Assembly: GCF_010681825.2 (NCBI RefSeq)
Contig: NZ_CP066776.1
Span: 1,426,001-1,490,000, forward strand
Source of the DNA: Sulfuriroseicoccus oceanibius
Lineage (GTDB): Bacteria > Verrucomicrobiota > Verrucomicrobiia > Verrucomicrobiales > SLCJ01
Direction: 5' to 3'
Length of the DNA stretch: 64,000 nucleotides
Shown: one piece after another, positions 1 through 64,000 of the stretch
Position numbering within the stretch: position 1 is the stretch's first letter
How the letters are laid out: every line of letters begins with the position of its first letter
Translations under genes and position numbers: made by a program
The notes under the pieces: generated by a model
What the model saw: only the letters and a program-made list of their open reading frames with translations
What the model was told of the DNA's origin: nothing
Databases searched by the model: none

Positions 1-38
1 CTGGGATTAGATCTCCCGATTTCCCCTTCTACAAAACC

Positions 39-968
39 ATGGAAAACGTAGTTATCATCGGAACTGGCTGCGCCGGCTATACCGCGGCGATTTACACCGG
101 ACGTGCGAACTTGAACCCACTGATCCTTGCTGGAACGCAGATCGGCGGTCAGCTGACCACCACCACCGAGGTGGAGAACTTCCCAGGCTTCCCTGACGGA
201 ATCATGGGTCCTGAGCTCATGATGAACATGCAGACCCAGGCGACCAAGTTCGGCGCCCGCGTCGAGTACAAGAGCGCTCTCAACGTGGAGAAGCAGGAAG
301 ATGGTACTTTCAAGATTCAGGTTGGCGAAGATGAGTTCATCGAATCGAAGACCGTGATCGTGGCGACCGGTGCCGCGCCGCGTCACCTCGGGTTGCCAAA
401 CGAGAAAGAATTGATCGGCCACGGTCTGACATCGTGCGCGACCTGTGACGGTGCATTCTACCGCGACGTGCCTGTGGCAGTGGTGGGCGGCGGCGACTCC
501 GCATGTGAAGAAGCTGACTTCCTCACTCGTTTCGCCAGCAAGGTCTACCTCGTACACCGCCGCGACGAACTGCGTGCCTCGAAGATCATGGCCGAGCGTG
601 CGCTTGCCAACGAGAAGATCGAACCTCTCTGGAACTCGACCATCGCCGAGTACCTCACCGACGACGAAGGCGAAGTGCGTGCCATGTTGCTGGAAGATAC
701 CCAGAACGGCGAGCAGCGCGAAGTGGAAGTGAAGTGTGTGTTCGTGGCAATCGGGCACACTCCTAACACCTCGTTCCTCGAGGGGACCTGCGAGTTGGAC
801 GAAAACGGCTACCTGCTCCAGAAGCACGGAATGCAGACCAGCGTTGAGGGCATCTTCGCCGCCGGTGACGTGGCAGACCACGAGTACCGCCAGGCAATCA
901 CAGCTGCGGGTCAGGGATGCGCCGCCGCTCTGGAAGCCGAGCGCTACCTCGCCAACCTTGGCGCGTAA
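39..968 (+). CDS. trxB: Thioredoxin reductase
   Basis: Flavoenzyme that passes electrons from NADPH to thioredoxin in the cytoplasm. The 309-residue length is normal for the low-molecular-weight bacterial family. An FAD-binding glycine motif sits at the N-terminus (GTGCAGY, with Cys where Pro is more usual), the redox pair is in SCATCDG (Cys133 and Cys136), and an NADPH-binding [10 protein letters not shown] follows at about residue 149. The C-terminal FAD motif GIFAAGDV is present. It lies 27 bp before purE and may be cotranscribed with it. Thiol reduction could also feed the putative selenoprotein at 14.1 kb, but that link is inference. Confidence 0.97.
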
Positions 969-995
969 TTAGTACCAGACTCACCACCTTTTATC

Positions 996-1544
996 ATGTC
1001 GAACACAGAAACCGTTTATCAGTCGACCGACCGCCCCGTGGTTGGAATCATCATGGGCAGCACGTCGGATTGGCCGACCATGGAGCACGCCGCCAACATC
1101 CTTGAGGAGTTTGGCGTGCCGTATGAGAACAAGGTGGTGAGTGCCCACCGTACTCCCGAGTTGCTTGTCGATTACGCGACCAAGGCGGTGGAGCGCGGGA
1201 TCAAAGTGATCATCGCCGGTGCGGGTGGCGCGGCGCATTTGCCGGGCATGACCGCGTCGATGACGTCGCTGCCTGTGTTGGGCGTGCCGGTGCAGTCGAA
1301 GGCACTGAGTGGTTTGGATTCGTTGTTGTCGATCGTGCAGATGCCTGGCGGTGTGCCGGTGCAGACGCTGGCGATTGGCAATGCGGGGGCGAAGAACGCA
1401 GGGCTTTCCGCTGTGGCGATCCTTGCGCTTGGCAGCGATGACCTGCGCGCCAAGTTGGACGCGTACCGTGCAAAGCAGACTGCGGCTGTTTACGACAGCC
1501 AGAACGACCTGCCTGTGCCGGCATCGACACCGGTTGAATTGTAA
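996..1544 (+). CDS. purE: N5-carboxyaminoimidazole ribonucleotide mutase PurE
   Basis: Class I PurE, which converts N5-CAIR to CAIR in purine synthesis and works with PurK just downstream. Family motifs are clear: [12 protein letters not shown] at the N-terminus, then SAHRTPE, and a glycine-rich [11 protein letters not shown] around residue 75. The length of 182 residues is usual for the octameric enzyme, with a short extra C-terminal tail. The gap to purK is 22 bp, so the two are almost certainly one transcript. Confidence 0.97.
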
Positions 1545-1566
1545 ATCATAGCCAAAGCGAGACATC

Positions 1567-2730
1567 ATGAGCAGCGATACTTCGATTCAGCCACCGGCGA
1601 CCATTGGCGTGGTTGGTGGTGGGCAGTTGGGCCGCATGATGGTGCTGGAAGCCCGGCGCATGGGGTTCCGCACCGTGGTCTTTACCGATGAGGCACCGGG
1701 TTGCCCGGGTGGCCAGGTGGCGGATGAGGAGATCAACGCGACCTTCGATGACGCCGAGGCCAAGGAGGACTTCCTTTCGAAGATCGACGTCTGCACTTAC
1801 GAGTTCGAGAACATTCCGGCGGACTTCATTGCTTCGATCGAGGCGGAGCTGCCGGTGCATCCGAGCAAGTTCGCGTTGGAGACCTGCCAGCATCGCGAGC
1901 GCGAGAAGCTCTTCCTCCGCGGCCACGATATCCCATGTGCGCCGTTTGCGGTGGTCGATTCGGCCGAGTCTCTGGCGGACGCGCTGGAGCAAATTGGCAC
2001 TCCTTGTGTGCTCAAGACCGCAGCGTTCGGCTACGACGGCAAAGGACAGATCAAGATCAGCGAGGCTCCTGTGGATGCCGCGGCGGTGGAGAAAATCTGG
2101 AGCGATCTGGATGCCCCGCGTGGCGTGCTGGAAGGCTGGGTCAACTTTGTGGCCGAGGTTTCAGTCGTGGCGGCTCGTGGTATCGGTGGCTCGTTTGCGC
2201 CATTCCCGGTTTCCGAGAACATTCACACCAACCACATTCTCGACACGACGATCGTGCCAGCCCGCATCAGCGACGAGTCCGCGGCCTCTGCGGTGGCGTT
2301 GGCGAAGTCGGTGGGTGATGCGCTCGGTTATGTCGGCGTGTTCGCTGTGGAGTTGTTCCTGCTTGAGGACGGCTCGCTGGTGGTCAACGAGATCGCACCG
2401 CGTCCGCACAACTCGGGTCACTACACGATCGATGCGTGTGACGTCAGTCAGTTCGGGATGCAGATCCGTGCGGTGGCTGGCCTGCCGTTGAGTGCGCCAC
2501 GTTTGTTGCGTCCTGTGGCAATGGTGAACCTGCTCGGTGATGTTTGGCCTGAGGCCGAAGTGCATCCGGATTGGTCGCCGGTGCTCGACGACCAGGATGC
2601 TCGTCTCCATTTGTACGGCAAGCGGATTGCCCGCGCAGGTCGCAAGATGGGGCACTTCTGCGTGCTGGCCGATGATGCGGAGACCGCGTACATGAAGTCG
2701 CAGGAGATTATGGGCGAGCTGAAGCGCTAG
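1567..2730 (+). CDS. purK: N5-carboxyaminoimidazole ribonucleotide synthase PurK
   Basis: ATP-grasp enzyme making N5-CAIR from AIR, bicarbonate and ATP, the step before PurE. The N-terminus has the family signature GVVGGGQLGRMM. The central ATP-grasp region includes VLKTAAFGYDGKGQ, and the metal-binding end has EIAPRPHNSGHYTIDA. The 387-residue length is typical. A hairpin terminator follows 25 bp after the stop, closing a trxB-purE-purK or purE-purK unit. Confidence 0.97.
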   Translation: MSSDTSIQPPATIGVVGGGQLGRMMVLEARRMGFRTVVFTDEAPGCPGGQVADEEINATFDDAEAKEDFLSKIDVCTYEFENIPADFIASIEAELPVHPSKFALETCQHREREKLFLRGHDIPCAPFAVVDSAESLADALEQIGTPCVLKTAAFGYDGKGQIKISEAPVDAAAVEKIWSDLDAPRGVLEGWVNFVAEVSVVAARGIGGSFAPFPVSENIHTNHILDTTIVPARISDESAASAVALAKSVGDALGYVGVFAVELFLLEDGSLVVNEIAPRPHNSGHYTIDACDVSQFGMQIRAVAGLPLSAPRLLRPVAMVNLLGDVWPEAEVHPDWSPVLDDQDARLHLYGKRIARAGRKMGHFCVLADDAETAYMKSQEIMGELKR

Positions 2731-2755
2731 GTTTCAGCTGTTGGTTTTTTCATTG

Positions 2756-2791
2756 CCGTCCGGTGCATCCCAGTGCCGGGCGGTATTTTTT
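2756..2791 (+). terminator. Intrinsic terminator after purK
   Basis: Eight-base-pair stem CCGTCCGG/CCGGGCGG (one G-U pair) with a 12-nt loop, followed by TATTTTTT. It ends the purine transcript. Confidence 0.8.
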
Positions 2792-3065
2792 GTGGGGAGG
2801 TTTTAGGTTCTTAGGTGGTTAGGTTTTAGAGGGGGCTCGCGCGGCCACTCGGAGTGAAGCAACGTTGGTTGGGTGGCCTGGATTGACGGTGTCCTCACCG
2901 TCGAGGGGGGAAGTGCTCGCTGCGCTCGTTCGTTCTGGTGGCCGTACTGGAGAACACGCGGTCCGGTAGGGGCGCTGGTGGACGGGGCTAAATCTGAGGA
3001 ATCGGCGTCATCTGCGGTCCTCAAAAGCGAAGATGAGTGGCGGGGTTGGTGGTGATGGCGGCACG
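2792..3065. other. Gene-free gap with dispersed-repeat-like text
   Basis: No ORF here looks real. The stretch carries short phrases typical of dispersed repeats, including GTTAGGTTTTAG near 2818 and GTGCTCGCTGCGCTCGTT near 2911. A close variant of the second (GTGTTCGCTGCGCTCATT) recurs at about 61348. Nothing else is recognised. Confidence 0.5.
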
Positions 3066-3100
3066 AAAAAGCCGGACACCGCGGGGTGCGGTATCCGGCT
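3066..3100 (-). terminator. Intrinsic terminator of the outer-membrane protein gene
   Basis: On the minus strand the stem AGCCGGATACCGCA pairs with GCGGTGTCCGGCT around a short C-rich loop and is followed by a T run. It lies 26 bp past the stop of the gene at 3127-3828. Confidence 0.85.
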
Positions 3101-3126
3101 GGGTATGATGTTATGATTTTTGGCTT

Positions 3127-3828
3127 TTAGAAGAACCACTTCAGACCGGCGACGACGATGTGTTGTTGCACTGGATCGTCGCTTGGGAGGTCGGCACCCC
3201 AGTAGTTGAGATATTTGTACTCAATGTAGATGCTGGTGGTGTCGTTGTAGAAGTAGTCGCAGCCGGCGATTGCCTGGGCGGCGAGGTCTCCGTTGGTGTC
3301 GTTATCGCTGATGCGAGCCGAGGATCCGCCGATGGTGACACGGGTGTCTTCGGTTTGGCCGACCCAGCCGCCGATGCCGACGCCAAGGTATGGCAGGAAG
3401 GCGGAATCGGTGTCGAAGCGGAGGATGCCGTTGATGAGGAAGGCTCCGGTATCGAAGCGGGCGGTGGCGCTGCCGACGTTGCTGCCGCTGGAGTCACGGA
3501 GGTCGAGTCCGACATCGACGCCGTTGTAGAAGGCGTCGAGTTCAATGGCGGGCTTGACGGTCTCTCCGTCCCAGCCGTAGCCCCACTTGATGCCGCCGAC
3601 GCCGCCGATCTTCTCCTTGGCTTCGAGGGCGTAGCTTTCACCGCCGATGGTCCGGCGGATGGTGCCCTCATAGTTTTGGTAGGCGTTGATACCTCCCTGG
3701 AGTGAGAAGTACTGGCCGACCCCATAACTTGGTGCGACATCGATTGGTTCGATGGCGATTTGTTTTGGAGCGGTTCCTGCGGCGGCGATGCCGACGGAGG
3801 CAATGAGGAGGCTGATTGTAGCTTTCAT
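3127..3828 (-). CDS. Outer-membrane beta-barrel protein, function unknown
   Basis: A 233-residue protein with an N-terminal signal peptide (MKATISLLIASVGIAAAGTA) and alternating aromatic/polar strands ending in VVAGLKWFF. The terminal phenylalanine is a typical beta-barrel assembly signal. Features such as GGIKWGYGW, LPYLGVGIGGWVG and SIYIEYKYLNYWG resemble OmpA/OmpW-type or P44/Msp-2-like eight-strand barrels. The gene stands alone between two terminators. No substrate or partner can be inferred. Confidence 0.8.
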   Translation of the reverse strand: MKATISLLIASVGIAAAGTAPKQIAIEPIDVAPSYGVGQYFSLQGGINAYQNYEGTIRRTIGGESYALEAKEKIGGVGGIKWGYGWDGETVKPAIELDAFYNGVDVGLDLRDSSGSNVGSATARFDTGAFLINGILRFDTDSAFLPYLGVGIGGWVGQTEDTRVTIGGSSARISDNDTNGDLAAQAIAGCDYFYNDTTSIYIEYKYLNYWGADLPSDDPVQQHIVVAGLKWFF

Positions 3829-4058
3829 GGTATCTCTGGGTGTATAGGTTTTGGAGCCCGGTTGAAGCTGGCGTGTAGAGCCATTCTCCGGTCGTGGGAT
3901 CCTAACGACCTAGGTGGAGAGGAGAGGCGTGCGCCCTCGCTGGTTACGGGTGGCGATGTGTTGGTGGATGCACTGATGCGTACGATTGTTTGCGTGTCGT
4001 GCCCACCCTCTGACAGAGATAGTTTGTTTGTGATTGGCCGCTGTTGGCATCAGGGCAC

Positions 4059-4096
4059 AAAAAAACCTGCTCCGCAGAATCTGCGGAACAGGTTTT
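4059..4096 (-). terminator. Intrinsic terminator after rpsI
   Basis: Minus-strand hairpin of 12 bp (CCTGTTCCGCAG with CTGCGGAGCAGG, 3-nt loop, one mismatch) followed by seven T. It ends the rplM-rpsI transcript. Confidence 0.9.
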
Positions 4097-4122
4097 GTAG
4101 GGAAAATCCCTGGAAGGTCCGA

Positions 4123-4524
4123 TTAACGCTTGGAGAACTGGAACTTCTTACGTGCGCCTGGCTGACCTGCCTTCTTACGCTCCTTCATGCGAGGGTCGCG
4201 GCGAAGGAAGCCGGCAGCCTTGAGGGCTGGGCGAAGCTCAGCGTCGAACTGAATCAGAGCACGGGCGATGCCAAGCTGGATGGCACCGACCTGGCCGCTG
4301 AGTCCACCGCCGTGGGTGTTGACTGCGAGGTCGTACTTCTTGAGAGACTCGGTCAGTTGGAGTGGGGCGAGCACTGCGTTCTGCAGTGTGACGGTGCCGA
4401 AGTAGTCTTCGAAGGCACGGCCGTTGATGGTGATCTCGCCGGTTCCTGGCTGAAGGCGAACGCGTGCTACCGCGGTTTTGCGGCGTCCGGTTGCGCAGAT
4501 GGTGTTCGTCGTTGCTTCGCTCAT
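4123..4524 (-). CDS. rpsI: Ribosomal protein uS9
   Basis: Small-subunit protein S9. The N-terminal half has [20 protein letters not shown], the core has [19 protein letters not shown], and the C-terminus ends in the conserved basic FQFSKR that reaches toward the P-site tRNA. The 133-residue length is normal. It follows rplM by 26 bp in the usual L13-S9 operon order. Confidence 0.98.
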
Positions 4525-4550
4525 GATGAAATTGGATTGGAAGGTGATTA

Positions 4551-4982
4551 CTAGGCGACGGTGTACTCAGCAGGGGACTGAGCTTCGTGTGGGTGCTCGT
4601 TGCCGGCGTAGACCTTCAGTTTCGAGAAGATCTGGCGACCGAGGCGGTTGTGAGGGATCATGCCCTTGACTGCCATCTCGACGATGCGCTCTGGCTTGCT
4701 TGCGCGGAGTTCAGCAACGGTGTCGACCTTCTTACCACCGACGTAGCCGGAGTGACGGACGTACTGCTTCTGCTGCTCTTTCTTACCAGTGAGCACAACC
4801 TTCTCTGCGTTGATGATCACAACGAAATCGCCGGTGTCGACGTGTGGTGTGAAGATTGCCTTGTGCTTGCCGCGCAGGAGGCGGGCGGCGGCCACAGCCA
4901 CCTGACCGAGGACTTTACCCTCGGCGTCGATGACGTGCCATTTACGGTCGATTTCTTGTGCCTTCGCTGAGAACGTTTTCAT
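4551..4982 (-). CDS. rplM: Ribosomal protein uL13
   Basis: Large-subunit protein L13, 143 residues from the ATG at 4982 ([20 protein letters not shown]). The frame stays open for 25 more codons upstream, but that extension is unlike L13 and gives an over-long protein, so the internal ATG is chosen. Motifs include [10 protein letters not shown]-like and [18 protein letters not shown], and the C-terminus has [20 protein letters not shown]. First gene of the L13-S9 operon. Confidence 0.97.
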
Positions 4983-5224
4983 GCCTTCAATTGAGAAAAT
5001 TAGACTGCTCCGGCAGGGAGCGAGTGCGAAACCTATGCATTTCCACCCCAGTGTCAAAAAGAATCATTCACAGAATCGTGGGAAAGTGGTTGATTAACGG
5101 CGGATTCCGCGGTTTTGCGACGGCAGGTTGGTGGGGCGTGCGGCGTGTGGGGATGGTGTATTGCGTGTGATTTGGTGCTGGCTCCGGCGTGTTGGCTGTT
5201 GTTGTATCGTGCAGCGATAGAAAA

Positions 5225-6370
5225 ATGATCGAGCAGATGACGCGTAAAGATTCCTCTAGTCCGGCCCGCAGCGGGCGAAGTGTATTGATTGCCTGTGGCG
5301 GCACCGGTGGGCATTTGTTTCCCGGGATTGCCGTGGCGCAGGAGTTGGTGGCGCGCGGGCACCGGCCGCTGTTGTTGATTTCTGGCAAGAAGATCGATGA
5401 GACGGCGTCGGCCGCGTACCCGGATCTGGAGTTTCTGTCCTTGCCAGCGGTGGGGATGCCGAAGCTGTTGTCGCTGAAATTTCCGGTATTCGTGTGGAAG
5501 TTTCTCAAGTCGCTTGGGATGTGTCGGCGGTTGATCCGTAAGCGTGGTGTTTCCGCGGTTTTGGGAATGGGAGGCTTCACCTCGTTGCCGCCGGTGATGG
5601 CGGGCAACCAGCTCAAGCTGCCGACCTACGTGCACGATTCGAATGCGTTGCCGGGCAAGGCGAACCGAATTGCCGCTCGGTTTTGTAATGAGGTGTTTAT
5701 TGGAATGGAGGCTGCTGCGGCTCACTTTCCGAACCGTCCGGCCAAGATGGTGGGGACACCTGTGCGCGATGCGGTGCGGGGCGCGGCTGGTGCTTCCGAC
5801 GAGCAACGGGCCGCGGCTCGTGAGTCGTTCGGATTGCTGCCTGACCGGGTGACTCTGTTGGTGACCGGTGGGAGCCAGGGGGCGCGGGCGCTGAACCGTG
5901 GGCTCGGTGAGGCCTTGAAAGACGTGCCGGATGAGGCGCTGCAGGTGCTTTGGATCTCTGGTGCCTCCGCCGAGGCCGAAGTGCGTGAAATGGCGGGCCA
6001 ACTCGCGCAGCGGGTGGCTGTCTTGCCATTCTGTGACCGGATGGAGGATGCTCTGATCGCGGCGGACTTTGTGTTGGCTCGTGCCGGGGCGTCTTCGTTG
6101 ACTGAGTTTTCCGCAGTCGGCTTGCCGGCCATTCTCGTGCCTTACCCCTATGCGGCCGAGGACCATCAGCGGGTGAATGCCGAATACTATACCAGCCGGG
6201 GGGCGGGTGAGGTGATGGATGAGAAGGATCTGACTCCGGCGCATCTGGCGGCGACCTTGATCCGCTGGGCGGATTCGGATGCGGAGCGGGCTAAGATGGG
6301 CGCCGCGATGCGCGCGTTGGGCGTTGATTCCCCGGAGGCTGAAATTGCCGACTTGTTGGTTGGGAAGTGA
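5225..6370 (+). CDS. murG: MurG, lipid II synthase
   Basis: Glycosyltransferase that adds GlcNAc from UDP-GlcNAc to lipid I on the inner face of the membrane. The N-terminal glycine loop VLIACGGTGGHLFPGIAVAQ and the second loop VTGGSQGARALN are both clear, with the C-terminal acceptor region RAGASSLTEFSAVGLPAILVPYPYAAEDHQ. The frame opens at 5189, but ATG 5225 or ATG 5237 fits the family N-terminus better. First gene of the wall/division cluster. ftsW and murD, its usual upstream neighbours, are absent; rplM lies upstream instead. Confidence 0.95.
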   Translation: MIEQMTRKDSSSPARSGRSVLIACGGTGGHLFPGIAVAQELVARGHRPLLLISGKKIDETASAAYPDLEFLSLPAVGMPKLLSLKFPVFVWKFLKSLGMCRRLIRKRGVSAVLGMGGFTSLPPVMAGNQLKLPTYVHDSNALPGKANRIAARFCNEVFIGMEAAAAHFPNRPAKMVGTPVRDAVRGAAGASDEQRAAARESFGLLPDRVTLLVTGGSQGARALNRGLGEALKDVPDEALQVLWISGASAEAEVREMAGQLAQRVAVLPFCDRMEDALIAADFVLARAGASSLTEFSAVGLPAILVPYPYAAEDHQRVNAEYYTSRGAGEVMDEKDLTPAHLAATLIRWADSDAERAKMGAAMRALGVDSPEAEIADLLVGK

Positions 6371-6449
6371 TGCAAAAATCTGCGACTGCCCGCGGATCTG
6401 TGCGGGATGCAGCCTTGACCTGATTCGGCATCTGAAGGAAGTCTACCGC

Positions 6450-8786
6450 ATGTCTGATCCTACCTCCGCTCCACTTGAATTGATGAACTCCCTGGCCTCC
6501 GGTGACCGGAGGTTGGACGTGCATTTGATTGGTGTGGCGGGTTCGGGGATGAGCGGGATCGCGGGGATGATGCTCGAGCTCGGGCATGCGGTGAGCGGGT
6601 CCGACCGGGTGAGTTCGGCGGAAGTCGAGCGCTTGCAGGGATTGGGGTTGCGGTTCACGTCGCCGCAGACACCAGCGAGTGTGAACGGAGCGGACATCGT
6701 GATTTATTCGTCGGCGATCCGTCCGGGCAATGTGGCGTACGACGCCGCGGCTGCGGCCGGGCTGCCGATGGTGCGGCGGGCTGATGCTCTGGCTGCGGTG
6801 CTCAATGCACGACGCGGCGTGGTGGTGGCGGGAACGCATGGCAAGACGACAACCTCGTCGCTGACGGCTCATGTGCTGCGCACCGGCAAGGTGGAATCCG
6901 GGCACTATGTCGGGGCGGAGATCCCCGTGCTGGGGACCAACGCACACGTTGCAGAGAATGGCGGCTACTTCGTGGCCGAGGGCGACGAAAGTGACGGGAC
7001 GCTGGTGAAGTACCACCCGGAGCACACCATTTTGCTCAACATTGAAGAAGAACACCTCGACTTCTATTCGGGGCTCGATGAGATCAATCAGGTTTTCAAA
7101 ACCCTCTGCGACCAGACGTCCGGCACGGTTTATTTCTGCGGGGCGGATGCCAACGCGGCGGCGCTGTGCCGTGGCCGCGAGCGCACGGTGAGCTACGGCT
7201 GGGATGAGGATTGTGATCTGTACGCCACCAACGTGCACTTCAACCGACGCGAGACGGCCTTCAATGTGGTGCGCAATGGCGAAGATCTCGGTGAGTTTTT
7301 GCTCGGTGTACCCGGGCGCCACAACGTGCTCAACGCAATGGCGGCGATCGCCGTGGCGCAGGACCTGGGGGTGGACGCCGCAGCCATCCGCGATGCATTG
7401 CGCACCTTCCACGGAGCGCGGCGTAGGTTTGAGTCGCGCTACCGCAGCGAGCGCTTTTCGGTGGTCGATGACTACGGGCACCATCCGACGGAGATCGCCG
7501 CGACGATGGAGGCGGCGCGTGCCTTGAACCCACAGCGGATTCTGACCTTGTTCCAGCCGCATCGCTACAGCCGCACCCAGCGTCTGCGCGATGAGTTCGG
7601 TCGCTCGTTCTGGATGGCGGATCAATTGGTGGTCTCTGATATCTACCCAGCGAGCGAACAACCAATCCCAGGGATCACAGGGCAGACCGTTGCCGACGCC
7701 GTGGGTGAGTGTGCCCAACGCGATGATCTGACCGTGCGTGCGCAATACGTGCCGACTTTGAAGCAAGCCCGTTTGACGATTGGCAACCTGGCGCGGCCTG
7801 GTGACATGTTGATCACATTGGGAGCGGGCAACGTGCACGAGTGCGCGGTGCCTTTGGCGCGCGATTTGAAGACGTTGGAGTCGCTGGTTGCTGCCAGCGG
7901 GGAGAGTGAGATGAAGGCGCGGCTGTACGAGCCGATGAAAAAGCACACGACCATTCGGATCGGCGGGCCTGCCCAGTTCTGGGTTGAGCCGACGACTTTC
8001 GACGGTTTTGCCGGTATTGTGCGTTATTGCCGCGAGCATGAAATCCCGGTGCGTGTGGTCGGTCGTGGCTCGAACCTGCTGGTGCGCGATGGTGGCATCC
8101 CGGGCGTGGTGATTCACCCGAATGGTGGCGAGTTTTCCGAGGTGAAAACGAGCGGCACTCGGATCACGGCGGGTGTCGGAACGCGCTTCAAGAAGCTGAC
8201 TGCGGTTGCACGCGACCAGGGGATTGCCGGCTTCGAGTGGATGGAGGGGATTCCAGGAAACGTCGGCGGTGGCTTGCGAATGAACGCGGGGGCCATGGGG
8301 ACATCGACCTTTGATCAGGTGGTCTCCGTGCTGCTGATCAACCGCAAAGGCGAACTCGAATGGCGGCCTGCCTCCAAGATGGTGGCGCAGTACCGCAATG
8401 TGGCGGAATTGGTCGACGAGTACGCGTTGGCGGCCACGTTCGAAGGGCAGGAGGGAGATCGCGATGCGATCGATGAACTCATTGCCGAGTCCAAAGACAA
8501 GCGGAAGTCGAGCCAGCCGGTGGCGGCGAGTGCCGGTTGTATCTTCAAGAACCCGGAGCCGTGTCCTGCCGGAAAGCTGGTCGATGAGCTGGGTATGAAA
8601 GGCTCGTCCGTCGGGAAAATCCGCGTGTCGGATATCCACGGGAACTTTATTGTGAACGAAGGCGGCGGGACGGCACGTGAAATGCTGCAGTTGATCGAGC
8701 GCATTAAATCCGAGGCCCGTGCGTCGCGCGGCATCGAGATGGAGACAGAAGTGCAGATCATCGGAGAGGACGAAGTGAACTTTTAA
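6450..8786 (+). CDS. murC-murB: Fused MurC-MurB: UDP-MurNAc-L-Ala ligase / UDP-MurNAc dehydrogenase
   Basis: A 778-residue fusion. Residues 1 to about 470 are MurC: N-terminal GVAGSGMSGIAGMMLELGH, ATP P-loop GTHGKTTTSSL, and FQPHRYSRT near the C-terminal end. Residues about 485-778 are MurB, an FAD oxidoreductase that makes UDP-MurNAc: RIGGPAQFWVEP, GRGSNLLVRDGG, EWMEGIPGNVGGGLRMNAGAMG and SAGCIFKNP. The fusion joins the last nucleotide-sugar reduction to the first amino-acid addition. The start at 6450 is chosen over an open frame from 6279 because MSDPTSAPLEL leads into the MurC fold. It follows murG by 79 bp and precedes ddl by 23 bp. Confidence 0.95.
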   Translation: MSDPTSAPLELMNSLASGDRRLDVHLIGVAGSGMSGIAGMMLELGHAVSGSDRVSSAEVERLQGLGLRFTSPQTPASVNGADIVIYSSAIRPGNVAYDAAAAAGLPMVRRADALAAVLNARRGVVVAGTHGKTTTSSLTAHVLRTGKVESGHYVGAEIPVLGTNAHVAENGGYFVAEGDESDGTLVKYHPEHTILLNIEEEHLDFYSGLDEINQVFKTLCDQTSGTVYFCGADANAAALCRGRERTVSYGWDEDCDLYATNVHFNRRETAFNVVRNGEDLGEFLLGVPGRHNVLNAMAAIAVAQDLGVDAAAIRDALRTFHGARRRFESRYRSERFSVVDDYGHHPTEIAATMEAARALNPQRILTLFQPHRYSRTQRLRDEFGRSFWMADQLVVSDIYPASEQPIPGITGQTVADAVGECAQRDDLTVRAQYVPTLKQARLTIGNLARPGDMLITLGAGNVHECAVPLARDLKTLESLVAASGESEMKARLYEPMKKHTTIRIGGPAQFWVEPTTFDGFAGIVRYCREHEIPVRVVGRGSNLLVRDGGIPGVVIHPNGGEFSEVKTSGTRITAGVGTRFKKLTAVARDQGIAGFEWMEGIPGNVGGGLRMNAGAMGTSTFDQVVSVLLINRKGELEWRPASKMVAQYRNVAELVDEYALAATFEGQEGDRDAIDELIAESKDKRKSSQPVAASAGCIFKNPEPCPAGKLVDELGMKGSSVGKIRVSDIHGNFIVNEGGGTAREMLQLIERIKSEARASRGIEMETEVQIIGEDEVNF

Positions 8787-8809
8787 CGATTAGACGGGAC
8801 TAGACGCAG

Positions 8810-9736
8810 ATGAGTTGTGACCAAACGATTTCCAAAGAGGATGTGATTGCCGTGCTGATGGGCGGCCCTGGCAGTGAGCGCGGGGTGTCTCTGGCATCTG
8901 GCAAGAGCGTGGTCGAAGCGCTGACGGGCGCGGGCTACAACGCGGTGCCGGTGGATGTGACCGGGCGCGATGTGGTGCTGCCTGAGGGCACAGTGGTGGC
9001 GGTGAACGTGATCCATGGCACCTTTGGTGAGGATGGTGAGCTGCAGCGCGTGATGGAGGGGCTCGGCGTACCGCTGACGGGTGCCGGTGTGGCATCCAGC
9101 GAGCTCGCGTTCGACAAGGTCGAGTCCAAGAAGGCATTTGTCGCCGCAGGGGTGCCGACTCCTGCTTGTGAGATTTTGAAGCCGGGTGAGCGCCCGCAGA
9201 TGTCCGTGCCGTTGGTGGTCAAGCCGGCGCGCGAGGGGTCGAGTGTGGGCGTGCATTTGGTGCACGACGAAGCCGGCCTGCAGCCTGCGCTCGACGATGC
9301 GGCAAAGTATGGTGACGAGGTGTTGGTCGAGCAGATGATCAGCGGCAAAGAACTGACGGTCGGTGTGCTCGACGGGCGCGCGTTGCCTGTGGTGCACATT
9401 TGCCCCCGCTCCGGGTTCTACGACATGGCGAACAAATACCCTTGGATGGGTGGATCGGGTGGGACGGACTATTATTGCCCGGCAGACCTCACTCCGGAAG
9501 TGACTCAGCGCGTGCAGGAAGCTGCGGTGAAAGCGCACCAGTCGCTTGGGATCGAGGTGTATTCACGGGTCGATGTGTTGCTCGATGCGGACGGAAATCC
9601 GTGGGTTCTCGAGGCAAATACCATCCCGGGAATGACGGAGAGCAGCTTGTTGCCGAAGGCGGCACGTGTGGATGGGCTGGAATTTGCTGATCTGTGTTTG
9701 AAAATTATTGAATTATCTATTCAAAAGGCTGGTTGA
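8810..9736 (+). CDS. ddl: D-alanine--D-alanine ligase
   Basis: ATP-grasp ligase producing D-Ala-D-Ala for the peptidoglycan stem peptide. The N-terminal IAVLMGGPGSERGVSLASG, central VVKPAREGSSVGVHLV and C-terminal metal/ATP motif VLEANTIPGMTESSLLPKAA are intact. The 308-residue length matches the DdlB type. It sits in the classical position between murC/murB and ftsQ. Confidence 0.97.
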   Translation: MSCDQTISKEDVIAVLMGGPGSERGVSLASGKSVVEALTGAGYNAVPVDVTGRDVVLPEGTVVAVNVIHGTFGEDGELQRVMEGLGVPLTGAGVASSELAFDKVESKKAFVAAGVPTPACEILKPGERPQMSVPLVVKPAREGSSVGVHLVHDEAGLQPALDDAAKYGDEVLVEQMISGKELTVGVLDGRALPVVHICPRSGFYDMANKYPWMGGSGGTDYYCPADLTPEVTQRVQEAAVKAHQSLGIEVYSRVDVLLDADGNPWVLEANTIPGMTESSLLPKAARVDGLEFADLCLKIIELSIQKAG

Positions 9737-9825
9737 TTGTGAAATAGTCTTAACCAATTCACCTGGAATCACCTGGGGCATATAGTCGCTTGGTGATTTT
9801 TGGTGGTTGTCTACAAACAACCCCG

Positions 9826-10941
9826 ATGCCCACCCGCCGTACAACCCAGACACGCACCCGCACGCGCACGCGGTCGCTCCCATCCCGGAGTGCCCGTCGT
9901 GATTCCGTCGTGTTGAATGTGCGTGCCGACTCCAAGCGGGGGAAGGGGGTGCGACGTGCGATTTTGGCGCGATCCCTTTTCAAAGGTGGTCTGATCCTGC
10001 TCGCGTTGTTGTTGAGTGTGGTGATGGTGAAGCACGCGTTTCACCGCATGTTGTTCCGCAACGACCACTTTGCGTTGAGGCATGTGGAGTTTTCGACCAA
10101 TGGCAAAACCGGCCGCGCCAAGGTGATGGAGAAGCTGGAGGAGAACGGGCGGATTGAGAATTTGCTCATGTTGGATTTGGCGGAGATGGAACGCACGCTC
10201 GAGACGGAGTTGCCGACAGTCGCCGATGCCAGAATTTCCAGAGAGCTTCCAGGGACCTTGGTGATCGAGTTGAAGGAACGCCAGCCGGTGGCTTGGTTGT
10301 CGTGCCCGCAACTTGGGATTCGTCCGCGCAGTTCGACCTGCGGCCAGTTGGTGGATGCCGAGGGCTACGCGGTGGCCTGTGATCGGCTGAGGGTTGAGTA
10401 CATGTCCTTTCCCGTCATCGAGGTGGCGGACATTCCGGCGGTGGTGACCGGCCGTCCTATTGATTCGCCCTTGCTGCTGAGTGCGCTCGAAGCGTTGTCG
10501 GAAGGGGGCGAGCAACTGATGCCGCAGCGCACGTCGATCACCGAGATCCGAGCTGTGAATGATTACTCGTTGCTGGTCGTTCTTGAGTCCGGTGAGGAAG
10601 CGATCATCTCAGTGGATGATGTGGAAACCGACATGGAGCGGTTTGCCTACGCGTTTGCCGAGTTGAGCCGCGGTGCGGACGATGGTCGTTCGTGGCGGGT
10701 GAACCTATTGGCGCAGCACAATGTGCCGGTGCAATTTTTTGAGCGGAAGAGTGGCTATTCAGGTGTTCGCAGAGGTCGTAGTTCCTCATTGCAGCAGCGT
10801 GAAAGTCGTCCGCCCCGCCCACGGGTCGTGGATCCAGCCGAGCTGGAGAAGCGGTTTGGTCCGGGTGTTTCCACCCAAGTTCCGGCAGGTTCCCGACCGT
10901 CGGTTGAAAATGATCTGCGTGCGATACTGAATCGCGGTTGA
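9826..10941 (+). CDS. ftsQ: Cell division protein FtsQ/DivIB
   Basis: Bitopic divisome protein. It has a basic cytoplasmic N-terminus (repeated Thr-Arg pairs), one membrane helix at about residues 55-75 (GLILLALLLSVVMVKHAF), then a POTRA-like domain beginning LRHVEFSTNGKTGRAKVMEKL and containing ADARISRELPGTLVIELKERQPVAW. The C-terminal tail after about residue 305 is low complexity (Ser/Arg/Pro). ATG 9826 is preferred over the earlier in-frame start at 9790 because the hydrophobic leader from 9790 is not family-like. Followed by ftsA after 33 bp. Confidence 0.88.
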   Translation: MPTRRTTQTRTRTRTRSLPSRSARRDSVVLNVRADSKRGKGVRRAILARSLFKGGLILLALLLSVVMVKHAFHRMLFRNDHFALRHVEFSTNGKTGRAKVMEKLEENGRIENLLMLDLAEMERTLETELPTVADARISRELPGTLVIELKERQPVAWLSCPQLGIRPRSSTCGQLVDAEGYAVACDRLRVEYMSFPVIEVADIPAVVTGRPIDSPLLLSALEALSEGGEQLMPQRTSITEIRAVNDYSLLVVLESGEEAIISVDDVETDMERFAYAFAELSRGADDGRSWRVNLLAQHNVPVQFFERKSGYSGVRRGRSSSLQQRESRPPRPRVVDPAELEKRFGPGVSTQVPAGSRPSVENDLRAILNRG

Positions 10942-10974
10942 TTTCCGCCCCAATCTCATGCACAAAAAGCACTG

Positions 10975-12189
10975 ATGGCAAGGTCGCAGATTTACGTTGG
11001 ATTAGAGATCGGTACAACCGAGATTTGTGTGGTCGTGGGGGAAGTGAATCCCGATGGCGCGATCAAGATTCTCGGTGTGGGTACCACCCCGTCACGAGGG
11101 GTGAGAAAAGGAGAGATTGTCGATTTTGAGACGGTTCAGACGTGTCTTCACGATGCTTTGTTACGAGCCGAGGAGCGCAGTGATGTGATGATCCGCAATG
11201 TGTTCCTCAGCGTGACCGGCGGCCATATCGAGTCCTGCAACAACCGCGGTTGTTTGCGGATTCCGGACGACGATAGTGAGATCACTGACGAGGATGTCGA
11301 CGAGGTGAAGAACATTGCGCGTGAGGTGACCATTCCGAAAGAGAATGTCTTCATGCACGGGGTTTTGCAGCATTACCACGTCGATGGCCAGGAGCGCATT
11401 CTCGACCCCGTCGGCCGCATCGGCGAAAAGCTGGAGGCGGACTATCACATCATCCACGGCATCAAGAGCCGGGTGCAGAATCCGATCCGCTGTGTGCGTG
11501 AGATCCCGGTGGAAGTTGAGGAAGTTGTCTTCGCGCCGCTGGCTTCGTCGCAAGTCGTGCTCAGCCGCGAGTCCAAGAACCGTGGCGCGCTGATGATTGA
11601 TATCGGCGGAGGCACCACGGACTTCGCATTGTACAAGGATGGTGTGATTGTCGACAGCGGATGCATTCCAGTCGGTGGCGACCACATCACCAACGACATC
11701 GCGTCGGTGCTCAAGATTCCACTTTCCAAGGCCGAGCTGCTCAAGTGCGAAGAGGGCTGCGCAATCCCTGGCGATCCGGGCGTGTCTGAGATCATTTCGA
11801 TGCCGGACGATACTGGGTTCGTTGGCCGTGACGTTGAGCGCGAGTTGCTCGACTCCATCATCAACGCGCGACTTGGTGAGACCTTTGAGTTGCTCTACGA
11901 CCAGCTCGAGGCCCGCAATGGCTTCGACGGTGTGGGCGCTGGTGTGTTCCTCACCGGGGGCACCAGCAAGATGCGCGGGATCGACCGCTTGGCGGAAGAG
12001 ATCTTCCGGATGCCGGTGCACCGCTCGAGCTCGAAGCATGTCAGCGGCCTGACGGCAACCTTTGAGGATCCGTGCTACTCCACCGCGATTGGATTGATCC
12101 GCTACGCGCAGATGCAGGACGACGAGGCTTATCGTGCCAAGAAGGGCGGCTTGATCGGGCGCTTGAAGAGTGTGTTTTCGCGCCGCTAA
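10975..12189 (+). CDS. ftsA: Cell division protein FtsA
   Basis: Actin-like ATPase that tethers FtsZ to the membrane. The N-terminus IYVGLEIGTTEICVVVGEV contains the phosphate-1 loop, followed by the FtsA-specific 1C region. The second phosphate loop is LMIDIGGGTTDFALYKDG and the adenosine motif is GVFLTGGTSKMRGI. The last 15 residues (GGLIGRLKSVFSRR) form a basic amphipathic helix expected to bind membrane. At 404 residues it is normal in size. Directly upstream of ftsZ. Confidence 0.97.
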   Translation: MARSQIYVGLEIGTTEICVVVGEVNPDGAIKILGVGTTPSRGVRKGEIVDFETVQTCLHDALLRAEERSDVMIRNVFLSVTGGHIESCNNRGCLRIPDDDSEITDEDVDEVKNIAREVTIPKENVFMHGVLQHYHVDGQERILDPVGRIGEKLEADYHIIHGIKSRVQNPIRCVREIPVEVEEVVFAPLASSQVVLSRESKNRGALMIDIGGGTTDFALYKDGVIVDSGCIPVGGDHITNDIASVLKIPLSKAELLKCEEGCAIPGDPGVSEIISMPDDTGFVGRDVERELLDSIINARLGETFELLYDQLEARNGFDGVGAGVFLTGGTSKMRGIDRLAEEIFRMPVHRSSSKHVSGLTATFEDPCYSTAIGLIRYAQMQDDEAYRAKKGGLIGRLKSVFSRR

Positions 12190-12257
12190 GCACGCATCAT
12201 GGCGGGTGGTGAACCGGCCATGCTCTGTCGTTTCGTTACACTTTACCTATTAGAATC

Positions 12258-14075
12258 ATGATCGAGTTTTCAAGCAACCCACAACGCGAGATCCCAAGTG
12301 CATCGGCAACCGCCGCCAAAGTCATCGGTGTCGGAGGTGCCGGCATCAATGTGATCGACCGCCTGGCGATGGAGTCGATGGAAGGCGCCGGGTTGCTGGC
12401 GCTGCACACCGACGTGCGTGCTCTGGCCAACACTGTGACAACCGAGCGCGTGCAGTTGGGCAAGAAGTTGACCCACGGTCTGGGCGCGGGTGGCGACCCT
12501 GAGATCGGTCGTCGCGCGGCGATCGAGGCGACGGATGACATTCTGGCGGAAGTCAGTGGTCACCGCATGGTCTTCGTTTGCGCTGGCTTGGGCGGTGGTA
12601 CCGGATCGGGTGCGGCACCGGAAGTCGTGCGCATCGCACGTGAGGCCGGTGCATTTGTCGTGGCTTTCGCGACCATGCCATTCCGTTTCGAGGGCGGGCG
12701 TCGTCAGGAGCAGGCGGAGCAGGCGTTGCAAGAAATGCGCCGCGAGGCCAATGCATTGATCACCTTCGACAACGACCGCATGGGTGAGCTCATCGTCGAG
12801 AGCGAGGGGATCCAGCGCGCGTTCGAAGCGGCGGACAACTTGATCGCTGAGAGCGTGCGTGGTGTGTCCAACTTGGTCACCCGCCCGGGCTTGATCAAGA
12901 TTGGCTTGGACGACTTGCTCACCGCGCTGCGCAATTCGGATTCGCGTTGTTTGTTCGGCTCGGGGCGTGCCAGCGGCGACAAGCGTGGCAAGGAAGCTCT
13001 GCGCAAGGCACTCAACAGTCCGCTCTTGATGAAGGGTAAAATGTTCTCGTCGGCTCGCAATATCCTGGTGCACGTCACCGGTGGCGAAGACCTGCGACTG
13101 CATGAGATCGACGGCTTGATGCGCGAGTTGGCCAAGAGTGTGCCTGCCGACGCGCAGTTGCTGTTCGGTGCGGCGGTGGATCCGTCGATGAAGAAGGAGC
13201 TGTCGGTGACTTTGTTCAGTTCGTTGGCTCACGGTGAGCCGCAGGAAGAGGAAGTGCAGACCAAACCGGCGGTCGAACCAATCGCGGCGGTCGTGCGCGG
13301 TGTGGTGGAATCCCCGGCACCGGTGGCCGAGGAGTCTGTGGAGGACGAGCCCGTCGCAGAAGAAGCACCGGTTGAAGATGTCGTGGAGGAAGCTCCAGTA
13401 GCAGTCGAGTCGGAAGTGGTCGAGGCCGCTGAATTGCCGGTCGAGCAACCGGAGCCAGAGGTGGAGCCGGAGGCTGTGGGCGATTCGCTCTTTGCCCAGG
13501 ACGAAATGGAAGAGCCAGCCTCGCCTGAGGTCGGTTTGTTCGATGCCCCTGCAGTAGAGGCTGAAGAAGAACCAGAAGTCGAGGAAGCCGCTGCGGTGGA
13601 ATCCATTTTCGAACAGCCGGAAGAAGAAGTCGCCGAACCTGAGCCAGAGCCGGTGGCCGAACAATTTGAGCCGGAAGTAGAAGAAGAAATTGTCGCGACC
13701 GTGGTCGACGACTCGGTAGCTGGTTTCGATGACTTCGAGGAGACTGTCGAACCTGAAGAGCCGGTCCTCTACCAGGCCGAGCCAACTCCGGAGCCGGAAC
13801 CTGAGGAGGAGTTTTTCAACCAGTTGGAGGGCGACAACACAGTGCCGGTGAACCTGCGCTCCGAGGAGATCGACGAGTCGGGTGGGCCGTTCGAGGCTGC
13901 CGGGTTCGACGATGTGGCCGATGACGACGAGGCGCCGCTGCCGGGAACGCAGTCGCAGCTTGAGCTCGACCGACCAGCCAGCGATGGCGGGCGATTCGCC
14001 AAGTCGGAGCCAACCATCGTCGATGGCGAGGATCTGGACACACCGGCCTTCCTGCGCAAGCGCAACCGACGCTAA
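12258..14075 (+). CDS. ftsZ: Cell division protein FtsZ with long acidic linker
   Basis: Tubulin-like GTPase that forms the Z ring. The tubulin signature GLGGGTGSGAAPEV lies at about residues 110-125, with VGGAGINVIDR upstream. The polymerising core ends near residue 320. After it comes a very acidic, Pro/Glu/Val-rich linker of about 260 residues (repeats such as EEAPVEDVVEEAPVAVES), then a conserved C-terminal peptide LDTPAFLRKRNRR that should bind FtsA. Total length is 605 residues against about 380 in typical FtsZ. A terminator follows at once. Confidence 0.96.
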   Translation: MIEFSSNPQREIPSASATAAKVIGVGGAGINVIDRLAMESMEGAGLLALHTDVRALANTVTTERVQLGKKLTHGLGAGGDPEIGRRAAIEATDDILAEVSGHRMVFVCAGLGGGTGSGAAPEVVRIAREAGAFVVAFATMPFRFEGGRRQEQAEQALQEMRREANALITFDNDRMGELIVESEGIQRAFEAADNLIAESVRGVSNLVTRPGLIKIGLDDLLTALRNSDSRCLFGSGRASGDKRGKEALRKALNSPLLMKGKMFSSARNILVHVTGGEDLRLHEIDGLMRELAKSVPADAQLLFGAAVDPSMKKELSVTLFSSLAHGEPQEEEVQTKPAVEPIAAVVRGVVESPAPVAEESVEDEPVAEEAPVEDVVEEAPVAVESEVVEAAELPVEQPEPEVEPEAVGDSLFAQDEMEEPASPEVGLFDAPAVEAEEEPEVEEAAAVESIFEQPEEEVAEPEPEPVAEQFEPEVEEEIVATVVDDSVAGFDDFEETVEPEEPVLYQAEPTPEPEPEEEFFNQLEGDNTVPVNLRSEEIDESGGPFEAAGFDDVADDDEAPLPGTQSQLELDRPASDGGRFAKSEPTIVDGEDLDTPAFLRKRNRR

Positions 14076-14086
14076 ATCAATCCTAA

Positions 14087-14116
14087 CGGGCGCTCCGAGT
14101 ACGGGCGCCCGTTTTT
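14087..14116 (+). terminator. Intrinsic terminator after ftsZ
   Basis: Seven-base-pair GC stem CGGGCGC/GCGCCCG followed by five T. It separates the division cluster from the selenoprotein gene, whose ATG is 18 bp further on. Confidence 0.85.
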
Positions 14117-14134
14117 CTTTCCCGTGAGACTGAG

Positions 14135-14566
14135 ATGATGCGTGCGCTCCTGCCCATTTTTGCCGTCGTTGTGTTGCTGGCTTTTGGTTGCAACGAGCGG
14201 GCGGGGGATGGCGATCCCGGATCAAATGTGGCCTCAAAGCCGGTGACGAGAGTTGTCACGGTGCTCCACGCTGACGGATGAGCCACCACTCCGGGAGCGG
14301 TCGCTCTCGTCGGGGAATGTGCGAAACAGGCCGGGCTCGAAATCTTGATCGAACAAATTGAGGTCAAGACGGACGAGGACGTTTGGAAGCATCGGTTCAT
14401 CGGGAGTCCTACCGTCCGGATCAATGGGCTGGATGTGGATCCGGCCGCCAGATCATCGAACCAATATGGGTTCACCTGACGCATGACCGACTGGACGCCG
14501 GGTGCGTCCACTACGGAGAAGATGATCTACGACGCGTTTGCCGAGGCGGGGTGGACCGACCGCTGA
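14135..14566 (+). CDS. Putative selenoprotein lipoprotein with two selenocysteines, thioredoxin-like
   Basis: Reading from ATG 14135 gives 143 residues if two in-frame UGA codons (14279-14281, residue 49; 14477-14479, residue 115) are decoded, ending at UGA 14564. Residues 1-19 are a hydrophobic signal ending LLAFGC, a loose lipobox with Cys19 as possible lipid site. The rest reads VTVLHADG-U-ATTPGAV, then FIGSPTVRINGLDVDPAA and YGFT-U-RMT. From memory this matches small thioredoxin-fold proteins with a CPxTP redox motif, FLGSPTVRVDG, and a later Cys in a GLxCR motif; both UGAs fall exactly on those Cys positions. Each UGA is followed by a stable hairpin with GGU in its loop. The alternative is a pseudogene with two stops, but that would not explain the Cys alignment or the hairpins. 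No Sec machinery gene lies in the window. Confidence 0.8.
14292..14309 (+). promoter_or_regulatory. Bacterial SECIS-like hairpin for Sec49
   Basis: Stem CGGGAGC/GCTCTCG (seven pairs, one G-U) closed by the tetraloop GGTC. The loop GG begins 17 nt after the UGA, close to the spacing I recall for the E. coli fdhF SECIS, whose loop also presents GGU to SelB. Confidence 0.75.
14492..14510 (+). promoter_or_regulatory. Bacterial SECIS-like hairpin for Sec115
   Basis: Perfect seven-base-pair stem TGGACGC/GCGTCCA with loop CGGGT, which contains GGU. The loop GG lies about 20 nt after the second UGA. Confidence 0.75.
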
Positions 14567-14837
14567 AATCTTGGGGGCGGGGGAATCGCACTAACTTAGG
14601 GGGTGTCGTCGTGTCGGGAGTGGCCGGCGGGTGGGGGATGCGCTTTGGCTGCGTCGCAGGCTTGGCCTCGGCTGCGTCGGCGTGGGATATCCCAGGGTGT
14701 GGTCGCCTGAGGCTCCCGTCACCCTGGGCTGGTTTGCGTCTCACTTTCAGGAAGGAATTGACGGCGATGGGGCTTAAGAAGATGAGGGGATAGCCACGTC
14801 GCGCGTCCGGCCTCCGTGTTGGTGTCCTGCGTGGCCC
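14567..14837. other. Non-coding gap with a 9-bp inverted repeat
   Basis: No gene is recognised. CCCAGGGTG at 14691-14699 pairs with CACCCTGGG at 14720-14728 around a 20-nt loop, without a T run. GGCTGCGTCG occurs twice (about 14647 and 14670). It may be a small repeat element. Confidence 0.4.
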
Positions 14838-15899
14838 CTAACGGGAGGGAGGTGCTGCAGGCGCATCCAGCGGTGGCTTGGTGAAGCCAACGCGGCCGCG
14901 TCGGATTGCGTCGCTGAACCCATCGGCGCGAGGGTGGGCTTGTGCGTCTTTGTTGATGAATGCCTGCTCGCGCAGCGCGGCGAATGGGAGATCTCCGGTG
15001 ACCAGAGCTCCGCGTTCGTAGAGCATCTGGTCGAGCTTGCCGTTGATGAGAATGCGGAGGTCGAAGCTGGCGCGCTGTTCCGCCGGAGTTTGGGCTCGGT
15101 AGCTGGTCGTGCAGTTGGCGGTGATCGCGTTGTACCACTGCGGGTGCTCCTTGAGGTGGTTTTGCGCGTTGATGCAGTCGAGCAGGAGTTCGCGCGCGCG
15201 TTCGGCGGGTGCGTTGAAGCGGTAGATGTAGCAGGGCTCGTCGCGGACGTTGGTGCGCACGCGGACGAAGTCCGCTTCGTCGCCGAAGATGTACTGGAGC
15301 TCGAACATTTTGTAGAGCCCGCCAATGGCGGAGTAGGACTCGCCCACCTCGCGCCGGGTTTCGATGGAGAGCGCGAGCCGCCCTTCCTCGCCGAAGTCGA
15401 AGCTAATGATCGGATGCGCCATCAAATCGCCGCCAAAGGCATCGATGATGATGTCGGCCCCGATGAGCTGGTCGAGATGATGCTTGCGGGTTTCCCAGTG
15501 GGGGAGGGCGTCTCCGGATTCGGTGTAGTCGAAATTGCGCACGTGGTGGAAGGTGAGCTGGTTACCGTCCATCGTGACGTAGCCGGTCATCTCAAACTCC
15601 GGCTTCCATTCGCGGTCGTTGGAGGGGCGGATCGTCAGCCAGCCTAACCAAACCACAAAGCAGCACGCGAGGATGCGCAGCGCAATGCCTGGGATGACGC
15701 GCAGCTTGAGCGCGGCGACCACGGTGCCCGCCGCCCACAGCGCGGCCAGTACCCAGTTGAGCGCACCGCAGGGCGCGCCCGGGCCGTCGAACACAAGCGC
15801 GCCCACCGTCCATGCCGCTGCCAGCAGGGTAACCAATGCCATCATCCCCTGGGCGGACTTCCGGCAAATAGTGGCAATGCGATCCCTCGGTGTACTCAT
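14838..15899 (-). CDS. DUF4105 (Lnb-like periplasmic domain) membrane protein
   Basis: From the ATG at 15899 the protein has three hydrophobic segments in the first 110 residues (MMALVTLLAAAWTVGALVF; WVLAALWAAGTVVAALKL; ILACCFVVWLGWLTI). A periplasmic region follows with the DUF4105 pattern: FHHVRNFDY, DAFGGDLMAHPIISFDFG, LALSIETRREVGESYSAIGG and FVRVRTNVR, then a conserved-looking NCTTSY. The frame is open to 16022, but that extension is basic and unlike the family. The biochemical role of the family is not known to me. The C-terminal 40 residues are low complexity. Confidence 0.8.
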   Translation of the reverse strand: MSTPRDRIATICRKSAQGMMALVTLLAAAWTVGALVFDGPGAPCGALNWVLAALWAAGTVVAALKLRVIPGIALRILACCFVVWLGWLTIRPSNDREWKPEFEMTGYVTMDGNQLTFHHVRNFDYTESGDALPHWETRKHHLDQLIGADIIIDAFGGDLMAHPIISFDFGEEGRLALSIETRREVGESYSAIGGLYKMFELQYIFGDEADFVRVRTNVRDEPCYIYRFNAPAERARELLLDCINAQNHLKEHPQWYNAITANCTTSYRAQTPAEQRASFDLRILINGKLDQMLYERGALVTGDLPFAALREQAFINKDAQAHPRADGFSDAIRRGRVGFTKPPLDAPAAPPSR

Positions 15900-16059
15900 G
15901 GCTTCCCGCACCATGCCAGCCCGCCGCATCCGAGCCAATCCCCAATGTGATCCAGCCCTCCTCGCCGATGGCTTCGATCTGTTTTTTTCCTGCCGATTTG
16001 GGCCGATTTTCACTTGCGACAATCCTCTCCCCTAGGGCATAGTCCGCCCACTCAGTCTA

Positions 16060-16133
16060 CGGGTTGTGGCGCAGTCTGGCAGCGCACTACACTGGGGGTG
16101 TAGGGGTCGCAGGTTCAAATCCTGTCAACCCGA
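16060..16133 (+). tRNA. tRNA-Pro(GGG)
   Basis: Acceptor stem CGGGTTG/CAACCCG, D arm GCGC...GCGC, anticodon stem CTACA/TGTAG with loop CTGGGGG (anticodon GGG), T arm GCAGG TTCAAAT CCTGT, discriminator A. CCA is not encoded. The 3' half is overlapped on the other strand by an integrase relic, so the gene served as an integration site. Confidence 0.95.
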
Positions 16134-16350
16134 CTGACTGAAGGGCTTCTAATCCCTTGTTTTTAAGGGGTTCCAGCGCATTCGCAACAATTCCCTGTTT
16201 TCTGCGATGCGACTGGTTACGACCAGTTTTGACACAAATCTGTGCGCATATCTGTGCGCGCTTTTGGTGTAGTGCGGGCAGCTTCTCGACGTCGTGTTTC
16301 AGGCTGAGCGCCCGTTCGTCGGTGTACGTGTTCGCCGTTAACTCGGGGCG
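16087..16350 (-). pseudogene. Tyrosine recombinase (integrase) C-terminal relic overlapping tRNA-Pro
   Basis: The minus-strand frame from 16350 to TAG 16087 encodes 87 codons beginning PELTANTYTDERALSLKHD, which looks like the end of phage-type integrases. The Tyr of NTYTDE is the likely catalytic tyrosine. The frame then runs through the tRNA, ending GLTGFEPATPTPPV, the familiar product of an integrase reading across its attachment tRNA. A TGA at 16351-16353 interrupts the frame; a neighbouring frame upstream (YRNCSDSVDAP) may continue it, suggesting a frameshift. The catalytic Arg/His boxes are missing. It marks the edge of an old integrated element. Confidence 0.75.
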
Positions 16351-16530
16351 TCAACCGAGTCCGAGCAGTTACGGTAGTAGGGTGAAGCTAAATAGGGGCA
16401 ATCGGGGTGCGGCCGGTTGTCCTCGTCGCTTCTGCGGGAACCTAGCGAACCCTTGACTCGATGAACATTGTCGTGCATTTTCCCCTCCAGAACACACTCC
16501 CCCCGTGTTATCACCCTCTTCTCTGAAAAT

Positions 16531-17181
16531 ATGGCCACCGATATCACGCCGAGGAAAACGCGCATTCTTAAAGAAATGCGCGACGCCATTTCTCGCAACG
16601 GTGATCTTCGAAAGAAGCTTCACGAACAGGGAACGTGGAATGACAATGGAACTTCTCGACCGTTGCCAAACGCCGACAAACGGGATCTCACGATTTTCAT
16701 ATTCTTCGAGACGGCAGCGGCCTTTGAGGCATTCTCGCAGGAAGCCTTTCTCTTGGCAGTTCGAAAGCAGTTTGGAGTTCAAGCTAAATTGGCGAAGAAC
16801 GTGTCGGGGCATATCGATCGGGGTCTTCAGGGTGTCATGGGTTGGGCAGCTCCACCAATGATCGTGAATCGTTCCAAAGCATTATTCGGTAAGACCCACT
16901 TCCTCGCGAACATTAAGGATACATTGCCCCAAGATCACTACGACTGGCTTTCACATGCGCACCGCGTCAGGAACCGAATCGCACATCCGTCTGAAAACGC
17001 CAAGCAACAGCTCATTAAGCTACACAACGCTCTGGGTGTTCCGCCGGCAGCGCGTAAGGGGGCCGGGCCGGGACGAATCTTGAGTGACTATCCTACAACG
17101 AGTAATGATGACGATCGCTGGTTCCACAGGTTTCTCAAAGCGTATGGCAGCTATTGTGACCTGATCGACTCCAAACTCTAA
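16531..17181 (+). CDS. HEPN-like protein, possible RNase or toxin
   Basis: A 216-residue, mostly helical protein with no signal peptide. It contains HRVRNRIAHPS; Arg147 and His152 form an R-x4-H motif typical of HEPN nucleases, and the FFETAAAFEAFSQEAFLLAV segment resembles RiboL-PSP-type HEPN proteins. ATG 16531 (MATDITPRKTRIL) is preferred to the open frame from 16468. It lies in the tRNA-Pro island, 137 bp before a DUF262/HNH gene of the same strand. A defence or regulatory role is inferred from motif and context only. Confidence 0.6.
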   Translation: MATDITPRKTRILKEMRDAISRNGDLRKKLHEQGTWNDNGTSRPLPNADKRDLTIFIFFETAAAFEAFSQEAFLLAVRKQFGVQAKLAKNVSGHIDRGLQGVMGWAAPPMIVNRSKALFGKTHFLANIKDTLPQDHYDWLSHAHRVRNRIAHPSENAKQQLIKLHNALGVPPAARKGAGPGRILSDYPTTSNDDDRWFHRFLKAYGSYCDLIDSKL

Positions 17182-17318
17182 CAGAGAACAAGGCGTCGCT
17201 CTCAACACTGCCCTGCCGCGAGTTTCAGCCGTCATGACCTCTACAACTTTAACCCACAGTCGAAGCCTGGCCCTCGGGTAGGTGTGAGAGGACTTCGACG
17301 TTCAGCAAAAATTAAGAA

Positions 17319-18896
17319 ATGGCATCATTAAAGAAAATAACCCCTTCGAGCCCCCGCTTAGCTTCTCTTTTATCGGATGTCGAGCGCGGCAATATTAAAA
17401 TCCCCGTATTTCAGCGTCAATATATCTGGACAGATGAACAAATTGTCAGCCTACTTGACTCGATCTATAGAGGGTATCCAGTTGGCTCTCTTTTGATGTG
17501 GACAACACATGAAGAGCTGAAACATGAAAGGGATGTAGGCGGATTTAAACTGCCGGAAACTCCAGAGGATTATCCGGTCAATTACATATTAGATGGTCAG
17601 CAAAGATTGACGACCCTATATGGCGTATTCTATTCCTGCGATAACACTGCAGACCCGAACTTAGCTGACAGGTTTAACATCTGCTACATTCCAGACGAGG
17701 ACTCGTTTGTTCACCACCTGGCCGCAGATGGAAAAGATAAGATTCACCTTAACTCCATGCTCGACACAACGAAGTTACTGCGAGAGCTTCCAAGATTTAA
17801 CGATAGGCAGAAAGAAAGAATAGCGAGGGTAACGGAAGCGTTCAAAGACTATGAATTTCCAGTCGTTACAATCAAAGAGCGGAGCAACAAGGAGGTGTGC
17901 AGTATTTTTCAGCGAATAAATTCATCGGGAACTGCTCTTAGCAACCTAGAGTTGCTAGCGGCGTGGACGTGGTCTGATAAGTTCGACCTCAGAAGAGAGA
18001 TAGAATCGCTATTGGATAGGCTTGGAGATAAAGGATACGAACAAATTGATCAGTCCTTGGTCATGCGCATGCTTGCCGTGCTTACGGTGGGTACACTCGA
18101 TTCCGATGATTTGGTAGATATAGATTCCGATGTGTTGATTGAGAATGTCGCGACTCTAAAATCTGCAATACTTTCGACAGTAGACTTTTTGGAGGGGCAG
18201 CTGAAAATCAAGAATGTGATTTTCCTTCCGTTTCCGATCATGATCATACCTATTGTGTTTTTCTATGCGGAAATGCCTAAGCCGAATGCGGTGCAGTTGG
18301 ATCAACTGAAAAAGTGGTTTTGGCAGTGCGCTCTCTCGTTGAGGTATAAAGCAGGGACAAATCGCTTGGCTCTAGAGGATATTGAAAAGTTAAAAGGTGT
18401 TTCACGCGGCGAAAGTCCGTTTGATTCACCGCCTCCTAGCATTCCAGATGATCTTTTTAGTCGCTCTTGGAGAATTAATTCTACGGCAGCCAAAGCGGCG
18501 CTTTGCCTAATGGCGCAGATGAGGCCTTTGTCATTTCTAAGTGGATCCGAAATTGACCTGGGGACTGTATTGTCCTCTTATAATGCTAGACAGTTTCATC
18601 ACATCTACCCAAAAGCCTTTCTAATTTCGAAAGGGAAGACTTTTCACGATGCTAACATAATAGCTAATATTTGTTTTCTTTCGGCCTCGGAAAATAATTC
18701 TATAAGTGATAAAGATCCCAAGGATTATTTCAGAGATATGCCTGATGCTCATAAAGATGCCATCTTTGATTCTGCAGTTATCCCTGAAGATGGAAGACAA
18801 GGCACTTTACCTTTTGCTGACTTTGTAGCGAAACGCGCTGACCTCCTAAAGGATATTGCGAATAATCTAATGCGAACCGGTAAAACATCAGGCTGA
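17319..18896 (+). CDS. DUF262 plus HNH (DUF1524-like) protein, GmrSD-like restriction factor
   Basis: A 525-residue protein. Its N-terminal DUF262 domain has IKIPVFQRQYIWTDEQIVSLLDSI and the nucleotide-handling signature ILDGQQRLTT (Asp92-Arg96). The C-terminal part has FHHIYPKAFL (His427, His428) followed by NICFLSASENNSISDKDP, matching the His-Asn pattern of the DUF1524 HNH nuclease. This is the domain order of single-chain GmrSD type IV enzymes, which cut modified phage DNA. The gene is visibly AT-rich compared with its neighbours, pointing to transfer. Substrate is unknown. Confidence 0.8.
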   Translation: MASLKKITPSSPRLASLLSDVERGNIKIPVFQRQYIWTDEQIVSLLDSIYRGYPVGSLLMWTTHEELKHERDVGGFKLPETPEDYPVNYILDGQQRLTTLYGVFYSCDNTADPNLADRFNICYIPDEDSFVHHLAADGKDKIHLNSMLDTTKLLRELPRFNDRQKERIARVTEAFKDYEFPVVTIKERSNKEVCSIFQRINSSGTALSNLELLAAWTWSDKFDLRREIESLLDRLGDKGYEQIDQSLVMRMLAVLTVGTLDSDDLVDIDSDVLIENVATLKSAILSTVDFLEGQLKIKNVIFLPFPIMIIPIVFFYAEMPKPNAVQLDQLKKWFWQCALSLRYKAGTNRLALEDIEKLKGVSRGESPFDSPPPSIPDDLFSRSWRINSTAAKAALCLMAQMRPLSFLSGSEIDLGTVLSSYNARQFHHIYPKAFLISKGKTFHDANIIANICFLSASENNSISDKDPKDYFRDMPDAHKDAIFDSAVIPEDGRQGTLPFADFVAKRADLLKDIANNLMRTGKTSG

Positions 18897-18959
18897 ACAA
18901 GACGTGTCATGCCACTCTGGTCAGCGCGCCGCGCCGGCTTTCGCGTATGCACTCGGCGT

Positions 18960-19679
18960 TCAGTAATGTCCTAGTAGCGCGGCATCACGAGCTCTGGCGA
19001 GTTTGTCCTGTTGGATCATGGATTTGTCGGAGTAGTTCAGGATGATCGCCGCTGGCTCTTTGATATTGGTGAGGTAGGCGGCGGGTGCAAGAGTGCAGAC
19101 GATGGAATTACGGGAAGGCTTGCCGGAAGTGGATGGTTTGCCGCGTCCTGCGTTCCAGTTTTTGACGACGACCCATCGCTCGCTCTCCTTGCGGGGCATG
19201 GTGTCGTTTTCCTCGAAGGTCTTGCGTTGATCTTTCAATGCACCTAGGCACTGGACGAGGTGGAGGCGGAAGGTTTGCTCATAGAGTGCTTTCAGTTCCT
19301 CGCCGCTCAGAGCTTCGATCTCGGGTGGCTTGACGACGTACTTGCAGACCTCGCGTGCTTGATGGACTTCCTGCGAGTCCTTGAAATGGTGTCTCCACCA
19401 TCCGCGAACCCGCTGGAGCAAGTATGACCATTCAGCTTTTGGTAGCTTGCGCGTCATCTGGACGATGGCGTGCACGTGAAGGTGGAACGTCGGCAGATCT
19501 TCCTGGCGTTTCATGGTTCCGAGTTCTGTGGATCGGAAAACGATCTGCACACCAGCTCGTTTCATGAACGGTTCGTAGTTGAGTTTCGAGATCCGGCGAT
19601 GCAGTGCGCCGATGCCATCGCGTACCCCAAGGATCAGGGTGCGGAGAGAAATAGTGGAAGCGAGGCGGAGGCCGGCTGT
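18960..19679 (-). pseudogene. HUH rolling-circle Rep protein, 5'-truncated relic
   Basis: The frame is open from 19679 to the stop at 18960. The first ATG (19565) is internal: residues before it (LRTLILGVRDGIGALHRRIS) look like the start of a plasmid Rep catalytic region, with no usable start. Downstream, FHLHVHAIVQ is the HUH metal motif and EVCKYVVKP holds the probable nicking tyrosine. The product resembles replication initiators of small mobile plasmids but lacks its N-terminus. It ends the tRNA-Pro island and faces the DUF262 gene. Confidence 0.6.
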
Positions 19680-20055
19680 CTACCCGGGGCAATGTGGCGA
19701 TGGCTGAGGTTGGCTTCACGTTGCTAGGATTGTCGCGATTTTTGCTATGCGGATTTTTTAGTGGCGGGTGGTGGATGGGTGAGGGGATTTGGTTTGGTGG
19801 GCGTTGGTGGTGAGTGGGTTGCTAAGATTTGCGGGGTTGTGGGTAATTTCCGCGCAGTGGGAATGGGGTGCGTCCGTGTGGGCGGGGATTGGCGTAACGT
19901 GCGGCGTACTATTGATTAATTATTGAGTGAATCCTGCGGTTTTGCGTGGGGTTTGGGTGAAATATGCACAGTCTTGAGTTTGATATGCGGCGCATCGGGG
20001 TGGGTGCCACGGTAGTGTCCGACCAATTCAAATTAAGGGTGGATTTGCTGCAGCC
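19680..20055. other. Gene-free gap upstream of the cbb3 cluster
   Basis: No ORF is convincing. The part from 19735 onward is G-rich and then AT-rich around 19905-19945 (TTGATTAATTATTGAG), where the promoter of the cbb3 operon may lie. No confident FNR box was found. Confidence 0.4.
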
Positions 20056-20250
20056 ATGATCGTTCTGGGAGTCACTATTCTTATCAGCATGTGTCTGGCT
20101 GGCATTTTCATTGTCTGCTTTGCCGTTGAGGCGAAGTCGCCGCGTCGATCGAGTCCTGAGAGGGATTCGCTGTTACCTCTGGATGAGAGTGACGGGCGCG
20201 AGGTTTCGTTACCGAAGGCAGCGGGCAAGGCATCCACTCCGCGTGATTGA
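20056..20250 (+). CDS. ccoS: CcoS-like cbb3 oxidase maturation protein
   Basis: A 64-residue protein with one N-terminal membrane helix (VLGVTILISMCLAGIFIVCFAVEAKSP) followed by an acidic-polar tail, the architecture of CcoS, a small factor needed for cofactor insertion in cbb3 oxidases. Direct sequence identity to the WAVRSGQFDD-type motif is weak. The assignment rests mainly on size, topology and position 41 bp before ccoNO. Confidence 0.65.
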   Translation: MIVLGVTILISMCLAGIFIVCFAVEAKSPRRSSPERDSLLPLDESDGREVSLPKAAGKASTPRD

Positions 20251-20291
20251 GCGACAGAATCTCCTCCATTATCTGACCAACAACACAACCT

Positions 20292-22778
20292 ATGCACGAC
20301 AAGGCGACGAACGACGCAGCGGCAACTGACGTCCGTAACGAGACGATTCAGTTTGAAGACAAATCAGTGCGCTACTTCATGTGGGCGTCGATTATTTGGG
20401 GGATCGTGGGGATGCTGGCGGGCGTGATCGCCGCCTTCCAGATGCCGTTCTGGGAGATGAACAGTCTGTTCCTTCAGAAGATCACCAGCGGCTTGAATGC
20501 ACTCCCTGGCATGGGATGGGTGCCGGTGTTCGATACGACGGGGATCGAGTACATCACCTTCGGGCGCTTGCGTCCGCTGCACACGAACGCGGCTATTTTC
20601 GCCTTTGTGGGCAACATGGTTTTCGCCGGGGTTTACTATTCCACCCAGCGACTTTGCAAGCAGCGCACGGCGTCGTCGCTGCTGACGTGGCTCCATTTCT
20701 GGGGCTGGCAGACGATTATTGTGCTGGCTGCACTGACCATTCCTGCGGGCTTCACCCGTGGTAAGGAGTACGCCGAGCTGATCTGGCCGATCAACATCAT
20801 GGTGGCCGTGGTGTGGGTGATCTTCGGATGGAACTTCTTCTGGACGCTGAAGCGACGCAACGAGCCGTCGCTCTACGTGGCGCTTTGGTTCTACATCGCG
20901 ACCATCGTCACCGTAGCGATGCTCTACATTGTGAACCACTTGTCGATCCCGACCAGCCTGACCCATAGCTACCCGATCTTCGGTGGTGTGCAGGACGCGC
21001 TGGTGCAGTGGTGGTATGGCCACAACGCGGTGGCATTCTTCCTTACGACGCCGGTGCTCGGCATCATGTACTACTTCATGCCGAAGGCGGCGGAGCGTCC
21101 GGTTTACTCGTACCGACTTTCCATCATTCACTTCTGGTCGCTGGTGTTCATCTACATCTGGGCCGGCCCGCACCACTTGCTCAACACGGGCCTTCCGAAG
21201 TGGTTGCAGATGATCGGGATGTTCTTCTCGCTGATGCTTTGGGCTCCATCCTGGGGTGGTATGCTCAATGGTTTGCTCACCCTCCGCGGGGCTTGGGACA
21301 AGCTGCGCACCGACCCGGTGATCAAGTTCTTCGTGGTGGGCATCACCTTCTACGGGATGTCGACCTTTGAAGGGCCGCTGCTTTCGATCCGCGCCGTCAA
21401 CGCGCTCGGTCACTACACCGACTGGATCGTGGGTCACGTGCACGGTGGAACGCTCGGCTGGAACGGCTTCATGGCTGCCGGTATGTTCTACTGGCTGGCG
21501 CCACGACTCTACGGCCGCGCCCTGTACTCCAAGGCCGGAGCCAACCTTCACTTCTGGATTGGTCTGGTGGGGATTCTGATCTACGTCGGCTCGATGTGGG
21601 CGGCGGGTATCACCCAGGGGCTGATGCTCAATGGCACCAAGGAAGGTGGCACCATGCTGGCCCAGCCTGACTTCGTGAAGACCGTGGGTGCGATCAAGGG
21701 ACTCTATATTGCTCGAGGCGTCGGTGGTCTGCTTTACCTCGCCGGTTACTTCATCCTGGTCTGGAACATCTTCATGACCATGAAGAAGGGCAAAACGGTG
21801 GAAGACGTGCGTGAGTACGTGGTGACCCGCACCGAAAACCAGGACGCCATGGGCTTCAAGGTGACCTTCATGAACGACCCGGTGGTCTACTTCTTCGTCG
21901 GTCTCGTGTTCTTGCTCGGTATGTTCTTTGCGCCGGTCGGGATGAACGTGGCGTGCGGATTGATCTTCCTGGTCTTTGTGTACTTCGCGGTGCAGAAGTT
22001 CAAGGCGGCTGGGTTGAAGTGGGGCGAGTGGTACCACCGCTTGCTTGAGAACTACCTGCCATTCACGATTCTGACCTTCATCGCGGTGGCGATTGGCGGG
22101 ATGGTTCAGATCATTCCGAACGTGACCATCAACCGCGCGGCCAATATCCAAGACCGATTGCAGGTGCCGTACACGCCGCTTGAGCTGGCTGGACGCGACA
22201 TCTACATCGCCGAGGGATGCTACAACTGTCACTCGCAGCAGATCCGTACGATGGTGCCTGATGTGTTGCGCTACGGTGACCACAGCCGCATCGGTGAGAG
22301 CATCTATGACTTCCCATTCCAGTGGGGCTCCAAGCGTACCGGTCCGGATTTGGCACGTGAAGGCGGCAAGCGCCCGAACACATGGCACTACGACCACATG
22401 CTCGACCCACGCGATGTGGTCGAAGATTCGATCATGCCGGCCTATCCTTGGTTGTTCGATCAGAAGACCGACTACAAGGCGCTGCCGAAGAAGGTGGAAG
22501 TCCAGCAGCAGCTCGGTGTACCAATGATCAGCGATGCGATTATCGACCGTGCCCGACTTCAGGCATTGGAAATCGCCCAGGATTTGCAGGAGAACGGCCG
22601 CAACGTGGATCCGGATACCAAGATCATCGCGCTGATCGCCTACTTGCAGAAGCTGGGTGCCTACGAAGAGGTGAAGGCGGAAGAAGAGGAACGCGATCTC
22701 GAGCAGGATCTGCCGGACAAGACGTTCTTCAACACACCGGACACCACGCGTGAAGACATCAAGGGCTACGGACTGTAA
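20292..22778 (+). CDS. ccoNO: Fused cbb3 cytochrome oxidase subunits I and II (CcoN-CcoO)
   Basis: An 828-residue fusion. Residues 1 to about 600 are CcoN, the heme b/b3-CuB catalytic subunit with about a dozen membrane helices; likely heme and copper ligands lie in LRPLHTNAAIF (His97), WWYGHNAVAFF, AGPHHLLNTG and GHVHGGTLGW. A further helix leads into CcoO, a membrane-anchored cytochrome c with heme motif EGCYNCHSQQIR (Cys643, Cys646, His647) and Met-containing VVEDSIMPAYPWL. Electrons pass from CcoP through CcoO to the binuclear centre, reducing O2 with high affinity. The full set of accessory genes follows. Confidence 0.96.
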   Translation: MHDKATNDAAATDVRNETIQFEDKSVRYFMWASIIWGIVGMLAGVIAAFQMPFWEMNSLFLQKITSGLNALPGMGWVPVFDTTGIEYITFGRLRPLHTNAAIFAFVGNMVFAGVYYSTQRLCKQRTASSLLTWLHFWGWQTIIVLAALTIPAGFTRGKEYAELIWPINIMVAVVWVIFGWNFFWTLKRRNEPSLYVALWFYIATIVTVAMLYIVNHLSIPTSLTHSYPIFGGVQDALVQWWYGHNAVAFFLTTPVLGIMYYFMPKAAERPVYSYRLSIIHFWSLVFIYIWAGPHHLLNTGLPKWLQMIGMFFSLMLWAPSWGGMLNGLLTLRGAWDKLRTDPVIKFFVVGITFYGMSTFEGPLLSIRAVNALGHYTDWIVGHVHGGTLGWNGFMAAGMFYWLAPRLYGRALYSKAGANLHFWIGLVGILIYVGSMWAAGITQGLMLNGTKEGGTMLAQPDFVKTVGAIKGLYIARGVGGLLYLAGYFILVWNIFMTMKKGKTVEDVREYVVTRTENQDAMGFKVTFMNDPVVYFFVGLVFLLGMFFAPVGMNVACGLIFLVFVYFAVQKFKAAGLKWGEWYHRLLENYLPFTILTFIAVAIGGMVQIIPNVTINRAANIQDRLQVPYTPLELAGRDIYIAEGCYNCHSQQIRTMVPDVLRYGDHSRIGESIYDFPFQWGSKRTGPDLAREGGKRPNTWHYDHMLDPRDVVEDSIMPAYPWLFDQKTDYKALPKKVEVQQQLGVPMISDAIIDRARLQALEIAQDLQENGRNVDPDTKIIALIAYLQKLGAYEEVKAEEEERDLEQDLPDKTFFNTPDTTREDIKGYGL

Positions 22779-22806
22779 GCCGCGAATCTGAGAACCAATT
22801 TACGTC

Positions 22807-22995
22807 ATGTTCAAGCTAGTCGTAGTCGAGAGCTGGGTCAGTGAGTGGGGGCTCCCCGCGATCTCCACGCTGTGTTTCATGTTCGTGCTGGGGTACTGGA
22901 CGCTGCGTGCGCTGCACACCCACCGCAATAAGCTCGACGAGATGGCAGCCAAGCCGCTTGACGACGGCGAGATGAAGAATTTGAGCGATAACTAA
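22807..22995 (+). CDS. ccoQ: CcoQ-like small subunit of cbb3 oxidase
   Basis: A 62-residue single-helix protein (LPAISTLCFMFVLGYWTLRAL) with a charged C-terminus, between ccoNO and ccoP. CcoQ proteins stabilise the core complex and are poorly conserved, so the call rests on position, size and topology. Confidence 0.7.
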   Translation: MFKLVVVESWVSEWGLPAISTLCFMFVLGYWTLRALHTHRNKLDEMAAKPLDDGEMKNLSDN

Positions 22996-23003
22996 TTCGA
23001 TCT

Positions 23004-23681
23004 ATGGACCAACAACCAAACGACCCGAAGAACCAGGATCAGAAGCCGAGCGGTGATGAGCCGATTCTGATGCCGCACGAGTACGACGGTATTCAGGAGT
23101 TCGACCAAAAGCTGCCAAACTGGTGGCTGTGGACTTTCTACATCACGGTGATCTTCTTCGCTGTGTTCTGGGTGCTCTACTACCAGGTGGGCTCGGGTGC
23201 GACCGACGATGAGAAGATGGAGAACGAGCTGGACCGCATTGCCCGTATCGAGGCCGAGCGTCTGGAGCGTGAGCTCGGCGTGCTGAGCGATGCCAAGTTG
23301 TGGGAAGCCAGCCGCAACACAGCTTTCGTCGAAGAAGGTCGCAAGCAGTTCATGGAAACTTGCGCGGTGTGCCATGGCCGTGACCTTTCCGCGACGAACG
23401 ACGGGATCAAGCTCTCCGGTGTGCCACTCAACGACAGCGAATGGCTCTACGGTAGCGATCCAATGAACGTGCTGAACATTGTGACCAATGGGTCTCCCGA
23501 TAAGACCAAAGGGATGCAGGCGTGGGAGCCGGTGCTCGGCAAGACCCGTGTGACCAAGGTGGTCGCGTTCGTGCTGAGCCATCACGAGATGCCGGAAGGC
23601 ATGGGTGAAGGTGCTGCTGCCGAGGGTGAGGCTTCCGACGCGGCTGCGGAGGAAGCAGCTCCTGCCGCTGATCCTGCATAG
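23004..23681 (+). CDS. ccoP: CcoP, cbb3 oxidase subunit III with a single heme c motif
   Basis: A 225-residue membrane-anchored cytochrome c. It has an N-terminal CcoP segment (MPHEYDGIQEFDQKLPNWWLWTF), one membrane helix at about residues 42-62, a charged linker, and one heme site METCAVCHGRD (Cys120, Cys123, His124). A later MQAWEPVL may give the axial Met. Canonical CcoP is near 300 residues with two heme c sites; here there is only one, followed by an Ala/Glu-rich tail. It starts 8 bp after ccoQ. Confidence 0.9.
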   Translation: MDQQPNDPKNQDQKPSGDEPILMPHEYDGIQEFDQKLPNWWLWTFYITVIFFAVFWVLYYQVGSGATDDEKMENELDRIARIEAERLERELGVLSDAKLWEASRNTAFVEEGRKQFMETCAVCHGRDLSATNDGIKLSGVPLNDSEWLYGSDPMNVLNIVTNGSPDKTKGMQAWEPVLGKTRVTKVVAFVLSHHEMPEGMGEGAAAEGEASDAAAEEAAPAADPA

Positions 23682-23722
23682 GGAGTTGTGATCGAGCGAG
23701 GGCTCGTTGACTGAAGTGTCTT

Positions 23723-25201
23723 ATGTCTCGTTCTGTTCGCAACAAAACTCCGAACCTGGACTCCGTCACGACGATCAATCGTGACGGATCCAAGTTTGTT
23801 CTTCATCCCGCGGATGTCCGCGGGCGATTCACTACCGGGCGTCGTTGGTTCGCTTTGTTGTTGCTGGCGATCTACATCGCGTTGCCGATCATCAAGGTGG
23901 GCAACTATCCGGCGGTGTTTTTTGATGTCGCCAATGGTCGGTTCCATTTGTTCGGGCTGACCTTGATCACACAGGACGTGTGGTTGTTGTTCTTTTTGAT
24001 CACGGGGCTTGGGTTCACCTTGTTCTTCGTGACGTCGTTGTTTGGGCGTCTGTGGTGTGGCTGGACCTGTCCGTACACGGTGTTTCTCGAGCACATGTTC
24101 CGGCGGGTGGAGAGGTGGATCGATGGTGACCACCAGGCGCGGCGCAAGCTGGATGCGGCGCCGTGGGGGCCGCAGAAGATTTTCAAGCGTGTGCTCAAGC
24201 ACGCGATCTACCTGCTGATGGCGACGGGGATCGCGCATCTGTTTTTGGCGTACTTTGTGTCGCTGCCAAAGTTGTATGAGTTCATGCAGACCTCGCCTTC
24301 GGCGAATGCCCAGGTGTTTGGCGTGGTGACGTTCCTGTCGTTGGTTCTCTACTTCTGCTTCGCCTGGTTCCGTGAGCAGTTCTGCATCATCCTTTGCCCG
24401 TACGGCCGTATCCAGTCGGCGCTGACTGATGACGACACGATGGTCATTGGTTACGACAAACGACGGGGTGAGCCGCGCGGGAAGAAGAAAAAGGGCAGTG
24501 ACACGCCGGTGGGCGATTGTATTGACTGCCGTCGCTGTGTCCAGGTTTGCCCGACCGGGATCGATATCCGCAATGGCTTGCAGATGGAGTGCATCGGCTG
24601 CGCGGCTTGTGTCGATGCCTGTGACGAGATCATGACCAAGCTCAAGCGTCCGAAAGGGCTGGTGCGCTATGACTCGCTCAATGGCATGGAAGGGCAGAAG
24701 CGCCGGGTGCTGCGCCCGCGTGTGTTCATTTACATTGTGTTGTTCTGCATCGGGACGTTTGTGATGTCCTTGGCGCTGACCTCACTGCAGCCGGCCCGAC
24801 TGGAAGCGGTGCGGATGCGCGGTATGACGTTCTTCCACGACGAGACCCTGGTGCGCAATCAGTTCAACGTGGTGATCACGAACAAGCGCGATCGTGAGAG
24901 CCGCTATACTTTGGAGCTGCAGAATGCGCCGGAAGGGATGACCGCATCCTCGGAAGGTGAAATCTTCACCGTGGGAGCACTCGATGATGTGGAGTTCTCC
25001 GTGGTGGTGACGCAGACCAAAGAGCACTACACCGGCCAGGCCGACTTTGAGCTCGTGTTGCACGAGGAAGGGGCGGACACCGAGTATGTGCGTAAGATCA
25101 AATTCCTCGGGCCGGATCTCGGCGGGACCAACGCGGATGATCTGGAGAAGCAGCGCGAGGAGTTGAAGAAGAAGATTGAAGCAGAGCAGAACAAGCGATG
25201 A
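23723..25201 (+). CDS. ccoG: CcoG (RdxA/FixG) polyferredoxin for cbb3 assembly
   Basis: A 492-residue membrane protein with several N-terminal helices, the loop FGRLWCGWTCPYTVFLEH, and a cytoplasmic ferredoxin-like region with two four-cysteine sites (CIDCRRCVQVCP from Cys266; CIGCAACVDAC from about 292). A C-terminal Ig-like domain (FixG_C) follows the last helix. CcoG is thought to reduce copper for transfer to the oxidase. The stop overlaps the next start by 4 bp. Confidence 0.95.
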   Translation: MSRSVRNKTPNLDSVTTINRDGSKFVLHPADVRGRFTTGRRWFALLLLAIYIALPIIKVGNYPAVFFDVANGRFHLFGLTLITQDVWLLFFLITGLGFTLFFVTSLFGRLWCGWTCPYTVFLEHMFRRVERWIDGDHQARRKLDAAPWGPQKIFKRVLKHAIYLLMATGIAHLFLAYFVSLPKLYEFMQTSPSANAQVFGVVTFLSLVLYFCFAWFREQFCIILCPYGRIQSALTDDDTMVIGYDKRRGEPRGKKKKGSDTPVGDCIDCRRCVQVCPTGIDIRNGLQMECIGCAACVDACDEIMTKLKRPKGLVRYDSLNGMEGQKRRVLRPRVFIYIVLFCIGTFVMSLALTSLQPARLEAVRMRGMTFFHDETLVRNQFNVVITNKRDRESRYTLELQNAPEGMTASSEGEIFTVGALDDVEFSVVVTQTKEHYTGQADFELVLHEEGADTEYVRKIKFLGPDLGGTNADDLEKQREELKKKIEAEQNKR

Positions 25202-25458
25202 GCAATGTGTTTTCCAAGCGTCCGTGGTTGTGGGTGATCATCGCGTTTCTCGTGCTGATCGGTTCATGGCTTGTGTTGTTCAAGCTGGCGCTGGGGAACC
25301 GTCCGCAAAGTTACGATCCGCGCAAAGGGGAAACCTATCCTGAAGGCGTGGTGCCCGGGTCAGGGCATCCGGCGGCACAAATGGAGAAGGCGGCAGCCGA
25401 TGCTGCGGAGCATGGTGGATCTGCTGCTGAGGTGGAAACCAAGGAGGAGGCGCAATGA
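25198..25458 (+). CDS. Small membrane protein in the FixH position
   Basis: An 86-residue protein with one helix (WLWVIIAFLVLIGSWLVLFKLAL) and an Ala/Glu-rich C-terminus. It overlaps ccoG upstream and the SafE-like gene downstream by 4 bp each, so the three are translated together. Its place matches FixH/CcoH, but it is shorter and shares no clear motif with that family; a degenerate FixH is possible. Confidence 0.6.
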   Translation: MSNVFSKRPWLWVIIAFLVLIGSWLVLFKLALGNRPQSYDPRKGETYPEGVVPGSGHPAAQMEKAAADAAEHGGSAAEVETKEEAQ

Positions 25459-26159
25459 TCGACGGAGCTGCGATTCATTCGGCGAGCGGTGCGTTCATTG
25501 CAGGGCTGGTCACGAGTTTGCACTGTGTGGGGATGTGCGGTCCGCTGGCCTGTGGCGTCGGCGGAGGCAAGGGGGCGGCGGCTCAGGTGAGTGCGTCGCT
25601 TTACCACGGCGGGCGCTTTTTGTCGTATGCGGTGCTGGGATGCGTGGCGGGGGCGATAGGAGCCGAGCCGCTGAACCTATTGCTCGACAGTCCGGCGGTG
25701 GTGTTGCCGTGGACATTGGTGATTGTGTTTTTGTTGGTGGCGACCGGGCTTGAGCGGCGGTTGCCGAAGCCGAAGTTTCTGGTGCGCTTTTCGGCGCGGT
25801 TGAAGCTGAAGATTTTCAAGATGTCGCAGCAGCGCGGGGCGTTGTTGCTGGGACTGGCGACGCCGCTGCTTCCGTGTGCGCCGCTTTACCTGGTGTTGAC
25901 CGCATCGCTTTTGAGCGGGTCCGCGGCGAAGGGTGGTGAATTTATGGCGGCGTTCGCGCTGGGTACGGTGCCGCTGCTTTGGGTGGCGCAGGGATCGTTC
26001 AACAAACTGCGCGCCTGGATGACACCGCAGGCATTTGATTGGACGCGACGCGGCTTGGCGGTGGCCGCGGCTGCGATGATGGCGTGGCGCTTGCGCGGGA
26101 CCTTGTTCTTTATCGAGAGCTCCCAGGGTGTGCCGGACTGCTGTCCTCCGGGGCTGTGA
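25455..26159 (+). CDS. SafE/UreH-like membrane protein of the cbb3 cluster
   Basis: A 234-residue protein with about six helices. The N-terminal LVTSLHCVGMCGPLACG is the signature of the sulfite exporter TauE/SafE-type (UreH-like, DsbD_2) fold found beside ccoG and ccoI in many genomes. The two cysteines flanking GMCG, and another pair near LATPLLPCAPLYL, are likely metal or redox residues. It probably helps supply copper or heme to the oxidase. Confidence 0.8.
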   Translation: MIDGAAIHSASGAFIAGLVTSLHCVGMCGPLACGVGGGKGAAAQVSASLYHGGRFLSYAVLGCVAGAIGAEPLNLLLDSPAVVLPWTLVIVFLLVATGLERRLPKPKFLVRFSARLKLKIFKMSQQRGALLLGLATPLLPCAPLYLVLTASLLSGSAAKGGEFMAAFALGTVPLLWVAQGSFNKLRAWMTPQAFDWTRRGLAVAAAAMMAWRLRGTLFFIESSQGVPDCCPPGL

Positions 26160-26408
26160 CCTGAGCGGGGGAGGGTGCTCACGCAAAGACCCAAAGATCC
26201 CAAAGGGGAGGCAAATGGGGAAGGGTCATGAAGAGAGGCTTCTGACAGGATTCACAGGATGGACATGATTTTGGTGTGCAGCGAAATGGACTCCTTCCAG
26301 AGAGTTTTTTGACGCTTTCAGTTTAGAGATTCGGTGGTTAATCACGTGAATCATGTTAATCCTGTCCAAACTAAACCGAGCCGCTCTTTGAGCGCGACGC
26401 GCCCGATT
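26160..26408. repeat. Dispersed-repeat text between SafE-like gene and ccoI
   Basis: Contains CGCAAAGACCCAAAGATCCC (about 26181), GACAGGATTCACAGGATGG (about 26247) and, in the opposite sense, CACGTGAATCATGTTAATCC (about 26345). Such motifs recur around genes in Verrucomicrobiota and Planctomycetota and are not coding. The second and third form an imperfect inverted pair. Confidence 0.55.
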
Positions 26409-28811
26409 ATGGCCCAATCCCCTGAGCACGATACCAAGCCCTGCCGTCATTGCGGTACGCCGTTTACTCCAGCGTCTACTGATGATGCGTTTTGTTGTTC
26501 CGGCTGCGAGTACGTGTACCAGCTGATCCACGAGGAAGGGCTGCAGCGGTTCTACGATTTCAAGGGGAAGTCCAACCTGCCGCCGGTGCGCGGCAAGGTA
26601 TTCGACGAGGCGGATTTTCCGTGGTTGAAGGAAGCGGTCGCGGTGGCGGAACAACAAGCGCTCGATGACGGGCGGAGCACGGGGTTGCTCCAGCTTAAGG
26701 CGCATCTCGATGGGGTGACGTGCGTCGGGTGCGTGTGGTTGGTCGAGCGCATTGCCTCGAAGGTCGAGGGCGTGGCGGCTCCGGATCTGGCTCCGGCGTC
26801 GGGGGAGATCACTGTGCGGTGGGAAGTAGGCAAGAGCGACGCGCTGATGCAGTTGGCTGGTGAGTTGTTGCGATTTGGCTACCGATTGACTCCGCTGGGG
26901 GAAAGGGAGAGTCGCTCGCGGGAGCTGCGCGATTTGCAGATCCGTGCGGGGATGTGTGGTGCGCTGGCGTTGAATGGAATGGCGTTCACCTTGCCGCGCT
27001 ATCTCGGGATGCCGGAGGATTTCATGTTCGCCGGTGTGTTTGACTGGATCATCGTGCTGTCGGCGACCTTGGCGTTTTTCTCTGGTGGGAGTTATTTCAT
27101 CCGTCGGGCGTTGGTGTCGCTGCGGGCGCGGATCATCCACATGGACGTGCCGATCGCGCTGGGCGTGACAGTGGCGTTTCTGGGGTCGTTTGTCGGCTGG
27201 ATGACCGGGCACTCCGGGCTTTTCTACTTCGACTTTGTTTCGATCTTTTTGTTCCTGATGCTCGGTGGGCGCTGCATCCAGCTGATGGCAGTGAACCGTC
27301 AACGGGCGGACGCGGAAAAGCAGACACTGCGGCCGGATGCGGTACGGGCTGCCGGTTCCGGCGAGCGCGTGGAGTCCGGGGATTTGGTCAAAGGGATGCG
27401 CTACGAAGTGGATCCGGGCGGAGTGGTTCCAATTGCCTCGTCGGTGGTGGACCGCGACGTGACCTGTAGTCTGGAATGGATCACTGGTGAGTCAGAGGCG
27501 CGCGAGTGGAAGGTGGGGGCGCAGTTGCCTGCCGGCGCGATCAACCTGGGGCGCTCGGTGGCGACTTTTGAGGCGGAGGAGGATTGGGAAGGGTCGATGC
27601 TCGAGCGCATGGGCGACGGGCGCGAGGGTACGCCGCGCAACCCAATTCTTGAGAAGACATTGGCAATCTACGTCGCGGTGGTGATGGTGATTGCCATTGT
27701 GGGCGGGGTTGTCTGGTGGGCACGCTCGGGGGATCCGATCACGAGCCTGCAGGTGTTTGTTTCGGTGTTGGTGGTGTCGTGCCCGTGTGCGCTCGGGGTT
27801 TCGATGCCGCTGGCCGATGACCTGGCACGGATGCGGGCACAGTCCGCCGGGATTTTCATCCGCAGGGAGAACCTGTGGGGACGTCTGAAGAAAGTGCGCG
27901 CCATTTGGTTCGACAAAACTGGAACTCTCACCATGGAACTGCCGTCGCTGGTGAACCCGGAAGCCGTGAAGCGGCTGGATGATTCGGGTGCGTATGCCTT
28001 GGCGGCGCTGACCGCGGGGAGTGTCCACCCGGTGGCGCGCAGTTTGCGTGACACGCTCGGGGTGCGTGGGCAGAAGATGCGGGACGCCGGTGCCCGTGCG
28101 GATGCGGCATCGGTCGATGATTACCCAGGTTTGGGTGTGGCGTGGCGTGACCAATCCGGGCGCGTTTGGCGGTTGGGTCGGCCATCGTGGGCGGCGGACG
28201 AGGCTCCGGCCGGAGTGGACTCTGTGCTGGCGTGCGATGGCCGCGTGGTCGAGGCATTCCAGCTGGTGGATGGTGCGCGCCCGCAGTCGGTGGCGGCGGT
28301 CGATTGGATGGCCGGGCGTGGCTATCAGGTGGGAATTGTCAGTGGCGACCGACCGGAGAAAGTCGACCACATCGGGGACTCGTTGGGCGTGGCGCCGCAG
28401 CATCGCCGTGCCGGGTTCCTGCCTGAGGAGAAGGCGCAGTTGATCAAAGCAGAGGAAGCGGCGGGACGCCCTGTGTTGTTTGTCGGCGATGGAGCCAACG
28501 ACGCACTCGCCTGCGACGAGGCCACGGTATCGGCGACGGTGGTGTCAGACCGTGCGGCGTTGGCGGACCGTGCGGACTTCTGTGTGTTTGGCCAGGGGAT
28601 GGCTTATTTGCAGACGCTGTGGCGCATCGCCGACGTGCGCGGACGGGCGGTGATGCGGGCATTTGTGTTTGCGGTGGTCTACAACCTGGCGGCCATCAGC
28701 TTGTGCCTGATGGGGCTGATGCATCCATTGATCGCCGCCATCATCATGCCCGTGGGCTCCGTGCTCTCACTGGCGATCGTTGCTGGCAGCTTCCGCCAAT
28801 TGCGGCGGTAG
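26409..28811 (+). CDS. ccoI: CcoI-type copper P-type ATPase
   Basis: Heavy-metal P1B-ATPase, 800 residues from ATG 26409. The N-terminal Cys-rich part (CRHCGTPF; FCCSGCEYVY) is typical of FixI/CcoI. A metal-binding domain follows with GVTCVGCVWLVERI. The transport motif is VVSCPCALGVSMPLA, the phosphorylation site FDKTGTLT, and the hinge GDGANDALA. CcoI exports copper for CuB of cbb3 oxidase. An open frame reaches back to 26334 but lies in repeat text, so the later ATG is chosen. Confidence 0.93.
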   Translation: MAQSPEHDTKPCRHCGTPFTPASTDDAFCCSGCEYVYQLIHEEGLQRFYDFKGKSNLPPVRGKVFDEADFPWLKEAVAVAEQQALDDGRSTGLLQLKAHLDGVTCVGCVWLVERIASKVEGVAAPDLAPASGEITVRWEVGKSDALMQLAGELLRFGYRLTPLGERESRSRELRDLQIRAGMCGALALNGMAFTLPRYLGMPEDFMFAGVFDWIIVLSATLAFFSGGSYFIRRALVSLRARIIHMDVPIALGVTVAFLGSFVGWMTGHSGLFYFDFVSIFLFLMLGGRCIQLMAVNRQRADAEKQTLRPDAVRAAGSGERVESGDLVKGMRYEVDPGGVVPIASSVVDRDVTCSLEWITGESEAREWKVGAQLPAGAINLGRSVATFEAEEDWEGSMLERMGDGREGTPRNPILEKTLAIYVAVVMVIAIVGGVVWWARSGDPITSLQVFVSVLVVSCPCALGVSMPLADDLARMRAQSAGIFIRRENLWGRLKKVRAIWFDKTGTLTMELPSLVNPEAVKRLDDSGAYALAALTAGSVHPVARSLRDTLGVRGQKMRDAGARADAASVDDYPGLGVAWRDQSGRVWRLGRPSWAADEAPAGVDSVLACDGRVVEAFQLVDGARPQSVAAVDWMAGRGYQVGIVSGDRPEKVDHIGDSLGVAPQHRRAGFLPEEKAQLIKAEEAAGRPVLFVGDGANDALACDEATVSATVVSDRAALADRADFCVFGQGMAYLQTLWRIADVRGRAVMRAFVFAVVYNLAAISLCLMGLMHPLIAAIIMPVGSVLSLAIVAGSFRQLRR

Positions 28812-28837
28812 CGAGGGTGATGGCGGCGTGTCCCGGA

Positions 28838-30286
28838 CTAGTTTGCTTTTTCGATGTCGGGCAGGATCCATCTGCGATCGAGGAATGGCTTTTCGGGTGA
28901 GTAGAGGCGGAAGTAGGGAAACCAAGCCTTGCCGGCCACGGTCGGGATCCAGTTCTTTGCAGCATCTCCCTCTGGCTTGTCCGGCCCCATGTAGATGGTC
29001 ACTGATCCATCGGCGTTCGGGTGGAGGTCCATGCGGGATGAACGGTCAGCGATTTGGTGTTCGTTGACCAGCAGGCAGCGCGTGGCCACATCGTAGAGGG
29101 TGATCGACCAAAAGGCTTTGGCGGGGGCGTTTGGCGGGACGTGGAGTTGGTAGTTGGTTCCTCCGTCGAGCCAATCTCCGTCCTTGTCTTTGTAAGTGGC
29201 GAGGTAGACTTGCCCTTTACCGGTTTTCTGGCCGTGCATGGCGATGTCGTTGGTGACGGCTTCATAGAACCAAGCTGCGCGGCCGTCCAAGGCGTCGTAA
29301 TGTTCGCGGCGCTGATCCGGCGGGGAGACCGTGGCAAATTCCCACTGGGATCCATCGACGTAGTGGGCATCCTCCATCCGTTTGACGAAGTCATTGGCTT
29401 TTGCCATCGCTTCGCCGACCAGCGCAGCCTCGGTGAGGATCTTGGTTTGGCGATCATTCGGAGTGAATGGTTTGCCTTTCTCGATTCCCAGTGGTTTGAG
29501 CATGGCGAGGAAGAGGCGATCGCGCTCAAACACAGGCTCACGGTCGATGATCTCAGCCAGGCGGGTCCAATACTCCATGCCGCGAGGTTGGGCTGCCAGC
29601 CATGGTTTTCCATCCGGCGTGATGAAGCCACGAGGTTTTGGGGCGTCCCGCTCGCTCCATGGGTAGATGGCAATTTGCTCAAGTAGAGCCATACGATCGG
29701 CTTTCTCTTTCGGCATGAGTCTGATCCCCAGCAGAAGGCTGTTGGTCGGCGATTGGTAGACTTTGAACCCTTCGGCTTCAGCATCTTCCGGCACGTCCTG
29801 TCCGGGGGCGACAAAGAGGTATTTGCCGGGCTCGGTGATCTGAGTGATGCCAATTTGCCACATGTCGTGTGCGGCTCCGCGGACCTCTCCCTTTGGCATG
29901 ATGACAATCCATGGACCCTCGACCAAGTTGATGAATGGGAGCGCGTAGGGAGTGGTGGCGTTGTAGGTGAGTCCGCCGAGTTTGTCCTGATAGCTCTCGA
30001 AGAGAATAATCTGACCGTTCTCGGCGCCGAGTTGTTGTTCGTGGGCATATTGCCACTGGGCCATCGAGACCAACGGAAGCGCCCACAGGTAGGTTTGGCA
30101 GGCCCGTTGGAAGTCGAGTTCGTTGAACAGGGCATCGACCGTTTCATCGGTGGGGTAGCCATTGGCGAAGTCGTGGGTGAACTCGAGCTTGCCGATGCGG
30201 GTGTCGATGGATTCGGGCTCGGCTGGTGCTCCAAGAGTGAGCGTGACGAGGGTGCCGGCGAGGAGCAGTGTGCTGGGCGCTTTCAT
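28838..30286 (-). CDS. Secreted DUF1254/DUF1214 protein, paralogue 1
   Basis: A 482-residue protein with a signal peptide (MKAPSTLLLAGTLVTLTLGAPA). The DUF1254 half begins near FQRACQTYLWALPLVSMAQW. The C-terminal DUF1214 half has FWSITLYDVATRCLLVNE and ends YFRLYSPEKPFLDRRW, the family hallmark. The substrate and reaction of these proteins are not established. It is the last gene of a three-gene minus-strand unit with a paralogue 26 bp upstream and an outer-membrane protein before that. Confidence 0.9.
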   Translation of the reverse strand: MKAPSTLLLAGTLVTLTLGAPAEPESIDTRIGKLEFTHDFANGYPTDETVDALFNELDFQRACQTYLWALPLVSMAQWQYAHEQQLGAENGQIILFESYQDKLGGLTYNATTPYALPFINLVEGPWIVIMPKGEVRGAAHDMWQIGITQITEPGKYLFVAPGQDVPEDAEAEGFKVYQSPTNSLLLGIRLMPKEKADRMALLEQIAIYPWSERDAPKPRGFITPDGKPWLAAQPRGMEYWTRLAEIIDREPVFERDRLFLAMLKPLGIEKGKPFTPNDRQTKILTEAALVGEAMAKANDFVKRMEDAHYVDGSQWEFATVSPPDQRREHYDALDGRAAWFYEAVTNDIAMHGQKTGKGQVYLATYKDKDGDWLDGGTNYQLHVPPNAPAKAFWSITLYDVATRCLLVNEHQIADRSSRMDLHPNADGSVTIYMGPDKPEGDAAKNWIPTVAGKAWFPYFRLYSPEKPFLDRRWILPDIEKAN

Positions 30287-30312
30287 GGCGTGGCTTTTTG
30301 GGCGGTGTAGTG

Positions 30313-31767
30313 TTAGTCGATCTTGACGACGTCGTCGGGTTTCCAGGATTTGTCGAAGTAGGCTTTGCCCGGGCTGTAGAGGCGGATCACGACGAAGAAC
30401 CCTTCCGCCGGATTGGTGCCGATGTAGTTGGACTCGGGGGCGGACTCCGGTTTGTCCGGGCCGAAGTAGAGGTCGATCGATCCGTCCTCGTTGTATTTGA
30501 GCTCGCCCTGGGAGCTGAGCGACGGGATGAGTTGTCCGGGTTTGTTGACTCCCGCTGCGGTGGGGGCGTCATAGAGGGTGACGGCCCAGAAGTTTTCCGC
30601 AGGGATCCCGGCGGGTAGGTGGAGCTTGTAGTGGTTTTGCCCCATGAGGAAGTTGCCGTCGGCGTCCTTGAAGGTGAGTGGGTATTTCGAGCCTTTGCCT
30701 ACCATGTCGACGACCATTCCTGGACTGCTGGAATAGGCGAAGCGGAAGAAGGCGGTGCGGGCATCCAGGTTGAGGAATGATTTGCCTTCGAAGACTTCGC
30801 TGCCGCCGATGAAGCCCTCGTCGTATTGCCGGTCCGGGTAACGGAGTGTTCCTTCCATCCTACGCTCGTAGCGCTGGGCGGAGGCGATCTTCCAAGCCAC
30901 ATTGGCAGCGCGGTTGAGGATGGCCTGCATGCGTGCGTCGGGTTCGAATGGCTCGCCTTTGATGATTCCGAGGGTTGCCATCATGCCCCGCATGGCGAAG
31001 TCCTCGCGATGAGCGGGTTCGTAGTCGATGAACTTTTTGAGGTTTTCGAAGTAGCTGATGTCCTGCGTGACGAGCATGTTAGACGGCTTTTCCGAGGCGT
31101 TGGGGAAGGTCATCCGGGTGGCCGAGTCCTTTTTGCCCAAGGGGTAGACACGGGTCTGCTCGATGGTTTGCACTGCGTTGTCGGTTTTGCCGTCGACCAG
31201 GAAGCCCCGCCAGAAGAGGAAGACGCGGTAGGTCTCGGATTTGAAAGTGAAAAATCCCTCGGGGGCTTCGCCCTCATAGTCCGGGGGAAGTAGCAGGTAT
31301 TTGCCTCCTTCGCCCTTGTCCGGACCGACGAATCCCACATCGCACAATGGGCGGTGCCAGAACGTGCAGAACATGCCCTGGAGTTTTGGAGGGACTTCGA
31401 CCACAACCGGCCCGTTCTTCAGGTCCAGATAACTCATGGCGTAGACGACGTCTGAGTTCGGGGTGGTGACGCGGGTTCGGGTGTTGAGTCGGTCCTTCCA
31501 GACGGGGAGGATGTGGTTTCCCGCTCCGAACGTGGCCTCCGAGCCCTGGCGCATGGCATCGATGTTCATCGCGGGCAATGCCCAGAGGTAGACTTGGACG
31601 GCGCGTTGGAAGTCCAGTTCGTCATAGAGGCGGGCGGAGGCTTCGGCTGTTGGGTAACCTCCGGGAGCGTCGAGCGCGGAGAGCTCTTTCCACGCTTCAT
31701 GGTCGGCAGCGTGTGCTCCTGAGAGGGCGAGGAGTCCTGAGATCAAGAAGGAGAGGGCGGCTTTCAT
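30313..31767 (-). CDS. Secreted DUF1254/DUF1214 protein, paralogue 2
   Basis: A 484-residue paralogue of the downstream gene, with signal peptide MKAALSFLISGLLALSGAHA. DUF1254 motif FQRAVQVYLWALPAMNIDAM; DUF1214 motif NFWAVTLYDAPTAAGVN and VIRLYSPGKAYFDKSW. The two copies share domain order but differ at most positions, so the duplication is not recent. It starts 12 bp after the outer-membrane protein gene, so translation is probably linked. Confidence 0.9.
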   Translation of the reverse strand: MKAALSFLISGLLALSGAHAADHEAWKELSALDAPGGYPTAEASARLYDELDFQRAVQVYLWALPAMNIDAMRQGSEATFGAGNHILPVWKDRLNTRTRVTTPNSDVVYAMSYLDLKNGPVVVEVPPKLQGMFCTFWHRPLCDVGFVGPDKGEGGKYLLLPPDYEGEAPEGFFTFKSETYRVFLFWRGFLVDGKTDNAVQTIEQTRVYPLGKKDSATRMTFPNASEKPSNMLVTQDISYFENLKKFIDYEPAHREDFAMRGMMATLGIIKGEPFEPDARMQAILNRAANVAWKIASAQRYERRMEGTLRYPDRQYDEGFIGGSEVFEGKSFLNLDARTAFFRFAYSSSPGMVVDMVGKGSKYPLTFKDADGNFLMGQNHYKLHLPAGIPAENFWAVTLYDAPTAAGVNKPGQLIPSLSSQGELKYNEDGSIDLYFGPDKPESAPESNYIGTNPAEGFFVVIRLYSPGKAYFDKSWKPDDVVKID

Positions 31768-31779
31768 TGGATTGGGCGG

Positions 31780-32595
31780 CTATTTTGGAAAGAGGAATGC
31801 GAGTGAGAAGTTGACGCTCCATTCGGGGGCTCCGCTCGGGCGCTCGACGTTGTAATACCCGCGGAGCCGGGCGTTGAGCGGTTGGTTGCCGATTTTGAAC
31901 ATACGGCCGATACCGCCGCCTACGGGGACGCTCCATCGTTGGCCGGGCGCGGCTTGCCAGTTGGCCAGGACGACGGGGTCGGTCATCAGGTACCAGCCAT
32001 TGTCCAGGTTGTAGTTCACAAAAGGTTGCAGCAGCGTCTGGTTGACGTCGGCGCGGTCGGATGCGCCCCCGACCGACCATAAGTGGCGGCCCAGCAGCCC
32101 GAGAGACCAGGGTTTGGGCTGGGTTAGAATGACTGCGCTGGGGCCAAGGCTCCATTTTTCAGCTCCGAGCAGAGGGTCCGTCGCGCTGGGGAACATCAAT
32201 GATGGTCCAACGCCCCAAATGACAGCCCCCGATTTCGCCGGCGACAAGAAGCCGGTGTAGTTCAAGTCGCCAAGTCCGAAGACTTCATCGGTGGGGATAT
32301 CTGGTATTTCGGGAATGGAGGGGAGGCTGCCAATCGCGCCCTCCACGTAGGCCACGGGTAGGATGAACCTGCTTACCAAATTCCAATCGCCAATTTGGGT
32401 TGGTATGACGGGTTGGATGTTGGAGATCACCGCGGTGCCGTTGTCCGCTCCGAAGTCCACCGAGGTGTCGATGGGGAGGCTGATCATGGAGGCGATGGGG
32501 TTTTGCGCCTTTGCTGCGAGATCGTCGTCAGCGACAGATTGGTGCGCCGGGAATGAGAGAGTGATGCCTAAGAGGACGGGCAGGGTGCAGTTCAT
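31780..32595 (-). CDS. Outer-membrane transporter-like protein (neuromedin U family misnomer)
   Basis: A 271-residue protein with signal peptide and the segment AAKAQNPIASMISLPIDTS followed by NIQPVIPTQIGDWNLVSRF. This is the pattern of barrels often annotated as neuromedin U or putative transporter. The C-terminus ends NFSLAFLFPK. It heads the transcript with the two DUF1254 proteins, suggesting that the barrel and the periplasmic proteins act on the same substrate. Confidence 0.75.
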   Translation of the reverse strand: MNCTLPVLLGITLSFPAHQSVADDDLAAKAQNPIASMISLPIDTSVDFGADNGTAVISNIQPVIPTQIGDWNLVSRFILPVAYVEGAIGSLPSIPEIPDIPTDEVFGLGDLNYTGFLSPAKSGAVIWGVGPSLMFPSATDPLLGAEKWSLGPSAVILTQPKPWSLGLLGRHLWSVGGASDRADVNQTLLQPFVNYNLDNGWYLMTDPVVLANWQAAPGQRWSVPVGGGIGRMFKIGNQPLNARLRGYYNVERPSGAPEWSVNFSLAFLFPK

Positions 32596-32918
32596 GGCGA
32601 TGGCTGGTAAATTTTCAGGAGTGCCTGGAGGAGGAGAGGAGGCTATGGCGCTACGACTTGTAGAGGATTAACGGATTCGAACGATTGATTGGGGCAGGGG
32701 GTGCCGGTGTGTTTGTGCTGCTTTGTCAGTATTTTGGAGGGTGGTGTTGCGGGGTGGATATGAAAGAGCCGCAGCTCATGAGAGGAGGACAGTTCTTTGC
32801 ATTTTGGTGCAATGGTCTTGCGTTTGGGTTAGGGAGGTGATAAGTGATTTTGTCTCAGCGGAAGCGATGAGTTAGTTTCATGACCTCCCGCGGAGAGAGC
32901 CCAACCTCAAAAAAGACG
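32596..32918. other. Divergent intergenic region
   Basis: Separates the barrel gene from the PEP-CTERM gene and should hold both promoters. No clear box or repeat was identified. Confidence 0.4.
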
Positions 32919-33575
32919 ATGAATAAGACGATTTCTGTTTTGGCTGGTCTTGCGATGGCGGTGTCAGCGAATGCTGCCACGCTCGCCATCAACTTTACCG
33001 GCAGTACAAACACAAGTGTTAGCGGTGACCTGTATGGCGTGACGCAGGCGGACTGGAACAACGTGTCGGGTGGCGGAAGCACGCCAACCGATACGCTGGT
33101 TACCTCGGACACCGGACAAAGCGCGACGGTGACTTTCAGTGGTCGCGGCACCTATCGGATGAACGGGACGCCGGTCACGGTGGAGGAAAGCCTGTTCCAT
33201 GGGTATCTCGACGATGCCAATGACCGGGGGGTAACCATCAGCCTCAATATGGGGGCCATTGCCACTGGATTCTACACGGTGACGATCTTCAGTGCGTCGG
33301 ACAATGGAGGTGGCGGTTTTAACGATATCACAGTCAATGGCGTGGCGAACTCGGTGACCAACGATGGAAACCTTGGCGGACTGAGCAACGCACATGCGAC
33401 CACCGTGGTGACCGGCGTGACCGGTGATTTGAGCATTACGACTCCCGTGCGCAATGGCTCGACCCGTAGCTCGATTGCTGGATTTACGGTTGAATACACA
33501 GCAGTGCCAGAGCCATCGTCTGCAGCGTTGCTTGGACTTGGCGGACTTGCGTTGATTTTGCGCCGTCGCAAATAG
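32919..33575 (+). CDS. PEP-CTERM sorting-signal protein
   Basis: A 218-residue secreted protein: signal peptide MNKTISVLAGLAMAVSANAA, a Gly/Thr/Ser-rich beta body, and a C-terminal VPEPSSAALLGLGGLALILRRRK made of the PEP motif, a hydrophobic helix and a basic end. The tail directs the protein to an exosortase for release or surface attachment. ATG 32919 is chosen over 32880 because the signal peptide begins there. Its own function is unknown. Confidence 0.9.
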   Translation: MNKTISVLAGLAMAVSANAATLAINFTGSTNTSVSGDLYGVTQADWNNVSGGGSTPTDTLVTSDTGQSATVTFSGRGTYRMNGTPVTVEESLFHGYLDDANDRGVTISLNMGAIATGFYTVTIFSASDNGGGGFNDITVNGVANSVTNDGNLGGLSNAHATTVVTGVTGDLSITTPVRNGSTRSSIAGFTVEYTAVPEPSSAALLGLGGLALILRRRK

Positions 33576-33612
33576 GTTGGATTTTTGCGGACTGAGACGG
33601 TCCGACAATGAG

Positions 33613-33648
33613 AATGCCGCAGCCCTCTCCAGGGTCTGCGGCATTTTT
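33613..33648 (+). terminator. Intrinsic terminator after PEP-CTERM gene
   Basis: Ten-base-pair stem AATGCCGCAG/CTGCGGCATT with CCC/GGG continuing it inward, then five T. Confidence 0.85.
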
Positions 33649-33665
33649 GTGTAAAGGCTGGGCGC

Positions 33666-34154
33666 TTATGAACTTGGCGGGCCGGTCCAGTTGCCGTTGG
33701 GGACGGGGATGGCGTTGGGCATTGCCAGATCGGTGGCGATGTAGGTCCATGCAGCGAGCGGGCGGTGGTCCGCCATGATGGTGGTGAGCACGCGTTGGTA
33801 GGGTGAGGGCTCGCCGGGGGTGAACTCTTCGAGCCAATCGATGGCAGGTAGGGAGTCGATGGGATTGGGGAAGTGCATTAGTTCGCCGTGCACGCATTGG
33901 GTGTCGGCTGGCGGCGTCTCAGGAAGCGGGCTGAGAGCGTTGTGTTGGTCCTGGATCTCAAGGTCACGGAGATAATCCGTACAGCCGTGGGCGAGAATAG
34001 TGGACTCAGGGAGTATCAGGCCGGGGTAACCTTCTTCGAGGTGGAAGAGTTTGCCGTGGAGCGTGGCCTGGGTGATGTCCTCCGCGCCGGAGCAGAAGCG
34101 GTCGTGGTATTCGAGTCCGCGTTTGAGCGAGCCGTAAACGAAGAGTCGGAACAT
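33666..34154 (-). CDS. Gamma-glutamylcyclotransferase-like (GGCT/AIG2) protein
   Basis: A 162-residue protein with the family start FRLFVYGSLKRGLEYHDRF, which forms the substrate-binding loop, and a typical GKLFHLEEGYPGLILPE. Members cleave gamma-glutamyl amines or act on small amides; the exact substrate is unknown here. The ATG is 3 bp from a run of ten heptamers, so the upstream control region is almost entirely repeat. Confidence 0.8.
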   Translation of the reverse strand: MFRLFVYGSLKRGLEYHDRFCSGAEDITQATLHGKLFHLEEGYPGLILPESTILAHGCTDYLRDLEIQDQHNALSPLPETPPADTQCVHGELMHFPNPIDSLPAIDWLEEFTPGEPSPYQRVLTTIMADHRPLAAWTYIATDLAMPNAIPVPNGNWTGPPSS

Positions 34155-34157
34155 GAT

Positions 34158-34227
34158 GGAAGTAGGAAGTAGGAAGTAGGAAGTAGGAAGTAGGAAGTAG
34201 GAAGTAGGAAGTAGGAAGTAGGAAGTA
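34158..34227. repeat. Ten perfect tandem copies of heptamer GGAAGTA
   Basis: Seventy bases made of ten identical 7-bp units, ending 3 bp from the ATG of the GGCT-like gene and abutting the terminator of the RRM gene. On the gene's strand the unit is TACTTCC. No reading frame through the repeat contains a stop. Confidence 0.97.
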
Positions 34228-34271
34228 AAACACCCCGCTCCGCGGTGGCTTGGGCCGGTGCGGAACGGGGT
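34227..34271 (-). terminator. Intrinsic terminator after the RRM gene
   Basis: Minus-strand stem CACCCCGTTCCGC/GCGGAGCGGGGTG with one mismatch, then TTTTA. The T run merges into the heptamer repeat. Confidence 0.75.
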
Positions 34272-34294
34272 GGAAATGCGGAAGCAGGTCGCGC

Positions 34295-34846
34295 TTAGTC
34301 TTTGCGCACCTTGGCGCCGGAGACGACGAGCTTGCGGCCCATGAAGTCCTGGTCGTGGAGCACCTCGACGGCGCGCTTTGCTTCGTCGGTGGTGGTCATT
34401 TCGAGGAAGCCGTAGCCCTTTGAGCGCTGGGTGTGGCGGTGGCTGATGATTTCGACTTCCTTGACGGTGCCGACACCGGAGAAGAGCTCGGTGAGGTCGG
34501 CCTCGGAGGCGTCGTAGCTGAGGTTGCCGATGTAGAGTCGTGGGGACTCGACCGGGATGATCTCAGGGGTGCGTTTCGCGCGCTTTTTCTTTTCGCCGCC
34601 TTGCTGGCCTTTTTGCTCGTTGCCGGAGACGCGCTTGACGCTCTTTGGTCGGCCGGTGCCTTTGTTGGTCTGCTTTGGCTCGATGCCGAGAGCTTTGAGG
34701 ACCTTCTGCCAGAACGTGAGTTTCTTCGGTTTGCGTGGTCCGCGGTTGCGGTTGCCGTTATTGTTGCGTCGGGTGGACGACGAGCGGTTTCCACCCGATC
34801 GGCGGCGGCCGCCTCGGGAAGAGCTGGATGATGTGGATGTGGTCAT
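34295..34846 (-). CDS. RRM-domain RNA-binding protein
   Basis: A 183-residue protein. Residues 1 to about 95 are a basic, low-complexity Ser/Arg/Gly/Asn-rich region. The C-terminal RRM has RNP2 LYIGNLSY and RNP1 KGYGFLEM, typical of glycine-rich-type bacterial RNA-binding proteins linked to cold or mRNA control. The frame stays open upstream to 35263, but that part shows no domain, so ATG 34846 is used; the gene probably has a long leader. Confidence 0.88.
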   Translation of the reverse strand: MTTSTSSSSSRGGRRRSGGNRSSSTRRNNNGNRNRGPRKPKKLTFWQKVLKALGIEPKQTNKGTGRPKSVKRVSGNEQKGQQGGEKKKRAKRTPEIIPVESPRLYIGNLSYDASEADLTELFSGVGTVKEVEIISHRHTQRSKGYGFLEMTTTDEAKRAVEVLHDQDFMGRKLVVSGAKVRKD

Positions 34847-35585
34847 TTTGACTTCACTGATTATGGGTGGCTGGCGTTCCGATTTGAGGGATTGCCAGCG
34901 GTCTGAGCAGTGGAGCCTCTGATCTACCGGGGGCACCTTTGGCCACGGGGATCCGGCGTGTGCCGGAGTGTGGTCGGGGGTGAGCCTCCACGCCTTCGCG
35001 GGGCGCAGTAGGCAGATGCCGATGGACGGAATCGGTGCATGAACCGAATGGCCGGAGCCGGATTGGTTGCGGTCGGTTCGTTGCGGTAGAAAGACAGAGC
35101 TCCACCCGTTGTGGGTTGTTTGTCCGTGTCTGATGGCACGTGCCCGTTGATCCGTGACGCCCGGACGGCATGTGAGCCGATGGCGTGATCGAGAGACGAT
35201 GATCGGATCGGAGTATGAACCGCCACCATGAGACCATCCGCGTCGTGCATCGGTGCACGGCAAATCGCGGAGCTTGCAGGATGGTTGGTGGATGCGTTCA
35301 TGCTTTGTTGCGACTTTGTCATGAGAGGTCGCTTCCCCGGGGTAGCGTGTACCTGGCGGGGCGGTGTGTGCGGCAGGTGTGCCTCAGACGGTGCGACCAT
35401 ACGTTGTCGGCGCGATTTGGGCAAATGGAAATACTGGGCACGGGCGCTGGTAGTGAGGCGGATAGGAGTACGCGAAATTCGGTGGTTGTGTTGTGCGTAG
35501 TGCTGGCCGATCTCTCCTAGAATTGGCTTTCCAGAGGGTGGTGAATCTGCTCCCTTTGCCGCTGATTGATTCAGAAGAATTTACC
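34847..35585. other. Long intergenic region upstream of the RRM gene
   Basis: About 740 bp with no convincing gene. It lies between divergent genes and should hold the RRM leader and both promoters. ORFs on either strand here have no recognisable product. A structured or cold-responsive leader is possible but not shown. Confidence 0.4.
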
Positions 35586-36590
35586 ATGATGACCAAGACC
35601 AATTTTCGAACCCGTTGGCAGCGAGCATTGCTTGCCGTGGGGGCATTTGTCTCGCTGGCAGCCACGGTGCCCACCGTGGAGGCCCAAGTGGATGTGGTGG
35701 CGCGCGAGCCGGCGGTGTATGTGACCTGTGACGCGCTGAGCAGCGTCTCGTTTTACGAAAAAGGATCGCAGACCAAGTTCGCACCAGGTGGGTTCTCCAA
35801 GATCGCGACGGCGGTCGTGGCATTGGATTGGGTGGAGAAGACTGGGACTTCGATGTCCCAGGTGGCAGTGGTTCCCTTGCACCCGATGGGCCAGCAGTTG
35901 CGCAACCCGATGGGCTTGGTGGCCGGTGACCGGATCAAACTTCGTGATGCGGTGTACTCCGCGCTGCTCGGTGATGACGACGTGGCTGCGGTGACGATTG
36001 CCTCGCATGTGGGGCGCAACCTGGTGATGGCGCGGCGCAAGGCGGCCAACCCGGAAGAGGAGTTTGTCCAAGAGATGAACTATCTGGCGGCGATGTTGGG
36101 GATGAAGCAGACGCGTTTCGAATCGCCCGAGGGCATGCTGGCGGTGAAGAAGCGTGATGGCCGGACCACGGCGCGCGATCTGGCATTGCTGGCGGCCTAT
36201 GTGATGAACAAACCGTCCTTCAGGTTTTATGTGACGCAGCGTTCGCGTTCGATTTCTGTCGACCGTGTGGGCGGGGCCAAGCGGTTCAAGGTGACGAACG
36301 CGAACCGTCTGGTCGGGCGCAATGGCGTGGACGGTGTGATGGCCAATGTGCGCACGGGGCTGGGAGGCGCGGCCTTGGTTTCGGCCAAAAAGGCACCGGA
36401 TGTGCGTGAGTCTCCGGAGACTGGCGAGAGTGTGGTTTACCTCAAGCGCATTGTGGCAGTGGTGGTGGGAAGTTCCGATCCGCTCGGGGTGACGCCGCCA
36501 ATGCTGGAGCGGACGTGGAGTGAATGGGAGACGTGGCATGAGGGCGGGCGCAGGACGCCTGCCGAGCGGATTATTCGTCCTGCGGAGTAA
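35586..36590 (+). CDS. D-alanyl-D-alanine carboxypeptidase-like protein lacking catalytic motifs
   Basis: A 334-residue S11 (DacA) family protein with a signal peptide ending near TVPTVEAQ. The fold is recognisable (LLAAYVMNKPSFRFYV; NANRLVGRNGVDGV). The catalytic SxxK is replaced: FAPGGFSK has Gly69 at the serine position and keeps Lys72. The SxN motif is replaced by GDDD. The KTG triad after GVDGV reads MAN, with an RTG three residues later. A peptidoglycan-binding or regulatory role is more likely than hydrolysis. The ATG pair at 35586/35589 is preferred over 35493. Confidence 0.8.
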   Translation: MMTKTNFRTRWQRALLAVGAFVSLAATVPTVEAQVDVVAREPAVYVTCDALSSVSFYEKGSQTKFAPGGFSKIATAVVALDWVEKTGTSMSQVAVVPLHPMGQQLRNPMGLVAGDRIKLRDAVYSALLGDDDVAAVTIASHVGRNLVMARRKAANPEEEFVQEMNYLAAMLGMKQTRFESPEGMLAVKKRDGRTTARDLALLAAYVMNKPSFRFYVTQRSRSISVDRVGGAKRFKVTNANRLVGRNGVDGVMANVRTGLGGAALVSAKKAPDVRESPETGESVVYLKRIVAVVVGSSDPLGVTPPMLERTWSEWETWHEGGRRTPAERIIRPAE

Positions 36591-36606
36591 TGTCAGACCG
36601 ATTTGC

Positions 36607-36646
36607 AAATGGGGCGTGCGAGATCTGATCGCGCGCCCCATTTTTT
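36607..36646 (+). terminator. Intrinsic terminator after the DacA-like gene
   Basis: Stem AAATGGGGCG/CGCCCCATTT with a loop of about 17 nt, then a run of T. Confidence 0.85.
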
Positions 36647-36768
36647 GTGTCGCAGAGGAGCGGTGGTGCCCGGTGCTGCGCAAAATTTGGATTAGTGGTA
36701 GAATGTGCGGGCGATGATTTCATCCGAGCCGCGCGATAGTCGATGTGGCTCAGTAGAAAAGGAGCCAC

Positions 36769-37695
36769 ATGGCGGGTCGTTGTCAGATTTTGGGAGCTCC
36801 CGTGGATTCGGGGGCTAGAGCGCCGGGTTGTGAAATGGGACCGGCGGCGATGCGTGCTGCCGGGGTGGTGGCTACGTTGGCTGAGCTGGGCTGGGACGTA
36901 GAGGACTTGGGGGATGTGCGTGTGGACGATGTGCCGGCGATCGCGCATTCCAACCCGGCACTGCATGGACTGGGGGAGACGGTTGCGTGGACCAGGGCGC
37001 TGATGGATGCGGCTTACGCGGCGGCACGATCCGGCGCGTACGTTTTGTGTCTCGGCGGCGATCACAGTCTGTCAGCAGGGACGGTGGCGGGAGTTGCGAA
37101 ATACGCGGCGGAATTGGGGCGCCCGCAGTTTGTGCTGTGGCTGGACGCGCACTCGGACATCCACACGCTCGACACGACGGTCAGCGGGAATTTGCACGGC
37201 ATCCCAGTGGCCTACTTCACGGGGCAGTCTGGGTTTGATCCGTTTCCCGATGTGCCGCACCCGGTGCCGGCGGGAAATGTGTGCCTGCTTGGGATGCGGT
37301 CGGTGGACACGGCGGAAGGTGAGCGGCTGAAAGAGACTGCGATGGAGTTTCACGACATGCGGGAAATCGATGTGCGGGGCGTTTTGGTTGTGTTGGAGGG
37401 CTTTCTGCAGCGGGTCTCAGCGGCTGGAGGTAGGTTGCACGTGAGCTTGGATGTGGATTTTCTCGATCCTGGGATTGCTCCGGCGGTGACGACTCCGGTG
37501 GCGGGTGGTGCCACGTTGCGGGAGGCTCAGTTGGTGATGGAGCGGTTGAGCGACAGTGGCCTGGTGACGTCGGTAGACGTAGCAGAGTTGAACCCATTTC
37601 TCGATGAACGGGGGCGCACCTCCAAGATGCTGACCGATCTCGTGGCGCGGCTCTTTGGGAGGACGTTCCTCGAGGCTCCCACATCAACCACGTGA
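36769..37695 (+). CDS. Arginase-family ureohydrolase
   Basis: A 308-residue manganese ureohydrolase. Metal-binding motifs are complete: GGDHSLSAG, WLDAHSDIHT, and SLDVDFLDPGIAPAVTTPV. ELNPFLDERGRTS follows. It best fits arginase, giving ornithine and urea, because the next gene 3 bp downstream is ornithine cyclodeaminase. Agmatinase is less likely on that context. No urease is visible here. Confidence 0.88.
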   Translation: MAGRCQILGAPVDSGARAPGCEMGPAAMRAAGVVATLAELGWDVEDLGDVRVDDVPAIAHSNPALHGLGETVAWTRALMDAAYAAARSGAYVLCLGGDHSLSAGTVAGVAKYAAELGRPQFVLWLDAHSDIHTLDTTVSGNLHGIPVAYFTGQSGFDPFPDVPHPVPAGNVCLLGMRSVDTAEGERLKETAMEFHDMREIDVRGVLVVLEGFLQRVSAAGGRLHVSLDVDFLDPGIAPAVTTPVAGGATLREAQLVMERLSDSGLVTSVDVAELNPFLDERGRTSKMLTDLVARLFGRTFLEAPTSTT

Positions 37696-37698
37696 ATC

Positions 37699-38766
37699 AT
37701 GACAGCGAATCAGGAATCTGGAAACGAGCCTTCGCCGCTTGCCTTGGTGCCGTTTGTGTCGGTGGCGCACATGATGGAGTTGATCAACGGGCGTGGAGTC
37801 GAGCGGGTGTTGCGTGAGATTGCCGATTATATAGAGGAGGACTTTAAGAACTGGCCGCAGTTTCACAAGCAGGCGCGAGTGGCCGCGCATTCAGAGGATG
37901 GGGTGATCGAGTTGATGCCGGCGGCGGATGCGGAGCATTACGGGTTCAAGTACGTGAATGGGCATCCGAAGAACATGAGGGAGGGGTTGCAGACGGTGAC
38001 CGCATTCGGGGTGTTGGCGAAGGTGGCAAGTGGGTATCCGATATTGATTTCTGAGATGACCTTGCTGACCGCGTTGCGCACAGCTGCGATGTCAGCGTTG
38101 GCAGGAAGGGAGTTGGCGGCACCGGGTGCGACGACGATGGCGATGATAGGCAATGGTGCGCAGTGCGAGTTTCAGGCGATTGCCTTCAAGGCGTTGGTTG
38201 GGATCGGATCGGTGCGTCTGTACGATGTCGATCCAGCGGCCACTGCGAAGGTGGTGCGCAACTTGGCAAACCGGGGGCTCGATGTGGTGTCGTGCGCATC
38301 GGTCGAGGAAGCGGTTGAGGGGGCGCAAATCATCACGACCTGTACTGCGGCCAAGCGGCGTGCGGTTGCCGTGGCGGACGAGTTGATCCGTCCGGGCGTG
38401 CATCTTAATGCGATTGGTGGAGATTGCCCTGGCAAGACCGAGTTGGCAGTGGAGACTCTGAGGCGGGCGTCGATCTTCGTCGAATATGAAGAGCAGACGA
38501 GAGTAGAGGGGGAGATTCAACAACTTGAGCCTTCCTCTGCGGTGACCGAGCTCTGGCAGGTTCTGCGGGGGGAGGTGAGTGGGCGGAAGGATGCTCAGGA
38601 GATCACGCTTTTCGACAGTGTGGGGTTCGCGATCGAGGACTTTGCGGCGTTGCGCTATGTCCATGACCGCGTGACTGCCGGGGCAGCGCATGAGGAGCTG
38701 GATCTGTTGGCGGACCCTGATGACCCGCGGGACTTGTTTGGCATGATCCTGCGGGCCCAGACCTAA
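37699..38766 (+). CDS. Ornithine cyclodeaminase
   Basis: A 355-residue NAD-dependent enzyme of the OCD/mu-crystallin family converting ornithine to proline and ammonia. The N-terminal half has QARVAAHSEDGVIELMPA and KYVNGHPKN; the Rossmann part has MAMIGNGAQCEFQAIAFK and GVHLNAIGGDCPGKTEL. With arginase it gives a two-step route from arginine to proline. Its start lies in CACGTGAATCATG, a string also found in repeat text at 26345. Confidence 0.93.
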   Translation: MTANQESGNEPSPLALVPFVSVAHMMELINGRGVERVLREIADYIEEDFKNWPQFHKQARVAAHSEDGVIELMPAADAEHYGFKYVNGHPKNMREGLQTVTAFGVLAKVASGYPILISEMTLLTALRTAAMSALAGRELAAPGATTMAMIGNGAQCEFQAIAFKALVGIGSVRLYDVDPAATAKVVRNLANRGLDVVSCASVEEAVEGAQIITTCTAAKRRAVAVADELIRPGVHLNAIGGDCPGKTELAVETLRRASIFVEYEEQTRVEGEIQQLEPSSAVTELWQVLRGEVSGRKDAQEITLFDSVGFAIEDFAALRYVHDRVTAGAAHEELDLLADPDDPRDLFGMILRAQT

Positions 38767-39147
38767 CTGATCTTAACATGGCGGGGGGCTTGAGCGATGC
38801 TTGGTTGCTTGCCGTTCAGGTAGTCCGCCGGCATCGAGGATTGTGTCTGACCGCAGACGGAAGAGCGCGCCGCCATTCCGCCGAATTGACGGATCCGCTG
38901 GTATTGTCACATCCGAGCGGGGAGGTGCGGGCGAATTGTAAGTGCTCCCGTGGTGGATCTGCGGGGGCGTTCGATCTTTCATGTGCTGGCCGTGTTACAC
39001 CAATGTTGCCCCGCCTGTATTGATTGGATAAGTCTGGGCTGGAAAAACTCACTGAATGGGAGGGGATGTCTTGAGATATTCCGCCGTATCCCGAATGGTG
39101 GGACCATTCACTTGGATCACCCACGGAATAACGAACACAACGATATT
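38767..39147. other. Gene-free gap before phosphofructokinase
   Basis: About 380 bp with no recognisable gene, repeat or terminator. It must hold the pfk promoter. Confidence 0.4.
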
Positions 39148-40227
39148 ATGCGAATTGGCATCTTGAATAGCGGGGGCGACTGCCCAGGACTGAACGCAGT
39201 GATTCACGGGGTCGTCGGCGCCGCGGACAAACTCGGGTGGGAAGTGGTAGGCTTCACCGATGGCTTCGAAGGCATGCTTCCACCAGCGCGCTACCAGCTG
39301 CTGGACGTGAACAACACCATGGGGATCCAGAAGTTGGGCGGTACCATTCTTGGAACCACTAACAAAGGTAACTTCGGTGCGAAAGTGGGCGCTGGCAATG
39401 TGATGGAAGTGCCACACGAGATTGTTAACTCGGCACGCAAGACATTCGACGCACTGAACCTGGAAGGTCTCGTCATCATCGGTGGTGACGGAACCCTGAC
39501 CACCGCTCTGCAGCTTTGCAACATGGGCTGGCCAGTGGTCGGTGTGCCAAAGACCATCGATAACGACTTGCACGCAACCGCCCGTACCTTCGGATTCGAT
39601 TCCGCAGTGACTTCGGTGGTGGACGGCTTGGACCGCCTCCAGACCACAGCTGGCAGTCACGGCCGCGTGATCGTTCTGGAAGTGATGGGACGTCACGCCG
39701 GATGGATCGCCCTGCACGGTGGTATCGCCGGTGGCGCGAATGCGATTTTGATTCCAGAGATTCCATTCGACATGGACGTCGTCTGCGAGGCTGTGAACCA
39801 GCGTGAGAAGGATGGCAACAACTTCTCGTTGATCGTGGTGGCTGAAGGCGCACTGCCAGAGGGCGGTGAGCAGAGCTTCATCCAGACCGAAGGCGCAGCC
39901 AGCTCCGAGTACCGTCTCGGTGGCATTGGCGCCCGCGTGGCGGCTGAGATCGAGAAGCGCACCGGCAAAGAAACCCGCTCGGTGACCCTTGGTCACTTGC
40001 AGCGTGGCGGATCGCCAACCGCATTCGACCGTATCCTCGGAACCTGGTTCGGTGTGGAAGCGGTGAAGTTGATCGAGAAGAAAGACTTCGGCAAGATGGT
40101 GAGCTACCAGAGCGCGAGCGTTGGAGCGGTGCCGATCGAAGATGCGGTGAACCAATTGCGCCTCGTCGACCCAGAGGGCGAAGAAGTGAATGCAGCACGT
40201 TCGGTGGGCATTTGCATGGGCAAATAA
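39148..40227 (+). CDS. pfkA: 6-phosphofructokinase
   Basis: A 359-residue glycolytic kinase. MRIGILNSGGDCPGLNAVIHG opens the protein, so ATG 39148 is used rather than the open frame from 38950. The phosphoryl-donor loop is IIGGDGT (from about residue 111) and the second site PKTIDNDL (Pro134, Lys135). Gly in the first and Lys in the second is the mixed pattern found in some ATP-dependent and some PPi-dependent enzymes, so the donor is uncertain. A strong terminator follows. Confidence 0.93.
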   Translation: MRIGILNSGGDCPGLNAVIHGVVGAADKLGWEVVGFTDGFEGMLPPARYQLLDVNNTMGIQKLGGTILGTTNKGNFGAKVGAGNVMEVPHEIVNSARKTFDALNLEGLVIIGGDGTLTTALQLCNMGWPVVGVPKTIDNDLHATARTFGFDSAVTSVVDGLDRLQTTAGSHGRVIVLEVMGRHAGWIALHGGIAGGANAILIPEIPFDMDVVCEAVNQREKDGNNFSLIVVAEGALPEGGEQSFIQTEGAASSEYRLGGIGARVAAEIEKRTGKETRSVTLGHLQRGGSPTAFDRILGTWFGVEAVKLIEKKDFGKMVSYQSASVGAVPIEDAVNQLRLVDPEGEEVNAARSVGICMGK

Positions 40228-40269
40228 GCCTGCTCTCAGATCGAGAATTTCCCTGAGATTCAGGGGCTG

Positions 40270-40309
40270 ATTACCGCGGTGGATGCGAATTCCACCGCGG
40301 TAATTTTTT
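40270..40309 (+). terminator. Intrinsic terminator after pfkA
   Basis: Perfect 14-bp stem ATTACCGCGGTGGA/TCCACCGCGGTAAT with a 7-nt loop and a T run. Confidence 0.95.
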
Positions 40310-40356
40310 GGGTAAAATTTCGGATGACAATCGGGGAATCGTGCCCTTAGTAAGAT

Positions 40357-41811
40357 ATGGGTGAAATTCCTCTTGGTTTAAGCTTCGACGACGTCCTCCT
40401 GGTTCCGAAATTGAGCGAGATTCTGCCTGGCGATGCAGACCTCTCGACCAATGTGACCGCCAAGCTGCGGCTCAATCTGCCGGTGCTCTCATCGGCCATG
40501 GACACAGTGAGTGAATCCGAACTCGCCATTGCTCTCGCACGTGAGGGTGGTCTCGGTGTGATCCACCGCAACAACCTGATCGAAGAACAAGCCGCCATGG
40601 TCAAACGCGTGAAGCGTTCCGAGAATGCGGTGATCTACAATCCGCTGACGGTGACGCGTCGCCAGACGATCGGACAGATCAAGGAGATCATGTTCGAGCA
40701 CGGCTTCTCCGGTTTCCCAGTGGTGGGCGAAGAGGGCAAGCTCGAGGGAATGATCACCAGTCGTGACGTGCGCATCCTTGAGGATGACGCCGCCCTGGTG
40801 GAAGCCGTGATGACGCCGCTTGAGCGCCTCGTCACCGCTGCTGAGAACACGACCATCGAAGACGCCCAGCGCGTGTTGCACGAAAACCGTATCGAGAAGC
40901 TTCCGCTGATCAACGAAGCCGGCGAATTGGTCGGACTGATCACCGGTGCCGATATTGAAAAGCGTGCCGAGTTCACCAATGCAGCCAAGGACGCACACGG
41001 GCGCTTGCTCTGTGGTGCTGCGATTGGCGTGGGGCCTGACTGCGTGGACCGTGCAGTGGCACTGGCAGAAGCGGGTGCGGATGCGCTCTTCATCGATGCG
41101 GCGACTGGTCACACCTCCCGCGTGGTGGACGTGATCCGCATGGTGAAGGAAAAAGTGGATTTGCCGGTCGTGGCCGGAAACGTGGTGACCGAACAAGGTG
41201 CCAAAGATCTTTGCGATGCCGGTGCAGACGCCGTGAAAGTGGGTGTCGGTCCGGGATCGATTTGCACCACCCGTGTGATTTCGGGTGTGGGCATGCCGCA
41301 GTTTACCGCAGTGCAGAACGTGGCGCGCCACTGCCGCAAGGTGGGCGTTCCTGTGATTGCCGACGGTGGCATCCGTTACTCCGGTGACGTGGTGAAAGCT
41401 TTGGCCGCTGGTGCGGATCTCGTGATGCTTGGGTCATTGCTCGCCGGAACCCGCGAAAGTCCTGGCGCGACCGTTCACTTCGGTGGTCGTCGCTTCAAGC
41501 AGTACCGCGGCATGGGCTCGCTTCAGGCGATGCGCAAGGGCAGCGGTGACCGCTATGGTCAGAACAGCAGCGGCAAGTTGGTCGCAGAGGGCGTGGAAGC
41601 CCGCGTGCCATACAAGGGGCCATTGGCCGACGTTGTGTTCCAGCTGATGGGCGGTCTCCGCTCGGGTATGGGATATGTTGGTGCCAGCACCCTCGAGGAA
41701 CTGCGCGAGCGCGCCGAGTTCGTCCGCATCACCGCCGGCGGATTGCGCGAGAGCCACCCTCACGACATCACCATCACCGAGGAGCCGATCAACTACCAGC
41801 CGTCCAACTAA
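40357..41811 (+). CDS. guaB: IMP dehydrogenase
   Basis: Oxidises IMP to XMP, the first committed step to GMP. The 484-residue TIM barrel carries two CBS domains (about residues 95-210) inserted as usual. The active-site loop [17 protein letters not shown] contains catalytic Cys303, and the flap region [17 protein letters not shown] is complete. It precedes guaA by 48 bp in a two-gene GMP operon. Confidence 0.98.
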
Positions 41812-41859
41812 CGGCGATCGATTCTCAACGTATCAATTACCAGCGACTCCACTCGATTC

Positions 41860-43383
41860 ATGGAAGAAATCAACCACGTTGCGGTCCTCGACTTCGGTTC
41901 GCAATACACACAACTCATTGTTCGCCGAGTGCGCGAACTCGGATACTTCGCCAAGCTCTACCGTCCTGAGGACGTGGCTGAGATTGGCAAGCCTGGTGCC
42001 ATCATTCTTTCCGGCGGGCCGAAGAGCACGTCGGAGGCGGATGCTCCGGACATCGACTTTGCCACGCTTGATGCCTACGGCGTTCCTGTGCTTGGTGTTT
42101 GTTACGGCATGCAGTTGCTGAACATTAAGTTCGGTGGCGAAGTGAAAGCCAGTGACAAGCGCGAGTACGGCCAGGCCATCATGAAGCCGGTGGCTTGCGA
42201 GGGGCTGTACGAAGGCGTTTCCGCTGAGTCCCAGGTTTGGATGAGCCATTCCGACACGGTGAGCAATTTGCCGGACGGATGCAGCGTGATTGCGGTCAAC
42301 CAGCACGACACACCGGTTTCCCTCCAGTGGGGTGAGCGTTACTTCGGTATCCAGTACCACCCGGAGGTGACCCACAGCCACGAAGGAACCCGTATTCTCG
42401 GCAACTTCCTGATGATGGCGGGTGATCTCCAGCCATTCCGCATCGAGGAGTTCCGCCGTGAGATCATCGACGGCATCCGCGACCGCGTGGGTGACAAGCA
42501 GGTCGTGTGTGGTGTGTCCGGTGGTGTGGATTCGACCGTGCTTGCCGTGCTTCTGCACGAGGCTGGTGTGAACATGCGCGCCATCTTTGTCGACAACGGA
42601 TTGTTGCGTAAGGACGAGGCCGCCGAGGTGGTCAACAACTTCCACCGCATGGGCGTGCCGATCGAGAAGGTGGATGCTTCCGAGCGCTTCCTGACCGCGT
42701 TGGCAGGTGAGACCGCTCCGGAGAAGAAGCGTGTCATCATTGGCAACCTTTTCCTCGACGTCTTCTGGGACGCTGTGGGGGATGCTGAAATTCTCGCTCA
42801 GGGGACTCTCTATCCTGACGTCATCGAAAGTGCCTCGAACGAGAATTCGAAGGCCTCGAAGATCAAGACCCACCACAACCGCGTGGACCGCGTGCTCGAA
42901 CTGCAAGCGCAGGGCAAGGTGCTCGAGCCATTGGCTGAGTTGTTCAAAGACGAAGTCCGCGAGCTCGGTGCGTCGTTGGGAATCGCCAAGGACATTTTGA
43001 ACCGTCACCCATTCCCAGGTCCGGGCCTTGCGGTTCGTTGCCCGGGTGACATCACCAAGGAGAAGCTCGACATCATCCGTGAGGTGGATGCGATCTTCAT
43101 CTCGCGCCTCAAGGATCACGGCTGGTATGACAAGGTCTGGCAGGCCTACGGTGCGTTGGTGCCGGTCAAGACCGTCGGGGTGAAGGGTGACGAGCGCTCG
43201 TACGAGTGGGCGTGCTCGCTCCGTGCCGTGGTGTCCGAGGATGCCATGACCGCGGACTGGGTGGAGTTGCCTTACAGCATCCTCCGCGAGTCGAGCAACA
43301 TGATCCTTAACAGCGTCGCGGGCATCAACCGTGTGCTCTTCGACGTGTCGAGCAAGCCGCCTGCATCCATTGAGTGGGAGTAA
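41860..43383 (+). CDS. guaA: GMP synthase (glutamine-hydrolysing)
   Basis: Converts XMP to GMP using glutamine and ATP. The N-terminal class I amidotransferase has GVCYGMQLL with nucleophile Cys81 and the HPEVTHS histidine. The ATP pyrophosphatase P-loop is GVSGGVDSTV near residue 220. The C-terminal dimerisation domain includes FPGPGLAVRCPGD and ends KPPASIEWE. The 507-residue length is normal. Confidence 0.98.
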   Translation: MEEINHVAVLDFGSQYTQLIVRRVRELGYFAKLYRPEDVAEIGKPGAIILSGGPKSTSEADAPDIDFATLDAYGVPVLGVCYGMQLLNIKFGGEVKASDKREYGQAIMKPVACEGLYEGVSAESQVWMSHSDTVSNLPDGCSVIAVNQHDTPVSLQWGERYFGIQYHPEVTHSHEGTRILGNFLMMAGDLQPFRIEEFRREIIDGIRDRVGDKQVVCGVSGGVDSTVLAVLLHEAGVNMRAIFVDNGLLRKDEAAEVVNNFHRMGVPIEKVDASERFLTALAGETAPEKKRVIIGNLFLDVFWDAVGDAEILAQGTLYPDVIESASNENSKASKIKTHHNRVDRVLELQAQGKVLEPLAELFKDEVRELGASLGIAKDILNRHPFPGPGLAVRCPGDITKEKLDIIREVDAIFISRLKDHGWYDKVWQAYGALVPVKTVGVKGDERSYEWACSLRAVVSEDAMTADWVELPYSILRESSNMILNSVAGINRVLFDVSSKPPASIEWE

Positions 43384-43417
43384 GCGGATCGCTCTGATCG
43401 AACGATCTTAAAACAGA

Positions 43418-43450
43418 AGCCGGTGCGACTCAGGTTGCACCGGCTTTTTT
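43418..43450 (+). terminator. Intrinsic terminator after guaA
   Basis: Nine-base-pair stem AGCCGGTGC/GCACCGGCT with a 10-nt loop, then six T. Confidence 0.9.
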
Positions 43451-43490
43451 GATGTTTGGCAGGAAACTGCCCACGCAGAGAAGGAAGGAC

Positions 43491-43844
43491 TCAATAATTG
43501 AGCTTCCGCGTGCTGACGATGTTGCCGTCCTGATCGGAGAGGGCGATGATGATGAAGTTCGGGTTGGTTCCGATCGGGTGGAAGATGTGGGCTTCCTGGT
43601 CTGGGGCGATGTCGATGGTAAATGATCGCTCGACCCATTCGTGGGGGCGGTGGTCGGTGACGGTGGTGTACATGGGCTCACCAAAGCCACGGACCAGTTC
43701 GTCCACCGTTGCGCAGGACTTGGCGTACTTCACTGCGTCCGCCTTCTGGACCGCTGCATCGATGTGTGCAGTGAGCGCGCCCACACTGATGATCAGGAAG
43801 AGTGTGGCTGCGAGAATTCGGGCGGCTTTTGGCGGCTCGGCCAT
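43491..43844 (-). CDS. Small secreted or anchored protein, unknown
   Basis: A 117-residue protein with one N-terminal hydrophobic segment (ILAATLFLIISVGALTA) and a soluble part containing CATVDELVRGFGEPMY and a possible beta domain (FIIIALSDQDGNIVST). The segment resembles the SmpA/OmlA-like pattern of small exported proteins, but weakly. Nothing nearby suggests a role. Confidence 0.55.
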   Translation of the reverse strand: MAEPPKAARILAATLFLIISVGALTAHIDAAVQKADAVKYAKSCATVDELVRGFGEPMYTTVTDHRPHEWVERSFTIDIAPDQEAHIFHPIGTNPNFIIIALSDQDGNIVSTRKLNY

Positions 43845-43915
43845 CCTTCATGATGTCCTTTTATCGGTAGTGGAGTCAATTACTGATCACGCACAATCGC
43901 TAGAGGGAGCTCTAT

Positions 43916-46087
43916 CTATGGCTGCCTCGTGGTCGTGGATTCAGGGCTCATGCTTACCACGCGGAAGCCAAAGTGATCGTTGCCTCGGAACGGGTAGAGC
44001 GGCATTCGGTAGGTCGTGCTGAGCGTGGCCTGATGGTATTGGTAGGATCCGCCACGGACGACGCGGGCGTCGTGGGTCGTGCCTCCGGACGGGCCTCCCT
44101 TGGCATCGGCTGGAGGTTCATCGCCGTCACGGTTGATCGGGTCGCGAACGGTTCCCTGATCCTTGCAGAGTTGGTAGAAGTCGTCGCTGTACCAATCGCC
44201 GGTCCATTCCCAGACATTGCCGCCCAGGTCGTATAGGCCGAATGGGTTGGCGGGATAACTTCCGACGGGAAGGCGGAATCCAGCCCATTTCTCAGGTTCG
44301 TCGACTGCATCCGTGGAAGGGTGCCTTGTGTTGGAGGCGAAGCACTTGAAGTTGGCGAGCTTGCCGCTGATCTCTCCGGTTGAGGAGGCCCAGCGGAAGT
44401 TCTGGCCACCCTTTGCCGCGTATTCCCACTGGGCCTCGGATGGGAGATCCAGGCCATAATGGTCGGCGAATGCTTTGGCGCCGTACCAGCGGATGTTGAC
44501 CGCCGGCCAATCCTCGAAGCCGGGGCGTACGGAGAACTTGTGGGTCTCGGGCGAGTAATCGATCCAGCTTTGGTTGAGCGGGTGCTCCGGAATGTTGATC
44601 GGGTGGCCGTCGAGCTTCACGTGCGACAGTCCGGCGACCGGGCTGAGGATGGTGAAGGTTTTGCCGGCGAACTTCGAGCCAGGTGCGCCGATCACTTCGT
44701 AGGCGGGGATGGAGACGAAGATCCGGACACCTCCGCCGCTGGCGTCGCCCAGCTTTACCGTGATCTCACCGGCATTCAGTGCCGCGTTGAGGTACTGGCA
44801 ATACTGCGCGGTGGTGACTTCGGTGGTGCCCATGGAGAATGCGCTGATCTCGACCTGGTGGGCTGGCCCCGCTGAGCGTTCGTGGTCGCTCCCCATTTCA
44901 AACGTGCCGCCGGGGATGGGCTCGAAAGTCATCATCCAGCGCGATTCTTGGGTGCTCAAGAATCCATCGTGGTCAGCGTCGAGTTCGGCAAACAACGCAG
45001 CCGGACCGTGTGTGCGGTATTCGTCTTTTGAGATCCTGCCGTCGCGGTTGCGGTCGATTTTTGCCAATCGTGCGCTGCGGTCGAAGATCTGTGAACGGCT
45101 CTCAGCCGGACGCTTCTCCGGCTTGCCTGCTTTACTGGGTGCCGTGGGAGTCGGGCGCTCATCGTTTCCTTCGCGTGGCGGGCGCTGGCCACTTTTTGGT
45201 GGCCCCATGCGTTCCAGTTCATCTTTCGTCACGATGCCATCGCCATTGCGGTCGATGTGATCGAGGCGGGCTTTCATGCGTTCGGGTATTTCATCACCGC
45301 GCAACTTGCCGTCGCCGTCCGAGTCGAAGCGTGTCAGCAAGTTGGCCGGCGACGGGCGCTGGCCTTGTGGCGGGCCGCCTTGTGGTCGCTCGCCACTTGC
45401 TCGAGCTGGGCGTGTCGGGCGATCTGGTGCGGGCTCGGTGTCGCTGGCTCCGGTCTCCAGGCGTTGCTCCATGCGGGCGATCCTGGTGTCGGCATCGGCT
45501 TTTCCGGAGCGGGCCCATTGTCCCCAAACGCGCAAGTATTGGTGGGTGGCTAGAAAGCCGCTGTTTTCGCGATCGAGGGTGTCGAATACGTTGCGCGCGA
45601 GTTCCTTGTCGGTGAGTGGAGCGTTGTTGAGAAACTCCTGCTCGCTGGTTTTGCCGTCGCCGTTGTCGTCCATCGCGGAGATGAGAGCCTTGCCTTCATC
45701 GGTGATGATGCGGTTGAGGATGTACTCGCTTTTCGAGACCTTGCCGTCGCGGTTGCTGTCGGCGGCGCCGAAGATTCCGGCTCTGGACGCGCGGGTTTTG
45801 TAGCCGGCGTTCTCAACATATTCTTGCGCCGAATGGAAGCCGTCTCCATTGGTGTCGACGCGATCGAAGTGGTCGACGTAGTGGCTGAGGATCTTTCGGT
45901 CGATGCCGTCTTCCTGTTTGGCTCCGAGCAGTTTCAGAATGGAGGAACCCTTCACGCCGTTGATCTCGGCGGGCGCATGCGGTGGAGCGCCATCGCGCTG
46001 CTGGGCGATTAGGAGTGACGGCGAGCAGGCGAGCAGTGTGGCGAGCGCGACGTGCGCTGCATTCTGCGTGAGAGAGTGTGTGGTCAT
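43916..46087 (-). CDS. Secreted EF-hand and FGE-fold (SUMF1-like) protein
   Basis: A 723-residue exported protein from ATG 46087. After the signal peptide come about seven EF-hand-like calcium loops (DTNGDGFHSAQE, DSNRDGKVSKSE, DDNGDGKTSEQE, DSDGDGKLRGDE, DRNGDGIVTKDE, DRNRDGRISKDE, DADHDGFLSTQE). The C-terminal half is a formylglycine-generating-enzyme fold: PGGTFEMGSD, STTEV-like GTTEVTTAQYCQYL, GGNVWEWTGDWY and RVVRGGSYQYH. The Cys pair that binds copper in true FGE is absent after RGGSY, so sulfatase activation is unlikely; carbohydrate or surface binding is possible. Confidence 0.85.
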   Translation of the reverse strand: MTTHSLTQNAAHVALATLLACSPSLLIAQQRDGAPPHAPAEINGVKGSSILKLLGAKQEDGIDRKILSHYVDHFDRVDTNGDGFHSAQEYVENAGYKTRASRAGIFGAADSNRDGKVSKSEYILNRIITDEGKALISAMDDNGDGKTSEQEFLNNAPLTDKELARNVFDTLDRENSGFLATHQYLRVWGQWARSGKADADTRIARMEQRLETGASDTEPAPDRPTRPARASGERPQGGPPQGQRPSPANLLTRFDSDGDGKLRGDEIPERMKARLDHIDRNGDGIVTKDELERMGPPKSGQRPPREGNDERPTPTAPSKAGKPEKRPAESRSQIFDRSARLAKIDRNRDGRISKDEYRTHGPAALFAELDADHDGFLSTQESRWMMTFEPIPGGTFEMGSDHERSAGPAHQVEISAFSMGTTEVTTAQYCQYLNAALNAGEITVKLGDASGGGVRIFVSIPAYEVIGAPGSKFAGKTFTILSPVAGLSHVKLDGHPINIPEHPLNQSWIDYSPETHKFSVRPGFEDWPAVNIRWYGAKAFADHYGLDLPSEAQWEYAAKGGQNFRWASSTGEISGKLANFKCFASNTRHPSTDAVDEPEKWAGFRLPVGSYPANPFGLYDLGGNVWEWTGDWYSDDFYQLCKDQGTVRDPINRDGDEPPADAKGGPSGGTTHDARVVRGGSYQYHQATLSTTYRMPLYPFRGNDHFGFRVVSMSPESTTTRQP

Positions 46088-46262
46088 CGGTGGTCGTTGC
46101 ATCGGTTCTCTCCGGTGTCGGCAGCGTCTGGCTGACACAGTTGATTGGAGGTTACGAATGCAAACGAACCCACGGCCGCGCGTTGGGTTGCGCGGAAATT
46201 GTGCTCAGGAGCAGAGAAACGTATAGGGAGAAGCGGGCTGCTCCCAATTTCTCAGGAAGGGG

Positions 46263-47093
46263 CTACTTCACCAACTCGATCCCATCCTCTGAGACGGTGA
46301 TCTTTTGTTGTTTGTAGAGTCCGCCGACGGCTTTTTTGAATGCCTTCTTGCTCATGTGCAGGGCGGCGGTGATTTCCTCCGGTGACGACTTGTCGTTGAG
46401 CGGGGATGATCCGCCGCGGTTTTCGAGGTGGCGGAGAATAGCTTCGGCGTGGCTGTCGCGGGCCTGCTTGGTTCCTTGCAAGCAGAGGTCGATCTTGCCG
46501 TCGTAGCGGATCTGTTTGATGTAGCCCTGGATCTGCTGGCCGATTTCCAATGGTTGGAAGACCTCGTTGCTATAGAGGATGCCGGTGTGGGTACCGTTGA
46601 TGATGGCTTTGAACCCAAGATCGGTGATCTGAGCGATCACGAGATCGACGGCTTGTTGCTCCTTGAAGCGATGTGGCTCTTTGTTGAGGTGTTTGTCGAG
46701 CTTGGTGGTGGCGGTGATGCGGTTGTGGATCTCGTCGAGGTAGAGGAAAACCACGTAGGAGTGACCGACGCGCATGCCGTCTCCTTGCTCCGAGAATGGG
46801 ACGAGCAGGTCTTTTTCCAAGCCCCAGTCGAGGAAGGCCCCGACAGGCGTGCTTTGTTTTACTTTCAGCAGGGCGAACTCACCGACTTTTGCCTTTGGCG
46901 TTTGGGTGGTGGCCACCGGGCGGTCTTCGGAGTCGCGGTAGAGGAAGACATCGACCATGTCACCCGGCGTGAGTGCCTTGGAGGCGAACTTGCGCGGCAG
47001 CAGGACGTCGCCGAGCTCGCCGGCATTGAGGTAGGCGCCGTGCTCCGAGAGTTTGGTGACTTCGAGGGTATAAGATTGGCCGAGTGTGATCAT
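46263..47093 (-). CDS. cvfB: CvfB-like S1-domain RNA-binding protein
   Basis: A 276-residue protein built from S1-like OB folds (VTKLSEHGAYLNAGELGDVLLPRKF; VKQSTPVGAFLDWGLEKDLLVPFSEQ; AQITDLGFKAIINGTHTGILYSNEVF) and a C-terminal winged helix (AALHMSKKAFKKAVGGLYKQQKI). This is the CvfB/YitL architecture, an RNA-binding regulator in Firmicutes. The motif match is strong; the role in this organism is unknown. Confidence 0.9.
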   Translation of the reverse strand: MITLGQSYTLEVTKLSEHGAYLNAGELGDVLLPRKFASKALTPGDMVDVFLYRDSEDRPVATTQTPKAKVGEFALLKVKQSTPVGAFLDWGLEKDLLVPFSEQGDGMRVGHSYVVFLYLDEIHNRITATTKLDKHLNKEPHRFKEQQAVDLVIAQITDLGFKAIINGTHTGILYSNEVFQPLEIGQQIQGYIKQIRYDGKIDLCLQGTKQARDSHAEAILRHLENRGGSSPLNDKSSPEEITAALHMSKKAFKKAVGGLYKQQKITVSEDGIELVK

Positions 47094-47209
47094 GTTTGTG
47101 TGGGCACCTTACCGCAGATTGGGAGCGGTCGCACCCAGATGTTCAGGATCCCGGATGGTGGGGGAAATCCTGATTGCCTCGGGAGGTGGATCGGTTTTCA
47201 TTGGTGCCG

Positions 47210-48898
47210 ATGGATAACGGGAACTTGGAACGCGCGGCGATGGTAATGGACTGGCTCGGCAATGTGGCTGGGGTGAGTGAAGTCGTGGTGTGTGCGGGTG
47301 CGCGTAACACACCGCTGCTCGTGGCCGCCGAGCAGAATGATGCGCTTACCTGTTGGCGTCATTTTGACGAGCGGTCCGCCGGATTCTTTGCTCTTGGGCG
47401 AGCTCAGAGCAGTGGTGATCCGGTGGCGGTGGTGGTGACTTCTGGTACGGCTGTGGCGGAGTTGATGCCGGCGGTGGTCGAAGCGCATTATTCCGGTGTG
47501 CCGTTGGTGGTGGTGGCGGGTGACCGTCCGGCGGACTGGCGCGGGGGCGGGGCGCCGCAGAGCATCGAGCATAGCGGGATTTTCGGGACCTACGCGATTG
47601 AGGCGGACTTGATTGGTGGGGGAGAGGCTGATTTCGAGCGCTTGGTTGGCTTGCGCGAGCGCTGGACTGGCCGCGGCGCGGCATTTGTGAATGTGTGTTT
47701 TTCCGAACCTTTGTTGGCGGGCGAGCTGACGCTGCCGGACGAGCTCTCGTTCGAAGATGGCGACGAGCCTCTGGAGGATGTGGATTTTGGGTGGTGTGAT
47801 GCACTTTTGGATGAGATCGACGAGAGCCGTGTTTGCGTGGTGGTCGGCGATGTGGATGAAGGCGACCGTCGCGACGTGGCGGCAGGTTTGGCCAAGTTGG
47901 GGCTACCGGTTTGGGCAGAGGTGACCTCTGGAATGCAAGCCGAACCGGTTTTGCACGAATTGTTGATCGGGGATCTGGTCGGTGTGCTCAGCCAGCCCGC
48001 GCTTTGCCCGCAGCGGGTGGTGCGTGTGGGTGGGGTGCCCAATGGACGCTTCTGGCGTGATTTGGAAGATCGGGCCGACATTGCGGTGACATGCGTGTCG
48101 CCAACGGGCCTGCGTGGACTGGGGCGGACGGCGGGGGTGACCGCGGCCGCGGGTGATGTGATGGCATTTGTTGGCTATTGGGGGGATCGTGGACCCAAGG
48201 TAGTGGATCACGATTGGCTCAAGCGCATGTACCAGGTGGGCGCCGTGCTGCGTGAGCGTGTGGCGGAGTTGGTGGCGAACTTTCCACAATCCGAGGTCGC
48301 GTTGGTGGCAGGAGCGTTGGATCAGATGCGCTCGGCGGACGCTGTCTATTTGGGTAATAGCTTGTCGATCCGGGAAGCTCAGTTGGTTTGTGATGGGGAG
48401 TTGAGCGGTGGTGTGTTTGCCAACCGCGGAGCCAATGGGATCGACGGACAGTTGTCGTCGTTCTTTGGCTGCGGAATTGGGCGCGACGAGGCGTGGGGGC
48501 TTTTCGGTGATCTGACAACGCTGTACGATTTCTCCGCGCCATGGATGTTGGATCAACTGGCAGCGCGCTCGGAGGGGACGCGCTGGCGGGTGGTAGTGAT
48601 CAACAATGGAGGAGGGCAGATCTTCTCCAGATTGCCGGCGTTGGCGTCGATGTCCGACCGCGCTCGGGAATTATTGGTCAATGACTCGTCCAATGTGGAC
48701 TTTGCGCAGTGGGCGGACTTGTGGGGCATGCGTCATCTGCTGGTGGCGGATGTGGCAGGCTGGGATGGTCAGGCGCTGGAGGATGCGTGGCCGATGCTGG
48801 TGGAGTTGAAGCCGGATTCGGCGCAATCCGACGCGTTTTGGGATGCGTATCGCAAGGTATCGGTCGACGTGCACGAGGCGGTTGCCGGAGCTGAGTGA
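47210..48898 (+). CDS. menD: MenD, SEPHCHC synthase
   Basis: Thiamine-diphosphate enzyme joining isochorismate and 2-oxoglutarate in menaquinone synthesis. VVCAGARNTPLLVAAEQ at the N-terminus, VVVTSGTAVAELMPAVVEA, and the TPP-binding NNGGGQIFSRLP are all MenD-like. ATG 47210 gives 562 residues; an in-frame TTG at 47174 is less likely. First gene of menD-menH-menA. Confidence 0.95.
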   Translation: MDNGNLERAAMVMDWLGNVAGVSEVVVCAGARNTPLLVAAEQNDALTCWRHFDERSAGFFALGRAQSSGDPVAVVVTSGTAVAELMPAVVEAHYSGVPLVVVAGDRPADWRGGGAPQSIEHSGIFGTYAIEADLIGGGEADFERLVGLRERWTGRGAAFVNVCFSEPLLAGELTLPDELSFEDGDEPLEDVDFGWCDALLDEIDESRVCVVVGDVDEGDRRDVAAGLAKLGLPVWAEVTSGMQAEPVLHELLIGDLVGVLSQPALCPQRVVRVGGVPNGRFWRDLEDRADIAVTCVSPTGLRGLGRTAGVTAAAGDVMAFVGYWGDRGPKVVDHDWLKRMYQVGAVLRERVAELVANFPQSEVALVAGALDQMRSADAVYLGNSLSIREAQLVCDGELSGGVFANRGANGIDGQLSSFFGCGIGRDEAWGLFGDLTTLYDFSAPWMLDQLAARSEGTRWRVVVINNGGGQIFSRLPALASMSDRARELLVNDSSNVDFAQWADLWGMRHLLVADVAGWDGQALEDAWPMLVELKPDSAQSDAFWDAYRKVSVDVHEAVAGAE

Positions 48899-48934
48899 GC
48901 CGCCTGGCAGGTGAAGTAAAGCAAATCAAGGTCT

Positions 48935-49669
48935 ATGAGTCGTCAGCGGTTTATCGCACTTCATGGAATGCTGGGGGACCCGGCGGATTGGCAACCGATT
49001 GCCGACCGCGTGGGCGGTGAGTGGGTAGCGCTTGATTTGCTCGATGCGATTGAGGCCGGAGTGGAGGATTTCGAGAGCTTTTGCCGATGGCTGAACCAGG
49101 AGGTGCCGCAATCCGCCGGGGTGGAGGATTGTTTGCTCGGTTATTCGCTGGGCGGGCGGTTGGCGATGCATGCCATGGTGGCCGACCGGCAGAGGTGGCA
49201 GCACGTGGTGATCGTGTCCGCTCATCCTGGGCTCGAGGACGAGGATGAGAAAGTGGCGCGTGTCGATGCCGACGCGCTGTGGGAGGAGCGCTTTGGCGAC
49301 GATGACGTAGCGTGGGATGCTGCATTGCGGATGTGGAATGCCCAGCCTGTGTTGGCGGGAGTGGGGGACGATTGGGTGGCTGGGCGGTTGGCGTTGGAGC
49401 CCAGGCGGGCTGCGGTTGCGAGAGCGATGCGTTGTTGGTCGCTCGGGCGGCAGCAGGCATTGTGGGATGATCTCGAGCGGTGCGACTTACCTTGCCTGTG
49501 GGTGGCGGGTGCCGTAGATGGGAAGTTTGCCGCGTTGTCGGAACGCGCGTCGGGGCTTTGCGTGCGCGGCGAGTTGGCTCTTGTCGATGGCGTGGGGCAC
49601 CGCGTGTTGCACGAGTCGCCGGAACGTTTTGGTGCGCTTCTGCGCGATTGGGTCGCCCGAATCGGTTGA
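48935..49669 (+). CDS. menH: MenH-like SHCHC synthase
   Basis: A 244-residue alpha/beta-hydrolase, expected to remove pyruvate from SEPHCHC, the MenD product. HGMLGDPADWQPIA forms the oxyanion region, GYSLGGRLAMH carries the nucleophile Ser, and GVGHRVLHESPERF the catalytic His. It lies 36 bp after menD and 52 bp before menA. Confidence 0.88.
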   Translation: MSRQRFIALHGMLGDPADWQPIADRVGGEWVALDLLDAIEAGVEDFESFCRWLNQEVPQSAGVEDCLLGYSLGGRLAMHAMVADRQRWQHVVIVSAHPGLEDEDEKVARVDADALWEERFGDDDVAWDAALRMWNAQPVLAGVGDDWVAGRLALEPRRAAVARAMRCWSLGRQQALWDDLERCDLPCLWVAGAVDGKFAALSERASGLCVRGELALVDGVGHRVLHESPERFGALLRDWVARIG

Positions 49670-49721
49670 CCGGACCGGTGTCGTAGTCCATCAAACGGGA
49701 AACCGATTTGATTCTCCGATC

Positions 49722-50606
49722 ATGAGCAGCGCAACCTGGATCCTCGCCGCCCGCCCCAAGACCTTGCCCGCTGTGGTGGCTCCCGTCTGGGCCGGATGTG
49801 TTCTGGCGTGGATGCTCACAGGTGAGTGGTCGCCGTGGCTGGCCGTCTGTACGTTGGTCAGCGCCGGGCTGATTCAGATCGCGACCAATTTCTTCAACGA
49901 TGCCATCGACCATAAAAAGGGCGCGGACACCGCAGCACGGTTGGGGCCTGTGAGAGCGACGGCATCCGGCTTGGTCAGCGGGCGCACCGTGATGACCATT
50001 GGGTTCGTTACGCTCGCACTCGCCTGCGTGGCGGCGTTGCCGATGATTGCCGCCCGAGGTTGGCCGGTGATCGCCATTGGTCTGCCGTCGTTGTACTTCA
50101 GTTTTGGCTACACGGGTGGACCGTTGCCGCTGGCATACCGTGGGCTGGGCGAGTTGTTCGTGATGATTTTCTTCGGGCTGATCGCTGTGATGGGCACGGC
50201 GTTCATCCAGTCTGGGCAATGGTTCACCGAAGCTCTGGTGCTGGGCTTCCAGTTGGGGGCTCTCTCGACCGCGCTGATTGCGATCAACAACCTGCGCGAT
50301 GTGGAGGAGGACACGCGCTCGAACAAACGGACATTGGCGGTGCGGCTTGGCGTGGCGTTCGGACGATGGGAAATCGCCGCGCTTTATGCGGTGGCTTTCG
50401 GGTTGTCGGGCTACTGGGCGGCGATTGGCTTCGGTTGGCTTGCACTGGCGACGGTGGTTGCCGTGGCGTTGCCGGCGCTGGTCGTGGTACGCGGTGTTTG
50501 GAAGAACAAGCCCGGGCGAGTGTACAACAAATTGCTCGCGATTTGTGGCATGGGGATGCTGCTCTTTGCCGCGGCATTCCAGATTGGCGGGCTGCTGGAC
50601 GGTTGA
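49722..50606 (+). CDS. menA: MenA, 1,4-dihydroxy-2-naphthoate prenyltransferase
   Basis: Integral membrane UbiA-family enzyme attaching the prenyl chain to DHNA. The first Asp-rich motif is NFFNDAIDHKKGADTAAR and the second NNLRDVEEDTRSNKRTLAVRLG. About eight helices. ATG 49722 (MSSATWILAARPKTLPA) is chosen; the frame extends upstream through unrelated text. Last gene of the first men block. Confidence 0.95.
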   Translation: MSSATWILAARPKTLPAVVAPVWAGCVLAWMLTGEWSPWLAVCTLVSAGLIQIATNFFNDAIDHKKGADTAARLGPVRATASGLVSGRTVMTIGFVTLALACVAALPMIAARGWPVIAIGLPSLYFSFGYTGGPLPLAYRGLGELFVMIFFGLIAVMGTAFIQSGQWFTEALVLGFQLGALSTALIAINNLRDVEEDTRSNKRTLAVRLGVAFGRWEIAALYAVAFGLSGYWAAIGFGWLALATVVAVALPALVVVRGVWKNKPGRVYNKLLAICGMGMLLFAAAFQIGGLLDG

Positions 50607-50660
50607 TTCGTGGGGGCTCGATGATGGCGAGATTGGGCACGGGGTAGATTTCGCTTGAAT

Positions 50661-50681
50661 ATATGAGAATGAGTCTCATAT
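50661..50681 (+). promoter_or_regulatory. Fur-box-like palindrome
   Basis: Eight-base-pair arms ATATGAGA and TCTCATAT separated by ATGAG. Inside it, TGAGAATGAGTCTCA matches the 7-1-7 Fur consensus TGATAATnATTATCA at 11 of 14 positions. It is 16 bp before the small Cys-protein gene at the head of the iron locus. Confidence 0.75.
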
Positions 50682-50697
50682 TCACCCCGTGCCTAAG

Positions 50698-50880
50698 ATG
50701 AAGACATTTTGCAAGTGGAAGGAGAAGGAGCTTCTCAAGCGTGCCGATGTGTTTGCCGATCTGGTGAGTGAGCCGCGGTTTGTGTGCCGCAAGTGCGCAC
50801 GGGTGGCGAATACGAAGAAGGCGCTGTGCAAGGCGATGCCGCTTGCCACCGGGCTGAGGGTTTTGGATGAGGCTGGTTAG
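50698..50880 (+). CDS. Small four-cysteine protein of the iron locus
   Basis: A 60-residue basic protein from ATG 50698 with Cys5, Cys30, Cys33 and Cys44 (MKTFCKWKEKEL; FVCRKCARVANTKKALCK). I recall similar CKWK/CRKCARVA small proteins in other bacteria but no assigned function. The spacing suggests a zinc or iron site. It sits directly under the Fur-box and before ferritin. Confidence 0.75.
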   Translation: MKTFCKWKEKELLKRADVFADLVSEPRFVCRKCARVANTKKALCKAMPLATGLRVLDEAG

Positions 50881-50964
50881 ATCAGTTCAACATTGCACGG
50901 AAGACTTGGAGTTGTGACGCTGATGAGCGTGGCAACGCGCCACAGGAACCAACCCGATCTGATT

Positions 50965-51474
50965 ATGATTCATCCAGAACTCGAACAAGCCATCAACGCC
51001 CAGATCAATCAGGAGCTGACCGCTTCCTACAACTACCTGGGCATGTCGACCTATTTTGACACCCAGAATCTCGACGGATTTGCCCGTTGGATGCTGTTGC
51101 AGCATGACGAGGAGAAAGTGCACGCGATGAAGTTGCTGCACTATTTGCAGGACCGTGGAGGTACAGTGAAGCTCAATGCGATCCCAGCCCCAGTGGCGAC
51201 GTATTCCAACCCGTTGGAGGTGTTCAAAATGGCGCTCCAGACCGAGGTTGAGAACACGCAGTCGATCAACGCACTCTACGAGCTGGCGCTGAAACTCAGT
51301 GATCACGCGACCAAGAGTCATCTTCAGTGGTTCCTCGACGAGCAGGTTGAGGAGGAGAAGAGCATCGAAGATGTGATCGCGCTGCTGGAGCGCATCGGCG
51401 ATGAGAGCGCGGGCTTGCTTTATCTCGATGACAAGCTCGGGGCGCGCAAGCCCGAGAGCGCCGACGATGCTTAG
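50965..51474 (+). CDS. ftnA: Ferritin
   Basis: A 169-residue bacterial non-heme ferritin storing iron. Ferroxidase residues are in NQELTASYNYLGM, HDEEKVHAMKLLHYL and EVENTQSINALYELA, with WFLDEQVEEEKSIEDV later. ATG 50965 (MIHPELEQAIN) fits the family; the frame opens at 50893. Close after the Fur-box and just before the iron importer. Confidence 0.96.
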   Translation: MIHPELEQAINAQINQELTASYNYLGMSTYFDTQNLDGFARWMLLQHDEEKVHAMKLLHYLQDRGGTVKLNAIPAPVATYSNPLEVFKMALQTEVENTQSINALYELALKLSDHATKSHLQWFLDEQVEEEKSIEDVIALLERIGDESAGLLYLDDKLGARKPESADDA

Positions 51475-51525
51475 GCTACGTTCTTTTCTAAACCAAACAA
51501 AACAACCACCTCACAAACCCGCTGA

Positions 51526-52548
51526 ATGAAACTTCGCAACCTGATCACCACCGTGTTGGCGGCCACGATCTCTGTATCGGCCGTTTCCGCAGATGAAGAG
51601 ACAGTCACTGTTTATTCTTACCGTCATTATGAGGGCGACCAGAAACTCTATGAGGAGTTCACGCGTCAGACGGGGATTAAAGTGGAGACGGTGAAGGCGA
51701 AGGCGGACGCGTTGATCGAGCGGATTGAGGCCGAAGGTGAGAAATCGCCTGCGGACATTTTCATTGCGGCGGATGTGGGGCGATTGGAGAAGGCGCGTGA
51801 GCTTGGGATTCTGCAGTCGGTCACGAGCGAGGCTCTGGAGAGCCAGGTGCCGGCGCATTTGCGGGATCCGGAAGGGCACTGGTATGGCTTCACCGTGCGG
51901 GCCCGTGTGATCATGTATGCCAAGGACCGGGTGGATCCTGCGTCGATTACCAGTTACCAGGATCTGACCAAGCCCGAGTGGAAAGGGCGCATCTGCGTGC
52001 GTTCTTCATCGAATATCTACAACCAATCGCTCTTGGCGGGGATGATCGCCAACCACGGCAAGGCGAAAGCGCTGCAGTGGGCCAAGGGCGTGCGCAAGAA
52101 CATGGCGCGTGCGCCTCAGGGGAGTGATCGCGACCAGATGCGGGCCGTGGCTGCGGGGATCGCCGATGTGGCCATTGCCAACACGTACTATTACGGGTTG
52201 CTTGCCAGCTCACCGGATGAAAAGGACCGCGAGGTCGCATCGAAGATTGGGCTGATCTTCCCGGATCAGGACGGCACCGGCACGCATATTAACATCTCAG
52301 GTGGTGGTGTGGTGAAGACTTCGGATAACAAAGAGGCTGCGGTGAAGCTTCTCGAGTTTCTCAGTTCGGCGGAAGCTCAGAAAACCTTCCCAACCACCAC
52401 TCACGAGTACCCGCTGAACATGGATCACACGCTTTCGCCGGCGTTGGAGCCATGGGCCGCGTTCAAGTACGATCCGATCGATCTGAAGAAAGTGGGAGCA
52501 TCGCGCAAGGACGCCGCCAAGCTCTTCCTCCTTTCTGGCTGGGAGTAA
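51526..52548 (+). CDS. fbpA: Fe3+ ABC transporter substrate-binding protein
   Basis: A 340-residue periplasmic protein with signal peptide (MKLRNLITTVLAATISVSAVSA). It has the FbpA/FutA pattern: TVYSYRHYEGDQKLYEEF, ADIFIAADVGRLEKARE, GFTVRARVIMY, and NTYYYGLLASS with tyrosines that bind ferric iron. It starts the importer; the permease begins 134 bp later after a stable hairpin. Confidence 0.93.
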   Translation: MKLRNLITTVLAATISVSAVSADEETVTVYSYRHYEGDQKLYEEFTRQTGIKVETVKAKADALIERIEAEGEKSPADIFIAADVGRLEKARELGILQSVTSEALESQVPAHLRDPEGHWYGFTVRARVIMYAKDRVDPASITSYQDLTKPEWKGRICVRSSSNIYNQSLLAGMIANHGKAKALQWAKGVRKNMARAPQGSDRDQMRAVAAGIADVAIANTYYYGLLASSPDEKDREVASKIGLIFPDQDGTGTHINISGGGVVKTSDNKEAAVKLLEFLSSAEAQKTFPTTTHEYPLNMDHTLSPALEPWAAFKYDPIDLKKVGASRKDAAKLFLLSGWE

Positions 52549-52572
52549 TTTTCGGACACACGGTGGATAGGG

Positions 52573-52601
52573 GGCACGCGGGACATCATTGCCCGCGTGT
52601 C
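52573..52601 (+). promoter_or_regulatory. Intercistronic hairpin between fbpA and fbpB
   Basis: Ten-base-pair GC-rich stem GGCACGCGGG/CCCGCGTGTC (one G-U pair) with a 9-nt loop and no T run. Such a hairpin may protect the abundant binding-protein mRNA or reduce read-through. Confidence 0.6.
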
Positions 52602-52682
52602 GCCCCGGTCTTCCGCGTGGCGAATGTTGGACTCGTGGTTGCGGGGGGGCTGTGGAGTCTGTAGGGAGGCAAATCATCAGAG

Positions 52683-54371
52683 ATGCAGAGTCGATCCACC
52701 AGCGCACTTTCGTTTGTTTATGGATTATGGCAGCGGACACGCTGTCAGGCGCCCTGGGTTGTTGGGGCGGTGGTCGTGGCATTGCTTGCGCTGATGCCAT
52801 TGGTGGTGCTCTTCAAGAGCTTGCTGGAGCCGCCGCAGGAGTTCTGGGAATTGCTGACTCATTCCGATGGCAATGGTGAGCCATCCACGTTGCAGCGATA
52901 TGTTCGTGGCACGTTGGTGATGTTGGGGGGAGTGGGCGTTGGTACGGTCGTGTTGGGGACCGCTGCAGCCTGGTTGGTGTCGGTTTATCAATTCAAGGGG
53001 AAGCGCCTGCTGGATCTTCTTCTGGTGCTGCCGATGGCGATTCCGACCTACGTGATGGCGGTTTGTTGGAAGTTGGTCACGGTGGACCACAAGAACGACG
53101 CCCTGATGTGGGTGAGGGATACCTTTGAAGTGGAGTCGATTCTCGAGCTCGACCGAGCGGCGAACACAGGGCTGGCCGTTGTTGTGTTGAGCTTGTCGTT
53201 CTACCCGTATGTTTATCTGGCGGCGCGGGCGTCGTTCACGCGTCAGTCGGCGAGTTATCTCGAGGCATCGCGGATGTTGGGGCATGGGATGACGGGGACG
53301 TTTTTCAAAGTGGCGCTGCCTTTGGCGCGTCCGGCGTTGGCTGCTGGGGGGCTGTTGGCGTTGCTGGAGACGCTGAATGAGTTTGGCGCGATGGAGATTC
53401 TCGGGATCCGCACATTGACCACCGGGATTTTCTACGTGTGGACCGAGTTGGATGAGTTGGGGAGCGCGATGCGGGTGTCGGCGATTTTGATGGCGTTGGT
53501 GTTTGTGGTGATTGTGGTCGAGCGATTGATGCGTGGTGGTCGGCGTTACCATTCCCACCGGAGCGCATCGCATCGATATTCGGGCAAGCCGCTTGGGTGG
53601 CGCGGGGCATTGGCGATGTGGCTGGGCTGCGGCAGTGTTGCTTTGCTTGGTTTTGTTTTGCCCTTGGGGAAACTGGTACATTTGGCGCTGATGCCTGGGT
53701 TTGAGGAATCCTGGGAGCGGTTGGGGCGCATTCTTCCGCTGGTGGGTGAGAGCGTTTGGTTGGCGCTGCAAGCCGGTGTGCCGATTTTGATTGTGGCGAT
53801 CTGTTTGGCATATGCCCACCGGCTGGTGCCCCGGTGGTGGATGACCTTGGTGACGCGGTGTGCGCTGCTGGGGTATGCGATTCCGGCGGCCATTCTTGGG
53901 GTCATCCTGCTGGCGACGCAGGGGTTGCTGCTGAACCATGCCGAGGGCGTGGCGGAGTATTTGTTTCATACCACGACCATTGGGCTGGCGTTTGCCTACA
54001 CACTGCGTTTCCTCAGCGTGGGCTATAACTTCGCTGAGTCCGGCCTGAAGCAGAACCATCAGCATCTGGATGATGCCTCGGCATCGCTTGGACATGGTAA
54101 GTGGGTGACCTTGGTGCGCATCCACTTACCATTGATGGCGCCCGGCTTGATCGGCGCTGCCGTGATTCTGGTGGTCGATATTCTCAAAGAACTTCCGCTG
54201 ACGTTGATTTTGCGCCCGGCCAACACCGAGACTCTCGCGACTGCTACTTATGGACTCTTTCATGCTGAAGAGCGTTTCAGTGCAGGAGCGCTGCCGGCCT
54301 TGATTTTGACTGCCACATCGGCTCTGGCATTGATGGCGGTTCGTCGCATCGTACAATCTCCCAACTCATGA
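52683..54371 (+). CDS. fbpB: Fe3+ ABC transporter permease
   Basis: A 562-residue membrane protein made of two permease halves, each with the EAA-type loop (SYLEASRMLGHGMTGTFFKVALPLARPAL; HLDDASASLGHGKWVTLVRIHLPLMAPGL). About twelve helices. It is of the FbpB/AfuB two-domain type. The last four bases overlap fbpC. Confidence 0.94.
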   Translation: MQSRSTSALSFVYGLWQRTRCQAPWVVGAVVVALLALMPLVVLFKSLLEPPQEFWELLTHSDGNGEPSTLQRYVRGTLVMLGGVGVGTVVLGTAAAWLVSVYQFKGKRLLDLLLVLPMAIPTYVMAVCWKLVTVDHKNDALMWVRDTFEVESILELDRAANTGLAVVVLSLSFYPYVYLAARASFTRQSASYLEASRMLGHGMTGTFFKVALPLARPALAAGGLLALLETLNEFGAMEILGIRTLTTGIFYVWTELDELGSAMRVSAILMALVFVVIVVERLMRGGRRYHSHRSASHRYSGKPLGWRGALAMWLGCGSVALLGFVLPLGKLVHLALMPGFEESWERLGRILPLVGESVWLALQAGVPILIVAICLAYAHRLVPRWWMTLVTRCALLGYAIPAAILGVILLATQGLLLNHAEGVAEYLFHTTTIGLAFAYTLRFLSVGYNFAESGLKQNHQHLDDASASLGHGKWVTLVRIHLPLMAPGLIGAAVILVVDILKELPLTLILRPANTETLATATYGLFHAEERFSAGALPALILTATSALALMAVRRIVQSPNS

Positions 54372-55054
54372 CCTCGCAAGCATCCAACGACTATCTGGCA
54401 CTTGAGATTGAGAACTTGTGCTTTTCCTATGCCGGCCAGGCGGTGCTCCGCGATTACAACCTGAGCTTGGCCAAGGGCGAGATCCTGGCGTTGCTCGGTG
54501 AGTCGGGCTGTGGCAAAACCACGGTCTTGCGCATTGCCGCCGGGCTATTGGCTCCGGACTCTGGGCGTGTGCTTTTAAATGGAAAAGACATCACGCATGC
54601 CTTGCCCGAGCGCCGCAATATCGGGTTGGTTTTTCAAGACTTCGCGTTGTTCCCTCACATGACGGTTGAGCAGAACATTCGCTATGGCTTGCATCGCATG
54701 CCGCGCGGTAAGCGCCGCGGACGGATCGCCGAAATCATGGAACTGACCCGCACCGAGGGACTGGCCAAGCGCTACCCCGGGCAACTTTCCGGCGGACAGC
54801 AACAACGCGTCGCCTTGGCAAGGGCGCTGGCACCGTCACCTGGGTTGATCTTGCTGGATGAACCCTTTTCCAATCTGGATACAGCGGTGCGGGGCAAGCT
54901 GCGGGCGGAGTTGCGGGCTGTGCTTAAGCAGACGTTGACATCCGCAATCATTGTCACCCACGACCGTGCGGACGCGGATGCCGCTGCCGACCGGGTGAGT
55001 GAGATGAGCGGATGCGCCCAGTGCGGAGCGGATGATGTTTGCCCGAACCGCTAG
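54368..55054 (+). CDS. fbpC: Fe3+ ABC transporter ATPase, short form
   Basis: A 228-residue ATPase. Walker A GESGCGKTT, signature LSGGQQQRVALARALA and Walker B LILLDEPFSNLD are intact, with the switch His in IIVTHDRADAD. Usual FbpC proteins are about 350 residues with a C-terminal regulatory domain; this one ends soon after the switch with a short Cys-rich tail (SGCAQCGADDVCPNR). The tail could be functional or the result of an old frameshift. Confidence 0.88.
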   Translation: MTSQASNDYLALEIENLCFSYAGQAVLRDYNLSLAKGEILALLGESGCGKTTVLRIAAGLLAPDSGRVLLNGKDITHALPERRNIGLVFQDFALFPHMTVEQNIRYGLHRMPRGKRRGRIAEIMELTRTEGLAKRYPGQLSGGQQQRVALARALAPSPGLILLDEPFSNLDTAVRGKLRAELRAVLKQTLTSAIIVTHDRADADAAADRVSEMSGCAQCGADDVCPNR

Positions 55055-55356
55055 GCTTGATGGGGGGAGGCCATGGCTGGTCAGTCGAGTGCGAATGCGG
55101 GTGACGTGAATTTGATAAAATTCATGCGATCCGCTGTAAGGTCAAACGCTGTCGGATTTTGCGTTGACGCTCCTGTTTTCGTGCGCATATAACCTTTCGC
55201 GGTACTGCTTGAGAGAAAGGGTTGCGGATCAACTGGGAATTTGTCCAATTGATAGCTGGGCTCCGATTCCCAAAGTGGGACCCGGCTTTTGGGATGGCCT
55301 GTCTCCCGTCCCCGAACAGCTTCATTCGATCGACGCATAGAATTCCCCCACTGTTA
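55055..55356. other. Gap upstream of menC
   Basis: About 300 bp without a gene. It holds a good sigma70-type promoter at 55164-55193 and nothing else recognised. Confidence 0.5.
55164..55193 (+). promoter_or_regulatory. Sigma70-type promoter for menC-menE
   Basis: TTGACG at 55164-55169 and TATAAC at 55188-55193 with an 18-bp spacer. It lies about 160 bp before menC, giving the second men block its own promoter. Confidence 0.6.
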
Positions 55357-56289
55357 ATGAATACCTCCATCTTCTATTGGCCTTATTGTCTGAGATCGCG
55401 TGCGACGATGAATGCACTGACAGACCGTCGTGAAGTGCACGGTGCATTGATTAAGGCCGGGCAGGGCTATGGGTGCATCAACCCGTGGCCGGAGTTGGGG
55501 GATGAGTCGCTGACGCAGGAGCTGCGGCGCTTGAAGGAAGGGCTTCCCGGTAAGCTGGGACGACGTGCGCTCCAGTGCGCGAGTCTAGATGGAGAGGCGC
55601 GTCGCCATCAGGTGTCGCTTTACGCCGGGCTGGAAATGCCGGTGTGCCACGGGCATCTGAGCGGCGACAACTGGGACGAGGTGGCTGAGTTTTCGGTGGT
55701 GAAGGTGAAGGTCGACGGCAGTAGCATGCTCAAGCTTCGCGATGTGCTGGGCCAGGCCAGTCAGCGTTTCCAGCGGGTGCGTCTGGATTTCAATGGTACC
55801 GGCAATGCGCGCTTGCTGATCTCGTGGTGGAAGTCATTGCGCAGTCAGGATCAGGAAGCGGTCGACTATATCGAAGATCCTTGCCCGTTCGATATTCACG
55901 ATTGGGCGTTGATGGAACAGGAAGGCCTGCCGCTCGCGCTGGACCGTTCGCAGAAGAACGGAAAGTTCGGCTACGACGTGGCGGTGCTCAAGCCATCGAC
56001 TGAGGACATCGATTTGATTTTGGGTCGCGAACGCAGCGACCGCCGTGTGGTGGTGACCAGCTATATGGACCACGCACTGGGGCAGATGTATGCGGCGTAT
56101 GAGTGTGCCCGACTGCGGCAGTTCGACCCGCGTGCGGATATGTTCCATGGGTTGGCGACGCATACTTTGTTCGAAGAGGATCCGTTTTTCGAGCAGTTGA
56201 GTTTGTCTGGCGGGCGGTTGTCCGCTGTGGAAGGAACCGGGCTCGGGTTTGACGACCTGTTGGAAGGGCTGCCGTGGAAAGAGCTCTAG
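55357..56289 (+). CDS. menC: MenC, o-succinylbenzoate synthase
   Basis: Enolase-superfamily dehydratase, 310 residues from ATG 55357. Catalytic and metal residues are in order: VVKVKVDGS (Lys pair), RLDFNGT (Asp), YIEDPCP (Glu), LALDRSQK (Asp) and VLKPS (Lys). It converts SHCHC, the MenH product, to OSB. The stop overlaps the menE start region. Confidence 0.92.
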   Translation: MNTSIFYWPYCLRSRATMNALTDRREVHGALIKAGQGYGCINPWPELGDESLTQELRRLKEGLPGKLGRRALQCASLDGEARRHQVSLYAGLEMPVCHGHLSGDNWDEVAEFSVVKVKVDGSSMLKLRDVLGQASQRFQRVRLDFNGTGNARLLISWWKSLRSQDQEAVDYIEDPCPFDIHDWALMEQEGLPLALDRSQKNGKFGYDVAVLKPSTEDIDLILGRERSDRRVVVTSYMDHALGQMYAAYECARLRQFDPRADMFHGLATHTLFEEDPFFEQLSLSGGRLSAVEGTGLGFDDLLEGLPWKEL

Positions 56290-57464
56290 AAGTGAGTGTG
56301 CCGCGGCTGTTGGACCCGCGGTTCTGGGAGGAGGGCTGTGATTTTGCGGTGCCTCCCGGGTTTGCCAGACGAGCGGAGGTGGAATCCCTCACCGCAGCGC
56401 TGGCGTGGGGTGGGGATTCGGCTGTGGTTTTCGCGACCTCAGGGTCGACCGGTGTGCCCAAGTATGTGGTGCTGACGAAGGAGTCGTTGTTGGCATCGGC
56501 GCGGCAGGTGTGCGCGCATCTTGGGGTGAGGGGGGATGACGTTTGGTTGTGTCCGTTGCCGGTAGGTCATGTGGGCGGGCTTGGTGTGTTTGCGCGGGCC
56601 GCGGTGTCTGGGTGCAAGGCGGTTCACCTGGCGGGCAAATGGGATGTCGGGCGTTTTTTGGAGGTTTGCCGCACTGAGCGGGCGACTTGGTGTTCTTTGG
56701 TGCCAACGCAGGTTCACGATCTGGTGGCTGCGGGGGAATCGGCGCCGTCGAGCTTGCGCGGTGTGGTTGTGGGCGGTGGAGCCTTGGGCGACGAGCTGTA
56801 TGCGGCCGCGCGCAAGCTGGGGTGGCCGTTGCTGCGGTCTTTCGGGATGACGGAGACAGCCTCTCAGATTGCGACGGCGCGGCCTGACGATCCCCGGATG
56901 CTGGTGATGAACGGGTGGGACGTGCGCACGGATGCGGCGGACGGGCGACGGCTCGGGCGCTTGTCGGTGCGGGGGGCGGCTTTGTTTTCCGGCTACTTGT
57001 CTGCTGCTGCGGAGGAAAGTAACGGGGAACTCGTTGCGGGCGCGGATGGTGAGGGATGGTTTTCCACCAGTGACCGAGTGGAGTTGGTGGAGCATGCCGA
57101 TGGACTCGAGATCGTGCCGGCGGGACGGGCGGATGATTTGGTCAAAGTGCTCGGCGAGCTGGTGGCGGTGGATGGCGTGGAGCGACAGCTTCACCGACTG
57201 TTGGTAAATGCCGGCGCGGTTCCCCATGCCGTGGCGGTTTGTGCGGTGCCTGACGCCCGACGCGAGCACCGGCTGGTGGCGGTGATCGATGAATCGCTCG
57301 CACAAGGGGCTGAGGGGGCGGCCATCGAGCGCTTCAATCGTGACGAAGCGACCCTCGGAGTCGAGCGGCTCGGCACCATCGTACGTGTGCCGAGGATCCC
57401 TCGATCGGCGCTCGGGAAAGTGCGTCGCAGCGAGCTGGTTGCGCTCGTTCAGGGGGACATCTAG
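56274..57464 (+). CDS. menE: MenE, o-succinylbenzoyl-CoA ligase
   Basis: A 396-residue acyl-adenylating enzyme activating OSB with CoA. The AMP loop is FATSGSTGVPKYVVLTK, followed by FGMTETASQIATA and the C-terminal VPRIPRSALGKVRR with the catalytic Lys. It is short, as MenE often is. The start is either GTG 56274, overlapping menC by 16 bp, or GTG 56292; both are plausible. menF and menB are not in the window. Confidence 0.9.
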   Translation: MERALEVSVPRLLDPRFWEEGCDFAVPPGFARRAEVESLTAALAWGGDSAVVFATSGSTGVPKYVVLTKESLLASARQVCAHLGVRGDDVWLCPLPVGHVGGLGVFARAAVSGCKAVHLAGKWDVGRFLEVCRTERATWCSLVPTQVHDLVAAGESAPSSLRGVVVGGGALGDELYAAARKLGWPLLRSFGMTETASQIATARPDDPRMLVMNGWDVRTDAADGRRLGRLSVRGAALFSGYLSAAAEESNGELVAGADGEGWFSTSDRVELVEHADGLEIVPAGRADDLVKVLGELVAVDGVERQLHRLLVNAGAVPHAVAVCAVPDARREHRLVAVIDESLAQGAEGAAIERFNRDEATLGVERLGTIVRVPRIPRSALGKVRRSELVALVQGDI

Positions 57465-57581
57465 TATCCCGCAAATTCACGGCAAAAAATACTTTGCGTT
57501 TCTTTGTGATTGCGCGTATCGGTGACGCCCTCCCGTTGATTGGGAGCGACAAATTTTTATACCCTTAACCGCTTCGTGGCT

Positions 57582-57935
57582 ATGAGCAACGTGATTGACA
57601 AGATTGAGAAGGAACAGCTGAAAGACGACGTGACGTCTTTCGATGTTGGTGACACCGTGAAAGTCCACTGCCGCGTGGTTGAGGGTGGAAAAGAGCGTGT
57701 CCAGATTTTCGCTGGTATCGTGATCGCAACCAAAGGTGCATCCCTGAACAAGGCATTCACCGTGCGTAAGATTTCCCACGGCGAAGGTGTTGAGCGTACA
57801 TTCCCACTTCACACACCACGTATCGCTAAGATCGAGGTGGTGTCCCGCGGCAAAGTCCGTCGTGCACGTCTCCACTACCTCCGCGACCGCGTTGGTAAGT
57901 CGGCGACCACCGTCAAGGTGCGCAAAGACGCCTAA
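57582..57935 (+). CDS. rplS: Ribosomal protein bL19
   Basis: A 117-residue L19 with [45 protein letters not shown] and [21 protein letters not shown] 57582 ([13 protein letters not shown]) gives the normal length. Here it stands alone rather than with rpsP-rimM-trmD. Confidence 0.97.
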
Positions 57936-57980
57936 GTTCGCGATCCAGGCGCACGCCGCCTGACATCCGAAATTTTCAAA

Positions 57981-58016
57981 TTGCCCGGCTGCTGAGAATG
58001 CGGCCGGGCAATTTTT
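57981..58016 (+). terminator. Intrinsic terminator after rplS
   Basis: Nine-base-pair stem TTGCCCGGC/GCCGGGCAA with a 13-nt loop and five T. Confidence 0.9.
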
Positions 58017-58029
58017 GTTGTGTGGACAG

Positions 58030-58115
58030 ATTGAACCACAGAGGAATGGGCTCACGCGGAGACGCAGAGGTGAGGTGGATATCAACCGGGAAGGCACGAA
58101 GATCACGAAGGGCTT
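58030..58115. repeat. Dispersed-repeat text of the ACCACAGAG / ACGAAGATCACGAAGG type
   Basis: Contains AACCACAGAGGAATGG, GCGGAGACGCAGAGG and GGCACGAAGATCACGAAGG in a row. These phrases are characteristic non-coding repeats in this group of bacteria. Related text occurs at about 26181. Confidence 0.6.
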
Positions 58116-58179
58116 TTGGTTTGGATGGGGGGGGGCAGAGATGCACGAGGAATGTTCGCGGAGCGACTGCTTACTGCTT

Positions 58180-58277
58180 AGCCTGCGGTTTACTGAGGCG
58201 GTGCCTATTGGGATAAGCCGTCCCGATGGGACGAGGTGAGGCGATGCGGGCCCAACCTGCGGTTGAAACCGCAGGCT
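58180..58277. repeat. REPIN-like inverted repeat
   Basis: AGCCTGCGGTTT at 58180-58191 is the exact reverse complement of AAACCGCAGGCT at 58266-58277. The right arm is itself part of a tight hairpin, CCTGCGGTT/AACCGCAGG at 58256-58275. The structure is like paired REP sequences moved by RAYT enzymes; no RAYT gene is in the window. Confidence 0.65.
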
Positions 58278-58485
58278 AGCCGGTAACCCATCGCTTCGCG
58301 ATGAAGGGTGGAGGGCGATCGCATCAGGGGATGGCAATACTGACGCCTGTCCGCGCATGGCAACGCTTGCGTCCTCATCGAGATTGATTCTCTATCGTGG
58401 GCGCGGAGCGCCAGGGCGCAGACATCCAAACGCCCTGGGCACAGTCGTTCTTTACACGCATTGTTCGTCTCCCTAGCGTGGCGGC

Positions 58486-61344
58486 GTGAATGAACTGAAA
58501 CCTACCGACTGGCCGCGTATTGTGCGCCCTGGAGCGCGCGTTTTCATTGGATCGGGTGCGGGTGTGCCGCGCAAGTTGATCGATGGCATGCTCGCGGCGG
58601 GGGACCGTTTGCGCGATGTCGAGTTGGTGCACATTCACACGTTGGGGGCGACGCCGTGGATTGAGAAGAAGTACGCGGCGCAGTTCCGCACCAACACGTT
58701 CTTCATGACCCCGGAGGTGGGGCAGGCGGTGATCGAGGGGCGGGCGGATTACACGCCGTGCTCGCTGTCGGAAGTGCCCAAGTTGTTCAAGAGCACGATC
58801 CTGCCGGTGGATGTGGCGTTGGTGACGGTTTCGCCGCCGGATGAAAATGGCAACATGACACTCGGCGTGAGTGTCGATGTGGTGCGTGCGGCGGTGGATT
58901 CGGCGCGGATTGTGGTGGCGCAGATCAACCGCCACATGCCGAGGACCAATGGTGGGGCGACGATCCATGCGGCGGACGTGCAGTATTTCCTCGAGGGGCA
59001 CATGCCGTTGCCGGTGCTGGAACGGCCGGAGAACGATGCGGTGCGCTCACGGATTGGCGGGTATTTGGCCGAGCTTGTGGAGGATGGATCGACGTTGCAG
59101 GTGGGGATTGGTCACACGCCGCAGACGGTGATCGCGTCGCTGGCGGGGCACCAGCGACTTGGCATTCACACTGGGATGCTGAGCGATGCCTTGATTGATC
59201 TGATCAAGTGCGGTGCAGTGGACAACTCACGCAAGCACTTCCAAGCGGGGACGACCATTGCCAGTCATGCGATTGGCTCGCGGGCCGTTTACGATTTTGT
59301 GAATGAGAATCCGGAGGTCTCGTTTCACTCGAGTGGTTGGGTGAACGATCCGTCGGTGATCGCGCTGAACCACAAAATGGTGGCGGTGAATGGAGCGCGC
59401 TTGATCGACATCACCGGCCAGGTGGTGCGGGACTCGGCGGGGCACCAGTACTATGGCGGGATCGGCGCGCAGATTGACTTCCTGCGCGGCGCGACGGCCA
59501 GCCCGGGCGGTAGGCCGGTGTATGTGCTGCCCTCGACCAACTCGGACCAGACCGAGTCGAGGATTGTGGCGGGGCTGACCGAGGGGACGAGTGTGGCGAC
59601 CGGACGCACCGACGTGCAGTACATTGTTACCGAGTATGGGGTGGCGGCGTTGCGTGGCTTGAGCATCCGTGACCGGGCGTTGGAGATGATCCAGATCGCG
59701 CATCCGAAGTTCCGCGAGGAGTTGTTGCGTGGTGCCCATGCGCGTGGCTGGATTCCGAAGTTTGTGTCGCTCGCGCCGACCAGTGTGAAGCCCGATGACA
59801 TGACCAGCGGGGTTGAGTTTCAGCGGCTTGTGCTGGGCAAGGATGGAGCGCGCAACTTCTTCCTGCGGCCATTGCATCCTTCGGACATCCGCAGGTTGCA
59901 GCAGTTCTTCTATAGTCACTCCGAAGAAACCGTGCGCTGGCGCTATGGCTATTTGCGCGAGAACATGCCGGCGGATTCGGCGTACGAGCTGGTGGGTGTC
60001 GATCAGACCCGAGATCTGGCGTTGGGCATTTTCGAGGAAGCTCATGCTGGTGGTGCACCGGAACTGCGATCGGTCGGTCGATTCTATCAGGACGATGATG
60101 GCAAGTCCGCGGAGATTGCGTTTGTCGTGCACGACGAGCGGCGACGGATGGGGATGGCGAGTATTTTGCTGGAACAATTGGCGGACATTGCCAGTGCGCG
60201 TGGGATTGAGCGCTTTTGGGCCGAGGTCATGACCGGCAACCGTCCGATGCGGCAGTTGTTTGAGAAGTATGGCGCGACGTCCAAGCGCTCGCAGGATACG
60301 GATGGCTTTGTCTGCACGATGGAGGTGGCGAAAATCCTCGAACTGGCCAAGCTGTTTCAGTCCGAGCGTGGCGAGAAGCTCAATGGAGATGCGGCTCCGA
60401 GCTATCGGGTTGGCTGGTTTTGGTCGGAAAGTTGCCTGAAGCACGACACCGGCCCGGGGCAGGTGGAAACGCCGGAACGATATCAGGTGCTGGGTGATCG
60501 GTTGCGCGGGTTGGCGGAAACGCTGGACGCGGTGCCACTGCGCGGGCGCGAGGCGACGCGTGCCGAATTACTGCGATGCCACGCGGCGCACTATCTCGAC
60601 ATCGTGCACATCGACGTAGAAAACCTGGCGGACCAGCTGCGGACGGGGGATACGCCAATTTGTCCGGAGTCCGAGCGGGTCGCGAAGCTGGCCGTTGGGG
60701 CCGGGTTGGAGGCGGTCGACCGCGTGATGACCAATGAGATCAACCGTGCCTTCGTTGCGGTGCGCCCACCGGGGCACCATGCCACGCCGGACCGCGGGAT
60801 GGGCTTTTGTGTCTATAACAACATTGCACTCATGGCGCGTCATGCGCAGGAGGTGCATGGGGTGAAGCGGGTGCTGATTGTCGATTGGGACGTGCACCAC
60901 GGCAATGGAACGCAGGACATTTTCAGTGCGGACCCGAGTGTCTTTTGCTTTTCCAGCCACCAACAGGGGATTTTTCCGTTCTCCGGCGGGGCTGAAGAGA
61001 CTGGCGCCGGACCGGGACGTGGGACGGTGATGAACTTTCCGCTTCCCGAGGGCAGTGGACGCGATGAGATTTTGCCGCTGATCACAGGCCCGCTCACCGA
61101 CGCAATGGAGAGTTTCCAGCCGGACCTCGTGCTGATCTCCGCGGGGTTTGATGCGCGGATTGACGATCCGGTGGGTGACTTCACTTTGAGCGACGAGGAC
61201 TTCGCCGACCTGACCCGTGCGGTGAGTGCGATTTCCGAGCGTTGGGCTGGCGGTCGCATGATCTCCGTGCTCGAAGGTGGGTACAACCCGGAAGGACTGG
61301 CCTCCGCCGCAGCCGCGCATTTCGAGGCGCTGTTCGAGGGGTAG
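58486..61344 (+). CDS. Fusion of CoA-transferase-like, GNAT acetyltransferase and HDAC-like domains
   Basis: A 952-residue three-domain protein. Residues 1 to about 430 are of the acetyl-CoA hydrolase/4-hydroxybutyrate CoA-transferase family (GSGAGVPRKLID; VGIGHTPQTVIASL; YYGGIGAQIDFLRGA). The usual GIHTE motif reads GIHTG: Gly230 replaces the Glu that forms the acyl-CoA intermediate. About 455-620 is a GNAT domain like protein acetyltransferase Pat (FVVHDERRRMGMASILLEQL; EVMTGNRPMRQLFEKYGA). About 645-950 is a class II histone-deacetylase-like domain with RPPGHHA, GFCVYNNIA, DWDVHHGNGTQDIF (Asp800, Asp802, His804), SAGFDARIDDP and EGGYN, all zinc and catalytic motifs intact. Likely role: reversible lysine acetylation controlled by acyl-CoA. 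Confidence 0.92.
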   Translation: MNELKPTDWPRIVRPGARVFIGSGAGVPRKLIDGMLAAGDRLRDVELVHIHTLGATPWIEKKYAAQFRTNTFFMTPEVGQAVIEGRADYTPCSLSEVPKLFKSTILPVDVALVTVSPPDENGNMTLGVSVDVVRAAVDSARIVVAQINRHMPRTNGGATIHAADVQYFLEGHMPLPVLERPENDAVRSRIGGYLAELVEDGSTLQVGIGHTPQTVIASLAGHQRLGIHTGMLSDALIDLIKCGAVDNSRKHFQAGTTIASHAIGSRAVYDFVNENPEVSFHSSGWVNDPSVIALNHKMVAVNGARLIDITGQVVRDSAGHQYYGGIGAQIDFLRGATASPGGRPVYVLPSTNSDQTESRIVAGLTEGTSVATGRTDVQYIVTEYGVAALRGLSIRDRALEMIQIAHPKFREELLRGAHARGWIPKFVSLAPTSVKPDDMTSGVEFQRLVLGKDGARNFFLRPLHPSDIRRLQQFFYSHSEETVRWRYGYLRENMPADSAYELVGVDQTRDLALGIFEEAHAGGAPELRSVGRFYQDDDGKSAEIAFVVHDERRRMGMASILLEQLADIASARGIERFWAEVMTGNRPMRQLFEKYGATSKRSQDTDGFVCTMEVAKILELAKLFQSERGEKLNGDAAPSYRVGWFWSESCLKHDTGPGQVETPERYQVLGDRLRGLAETLDAVPLRGREATRAELLRCHAAHYLDIVHIDVENLADQLRTGDTPICPESERVAKLAVGAGLEAVDRVMTNEINRAFVAVRPPGHHATPDRGMGFCVYNNIALMARHAQEVHGVKRVLIVDWDVHHGNGTQDIFSADPSVFCFSSHQQGIFPFSGGAEETGAGPGRGTVMNFPLPEGSGRDEILPLITGPLTDAMESFQPDLVLISAGFDARIDDPVGDFTLSDEDFADLTRAVSAISERWAGGRMISVLEGGYNPEGLASAAAAHFEALFEG

Positions 61345-61734
61345 GTAGTGTTCGCTGCGCTCATTGGTTTTTGGAATGTCGGCACGAATGCCGACCCACC
61401 AGCGAGGTTCGGTTGCGGGAGACGCTCCTCCTCATCGATATCGCTATCCGTATCGCAATCGATGGGGGGGACGCAGAGGCTACGCGAACGCTGGGCTGCT
61501 GAGGGAATGAGAGGTCGGCAGGGCTCCCGACCCACCAGCGTCGGCCAAATCAGAATGCGAAGCGCTGGAGGGACGACATTCCTGTCGTCTGGGTGGTGTT
61601 CGAACGTTTGTGGGTCTCGGTTTCTCGGAATTCACAGGCCACCGTCGTAATCGCGCAATTCGAGGCAATATTCTCGCGTCTCGGCTGTATGAAATCCCTC
61701 GAATTCGCTGAGGATGAAGCTTATGATGGGCTCC
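61345..61734. repeat. Gap with three small hairpins
   Basis: GTCGGCA-CGAA-TGCCGAC at 61378-61395, GGTCGG/CCGACC at 61513-61532 and GACGACA-TTCC-TGTCGTC at 61572-61589. The first two are each followed by CCACCAGCG. They look like short mobile palindromes; no ORF here is convincing. Confidence 0.6.
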
Positions 61735-61962
61735 ATGCCTACGCTCCCCCAACTTGAGTCTGATATATTGGCGCTTCCTGAAAATCAGCGGGTTGAGTTG
61801 TTGAATCGTGTTTTCAAGGCAGCCGAGCCAGTTGCGGATCCTAGCGTGGGCGCGGCTTGGGAGGATGAGATCAAACGGCGAATCGAGAGAGTGGACTCCG
61901 GGGAGTCGAAGATGGTTCCTGCAGGCGATGTATTCGAAGAGATTGACCGGCGGATCGGGTAG
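61735..61962 (+). CDS. Antitoxin, addiction-module component family
   Basis: About 75 residues with the pattern LPQLESDILALPENQRVELLNRVF and AAWEDEIKRRIERVDSGESKMVPAGDVF, typical of the putative addiction module component family (PF09720). ATG 61735 or the upstream ATGs at 61714-61726 may serve as start. The stop overlaps the toxin start. Confidence 0.85.
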   Translation: MPTLPQLESDILALPENQRVELLNRVFKAAEPVADPSVGAAWEDEIKRRIERVDSGESKMVPAGDVFEEIDRRIG

Positions 61963-62252
61963 TGGAGGTCGTGTTTTCCGAGGAGGCTCGTCGCGACCTC
62001 ATTGATGCCGTGGATTATTATGAATCCAAGGCAACGGGGCTGGGAAAGCGTGTTCGTGATGAGGTTGCCGGGGTGCTGAAGGTCGCGGCTCAGCACCCGT
62101 ATCTTTGGCGTGAGCGAGCACTGGGATATCGCCGGATCAATTGCCCGGTATTTCCTTACTACGTGGCATACGTCGTACGTAACGAGCGTCTCGTGGTGAT
62201 TGCTGTGGCGTCTAGTCGAAGAAAGCCTGATTATTGGCGTCGGCGGTTGTAG
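61962..62252 (+). CDS. RelE/ParE-family toxin
   Basis: A 96-residue toxin-like protein starting at GTG 61962, overlapping the antitoxin stop (TAGTG). It has VFSEEARRDLIDAVDYYESKATGLGKRV, FPYYVAYVVRNERLVVIAVASSRRKPDYW, the ParE/RelE beta core. The exact target (gyrase or ribosome-bound mRNA) cannot be told. Near mobile hairpins, as is common for such pairs. Confidence 0.88.
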   Translation: MEVVFSEEARRDLIDAVDYYESKATGLGKRVRDEVAGVLKVAAQHPYLWRERALGYRRINCPVFPYYVAYVVRNERLVVIAVASSRRKPDYWRRRL

Positions 62253-62423
62253 CTGTGCTTGCAACGGAGCAAAATTACTTGATTTTTGAGAGGTTTTGAT
62301 TGGTAGGTTGGCGCTGATATGGGCGCGAATCGGGCATCGGTTTCGGCTGTGTCTGGGATGATCAGAGCGGTCTGAAACGTGCTTGTCGCGCGTATCGCAT
62401 TTGAACTGATTTTTTCTCCAGTC

Positions 62424-64000
62424 ATGAATCCGAATCAGATGACTCATAAGATGCAGGAAGCTTTTGGGGCGGCGCAGTCGCTGGCTCATGAGCTTGGTCA
62501 CCAGGAGCTGTCGCCGGCGCATTTGTTGGTGGCGGTGATGCGGCAGGCCGATGGTGTGGCGGTGCCGCTGTTTGCGAAGTTGGGGGTGCCTGCGGCGAAG
62601 GTGGAAAAGGATGCGCTGGCGTGGTTGGAGCGGCAACCGAAGATCAGCGGGAGCGGCGGAGATTTGCGGATGTCGCGCGAGTTGGGGCAGACGATGGCGG
62701 CGGCGGAAGGTGAGATGAAGTCGCTGGGCGATGAGTTTTTGAGCGTCGAGCACGCGCTGCTGGCGATGGCAGATGGCACGTCTGCCGCGGGCGAGGTGCT
62801 GAAGCAGAATGGAGCGACCAAGGAAAAGATGCTCGGTGCGTTGAGCGAAGTGCGTGGGTCGCACCGCGTGACCGACCAGGACCCTGAAGGGAAGTTTCAG
62901 TCGCTTGAGAAGTACGGCGATGACCTCACGGCCAGGGCGCGGGCGGGTAAGATTGACCCGGTGATCGGGCGCGACCACGAGATTCGTCGCGTGATGCAGG
63001 TGTTGTCGCGTCGGACAAAGAACAACCCGGTGCTCATCGGTGAGCCGGGGGTGGGGAAGACGGCGATCGCCGAAGGTCTGGCGCGGCGCATCGTCAGCGG
63101 GGATGTGCCGGATTCTCTCAAGAACAAGCGGCTGATATCGATGGATATTGGCGCGATGATTGCCGGAGCAAAGTACCGCGGTGAGTTTGAGGACCGCTTG
63201 AAGGCATTCCTCAAAGAGGTGACCGACGCCGAGGGTGGCATCATTTTGTTCATCGACGAGTTGCACACGATTGTCGGAGCAGGCGCGTCCGAGGGGGCTG
63301 TGGACGCTTCGAACCTATTGAAGCCAAAGCTGGCGCGTGGTGAACTGCGGACGATTGGTGCGACGACGCTCGACGAGTACCGCAAGTACGTGGAGAAGGA
63401 CGCTGCGTTGGAGCGGCGCTTCCAGCCGGTCAACGTCGGTGAGCCAACGGTTGAGGACACGATTGCGATTCTGCGTGGGTTGAAGGAACGCTACGAAGTG
63501 CACCACGGCGTGCGCATCACGGATGCGGCGATTGTGGCTGCGGCTGTGTTGTCGGACCGCTACATCAGCGACCGGTTCTTGCCGGACAAGGCGATTGATT
63601 TGATGGACGAGGCGGGCTCGCGTTTGAAGATTGAGTTGGATTCCATGCCGACGGAGATCGACCAGATGGAGCGTCAGGTGATGCAGTTGGAAATGGAGCG
63701 CCAGGCGCTGGCGAAGGAAAAGGACAGCGCGTCGAAGGAGCGACTGGAGAAGGTGGAGCGTGAGATGGCGGATTTGCGCGAGCAGAGCAACCAACTCAAG
63801 ACCCGCTGGCAGAATGAGAAGAGCGTGATCGATGAGTCCGGGCACCTGCAGGAGGCGTTGGAGCAATTGCGCATCGATGTGGAGAAGGCGCAGCGTGAGG
63901 GCGATCTGACCAAGGCGAGTGAGATCCAGTATGGCGCGATCCCTGAGATTGAAGCGAAGCTTGAGCAGACCAAGCAGAAGCTCGCCGAGATGCAGGAGCA
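62424..64000 (+). CDS. clpB: ClpB disaggregase, N-terminal part, cut by the window end
   Basis: The first 525 residues of a Hsp100 chaperone that dissolves aggregates with DnaK. It has the double ClpN domain (residues about 1-145), Walker [10 protein letters not shown] near residue 205, Walker [24 protein letters not shown], and the sensor region [24 protein letters not shown]. The coiled-coil middle domain begins near residue 405 and runs past the edge. It continues outside the window. Confidence 0.96.

Follow-up and report, generated by a model that had tools for sequence, protein, structure and literature searches.

The gene and its surroundings

The window, that is, the whole stretch of 64,000 nucleotides that was analysed, contains a reading frame of 143 codons that is broken only by two in-frame UGA codons. 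We predict, with a probability of about 0.9 and from sequence, that it encodes a lipid-anchored, thioredoxin-fold selenoprotein of the DF family in which both UGAs are read as selenocysteine (Sec). The features at the locus are:

14085..14113, +, terminator-like hairpin downstream of ftsZ; 11 bp with a T-rich tail, chance expectation 0.5
14135..14566, +, predicted two-Sec DF-family lipoprotein gene; 143 codons plus stop TGA, assigned by NF049942 score and UGA conservation
14135..14194, +, predicted signal peptide and lipobox (LAFG-C; the Cys predicted to be lipidated is 14189-14191), from the sequence and the lipoboxes of the clade
14279..14281, +, UGA 1, predicted Sec at the thioredoxin active-site position; a Cys/Sec column without exception in alignment A1, Cys in homologues
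14292..14309, +, SECIS-like hairpin 1; 7-bp stem CGGGAGC/GCUCUCG, loop GGUC
14399..14410, +, G-S-P-T codons, probable cis-Pro loop of the thioredoxin fold; G89, S90 and P91 invariant and T92 nearly so in A1
14477..14479, +, UGA 2, predicted Sec in G-F-T-U-R; a Cys/Sec column without exception in A1, ancestral Sec site of the clade, Cys in homologues
14492..14510, +, SECIS-like hairpin 2; 7-bp stem UGGACGC/GCGUCCA, loop CGGGU

The reading of 14135-14566 (+) is MMRALLPIFAVVVLLAFGCNERAG...LHADG-U-ATTPGAVALV...RFIGSPTVRINGLDVDP...QYGFT-U-RMTDWTPGAS...AGWTDR, then TGA. Counted from the ATG at 14135, the in-frame TGA triplets are codons 49 (14279-14281) and 115 (14477-14479), and the frame is otherwise open; the ATG at 14138 is an equally possible start. 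A reading made earlier from the sequence alone had the coordinates and lengths of this frame right, and also its expectation that a standard gene caller would miss it: 14135-14566 is absent as a single gene from a mechanical list of open reading frames. Ordinary gene finders would shorten the gene because both key Cys residues are replaced by predicted Sec read from UGA. The motifs that the sequence-only reading gave for related proteins, CPxTP and GLxCR, were correct in that homologues have Cys at the U positions, but are here amended to U-x-x-T-P and G-F-T-U-R.

The putative leader ends in LLAFG-C, which fits a permissive PROSITE-type lipoprotein pattern (hydrophobic leader plus lipobox). 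Lipoboxes of homologues are more typical (LLSSC, SLISC, GLAGC), and every member of the closest clade has an equivalent, in keeping with the lipobox originally proposed. The low-confidence N-terminus of the AF2 model is compatible with a cleaved leader.

The gene begins 60 nt 3' of ftsZ (12258-14075), and since the terminator-like hairpin lies between the dcw/ftsZ cluster and the gene, the latter is probably a separate unit; a search upstream of it for a sigma-70-type promoter found no match. Elsewhere in the window, an 835-amino acid ORF (6279-8786, +) resembles, by eye, a MurC-MurB fusion, with ddl, ftsQ, ftsA, and ftsZ downstream, and an 828-amino acid ORF (20292-22778, +) likewise looks like CcoN (cbb3 oxidase subunit I) fused to CcoO (cytochrome c subunit), with CcoP-like and CcoG-like genes after it.

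Conservation of the two UGA codons

The gene of a same-genus genome (Verrucomicrobiales LH_M34, locus L037) has both UGAs at the same columns, and its domain is free of the additional stops and frameshifts that the earlier proposal had named as refuting; this homologue has no clear start codon for a leader. Relative to it, dN is ~0.2 in the stretch between the UGAs and likewise beyond the second, and dS, which is partly saturated and is lowered at the hairpins, ranges from 0.5 to above 1, a sign of purifying selection. Because dN is well below dS and the protein is kept in other phyla, the frame is most simply explained as being translated through both UGAs.

A DNA pattern (F-x-G-S-P-T...G-[LF]-x-UGA-R) was scanned against 84,980 genomes, one per species, and yielded 21 loci, 16 of which are true homologues; the remaining five (L027, L032, L038, L040, and L046) were chance matches and were dropped. 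UGA occupies both sites in six of the 16 (L036, L037, L039, L041, L044, and L045), always at a spacing of 198 nt. A previous protein-based scan of genome contigs with the window protein gave no match. Independent profile (HMM) searches of 392 genomes from Planctomycetota, to which L045 belongs, and of 395 from the phylum of L042 (Desulfomonile) added the two-UGA members L063, L066, L068, L077, and L098. Both UGAs are kept in L036, L037, L041, L044, L045, and L063, and Planctomycetota lipoproteins share the pair at its spacing of 198 nt. The rarity initially ascribed to such a gene must be tempered, as two-Sec DF members also occur in Planctomycetota and in Myxococcota/Desulfobacterota-type genomes; nevertheless, few proteins have Sec at two separate sites, which obliges each of them to decode two UGA stops. 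It had also been anticipated that homologues would have Cys at both positions: only Cys or Sec is found there in 19/19 rows of A1, and 28 members are Cys-Cys.

The gene selA is present in 13 of the 16 pattern-scan genomes, and selB is over its cut-off in 8 of the 11 genomes checked. The genomes of the double-UGA loci L041 and L045 have no recognisable selA and no full selB, perhaps because they are fragmented metagenome assemblies.

SECIS-like hairpins

The stem of hairpin 1 starts 10 nt after its UGA and the loop 17 nt after; for hairpin 2, the corresponding distances are 12 and 19 nt. The 7-bp hairpins claimed at 17 to 20 nt after each UGA thus exist, but that distance is to the loop and not to the stem. 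The bSECIS model calls for a loop of 3-9 nt, a stem of 4-16 bp, G in the first two loop positions, a spacing of 16-37 nt, and a minimum free energy <= -7.5 (PMC13188914). Both sites fit these constraints, site 1 with 7 bp, GGUC, 17 nt, and -15.6, and site 2 with 7 bp, CGGGU, 19 nt, and -14.4. Of the window's 2055 TGA triplets, only 1.3% are followed by a stem of 7 bp or more with a loop of this kind; with a stem of 6 bp, the null rate at TGA there is 2.6%. Compared with shuffled sequences, the folding energies are not unusual by themselves (z = -0.5 for hairpin 1 and -1.5 for hairpin 2), and comparative tests were therefore used instead.

In a codon alignment of six two-Sec lipoproteins, synonymous-codon identity is 85% over hairpin 1 and 93% over hairpin 2, against 46% elsewhere; in sliding 6-codon blocks, the maximum falls on hairpin 2, and hairpin 1 forms the second distinct peak. 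A model-fitting hairpin of at least 6 bp follows site 1 in 9/12 UGA members vs. 2/56 Cys members (p 2e-7), and site 2 in 33/40 UGA members vs. 0/28 Cys members (p 7e-13); because the sequences are related, the p values assume more independence than exists, yet the contrast is still plain. Covariation (one compensatory CG/AU pair at hairpin 1, none at hairpin 2) is too thin to decide the matter, so the argument rests on the freezing of synonymous codons and on the UGA/Cys contrast. Rfam scans of the region returned nothing relevant. Judged on this comparative evidence, with both UGAs and their hairpins conserved in independent genomes and the synonymous sites frozen, the hairpin pair is above chance.

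Selenocysteine machinery and family assignment

The S. oceanibius genome (3.5 Mb, one contig) has a tRNA-Sec gene with anticodon UCA together with selA (471 bits), selB (306 bits), and selD (368 bits), all over their cut-offs, as the sequence-only reading would demand of its host. From their presence, we infer that SelA, SelB, SelD, and tRNA-Sec act on the mRNA of the window gene. The selD gene (1190029-1190955 of the contig) lies ~190 bp from the tRNA-Sec gene and carries one in-frame TGA, and SelD itself thus appears, from its sequence, to be a selenoprotein.

The window protein scores 90 bits (E 7.5e-26) against NCBIfam NF049942, 'DF family (seleno)protein', for which the curated cut-off is 70; at the genome level, the same model gives 75.6 bits across two internal TGAs, the sole match in the genome. 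A database match for the translated frame therefore exists, but it is to a family that already has a name. The published member, 'hypothetical protein DF', is a deep-Sep prediction from Desulfosediminicola flagellatus for which other Sec users yielded no homologue with UGA (PMC12013277), and a 2026 catalogue and review entered DF with one Sec and no motif (PMC13188914). Contrary to the statement of the founding paper, single-Sec DF genes with UGA at site 2 (L028, L030, L031, L033, L034, L035, L042, L043, L047, and others) occur in Chloroflexota, Fidelibacterota, Armatimonadota, and Desulfomonile. The exchange of Sec and Cys expected of DF holds for the window protein, as every one of the 19 rows of A1 has Cys or Sec at both columns. 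It deviates from the description 'one Sec per protein' in having two UGAs, each with a hairpin; that phrase describes the published member and is not part of the score-based definition of NF049942.

Evolution of the Sec sites

Designating Cys as C and Sec as U at sites 1 and 2, the members comprise 28 CC, 28 CU, and 12 UU (the window copy counted once), and no UC, with a few divergent rows having Ser, Asn, or Pro at a site; because part of the counts came from the biased pattern scan, the CU/UU ratios are not frequencies. Sec at site 1 alone was found in none of the HMM-based genome searches, which could detect it, whereas the pattern scan could not. A tree of 73 members was built from few columns, and many of its forks are unresolved, but ten lipoproteins (nine UU and one CU, L059) form one supported clade (100/93). 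This is nested in a further supported clade (99/98), the remaining members of which are all CU and without a lipobox; the position of the lipoproteins inside CU proteins therefore suggests that Sec arose at site 2 first and at site 1 later. The tree has UU at no fewer than three separate positions (the lipoprotein clade, L039/L098, and L077), and Sec was accordingly gained at site 1 three times or more. A lipobox is found in 10/10 members of the lipoprotein clade, and in 9/12 UU vs. 1/28 CU proteins overall.

Within the two-Sec clade, the lipoprotein DF gene L059 (1492-1791, +) combines Cys at site 1 with UGA at site 2, and is either an intermediate state or a reversion. In the Planctomycetota sample, a DF subclade (L049, L051, L053, and L056) has Cys at site 1 and Ser (Asn in L055) at site 2; these sequences suggest that the second redox residue can be lost. 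With CC, CU, and UU members and no UC, the DF family offers a natural series for the worth of a second Sec and the order in which Cys is replaced by Sec.

Predicted fold

Assignment to the thioredoxin fold is supported to a moderate degree. The profile match to the solved thioredoxin 1fo5 has an E of 1.1e-6, the core of the AF2 model has a pLDDT of 92-98, and many thioredoxins are among its top structural matches (Z 7-8), the best Foldseek E of 1e-3 being moderate. Site 1 lies just N-terminal of the first helix, like the nucleophilic Cys of thioredoxin, and site 2 follows the GSPT loop, the cis-Pro role of which is probable from the modelled fold. The classical CxxC (or UxxC/CxxU) of thioredoxin is absent; the motif is U-A-T-T-P, and the partner residue is 66 positions on.

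Metal context of homologues and possible role

No metal-resistance genes were found beside the window gene, and a search of its genome for MerT gave no match, a weak result because the control was silent too. Among the homologues, L045 has a CsoR-type repressor and a CopZ-MerT-HMA fusion immediately upstream, and L039 has ArsC, ACR3, and an ArsP permease as neighbours; a MerR-like gene is directly upstream of L034, L042, and L047, L098 adjoins an ACR3-type transporter, and L077 adjoins a MerC-like gene. Cys homologues on plasmids lie beside MerR and alkylmercury lyase, or beside ArsR and a metal ATPase. Within the lipoprotein clade, obvious metal context is confined to L045 (plus L063, beside a zinc-transporter-like fragment), and many single-Sec homologues and several relatives, like the window gene, have no metal neighbours. 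At L077 (1072-1788, -), the two-UGA DF gene is without a leader and is followed by the MerC-like membrane protein gene, which itself has an in-frame TGA (CPT-U); its product is possibly a Sec-containing mercury transporter, to judge from the sequence.

Because relatives adjoin mercury and arsenic resistance genes, we consider defence against Hg and As the most likely role, and by analogy with these neighbourhoods the chance that the two-Sec lipoprotein handles such metals is close to even. Each UGA would be decoded as Sec by the cell's own SelA, SelB, tRNA-Sec, and SelD by means of its own SECIS hairpin, and secretion and lipidation would place both selenols at the periplasm or the outer face. 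Sec 1 would stand in for the nucleophilic N-terminal Cys of thioredoxin, and Sec 2, past the GSPT loop, would be the resolving or a second chelating residue. The pair might then undergo diselenide cycling or bind soft metal(loid)s, and would serve in envelope defence against Hg/As-type soft toxicants through their capture or reductive handling by a high-affinity selenol pair. If so, there is a testable tie between the use of selenium and the handling of mercury and arsenic at the cell envelope.

With odds somewhat short of even, the protein is instead a general envelope thiol/selenol oxidoreductase, acting on peroxide or in disulfide/diselenide exchange, and the metal neighbours are incidental. 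The thioredoxin fold and the active-site placement of Sec are in accord with such an activity, as is the lack of metal neighbours for the window gene and many Sec homologues; it does not account for the recurrence of metal genes next to homologues in several phyla and on plasmids. The strongest form of the metal proposal, in which the envelope has, in the double-Sec DF lipoproteins, a selenol-pair system devoted to the soft metal(loid)s Hg(II), organomercury, and As(III), the stepwise-gained Sec residues replacing a Cys pair and giving very tight bis-selenolate binding or diselenide redox, is tentative and we think it rather unlikely.

Other readings of the UGA codons

It is very improbable that a single UGA is decoded as Sec while the other terminates translation or is read by near-cognate suppression. 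Most Sec homologues do have one Sec, at site 2 (CU 28 vs. UU 12), and L044, L039, and L098 have an imperfect hairpin at site 1; yet a stop at UGA 1 would lose the whole domain, whereas coding selection reaches the end of the gene, and hairpin 1, with its 85% synonymous identity, is tied to UGA and not to Cys. A pseudogene or sequencing error, i.e., a former two-Cys gene with two stop mutations, would explain two in-frame stops at which a gene caller would split the frame, but is refuted by their exact conservation across phyla in independent assemblies, always as UGA and always in Cys columns, with dN well below dS downstream. A reassigned code in which UGA specifies Trp or Gly would give a reason for a frame open under another code, and is rejected since UGA aligns with Cys of homologues, the genome has tRNA-Sec(UCA) and SelA/B/D, and neighbours such as ftsZ are intact under table 11. 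Decoding of both UGAs as Sec is the reading that we retain.

Comparison with known systems

The small thioredoxins of Thioredoxin_3/redox_disulf_1 (TIGR00411), e.g., 1fo5, share the thioredoxin fold with the window protein, which scores below the cut-offs of these families, is without CxxC, and has its second redox residue 66 residues later, past GSPT. The DUF2703 proteins of ars clusters (PMC6514093) are alike in thioredoxin fold and ars context, with a weak Pfam similarity (E 0.068, below cut-off), but are CXXC proteins without Sec. More than one Sec per prokaryotic protein is also known from the UxxU metal-binding protein NF041115, the distant Grx-like NF041114, the ferredoxin-thioredoxin reductase NF041072, and TsoB NF045694 (PMC13188914). 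Those families differ from DF, and UxxU and UxxxxU are adjacent pairs, whereas the predicted Sec residues of the window protein are 66 residues apart.

With the DF family, the window protein shares an NF049942 score above the cut-off, the exchange of Cys and Sec, and a SECIS element after UGA. The two-Sec or lipoprotein form was unreported in the literature searched, the coverage of which stopped short of Haft and Tolstoy 2025 (PMC12013261). As DF was published as a one-Sec protein from one species, and here there are two Sec, two SECIS elements, a lipoprotein leader, and relatives in several phyla, the window gene adds to an already known family of predicted selenoproteins a new variant, a lipoprotein with two Sec. 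The family thereby extends beyond one reported species and one Sec, to two Sec and several phyla, and its genes exemplify a class that standard annotation shortens.
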